The notes below the pieces were generated by a model, which saw nothing but the letters and a program-made list of their open reading frames with translations, did not search any database and had not been told where the DNA came from. Positions 1 to 12,844 of a stretch of 12,844 bases of DNA are shown here, in pieces. Every line of letters begins with the position of its first letter. The first letter of the stretch is position 1. The stretch spans positions 1 to 12,844 of the forward strand of contig JALTMR010000371.1 in NCBI GenBank assembly GCA_027001525.1, in the 5' to 3' direction. The stretch is from Gammaproteobacteria bacterium. GTDB taxonomy: Bacteria; Pseudomonadota; Gammaproteobacteria; Tenderiales; Tenderiaceae. A program made the translations under genes and the position numbers.

Positions 1-152
1 AGATTATGACGCTGTTCGAGCAGTTTAATCAGGTGGGTGTGACGGTGTTGATCGCCTCTCACGATCTGGAGCTGATCAGCCGGTTGAAAAAGCGCATCCT
101 GGTTCTGCGTGAAGGGCGGATGATGGCTGACCAGACTTTCGGGGGCCGCTGA
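1..152 (+). CDS. ftsE: FtsE, cell-division ABC transporter ATPase (3' end only)
   Basis: This is the last 49 codons of an ABC ATPase; the first complete codon is at position 3 and the TGA stop is 150-152. The visible part holds the ABC switch (H-loop) motif in IASHDLELI and the usual C-terminal strand LVLREGRM. FtsE is the cytoplasmic ATPase that works with FtsX to activate septal peptidoglycan hydrolases. Assignment to FtsE rather than another ABC ATPase rests on the next gene, which is clearly ftsX. The stop overlaps the ftsX ATG in TGATG, so the two are probably translationally coupled. The Walker motifs lie outside the window. Confidence 0.9.
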   Translation, partial: IMTLFEQFNQVGVTVLIASHDLELISRLKKRILVLREGRMMADQTFGGR

Positions 153-1162
153 TGCGTCAATCCCGTCCGCGACAGGAGTCGCACAAGGAGGCATCGCCTC
201 GGCGTGGGTCGGCCGCCCAGCGGGGGGAGTCCGGCGTATTGAGCCGCCTGCGTAACTATTTTGCCCTCCACTTTCAGGTCTCCACCACCAGCCTGGCCAA
301 GCTGGCAGCGACCCCTTTCTCCAGCTTCATGACGGCCGCTGTGATTGCTATCGCCCTGGCGCTGCCAGCGGTGCTGCATGTGTTTCTCGACAAGGTGCAG
401 TCGCTGAGCGGCAGCTGGCGTGACTCGGCGCAGATTTCGCTTTTCCTGAACGAAGGGCTGTCTGAGAAGGCGGCGGCCGATTTTGCCGCTGAGTTGGGCA
501 CCTGGGACGAGATTGCCAATGTTGTTCACATTCCCCCCGATACCGCACTGGAGGAGTTTGCGGCCAGCGCGGGCATGGGAGACGCTCTGGCGCTGCTGGA
601 TGAGAATCCGCTCCCTAATGTGATTGTGGTGACACCGACCATGGCGCACAAAGCCCCGGCTCAGGTGAAGGCCTTGACGGCGCGGCTGAAAGAGGAGCTG
701 CAGGTGGATATTGCCCAGCTGGACCTGGAGTGGCTGGAGCGTCTGTACGGTCTGCTGGAGTTGGCTGACCGGGTGGTGGTGGTATTGAGCAGCCTGCTGG
801 CCGCAGCGGTGCTGTTTGTTATCGGCAATACCATCCGTCTGGCGATTCAGAGCCGGCGGGATGAGATCGAGGTGACCAAGTTGATCGGCGGCAGTGACGC
901 CTTTGTGCGGCGGCCTTTTCTCTACAGCGGTTGTTGGTATGGTCTGATGGGGGCGCTCATGGCCTGGGGGCTGGTCAATCTACTGCTGGCGCTGCTGGAT
1001 GACCCGGTACAACACCTGGCAACACTCTACGGCAGCGAGTTCAGGGTGGGGCTGGTGGATATCCAAACCACCTTGCTGCTGCTGATCAGTGGGCCACTGC
1101 TGGGGTGGTTGGGGGCGTGGTCTGCCGCAGGACGGCACATCCGGGCCATTGAGCCGCGTTAG
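152..1162 (+). CDS. ftsX: FtsX, cell-division permease-like protein
   Basis: The product has 336 residues; E. coli FtsX has 352. It is an inner-membrane protein that partners FtsE and passes ATPase-driven changes to periplasmic activators of murein hydrolases at the septum. Visible layout: a basic cytoplasmic N-terminus (1-57), TM1 at about 58-79, a large extracytoplasmic domain (about 80-205), then TM2 at about 207-229, TM3 at about 257-281 and TM4 at about 304-326. The segment after TM2, with RRDEIEVTKLIGGSDAFVRRPF (238-256 region), is the typical FtsX cytoplasmic loop. The ATG is fixed by its 1-nt overlap with the ftsE stop. The ftsE-ftsX-rpoH order is typical of gammaproteobacteria. No intrinsic terminator is seen after the gene. 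Confidence 0.95.
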   Translation: MRQSRPRQESHKEASPRRGSAAQRGESGVLSRLRNYFALHFQVSTTSLAKLAATPFSSFMTAAVIAIALALPAVLHVFLDKVQSLSGSWRDSAQISLFLNEGLSEKAAADFAAELGTWDEIANVVHIPPDTALEEFAASAGMGDALALLDENPLPNVIVVTPTMAHKAPAQVKALTARLKEELQVDIAQLDLEWLERLYGLLELADRVVVVLSSLLAAAVLFVIGNTIRLAIQSRRDEIEVTKLIGGSDAFVRRPFLYSGCWYGLMGALMAWGLVNLLLALLDDPVQHLATLYGSEFRVGLVDIQTTLLLLISGPLLGWLGAWSAAGRHIRAIEPR

Positions 1163-1173
1163 CGGCAGCTTGA

Positions 1174-1203
1174 GGAACTTTCTTAAGCGTTCGCGCTCCT
1201 ATA
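1174..1203 (+). promoter_or_regulatory. Candidate sigma-E promoter of rpoH
   Basis: A perfect match to the sigma-E -35 consensus, GGAACTT, lies at 1174-1180. After a 16-nt spacer comes a -10-like TCCTATA at 1197-1203. E. coli rpoH has a sigma-E promoter (P3) with the same 16-nt arrangement, so envelope stress probably feeds into heat-shock sigma synthesis here too. TATAGT at 1200-1205 overlaps the -10 and also resembles a sigma-70 -10, but no good sigma-70 -35 lies at the right distance. The -10 match is imperfect, so this is a candidate. Confidence 0.6.
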
Positions 1204-1231
1204 GTCAGGATGCTAAAATAACAACAAAAAT

Positions 1232-1258
1232 GGGCCGGGAGCTTGCCAAGCGGGGCCC
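1232..1258 (+). other. Imperfect hairpin in the rpoH 5' leader
   Basis: An outer stem GGGCC (1232-1236) pairs with GGCCC (1254-1258), and an inner stem GCTT (1241-1244) pairs with AAGC (1248-1251), with a GCC loop and an asymmetric internal loop. No T-run follows, so it is not a terminator of ftsX. If transcription starts near 1208 it sits in the rpoH leader about 45 nt before the ATG. Any regulatory role is inference. Confidence 0.4.
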
Positions 1259-1303
1259 TAGCGTCTATGTCTGAAGAGCTAAATTTTATGGGGTACAGAG
1301 ATT

Positions 1304-2155
1304 ATGAGTAACAGTATGACTGTGGAGCTTGCGCTACCCACTGGTAGTCTGGAAGCCTACCAGGCGGCCGTTGCCCAGATACCGGTATTGAGTGCCGATG
1401 AGGAGCGTGAACTGGCAACACGGCTACGGGAAGATAACGACCTGGAAGCTGCTCGCAGGCTGGTGTTGTCCCATCTGCGTTTTGTTGCTTACATCGCTCG
1501 CGGTTACAAGGGCTACGGGTTGCCGGAAGCCGATCTGATTCAGGAAGGCAGTATTGGCCTGATGAAGGCGGTGAAGCGTTTTGATCCGACGATGAATGTA
1601 CGCCTCGCTTCCTTTGCTGTGCATTGGATTAAAGCGGAGATTCACGAGTATGTGCTGCGTAACTGGCGTATCGTCAAAGTGGCGACGACCAAGGCGCAGC
1701 GTAAGCTTTTCTTCAATCTGCGTAAAAATCGTGCCCGCCTGGGTTGGATGACGCAGGATGAGGTGAACACTCTGGCCGCCGACCTGGGGGTAACGCCCGA
1801 AAATGTGATGGAGATGGAGACACGCCTTAACGCGAACGATGCCGCTTTTGATCCGGCGGTCAGTGACCGGGATGATGACGCCTTTATCTCCCCGGCCGGG
1901 TATCTGGCGGACCAGCGCCCCGATCCTGCTGAGGCCCTGGAGGGCCAGCAGTGGCAGGCGCACAACGAGCAGCAGCTAAATGCTGCATTGTCTCAGCTCG
2001 ATGAGCGCAGCCTCGATATTCTGCAAAGCCGTTGGATGCAGGAGAAGAAGGCGACGTTGCATGAGCTGGCGGACAAGTACGGTGTTTCTGCCGAACGTAT
2101 CAGGCAGCTTGAGAACAACGCGATCAAAAAACTGAAGGTGTCGATGGCCGCGTGA
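1304..2155 (+). CDS. rpoH: RNA polymerase sigma factor RpoH (sigma-32)
   Basis: The product has 283 residues; E. coli RpoH has 284. It directs RNA polymerase to heat-shock promoters for chaperones and proteases. Region 2 is at about 48-125, with [18 protein letters not shown] and [19 protein letters not shown] nearly as in E. coli. The RpoH box, [10 protein letters not shown], is at 132-141, which separates it from other sigma-70 family members. Region 4 has the helix-turn-helix [20 protein letters not shown] at about 251-270. The ribosome binding site before ATG 1304 is weak. The leader carries a hairpin, and a candidate sigma-E promoter lies upstream. A strong terminator follows the stop. 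Confidence 0.97.
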
Positions 2156-2189
2156 ATAAACGCTGTTTCGGACGATGACGTACGTTGAG

Positions 2190-2212
2190 AACGGGCCTTT
2201 TGGCCCGTTTTT
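2190..2212 (+). terminator. Intrinsic terminator after rpoH
   Basis: An 8-bp perfect stem, AACGGGCC (2190-2197) with GGCCCGTT (2202-2209), closes a TTTT loop and runs into a T-rich tract (2208-2212, then GC and TTTT). It lies 34 nt after the rpoH stop. It argues against the next gene starting upstream of it. Confidence 0.93.
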
Positions 2213-2321
2213 GCTTTTCTGTATCTTGCTTTCGGGGGGGATTGCGCAGACTATTTCAGCCACACTCGAACGAATAGATACTGCTTTGGTCCAGACAGGA
2301 ACAGACAAGAGAGGAGGGGCT

Positions 2322-2969
2322 ATGGGGGGCTGTAGTGTTATCAGGCGGTGTCTGCTGGGTGGTCTGTTGTCTTTTTTCCTGGCCATACCGGCTGTTGCCG
2401 CCAGTATTTCAACGGAGTTGAAAGAGGGTGAGGGGCTGTTTGCCGAAGCGCTTCAGGGGGATAAGCGCGCACATCGAAAAGCACAAAAGAAATTTCGCGC
2501 GGCAGAACGCAAACACCCGGGGCATCCGCTGGTGAATGCCTATCTGGGGGCGTTGATTGCCCTGCAGGGCCGTGAGGCGCTCAGGCCCGAGGAAAAGAGA
2601 CGGCTGAATGACCAGGCCCTGGTTAAGCTGGATGCGGCGCTCGATGCCATCACCAAGCACAGAAATGATGTGGTCGTGGTGTTAAAGACGAAGCTGGTCA
2701 TTGCCCAGACTCAGGTTAATTTACCCCCGTTTTTCAATCGCTTGGTTGAAGGCAGAAAGCTGGTGGAGGAGCTGATGGCTGATGAGTTCTTCTCTGTCAT
2801 GCCGGCTCGTTTTCAGGCCGCAGCGTACGCAACCGCTGCCCGGTATGCGGAGAAACAGGGGCATGATGAGGACTACGAACGCTATCTTTCCCAAGTGATG
2901 GGTAGCGCACCGGCAAGTCAGGATGCCGAGCAGGCAAGGCGCCTGCTCAAGCGCCTGGGTGGGCTTTAA
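2322..2969 (+). CDS. Exported protein with TPR-like helical repeats, function unknown
   Basis: The product has 215 residues from ATG 2322. That start has a strong ribosome binding site (AGGAGG at 2312-2317) and begins a signal peptide: basic RR near residue 8, a hydrophobic core at 11-22, and probable cleavage after AVAA near 27. An earlier in-frame ATG at 2175 is rejected because it would place the rpoH terminator inside the gene. The mature part is charged and helical, with alternating Ala, Leu and Lys spacing like tetratricopeptide repeats (about 37-63, 67-83, 95-114 and 160-212). No catalytic motif is seen. It is probably a periplasmic scaffold or binding protein, but no family is recognised. 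It converges on bioD with 19 nt between the stops. Confidence 0.75.
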   Translation: MGGCSVIRRCLLGGLLSFFLAIPAVAASISTELKEGEGLFAEALQGDKRAHRKAQKKFRAAERKHPGHPLVNAYLGALIALQGREALRPEEKRRLNDQALVKLDAALDAITKHRNDVVVVLKTKLVIAQTQVNLPPFFNRLVEGRKLVEELMADEFFSVMPARFQAAAYATAARYAEKQGHDEDYERYLSQVMGSAPASQDAEQARRLLKRLGGL

Positions 2970-2988
2970 CTTTCGGTCTGGTGCAGCA

Positions 2989-3711
2989 TTAGAGTAGCCA
3001 GTCCGGCCGCTGGCTGTTTGCTTCCGGAGGGAGCGTCAGATGGTCTGCAATGGTGGCTGCATCGAGCGAGCCGAGGTGGGGTATCCTGCCCAGCAGGGGG
3101 GCGTCGAGACGCTGCTCCAGCGTCGCTATGTTCTCTTCCAGTCGGGGCATCTCCGGGGTGATCCGGTTGGCGACCCAGCCCGCCAGCGCCAGCCCCCTTG
3201 CCCGAATTGTTTCAGCGCTAAGCAGGGCGTGGTTAATGCAGCCAAGGCGCATCCCCACCACCAGAATGACGGGCAGCGTTAACCGCTGGGCCAGATCGGC
3301 CATGGTCTGAAAGTCGTTCAGGGGAACAAGCCAGCCGCCCGCACCTTCAACCACGACACAGTCACTTTTCCCGGCAATGGCCAGGTAGTGTTGATAGAGG
3401 GTTTCGATGTCGATGCGAAGCCCTGCTTCGTCTGCCGCAATGTGGGGGGCGATGGCGGGCTCAAGGGCGTAGGGATTAAGCGCATGGTAGCCCAGCTTGA
3501 GGGAAGCCTGTTGCTGTAGCAGCTCGGCATCTTCATTGCGCAGGCCTTCGGCGGTGGGGTGGCAGCCAGCGGCGACGGGTTTCATTACCCCTACTGACTT
3601 GCCCTGGCGTTTCAACTGCTCCACCAGCCCCAGGCTGACCCAGGTCTTGCCGACATCCGTGTCGGTACCCGTGACAAAAAAACCGCGCGGCACCTCGTGG
3701 TTTTGTCCCAT
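2989..3711 (-). CDS. bioD: Dethiobiotin synthetase BioD
   Basis: BioD closes the ureido ring of dethiobiotin from 7,8-diaminopelargonate, CO2 and ATP in the cytoplasm. The product is 240 residues from the ATG at 3711 (E. coli 225). An in-frame GTG one codon upstream is possible, but the ATG overlaps the upstream TGA as TGATG. Counting from the ATG, the P-loop GTDTDVGKT is at 15-23, the KPVAAG active-site segment at 44-49, VEGAGGW at 121-127 and VGMRLGCINHA at about 152-162. All of these match E. coli BioD closely. It is the last gene of the bio operon. No terminator was found in the short gap to the convergent gene. Confidence 0.96.
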   Translation of the reverse strand: MGQNHEVPRGFFVTGTDTDVGKTWVSLGLVEQLKRQGKSVGVMKPVAAGCHPTAEGLRNEDAELLQQQASLKLGYHALNPYALEPAIAPHIAADEAGLRIDIETLYQHYLAIAGKSDCVVVEGAGGWLVPLNDFQTMADLAQRLTLPVILVVGMRLGCINHALLSAETIRARGLALAGWVANRITPEMPRLEENIATLEQRLDAPLLGRIPHLGSLDAATIADHLTLPPEANSQRPDWLL

Positions 3712-4226
3712 CACTCTTCGAGCACTTTCAAGCCCGGGTTCGGGAATTTTTCGACGATGGCTTTACCCAGTTTGCCCTGGCTGGCCTGGTGCATGGAGTC
3801 GGATTCCATAATGATCAGCCCGAGCACGGTCACCATGATGGGAAGAATGCCCGCACCGCCGATAAAGGCCATCACTGCAATCTGCATCATGCCCAGGTAG
3901 GTGTAACCAACCCAACCCAGTGCAGACACGATCACCAGCAGCGATAACATGCCGATGAACACGCGTGCGCGCTTGGCGGCCATCTGCCAGTGACACTTCA
4001 CGAACCAGTCCTCATCGCCTTGCAGTGCTTTTTTTGCCCGCCACAGGATGTAAATCAAAATGCTGGCCGACATGATGGGCATGGCGATAATGGGGTGGGG
4101 TAGCGATTTGGCGATGCCCAGGGCGGCGACAAACCAGAGGATGTGGACGGCGACCAGATTGATCAGAAAAATTTCGTGCGGGATTTTTGCTCTTTTGCGC
4201 TGTTGCTCACTGACTTCAAACTGCAT
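3711..4226 (-). CDS. Four-helix inner-membrane protein in the bio operon, function unknown
   Basis: The product has 171 residues. It has four predicted membrane helices at about 19-39, 45-63, 88-110 and 114-140, a charged N-terminus (QQRKRAK) and a charged C-terminal tail, so both ends are probably cytoplasmic. A short polar loop with GDEDWFVKCHWQ lies between helices 2 and 3. No transporter or enzyme signature is recognised; in particular it does not look like BioY. A good ribosome binding site (GGAG, 7 nt before the ATG) supports the start. The stop overlaps the bioD start, so it is probably translated with bioD. The 116-nt gap behind bioC could hold its own promoter, but none is convincing. 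Confidence 0.85.
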   Translation of the reverse strand: MQFEVSEQQRKRAKIPHEIFLINLVAVHILWFVAALGIAKSLPHPIIAMPIMSASILIYILWRAKKALQGDEDWFVKCHWQMAAKRARVFIGMLSLLVIVSALGWVGYTYLGMMQIAVMAFIGGAGILPIMVTVLGLIIMESDSMHQASQGKLGKAIVEKFPNPGLKVLEE

Positions 4227-4301
4227 GATTAACTCCGAAGTTTTTTCCGCCGGTTCAGGGCGAAGAGGGGGGGTAAACTTCCAAAATATCCGCCAATATT
4301 A

Positions 4302-4322
4302 GCACCGATGCGGTGCCATCGG
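4302..4322 (-). other. Two overlapping, mutually exclusive hairpins after bioC
   Basis: In the gap between bioC and the membrane-protein gene, 4302-4307 can pair with 4311-4316 (GCACCG with CGGTGC, 3-nt loop). Alternatively, 4305-4310 can pair with 4317-4322 (CCGATG with CATCGG, 6-nt loop). On the - strand transcript neither is followed by a T-run, so a terminator call is not supported. A processing or stability role is possible but unproven. Confidence 0.35.
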
Positions 4323-4342
4323 CATGCTTCATATTGTCGCAC

Positions 4343-5230
4343 TCAGGTTCTTTTAAGCTGTGACAGCGGGATCTGTATCGTGCCATCGTCCATGTGCTGC
4401 TGCGTCTCCGAAGGCCTGCCCCAGGCGTGGCCGTAGATGACTTCGTAAGTCACGGGCAGGGTGTTGCCGGCATCACGAAATTGTTCGTAGGCCGCGAGCA
4501 TCTTTTTCAGCTTCGTTTTTCCGGTGAGGCCATGGTTGCGCCCCGAGGTGACGTTGTGAGCACCAATGCCCTTGAGTTCACGCATAAGCGTTTTGGCATC
4601 GCCATAGGTGAGGGTGATGTGCTCCGTATCCATGACCGGGTCGCAGACCCTGGCGCGCATCAGTGCATCCCCAATGTCGTGCATGTCGATGAAGGCGTTG
4701 ACGTGTACGGCGTTGTCTACCGCCGCCCAGGCCTGGCGCAGTTCGGTCAGGGTGTCGGGGCCAAAGGTGGTGAACATGAGCAGGCCGTCGGGGCGCAGGA
4801 CTCGGTGAAACTCAGTGAACGCGGCATCGAGATTCTGGCACCATTGCAGGGTGACGTTGGAGAAGATCATGTCGACGCTGTTGTCGGCAAGGGGCAATTG
4901 CTCGGCATCGCCGCAGAGAAAACGGCGCTTGCCAAAGCGGCGGCCCCAGGCAGAGAGTTTGCTGCGGGCCTGGTGGATCATGCCGGGGGCCAGGTCGAGG
5001 GAGACCACTTCGGCCTGCCTGTAACGCTGGCTCAGGCGTTCGCTCCAGGTGCCTGTGCCGCAGCCTACGTCGAGGATGCGGCGGGGTTCGAGTTTGATGA
5101 GGTCGAGGCGCTCCAGAAGGCGGTTGCCGATCTCTTTTTGCAGCACGGCGAGTTCGTCGTAATCAGGTGCTGCCTTGCTGAATGCCTCGCGTACCCGGCG
5201 TTTGTCGAGGTTATATCGGTCGGAATCCAT
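4343..5230 (-). CDS. bioC: Malonyl-ACP O-methyltransferase BioC
   Basis: BioC methylates the free carboxyl of malonyl-ACP with S-adenosylmethionine, which lets the fatty-acid enzymes extend it to pimeloyl-ACP methyl ester. The product has 295 residues. The class I methyltransferase glycine motif LDVGCGTGTW is at 53-62, an acidic residue after strand 2 at D79, and GDAEQLPLADNSVDMIFSN at about 107-125. BioC-type features are FGPDTLTELRQAW (156-168) and YGHAWGRP (266-273). It is longer than E. coli BioC, mainly at the C-terminus. The ATG overlaps the bioH stop as TAATG. Confidence 0.95.
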   Translation of the reverse strand: MDSDRYNLDKRRVREAFSKAAPDYDELAVLQKEIGNRLLERLDLIKLEPRRILDVGCGTGTWSERLSQRYRQAEVVSLDLAPGMIHQARSKLSAWGRRFGKRRFLCGDAEQLPLADNSVDMIFSNVTLQWCQNLDAAFTEFHRVLRPDGLLMFTTFGPDTLTELRQAWAAVDNAVHVNAFIDMHDIGDALMRARVCDPVMDTEHITLTYGDAKTLMRELKGIGAHNVTSGRNHGLTGKTKLKKMLAAYEQFRDAGNTLPVTYEVIYGHAWGRPSETQQHMDDGTIQIPLSQLKRT

Positions 5231-5997
5231 TATTGTTGGCTCAGTGAAAATTCAAGTTCACTCAAAAATATCTCGAGATGAGAAAGAAAAGGGGCGTGCC
5301 CTGCGCCGGCAATGGTGCGGCAGCGGGCCTGGGGCAGCAGCGTATGCATCGCCCTGGCCGCCTTGATCGGCACCAGCATGTCGCGCTCGCCAAAAAAGAG
5401 GTGGCAGGGGCAGTTGAGTTGATTCAGTTGGGGACGCAGGTTGCTGGTACGCAAAATTTCCAGCCCCAGCCGCAAGGCCTCCGGCGCAGGCTGGGGGCGG
5501 CTGGCCACTTGTTGCTGGATCAGGCGCAGGAGTTCGCGTTCATTCTCCGTGCCGCGCACTTGCAGGGCGAGAAAGCGTTTCAGCGTGGCGGGGTAGTTCT
5601 CCTGCAGGTGGTCGGCAAAGCCGCTCAGCGTGCCGCGCGGCATGGCATCGGGCCAGTCGTCACCGCGGACAAACTGAGGCAGACTGGCGACGGTAACCAG
5701 CGTGTTGACCGCTTGAGGCTGCTGGATAGCCGCCTGCATGGCGACCATGCCTCCCAGCGACCAGCCGACCCAGGTGGCCGGCTGCGGTACGTCGTCCATC
5801 ACCATCCGGGCGAGCCGGGGCAGGTCAAAGCCGCCCGCCGGCATGGGGCTGTTGCCGTGGCCGGGCAGGTCAACGCGGGTGACGCGATAGCGCTGAGCCA
5901 ATCGCTCCGCCACTGCGGCCCAGATGCCGCCGTGCATTCCCCAGCCGTGGATCAGCACGATGTCTGCCCCCTGCCCCTGCTGCTCCTGATAGATCAT
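5230..5997 (-). CDS. bioH: Pimeloyl-ACP methyl ester carboxylesterase BioH
   Basis: BioH removes the methyl group that BioC added, releasing pimeloyl-ACP for BioF. The product has 255 residues (E. coli 256) and an alpha/beta-hydrolase fold. The oxyanion segment [10 protein letters not shown] is at 17-26. The nucleophile elbow GWSLGG puts the serine at S80, and the acid D206 (in GERDMLVP) and base H234 (in GAGHAPF) complete the triad. The spacing matches the S82-D207-H235 triad of E. coli BioH. The DLPGHGNS and [13 protein letters not shown] segments are also typical. It overlaps bioF by 4 nt (ATGA) and bioC by 1 nt. Confidence 0.95.
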
Positions 5998-7142
5998 GCC
6001 ACTGCCTCCAGTGCATTCAGTAGTTGGTCGATCTGCTGCTCGGTGTGGTTAGCAGAGAAGGTGATGCGCAGTCGCGCGGTGCCGTCAGGTACGGTAGGCG
6101 GGCGAATGGCTCCGATCAGAATGTCTTGCTGCAACAGGGCTTCGCTCATGGCAACCGCTTTGGCGCTGTTGCCGATCAGCAAAGGCTGGATGGGGGTGGT
6201 GGAGTCCATCAGCGTCAGCCCCAGCTGGGTGGCACCCTGTCGAAACCGTTTGATGAGTGTCTGAAGTTTCTGCCGTCGCCACTCTTCGGCCTGGAGCAGC
6301 TTCAGGCTGGTGCGGGTGGCCTCGGCTACGGCGGGAGGCAGGGCGGTGGTGTAGATGTAGGTGCGGGCGTGCTGGATCAGGTACTCAATTAACGTCTCGC
6401 TGCCTGCGACAAAGGCACCGAAGGTGCCAAAGGCCTTGCCCAAGGTTCCCATGAGGATGGGGCACTGGTCATGGTCCAGGCCATAGTGATCCAGCGTACC
6501 ACGCCCCTGTCGGCCCAATACGCCAAGGCCGTGGGCATCGTCCACCATCAGCCAGGCGTCGTGTTGGCTGGCGCATTGAGCCAGTTGGGGCAGGGCTGCA
6601 AGGTCACCATCCATGCTGAAAACCGCGTCGCTGACCACCAGCCTGGTGTCGCTCGTAGACGCCGCCAGCCTGGTGGCCAGGGCGGTGACGCTGTTGTGGG
6701 CATAGCGTTGCATACGGGCCTGGCAGAGGCGGGCCGCGTCGAGTAGCGACGCATGGTTGAGGCGGTCTTCGAAGAGAGAGTCGCCTCGTTTGCATAGTGC
6801 GGCGATGGTGCCCAGGTTAGCCATGTAGCCGGTGGAAAAAAGCAGTGTCCGTGGCCGTCCGAGAAAGTCGGCCAGCTCCTCCTCCAGTGCATGGTGGGCG
6901 CTGCTGTGGCCACTCACCAGGTGGGAGGCGCCACTGCCCACGCCCCAGCGGCTGGCCCCCTGTTGCATGGCGGCGACTACCGCCGGGTGGTTGGCCAGGC
7001 CCAGGTAGTCGTTGCTGCAGAAGGCGAGGTGCTCCTGGCCGTTGATCAGGGCGCGGGTGCCCGTGGTGCTATCGAGCGTGCGGCGGTGGCGATAGAGGTT
7101 TTCGCGCTGTCGCCGGGCCAGTTCGGTGGAGAGGTTGAGCAT
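5994..7142 (-). CDS. bioF: 8-amino-7-oxononanoate synthase BioF
   Basis: BioF is a PLP enzyme that condenses pimeloyl-ACP with L-alanine to give 8-amino-7-oxononanoate. From the ATG at 7142 the product has 382 residues (E. coli 384). The lysine in GTLGKAFG is then K236, the same number as the E. coli PLP lysine, which supports this start. Other family segments are [12 protein letters not shown] (about 42-53), [12 protein letters not shown] (about 69-80), the PLP aspartate segment MVDDAHGLG and the C-terminal [17 protein letters not shown] 27 nt further upstream is also in frame but lies inside a hairpin. Oddly, the ATG has no Shine-Dalgarno sequence: a run of nine C residues lies 4 nt before it. 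Confidence 0.95.
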
Positions 7143-7146
7143 AGTC

Positions 7147-7155
7147 GGGGGGGGG
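7147..7155. repeat. G9/C9 homopolymer just upstream of the bioF start
   Basis: Nine consecutive G on the + strand (nine C in the bioF message) end 4 nt before the bioF ATG, where a Shine-Dalgarno sequence would be expected. Tracts this long are prone to slippage in replication and to sequencing error. Confidence 0.8.
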
Positions 7156-7158
7156 CAG

Positions 7159-7194
7159 GCCCATCGCACCGGCCAGGCTGCCGGTTCGATGGGC
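7159..7194 (-). other. Long hairpin between bioB and bioF
   Basis: GCCCATCG (7159-7166) pairs with CGATGGGC (7187-7194), and ACCGGC (7168-7173) with GCCGGT (7180-7185). This makes a 14-bp stem broken by one 1x1 mismatch, with a 6-nt loop (7174-7179). On the bio message it lies 20 nt after the bioB stop and is followed by a C-tract, not a T-run. It is therefore more likely a stability, processing or translation-control element than a terminator. Confidence 0.65.
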
Positions 7195-7214
7195 TGGCTG
7201 TGTGAATGAATGGG

Positions 7215-8243
7215 CTAGGCGCTGGCTGCCGCCTGTTGGCGTCGCTGCTGGGTATCGCCACGGATGTCCAGCTTCAGGTCCTGAATCATCTTGATGTCGT
7301 CATCAACGCTGCGGCCCTGTGTTGTGAGGTAGTTGCCGATCATGACGCCGGAAGCGCCCGCCATGAAGATCATCGACTGCATATCCCCCAGGAACTGTCG
7401 GCCACCGGCGATGCGAATTTCGGCCGCAGGCATGAGGTAGCGATAGGTGGCGATGGTGCGCAGAATCTCGTAGGGCTTCATCGGCTCAATGTGGGCCATG
7501 GGGGTGCCAAGCACCGGGCTGAGAAAATTCATCGGTACCGATTCGACGCCGAGCTGGCGCAGTGTGTCCGCCAGTTCGATGCGCTGGTCGAGGGATTCGC
7601 CCATGCCCAGGATGCCGCCGGCACAGACCCGCAGCCCCGCTTCGCGGGCGTTGTTAATGGTGTCGATGTTCTCCTGAAAGGTGTGGCTGGTGCAGACATT
7701 GTCGAAAAAGCTCTCGGCGCATTCGAGGTTATGGTGGTAGTTCTCCAGGCCGTTTTCCTTGAGCAGCCTGGCGCTCTCTTTATCCAGCGCGCCAAGGCTG
7801 GCGCAACGACCAATGTCGGTGTCTTTGTCCAGGGTGGAAAAATAGGTTTTCAGCTGATCGGCCTCTTTGTCAGAGCGCACCCCCCAGCCCTTGGAGACGA
7901 TGCCGAAATCGCTGGCCCCCCATTCGCGGGCCTGGCGGGCCTGCGCCAGCAGTTGGTCGGAGGAGATGTAGTCGTAAGCCGGTGCATCGGTTTGATGGTG
8001 TCCGCTTTGAGAGCAAAAAGAGCAGTTCTCCGAGCAGTTGCCCGAGCGCACGTTGGCGATGGCGCAGACCTCAATCTCATTACCTCGATTGGCCTTGCGA
8101 ATGCGGTCGGCACCGGCCATGAGCCAGGGTGTGTAGTCGTCCTCAAGGCCGATCATCCAGCGTCCTTCGGCGGCGCTCATCTCACCACCGCCGAGAATGC
8201 GTTGGGTGATTTCGTCAATGCGGGTATAAATAGTGTTATCCAT
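7215..8243 (-). CDS. bioB: Biotin synthase BioB, atypical cysteine set
   Basis: BioB is a radical-SAM enzyme that inserts sulfur into dethiobiotin. From ATG 8243 the product has 342 residues (E. coli 346). An upstream in-frame TTG (8309) is rejected because it falls on the promoter -35. The radical-SAM cluster motif CxxxCxxC is C70-C74-C77. E. coli uses C97, C128, C188 and an arginine for its auxiliary 2Fe-2S cluster. Here the counterparts of C128 and C188 are present (C147 in GRCASLG, C207 in RVCAGG), but the C97 position, 37 residues after the third SAM cysteine in both proteins, is glycine (G114 in FGIVSKGWG). Two extra cysteines appear at C175 and C184, in NLECAESFFDNVCTSHT. The sequence looks closer to Gram-positive or anaerobe BioB than to that of E. 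coli. It is the first gene of the operon. Confidence 0.95.
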   Translation of the reverse strand: MDNTIYTRIDEITQRILGGGEMSAAEGRWMIGLEDDYTPWLMAGADRIRKANRGNEIEVCAIANVRSGNCSENCSFCSQSGHHQTDAPAYDYISSDQLLAQARQAREWGASDFGIVSKGWGVRSDKEADQLKTYFSTLDKDTDIGRCASLGALDKESARLLKENGLENYHHNLECAESFFDNVCTSHTFQENIDTINNAREAGLRVCAGGILGMGESLDQRIELADTLRQLGVESVPMNFLSPVLGTPMAHIEPMKPYEILRTIATYRYLMPAAEIRIAGGRQFLGDMQSMIFMAGASGVMIGNYLTTQGRSVDDDIKMIQDLKLDIRGDTQQRRQQAAASA

Positions 8244-8281
8244 AGTGTTCTCACAGTGCTGGGCTTTTTCTGATGGGGCGA

Positions 8282-8309
8282 ATATTAACCCCGGAGGGGA
8301 AGCTGTCAA
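8282..8309 (-). promoter_or_regulatory. Probable sigma-70 promoter of the bio operon
   Basis: On the - strand a perfect -35 TTGACA (8309-8304) and a -10 TAATAT (8287-8282, 4 of 6) are separated by 16 nt. The ATG of bioB lies about 39 nt downstream of the -10. The spacer contains an inverted repeat, CCCC-TCC-GGGG, at about 8289-8299. No sequence close to the usual BirA operator was recognised. The comF promoter must overlap or lie close by. Confidence 0.65.
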
Positions 8310-8325
8310 CCCAAGGATGGGGGTG

Positions 8326-9030
8326 ATGGTGGATAAGTGGTTAATAAATGCTCAAGCCTGGTGGCTGCCACCGCGTTGCCAGTTGTGCGGTGCGAGGGGT
8401 GATGACGGGCAGGATATCTGCCGCCCATGTCGGCTAGAGCTGCCCTGGCGGGGGCCTGGGTGCTGGCGCTGTGGGGAGGTGCTGACGGAGGAGGGGTGTT
8501 GTGGTCGCTGCCAGCACGACCCCCCTGCTTTTGAGCAGAGCTACGCCGTGTTCGATTACGCTGAGCCCGTTGGGCATCTCATTCATGAGCTGAAGTTCAA
8601 CGCCAGGCTGCATGTGGCCCGTCTGTTGGGGGAGTTGATGGCGCAAGATCTGGCGGCGCGGGTGGTTGAGCTGCCTGATCTGCTGATCCCCGTACCGCTC
8701 CACGCCCGGCGAATCCGCCAGCGCGGTTTTAATCAGAGTGTCGAGCTGGGTCGTTTTGTGGCCCGGGGGCTGGGTGTGGCGATGTTGCGCGACGGTTGTC
8801 GGCGGCTTCGGGCAACAGCGCCTCAAGTGGGCAAAAGTGCGCAGGCGCGGCGACGTAATCTGGTGGCGGCGTTTGACGTGAGCGCCGATGTGGCGGGCCA
8901 GCGTGTGGCGCTGCTGGATGATGTAATGACGACGGGCAGTACTGCCGATCTGTTGGCTCAGACTTTGAAGCGGGCCGGGGCCCGTCATGTGCAGGTATGG
9001 GTCTGTGCCAGGGCGGCTCGCCGAGTGTAG
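8326..9030 (+). CDS. comF: ComF family phosphoribosyltransferase-like protein
   Basis: The product has 234 residues from ATG 8326, chosen because AAGGA (8313-8317) lies 8 nt upstream; ATG 8317 is an alternative three codons earlier. An N-terminal zinc-ribbon-like part has CQLC (18-21), CRPC (32-35) and a further Cys cluster (46-62). A phosphoribosyltransferase fold follows, with IPVPLHARRIRQRGFNQS (about 121-138) and the PRPP-binding LDDVMTTGST (197-206). The family includes ComF, needed for DNA uptake in transformable bacteria, and E. coli GntX. Whether this organism is competent cannot be told. It diverges from bioB, a linkage also found in pseudomonads. Confidence 0.9.
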   Translation: MVDKWLINAQAWWLPPRCQLCGARGDDGQDICRPCRLELPWRGPGCWRCGEVLTEEGCCGRCQHDPPAFEQSYAVFDYAEPVGHLIHELKFNARLHVARLLGELMAQDLAARVVELPDLLIPVPLHARRIRQRGFNQSVELGRFVARGLGVAMLRDGCRRLRATAPQVGKSAQARRRNLVAAFDVSADVAGQRVALLDDVMTTGSTADLLAQTLKRAGARHVQVWVCARAARRV

Positions 9031-9141
9031 CCTTCGGCGAAAATTTAGGCCGTGATAATATAGCGCCACGGATCTTGCCGGGTGCTTTGTGCGCGAGCGG
9101 CATCAGTCTCTTTTTTAGCTCAACGGATACGGGTTATCTTC

Positions 9142-9717
9142 ATGAAATTTCGAATTTTATTGGTTCCTGCTTTATTAGGCTGCGCGAGCCTGGCGGCGTC
9201 TGCTGATGAGGTTGAGGTCAACCTCAGCAACGATACGGCCTACCTGCAATATGCTTCGCCGATGGAGTATAACGGCTACGGGCGTACCGATCTGGAGGTC
9301 GGTGCACTCTACACTGAGACAGACGACTTGCTGGGCTCCATCGGCATCGCCATGTTGGGTGAGGTGGGCAGCGACGTGCCAGGGCTGAGTTTTGGTCTGG
9401 CCATCAAGGCCTATGCCGTGAAGCTCGATGTGGCGGATGCGACGCTGGGGGCCATCACGCTGGGGGGCAAGGCGCGCTACTCCCCGCCCAGTGCCGATCG
9501 GTTTGCCGTGTTGGGTTATGTGAACTACGCGCCAACCATTACCACCTTCGGGGATTCGGAAAACCTTATGGAAGTGGGGGCGCGTGCCGAATATGAAGTA
9601 TTGCCCGGCGCAGCGATTTACATCGGATATCGTGAAATTACCACCGACCTGGAAAATGGTGGGCCAGAGGTCAAACTGGATGACCAGGGACATGTTGGCC
9701 TGCGCATAAGCTTCTAA
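9142..9717 (+). CDS. YfaZ family outer-membrane protein
   Basis: The product has 191 residues from ATG 9142, which starts a signal peptide: MKFR, a hydrophobic core, and probable cleavage after AASA near residue 22. The mature part is a series of alternating amphipathic strands, for example ITLGGKARYSPP, FAVLGYVNYAP and AIYIGYREI. It ends in phenylalanine, the usual last residue of outer-membrane beta-barrels. Length and pattern fit the YfaZ family, whose function is not established. An LLGC sequence at residues 11-14 could be read as a lipobox, but it lies very near the N-terminus. No clear promoter was found in the 111 nt after comF. Confidence 0.7.
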   Translation: MKFRILLVPALLGCASLAASADEVEVNLSNDTAYLQYASPMEYNGYGRTDLEVGALYTETDDLLGSIGIAMLGEVGSDVPGLSFGLAIKAYAVKLDVADATLGAITLGGKARYSPPSADRFAVLGYVNYAPTITTFGDSENLMEVGARAEYEVLPGAAIYIGYREITTDLENGGPEVKLDDQGHVGLRISF

Positions 9718-9741
9718 CTGTAGGTAGCCTCTGCTGGCGTC

Positions 9742-10116
9742 ATGGAGATCTCCAACTCACATCTTGCCGCTTATGGTGCGGAGGCCACTGCACCGCGGCC
9801 AGGTGCCAGCTTCTCTCGTGGCAGTGACGCACCGCCTTCTGCGCCAGGAGGGCCTGCGTCAGGGGCGGACGAGTATCGCCGCCGGCCGCCGGTGGAACAG
9901 GTGCTTGAGGGGGAGCTGCTCAACGATCGCCGCCAACAGGCGCGTGCCAATGCGGATGAGCAGCGCCAGGCCCGGCAGCGCTATCAGGAACAGATGCAAC
10001 AGATTAAATCGGCCTCGCCGCAGGCTGCCCGGGCGCTGGAGGCTTATCTCTCCACCGCCGGCGTTGCTGCGGCGGGCTTTTCTGACTACTCACCTCGACT
10101 GGATGTCTACGCCTAA
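9742..10116 (+). CDS. Small hydrophilic protein, function unknown
   Basis: The product has 124 residues. The first 45 are rich in Ala, Pro, Gly and Ser and probably disordered. Residues 50-90 are charged and rich in Gln and Arg (LLNDRRQQARAN, QRQARQRYQEQMQQ), which suggests a coiled coil. A conserved-looking end reads ALEAYLSTA then RLDVYA. There is no signal peptide or membrane segment. No family is recognised with certainty. It starts 24 nt after the yfaZ-like gene with a poor ribosome binding site. Its TAA overlaps the next ATG (TAATG), so it is probably co-translated with the HugZ-like gene. Codon use fits the neighbours, which supports a real gene. Confidence 0.65.
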   Translation: MEISNSHLAAYGAEATAPRPGASFSRGSDAPPSAPGGPASGADEYRRRPPVEQVLEGELLNDRRQQARANADEQRQARQRYQEQMQQIKSASPQAARALEAYLSTAGVAAAGFSDYSPRLDVYA

Positions 10117-10613
10117 TGGAACCCAAAGCCTCCGCAATGAAACCGGCAGGCGATGGCCGCCTGGCCCGTTTGATCCATGCTATCCGCTGGGCAGCGATGG
10201 CGACGGTGGATGAGTCTGACCCCTATGTCTCCTGGGTGGCTTATGCGCCCGAGGAGGATTTTTCCTGCTTCTATCTTCATCTCTCCCGTTTGGCCAAACA
10301 CACTCGCAACCTGTTGGATAATGGTAAGATTTCCCTGGCGATCAGTGAGCCGGATAGCGGCGAAGGGGATCCGCAGCAGCTGGCCAGGTTGATTTTGCAG
10401 GGGCACATCGAGGTGGTGGCCGACGACAGTGATGGCTACGATGCGGCGAAGATGCACTATCTCAAACGTTTCCCGGACGCGGCCATGTTATTCGATTTTG
10501 CCGATTTCTCACTTTTTCGCTTTGTCGTTGAGACGGGGCGCTACGTCGAAGGTTTTGCCAGCAGCCACAAGGTCAGCCCGGCGAGGCTGCAGCGTGTTTC
10601 CTCGCTCGCTTAA
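10116..10613 (+). CDS. HugZ/pyridoxamine-phosphate-oxidase-like FMN split-barrel protein
   Basis: The product has 165 residues with a split-barrel fold. MATVDESDPYVSWVAYAPE (28-46) forms the first strands, and LHLSRLAKHTRNLLDNGKIS (54-73) is the segment that in HugZ/HutZ heme-utilisation proteins binds the cofactor. The C-terminal part, MLFDFADFSLFRFVVETGRYVEGF (124-147), also follows this family. Members bind FMN or heme, and some degrade heme; the substrate here is unknown. It is shorter than V. cholerae HutZ and lacks much of its C-terminal extension. The ATG overlaps the upstream stop. Its own stop overlaps that of the convergent 49-codon gene. Confidence 0.8.
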   Translation: MEPKASAMKPAGDGRLARLIHAIRWAAMATVDESDPYVSWVAYAPEEDFSCFYLHLSRLAKHTRNLLDNGKISLAISEPDSGEGDPQQLARLILQGHIEVVADDSDGYDAAKMHYLKRFPDAAMLFDFADFSLFRFVVETGRYVEGFASSHKVSPARLQRVSSLA

Positions 10614-10759
10614 TCGAGTCGCTGGGTCAGCCAGGGCGTTAGCAGCAGCGCAACCATGAGGCCGATGAGCAGATCCTGGTACTCCGCCAGTGCATCAATG
10701 TTGGCGCTGCCATGAATGGCGGCAAACATGATGCCGATCATTGTGATGGTTTTTAGCAT
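10610..10759 (-). CDS. 49-residue predicted membrane protein
   Basis: A short reading frame on the - strand starts at ATG 10759 and stops at TAA 10612-10610. A perfect AGGAGG (10765-10770 on the + strand as CCTCCT) lies 5 nt before the ATG, the best ribosome binding site in the window. The protein begins MLKTITMIGIMFAAIHG, has a polar centre (NIDALAEYQD, 20-29), and a second hydrophobic stretch LLIGLMVALLLTPWL (30-44). This suggests two short membrane helices or one helix plus a signal-like anchor. No family is recognised. It fills an otherwise empty gap and converges on the HugZ-like gene with overlapping stops. No firm promoter was found upstream. Confidence 0.6.
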   Translation of the reverse strand: MLKTITMIGIMFAAIHGSANIDALAEYQDLLIGLMVALLLTPWLTQRLD

Positions 10760-10764
10760 CTCTT

Positions 10765-10770
10765 CCTCCT
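10765..10770 (-). promoter_or_regulatory. Ribosome binding site of the 49-codon gene
   Basis: AGGAGG on the - strand, 5 nt before ATG 10759, matches the anti-Shine-Dalgarno sequence fully. It is the main evidence that this short frame is translated. Confidence 0.7.
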
Positions 10771-10890
10771 CGCCTGTTTTGTCTGGAGAGGCTTTTATGG
10801 TGACAGCTTGGTAGAAAAACTCTCGTTCCGGTGTCGCAAGGGGTCGGTGAGCTTCGTCACGTTACTGGTTATCTTTTTTTCGAGGAAATT

Positions 10891-11862
10891 ATGGCGTCGA
10901 TGATCCATGTTGCTGTGGCGGTGGTGGTTAACCGGGGTGGCGAAGTGTTGTTGGCGTTACGGCCGCAGGATAAGCATCAAGGCGGTCTGTGGGAGTTTCC
11001 CGGGGGCAAGGTGGAGGCGGACGAGACGGTGGTTGAGGCGCTCAAGCGCGAGCTGCTGGAAGAGGTGGGCATCGATGCCACGCAGTTTCGTCCCCTGATC
11101 CGTGTTCGTCATCACTACGGTGATCGGTCGGTGTTGCTGGACGTTTGGCGCGTGGACGATTTCGAGGGTGATGCTCACGGCTGTGAAGGGCAGGCGGTGG
11201 AGTGGGTGGCGCCGGACGCTCTGAATGAGCGCCAGTTTCCGGCGGCCAATCTGGCTATCGTCAGTGCGGTGCAGTTGCCGGATCGTTACCTCATTACACC
11301 GGAGCCGGATGATACCCGCCAGTTTATGCAACAGTTGGAGTGTTCGCTAAACGCCGGCGTGAGTCTGGTTCAGCTGCGGGCCAGGTCATTGGACGATGAG
11401 GCCTATAGTGCGTTGGCCAGGCACGTTTTGAGCCGCTGTCGTCGCTATGGGGCGAGAGTATTGCTCAATGCCGAGCCCTCTGTGGCTGAGCGGCTGGGGG
11501 CGGATGGCGTGCATCTGAGCAGCACGCGCCTGATGGCGCTGAGCCAACGGCCTCTCCCGGCCTCCTTTCTGGTGGCTGCCTCCTGCCATAACGGGCAGGA
11601 GCTGGCCCAGGCTGAAAAGATAGGCGCTGATTTTGCCGTGCTCAGCCCGGTGGCCGCTACTGCCAGCCATCCCGGTGCCCGTCCCTTGGGGTGGCCCGAG
11701 TTGCAGCATCTGCTGGATGGTGCTGCCATACCTGTCTTTGCCCTGGGCGGCCTGGGGCCTTCTGACCTGGGGGTGGCTTTTCACCACGGTGCCCAAGGGG
11801 TCGCGGCGATCCGAGCGCTTTGGGGAGGCGATTTGACGCGTTGGCGGGTGGAGCCGGGTTAG
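10891..11862 (+). CDS. MutT-type Nudix hydrolase fused to a ThiE-like domain
   Basis: The product has 323 residues from ATG 10891, which has GAGGAA at 10882-10887; an upstream GTG (10831) has no such support. Residues 1-130 are a MutT domain with a complete Nudix box at 39-61 (G39, E45, then R53-E54 and E57-E58-x-G60). MutT removes 8-oxo-dGTP from the nucleotide pool, and the WEFPGGK segment is MutT-like. Residues 131-320 resemble thiamine-phosphate synthase (ThiE/TenI). The ThiE active site looks degraded: QLRARS has Arg where ThiE has Lys, LLNAE lacks the Asp after Asn, GVHLSSTRL lacks the usual GQ-D, and TASHPGA has His in place of Lys. The ThiE part is probably not a working synthase. This fusion is known in gammaproteobacteria. 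Confidence 0.9.
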
Positions 11863-12062
11863 TAGTGGCCCTGATCTTTGTCCTGGAGCTGGAGTGCTTC
11901 GGGAGGTAGCTCTTCGCCGGGAATACGATGGTTTTCGCTGACCCACTCACCGAGGTCGATCAGCTTGCAGCGTTCACTGCAAAAGGGGCGGTATGTTGAT
12001 GCGGCGCTCCACTCCACGGCTGTTTCGCAGGTGGGGCAGTTAACTGTCGTTGGTGTGTTCAT
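11859..12062 (-). CDS. yacG: DNA gyrase inhibitor YacG (zinc-binding)
   Basis: The product has 67 residues. The zinc ribbon is C9-x2-C12 and C28-x3-C32, within CPTC and [14 protein letters not shown]; the latter is the YacG signature. In E. coli YacG binds GyrB and blocks gyrase from DNA. The acidic C-terminal tail ([17 protein letters not shown]) is also usual. The ATG overlaps the zapD stop as ATGA, so the two form an operon. The TAA overlaps the stop of the convergent mutT-like gene. Confidence 0.95.
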
Positions 12063-12811
12063 AGGATGCAGCAGGTCAGGATAAAGTCGATATCGTCGCT
12101 TGCCTGGGTGGGGCGTTCGCTCAGGCTGTGCTTCATAAAGCGGATGTTGAAACGGTGTTTGCTGCCACTGACTTCGGGGAAGTAGGGTGAGTTCTCCGGC
12201 AGGGCAACACGAATGAGTTGACAGCTGTGGCTGGGGTCCAGGGTGCGTTGAAAAAAACCGCCGCTGGCGATCTCCTCCGTCGGTTCGCCGCTGTCGCGAA
12301 TCAGGCGCAGCAGCAAAATGACGGCTTGGCGGATGGGATCGAAAGGTTCCAGCCAGGCCTGAATATCAAGGATCCGTTTCTCCTCCGGTTGCGATAGCCA
12401 GTAGTGAAAGGCAGGCAGGTCAAAATCGCAACAGCCGCCGGCGATGGTGCTGCGCTGTTTGATGCTGGTGAGAAAATCGTTATCGCGAAATTCCAGTGTC
12501 TGGGTTTGCAATGTATAGAGCCGGTCGATCAGGGCATCCATTTCCGCCAGTATTTCATTGAGGCGGCTGCTGTCGACCTGCGGGTTCTCTGCCAGGCGGT
12601 CGAGAAAGCTGGCCTGGCGTTCCAGCTCTTTCATGATCTCGGTTTTGATATCCGAACGGGTAAAAACACTCATCAGGTCAAACAGGGCCCGCAGTGCAGC
12701 CCGGCTGTCCCAGGTGGAGTGGCGGAACGTGTGGGCGCGAGCCTGCTCGAAGAGAAACTCCATGCGCAGCAGGGAGCGGGCTCTTTCGTTAAGTGGCTGT
12801 TCGTAGATCAT
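12059..12811 (-). CDS. zapD: Cell-division protein ZapD (FtsZ cross-linker)
   Basis: The product has 250 residues (E. coli 247). ZapD is a cytoplasmic protein that cross-links FtsZ filaments and helps Z-ring assembly. Visible matches to E. coli include [21 protein letters not shown] (3-22), the helical segment [31 protein letters not shown] (about 119-138), and near the C-terminus [12 protein letters not shown] and DFILTCC. The ribosome binding site before ATG 12811 is not strong, which fits translational coupling to an upstream gene. It is followed by yacG with a 4-nt overlap. Confidence 0.95.
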
Positions 12812-12844
12812 CGGATTACGAAGGGCTGTGTGCTGTCCGTGGGG
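12808..12844 (-). CDS. Possible 3' end of coaE (11 codons visible)
   Basis: On the - strand one frame is open from the window edge to a TGA at 12810-12808 that overlaps the zapD ATG as ATGA. This is the same junction as zapD-yacG. In many gammaproteobacteria coaE (dephospho-CoA kinase) precedes zapD. Eleven codons are too few to identify a protein, and another frame ends at a TAA about 11 nt earlier, so this call rests on context alone. Confidence 0.25.
   Translation of the reverse strand, partial: PTDSTQPFVIR

Follow-up and report, generated by a model that had tools for sequence, protein, structure and literature searches.

Type I biotin synthase (BioB) destroys part of itself, a sacrificial [2Fe-2S] cluster, at each turnover, which is a long-standing puzzle. 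Type II BioB, described from strict anaerobes, is reported to carry an auxiliary [4Fe-5S] cluster and to give up the extra sulfide of this cluster. Here, we asked which of these enzymes is encoded by the bioB gene of a gammaproteobacterium of the family Tenderiaceae, and how this gene came to occupy its place in the bio operon. We analysed the window, i.e. the whole stretch of 12,844 nucleotides of contig JALTMR010000371.1. Our main reading, to which we assign a probability of roughly 0.86, is that the window bioB is the only detected biotin synthase gene of its genome, that it encodes a Type II enzyme taking its sulfur from an auxiliary cluster, and that it was swapped in place within a bioBFHC-D operon.

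The window bioB gene and its operon

The first-pass annotation correctly placed bioB at 7215..8243; the gene is read from the minus strand, with its ATG at position 8243, and a plus-strand reading of the same interval gives an unrelated frame only. Its product scores 366.1 bits against the BioB equivalog model TIGR00433 (cut-off 225), stays far under the cut-offs of the PylB, HmdB, LipS2 and CofH models, and displays both the radical-SAM Cx3Cx2C motif and the BATS domain. No other protein detected in its genome (583 contigs, 88.3% complete) exceeds the BioB cut-off. Family score, genome-wide search and the bio operon setting together identify the protein as a biotin synthase, predicted to convert dethiobiotin to biotin. 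The gene order is bioB-bioF-bioH-bioC-(171-aa protein)-bioD; a divergently oriented comF-like gene precedes bioB, and rpoH and ftsX lie beyond the operon:

7215..8243, minus strand: bioB, Type II biotin synthase, 342 aa (ATG at 8243; TIGR00433, Radical_SAM and BATS Pfam domains)
5994..7169, minus strand: bioF, next gene of the operon (TIGR00858, 507.9 bits, cut-off 426.45)
5230..5997, minus strand: bioH (TIGR01738, 258 bits, cut-off 206.95)
4343..5230, minus strand: bioC (TIGR02072, 264.7 bits, cut-off 184.95)
2989..3714, minus strand: bioD (TIGR00347, 182.4 bits, cut-off 83.3)
8323..9030, plus strand: comF/gntX-like gene, divergent, marking the slot; start codon tentative (sub-cut-off model matches, synteny)

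The comF/gntX-like gene matches both the GntX (159.5 of 304 bits) and the ComF (118.3 of 233.55 bits) models below their cut-offs. The 171-aa protein predicted between bioC and bioD (3711-4226, minus strand) matched no NCBIfam model; tblastn found no counterpart of it in the loci collected, even at E up to 1, or in plasmids. Elsewhere in the window, a gene at 10834-11859 (plus strand) encodes a fusion of a MutT-type Nudix domain with a ThiE-like domain, with PRK08999 matched over its cut-off.

The cysteine set corresponds to Type II BioB

The nearest solved structures are the Type II BioBs of Veillonella parvula (8vdw) and Blautia obeum (8vcw), to which the window BioB is 45 and 35-36% identical, respectively, while it is about 29-30% identical to the E. 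coli Type I enzyme (1r30). No member of its own clade (see below) was found among the PDB matches. The window BioB contains eight cysteines, at positions 60, 70, 74, 77, 147, 175, 184 and 207. These and two further residues were located by translation (radical-SAM motif) or by alignment (all others):

8013..8036, minus strand: radical-SAM motif Cys70-x3-Cys74-x2-Cys77
8064..8066, minus strand: Cys60, aligned with E. coli Ser43; never varies in the clade, and both Type II structures have Cys here
7902..7904, minus strand: Gly114, in the position of E. coli Cys97; always Gly in the clade
7803..7805, minus strand: Cys147, counterpart of E. coli Cys128
7719..7721, minus strand: Cys175, at the E. 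coli Thr156 site; Cys in 61 of 121 sequences, probably no cluster ligand
7692..7694, minus strand: Cys184 (in NVCTSHT), at the E. coli Ile165 site; common to both Type II structures
7623..7625, minus strand: Cys207, counterpart of E. coli Cys188
7398..7400, minus strand: Arg282, counterpart of the E. coli cluster ligand Arg260

From residue spacing, the first-pass annotation had put Gly114 at the site of E. coli C97 and had proposed that the counterparts of C128 and C188 are kept. Both proposals agree with the alignment: Gly114 shares the column of C97, each lying 37 residues past the last radical-SAM cysteine (C77 in the window BioB, C60 in E. coli), and C147 and C207 align with C128 and C188. 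Note that one alternative alignment sets a one-residue gap at the Gly114/C97 site. The same annotation had listed C175 and C184 as additional cysteines. They are indeed extra, standing where E. coli has T156 and I165, but C175 has to be dropped from the list for want of conservation, and the invariant C60 had been missed.

We measured conservation on 121 sequences, namely the window BioB and the best 120 of 3138 homologues. C60, G114, C147, C184, C207 and R282 are invariant in 121/121, so the cysteine pattern is not a chance one. Position 175 is occupied by C (61), S (32), T (27) or A (1), and Cys175 is thus probably not a cluster ligand. Among 84 distinct locus sequences, C60, G114, C147, C184 and C207 are found in every one, and R282 in 82, the other two having a gap. 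Cys60 is also Cys in all 72 non-Type-I rows of the BioB tree described below, and it is kept along with Cys184 and Cys207 in BioBs from Verrucomicrobia, Poribacteria and some Nitrospirota that have Asp at the 147 site; on these two grounds, we consider Cys60 a candidate ligand. Independent pairs were too few for an analysis of correlated change between C97 and C184.

The Type I ligand set (C97, C128, C188, R260) is therefore incomplete in the window BioB, with Gly at the C97 site in 121/121, and the cysteines at the 60, 147, 184 and 207 sites, with none at C97, are those that the alignment displays in both 8vdw and 8vcw. The first-pass annotation had guessed, from the NVCTSHT cysteine, that the enzyme belongs to the class described from anaerobes; the presence of Cys184 in both Type II structures bears out this mark, and the shared cysteine set, along with the position in the tree, bears out the guess itself. 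The two Type II enzymes with solved structures nevertheless differ from the gammaproteobacterial ones: V. parvula BioB has Ser, and not Gly, at the C97 site, and B. obeum BioB is more distant, grouping with Eubacterium eligens in another branch. With E. coli BioB, the window BioB shares the fold, the SAM motif, the C128/C188/R260 counterparts and the place in a bio operon, whereas C97, Ser43 and Ile165 of E. coli are Gly, Cys and Cys in the gammaproteobacterial Type II clade, and the two enzymes fall in separate clades.

Gammaproteobacterial Type II BioBs form a new branch

The BioB tree comprised 87 rows, the long rows from Haladaptatus (L173), Streptomyces (L174) and Staphylococcus (L196) having been left out beforehand. 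The 19 gammaproteobacterial Type II-like rows form one clade (100/100). The Type I rows from proteobacteria, 15 in number and including one from Azospirillum, form a separate one (100/100), the branch between the two being 2.03 long. Forcing both clades onto one side of a branch was rejected (p-AU 0.013). The gammaproteobacterial clade groups with the V. parvula and B. obeum enzymes and with five-cysteine BioBs from Nitrospirota (98/95), and with the C97-less BioBs alone at 81/73. Its closest outside relatives are rows from the AUK210 phylum, at 84/30, and we thus name no donor. Among the rows listed, the window BioB is 31-40% identical to Type I relatives and up to 46% identical to non-proteobacterial ones. 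Note that the non-proteobacterial part of the tree has no uniform cysteine set, as it also holds C97-bearing cyanobacteria and Nitrospirota and, in a quick tree, Streptomyces and Staphylococcus; tree side alone therefore does not define Type II. Judged from the sequences, the class of the enzyme is a known one and its gammaproteobacterial clade is a new branch of Type II BioB.

Type II BioB is spread over 13 sampled families

We surveyed 276 gammaproteobacterial genomes, of which 240 gave a BioB match. Type II BioB is present in 32 of these 240, the genome of the window included, distributed over 13 family codes. The score gap is wide: all 32 genomes reach at least 487 bits and the next best genome 207. 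All but one have a single BioB match, the exception (G164) having a second. In the family of the window, 10 of 11 genomes gave a match and all 10 are Type II, one of them in two pieces; Candidatus Tenderia electrophaga, from this same family, is among the carriers. The carriers are mostly uncultured Gammaproteobacteria, including a bacterium from aerobic electrode biofilms. The first-pass proposal that a gammaproteobacterial bio operon holds an anaerobe-type enzyme thus stands as to its presence, but it is not the oddity of one genome, and “anaerobe-type” is to be read of the enzyme rather than of the host. Titles and abstract openings, in a search that reached little of the subscription literature, held no report of a Type II BioB in a gammaproteobacterium.

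bioB alone was exchanged within a conserved slot

In 61 of 70 Type II loci, which may include a few duplicates between collections (e.g. L070/L195), and in 21 of 31 Type I loci, hand-picked from the match lists, bioB is immediately preceded by comF and followed by bioF. The two types share one slot, which indicates that a single gene was exchanged in place. The median identity of BioB is 31% between types and 71% within Type II, the highest value between types (36) being well under the lowest within Type II (62). For the neighbouring genes, the corresponding medians between types and within Type II are 54 and 59 for BioF, 36 and 40 for BioH, 46 and 53 for BioC, 43 and 46 for BioD, and 41 and 46 for ComF. 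The gap is thus restricted to BioB, arguing that bioB alone was exchanged; the transfer suggested by the first-pass annotation is supported at the level of this one gene, which departs from the usual similarity of the operon. As far as titles and abstract openings of the literature show, this in-place exchange in Gammaproteobacteria is the new point.

How many exchanges occurred is less sharply defined. The rpoB gene, found in 25 of 30 chosen genomes, gave a tree that rejects one Type II clade (p-AU 0.0043), with a bootstrap that had not settled; without genome G062, one Type II clade is not rejected (p-AU 0.075), and the rejection is thus partly due to this genome. In the rpoB tree, G062 groups with the Type II genome G184 (98/99). 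In this genome (loci L216 and L176), comF and bioFHCD lie together without a bioB in the slot, where the open frames are 206 bases apart; a Type I bioB is present on a different contig, with no further gene of the operon next to it. In quick trees of the neighbour genes, the types are interleaved, the Type I locus L226 joining the group of the window at 96-97. When Type II was held as one clade in the neighbour-gene topology test, from which three long rows had been dropped, the likelihood was higher (p-AU 0.56), and we consequently do not claim many independent exchanges. These data fit a single import into the slot and, subsequently, one or more reversions to Type I; further events are possible.

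Five-cysteine BioBs in Nitrospirota

In Nitrospirota, 19 of 30 loci, the latter being the best-scoring 30 of 58 matched genomes, encode a BioB with all five cysteines, at the 60, 97, 147, 184 and 207 sites (L141-L144, L146-L149, L151-L153, L157, L158, L160, L161, L163-L165 and L167). These proteins, 41-46% identical to the window BioB, resemble it at the 60, 147, 184 and 207 sites; unlike it, they also have Cys at the C97 site and so combine the Type I and Type II cysteines. Their residue pattern makes them possible intermediates between the two types. Selenocysteine was considered for Nitrospirota BioB, as inside stops had been flagged in several matches, and was rejected since all stops lie at the protein end.

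Carriers of Type II BioB and oxygen

The haem-copper oxidase family PF00115, which also holds NO reductases, was detected over its cut-off in 18/18 Type II genomes examined. In the genome of the window, one PF00115 protein scores 231.8 bits against the cbb3 subunit I (ccoN) model, below the cut-off of 583.15. The hosts are not obviously anaerobes, and the oxidase-family genes suggest that Type II BioB probably works in cells that meet oxygen. V. parvula, by contrast, is an anaerobe. Ca. Tenderia is reported from aerobic biocathodes, with several terminal-oxidase homologues (PMC5371394), and an aerobic biocathode community is likewise described (PMC5743799); “anaerobe-type” hence describes the enzyme and not its host.

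A wider scenario would have Type II BioB replace Type I gene for gene in the slot of oxygen-respiring Gammaproteobacteria, with one sampled family having lost it and carrying Type I elsewhere, and with the five-cysteine Nitrospirota enzymes as a candidate step between the types. We consider the chances of this full scenario to be evenly balanced.

Proposed source of sulfur

By analogy with the family, Cys70, Cys74 and Cys77 would hold the [4Fe-4S] cluster that cleaves S-adenosylmethionine, and deoxyadenosyl radicals would remove hydrogen from C9, then from C6, of dethiobiotin. The sulfur would come from an auxiliary cluster on Cys147, Cys184 and Cys207; Arg282, and perhaps Cys60 too, would lie close to it. 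As the cysteine set is identical to that of the Type II structures, this site is expected to hold a [4Fe-5S] cluster that donates its extra sulfide; its core could survive, unlike the [2Fe-2S] cluster that Type I sacrifices. By homology, the window BioB is thus likely to carry a sulfide-donating [4Fe-5S] cluster.

If so, the two lineages would constitute a natural experiment on the choice between a sulfide-donating [4Fe-5S] and a self-sacrificing [2Fe-2S] enzyme. The slot shared by the Type II genes and the Type I genes of relatives offers matched pairs in which the oxygen tolerance and turnover number of the cluster types may be tested, and for producing biotin under aerobic conditions, the clade may hold more suitable Type II enzymes.

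Alternative explanations

The sequence could in principle be a Type I BioB of the usual kind whose cysteines changed by chance, since C147, C207, R282 and the SAM motif are shared with E. coli. However, its identity to Type I proteins (31-40% for the relatives listed, about 29-30% for 1r30) compares with 45% to 8vdw, 35-36% to 8vcw and up to 46% to non-proteobacterial relatives, its extra cysteines are invariant in 121/121, and both the tree and the AU test (p-AU 0.013) speak against it, so that this explanation is practically untenable. Vertical ancestry is a more serious rival, albeit an unlikely one: an early gammaproteobacterium with both bioB types would have undergone differential loss, with no import into the slot. 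The spread of Type II across 13 sampled families would agree with it, as would the rpoB tree, in which one Type II lineage is not rejected when G062 is removed. Yet both types occupy the same operon slot, which is impossible for two coexisting copies, the identity gap concerns BioB only, and all Type II genomes but G164 have a single match; these observations argue for exchange in place.

The last rival accepts Type II by descent only and modifies the mechanism: the scaffold would have adapted to oxygen, its swapped cysteine set holding an auxiliary cluster that is smaller or of another kind, either [2Fe-2S] or a simple [4Fe-4S]. The aerobic biocathode origin of Ca. Tenderia, the oxidase-family genes (a family that includes NO reductases) of all 18 Type II genomes examined and the C97 site, occupied by Gly rather than by Ser or Ala, are compatible with such an adaptation. 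Nonetheless, 8vdw and 8vcw have an identical cysteine set, and a Gly at this site is also seen in further proteins that carry Cys147 and Cys184 (L096, L197-L205). We regard this adaptation as quite improbable and retain the sulfide-donating [4Fe-5S] cluster as the likely one.

Other ligand sets among BioB proteins

Several BioBs depart from both types. Seven loci from Verrucomicrobia, Poribacteria and some Nitrospirota (L097-L100, L102, L155, L168) encode Asp at the C128 site and Gly at the C97 site, with Cys at the 184 and 207 sites, which by alignment is another ligand set. Cyanobacteria and some Nitrospirota (L103-L110, L145, L150, L154, L159, L162, L166, L169) have the C97-site Cys and Cys60, without Cys184; among them, L103, Gracilibacteria by its record, groups with the cyanobacteria. 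In the BioB of the haloarchaeon Haladaptatus (L173), the C97, C128 and C184 sites are occupied by Gly, Asp and Val, respectively, so that Cys stands at only two of the five auxiliary sites, 60 and 207. Finally, genome G369 of the AUK210 phylum displays two strong BioB matches, of 307 and 305 bits, at L197 and a second place.
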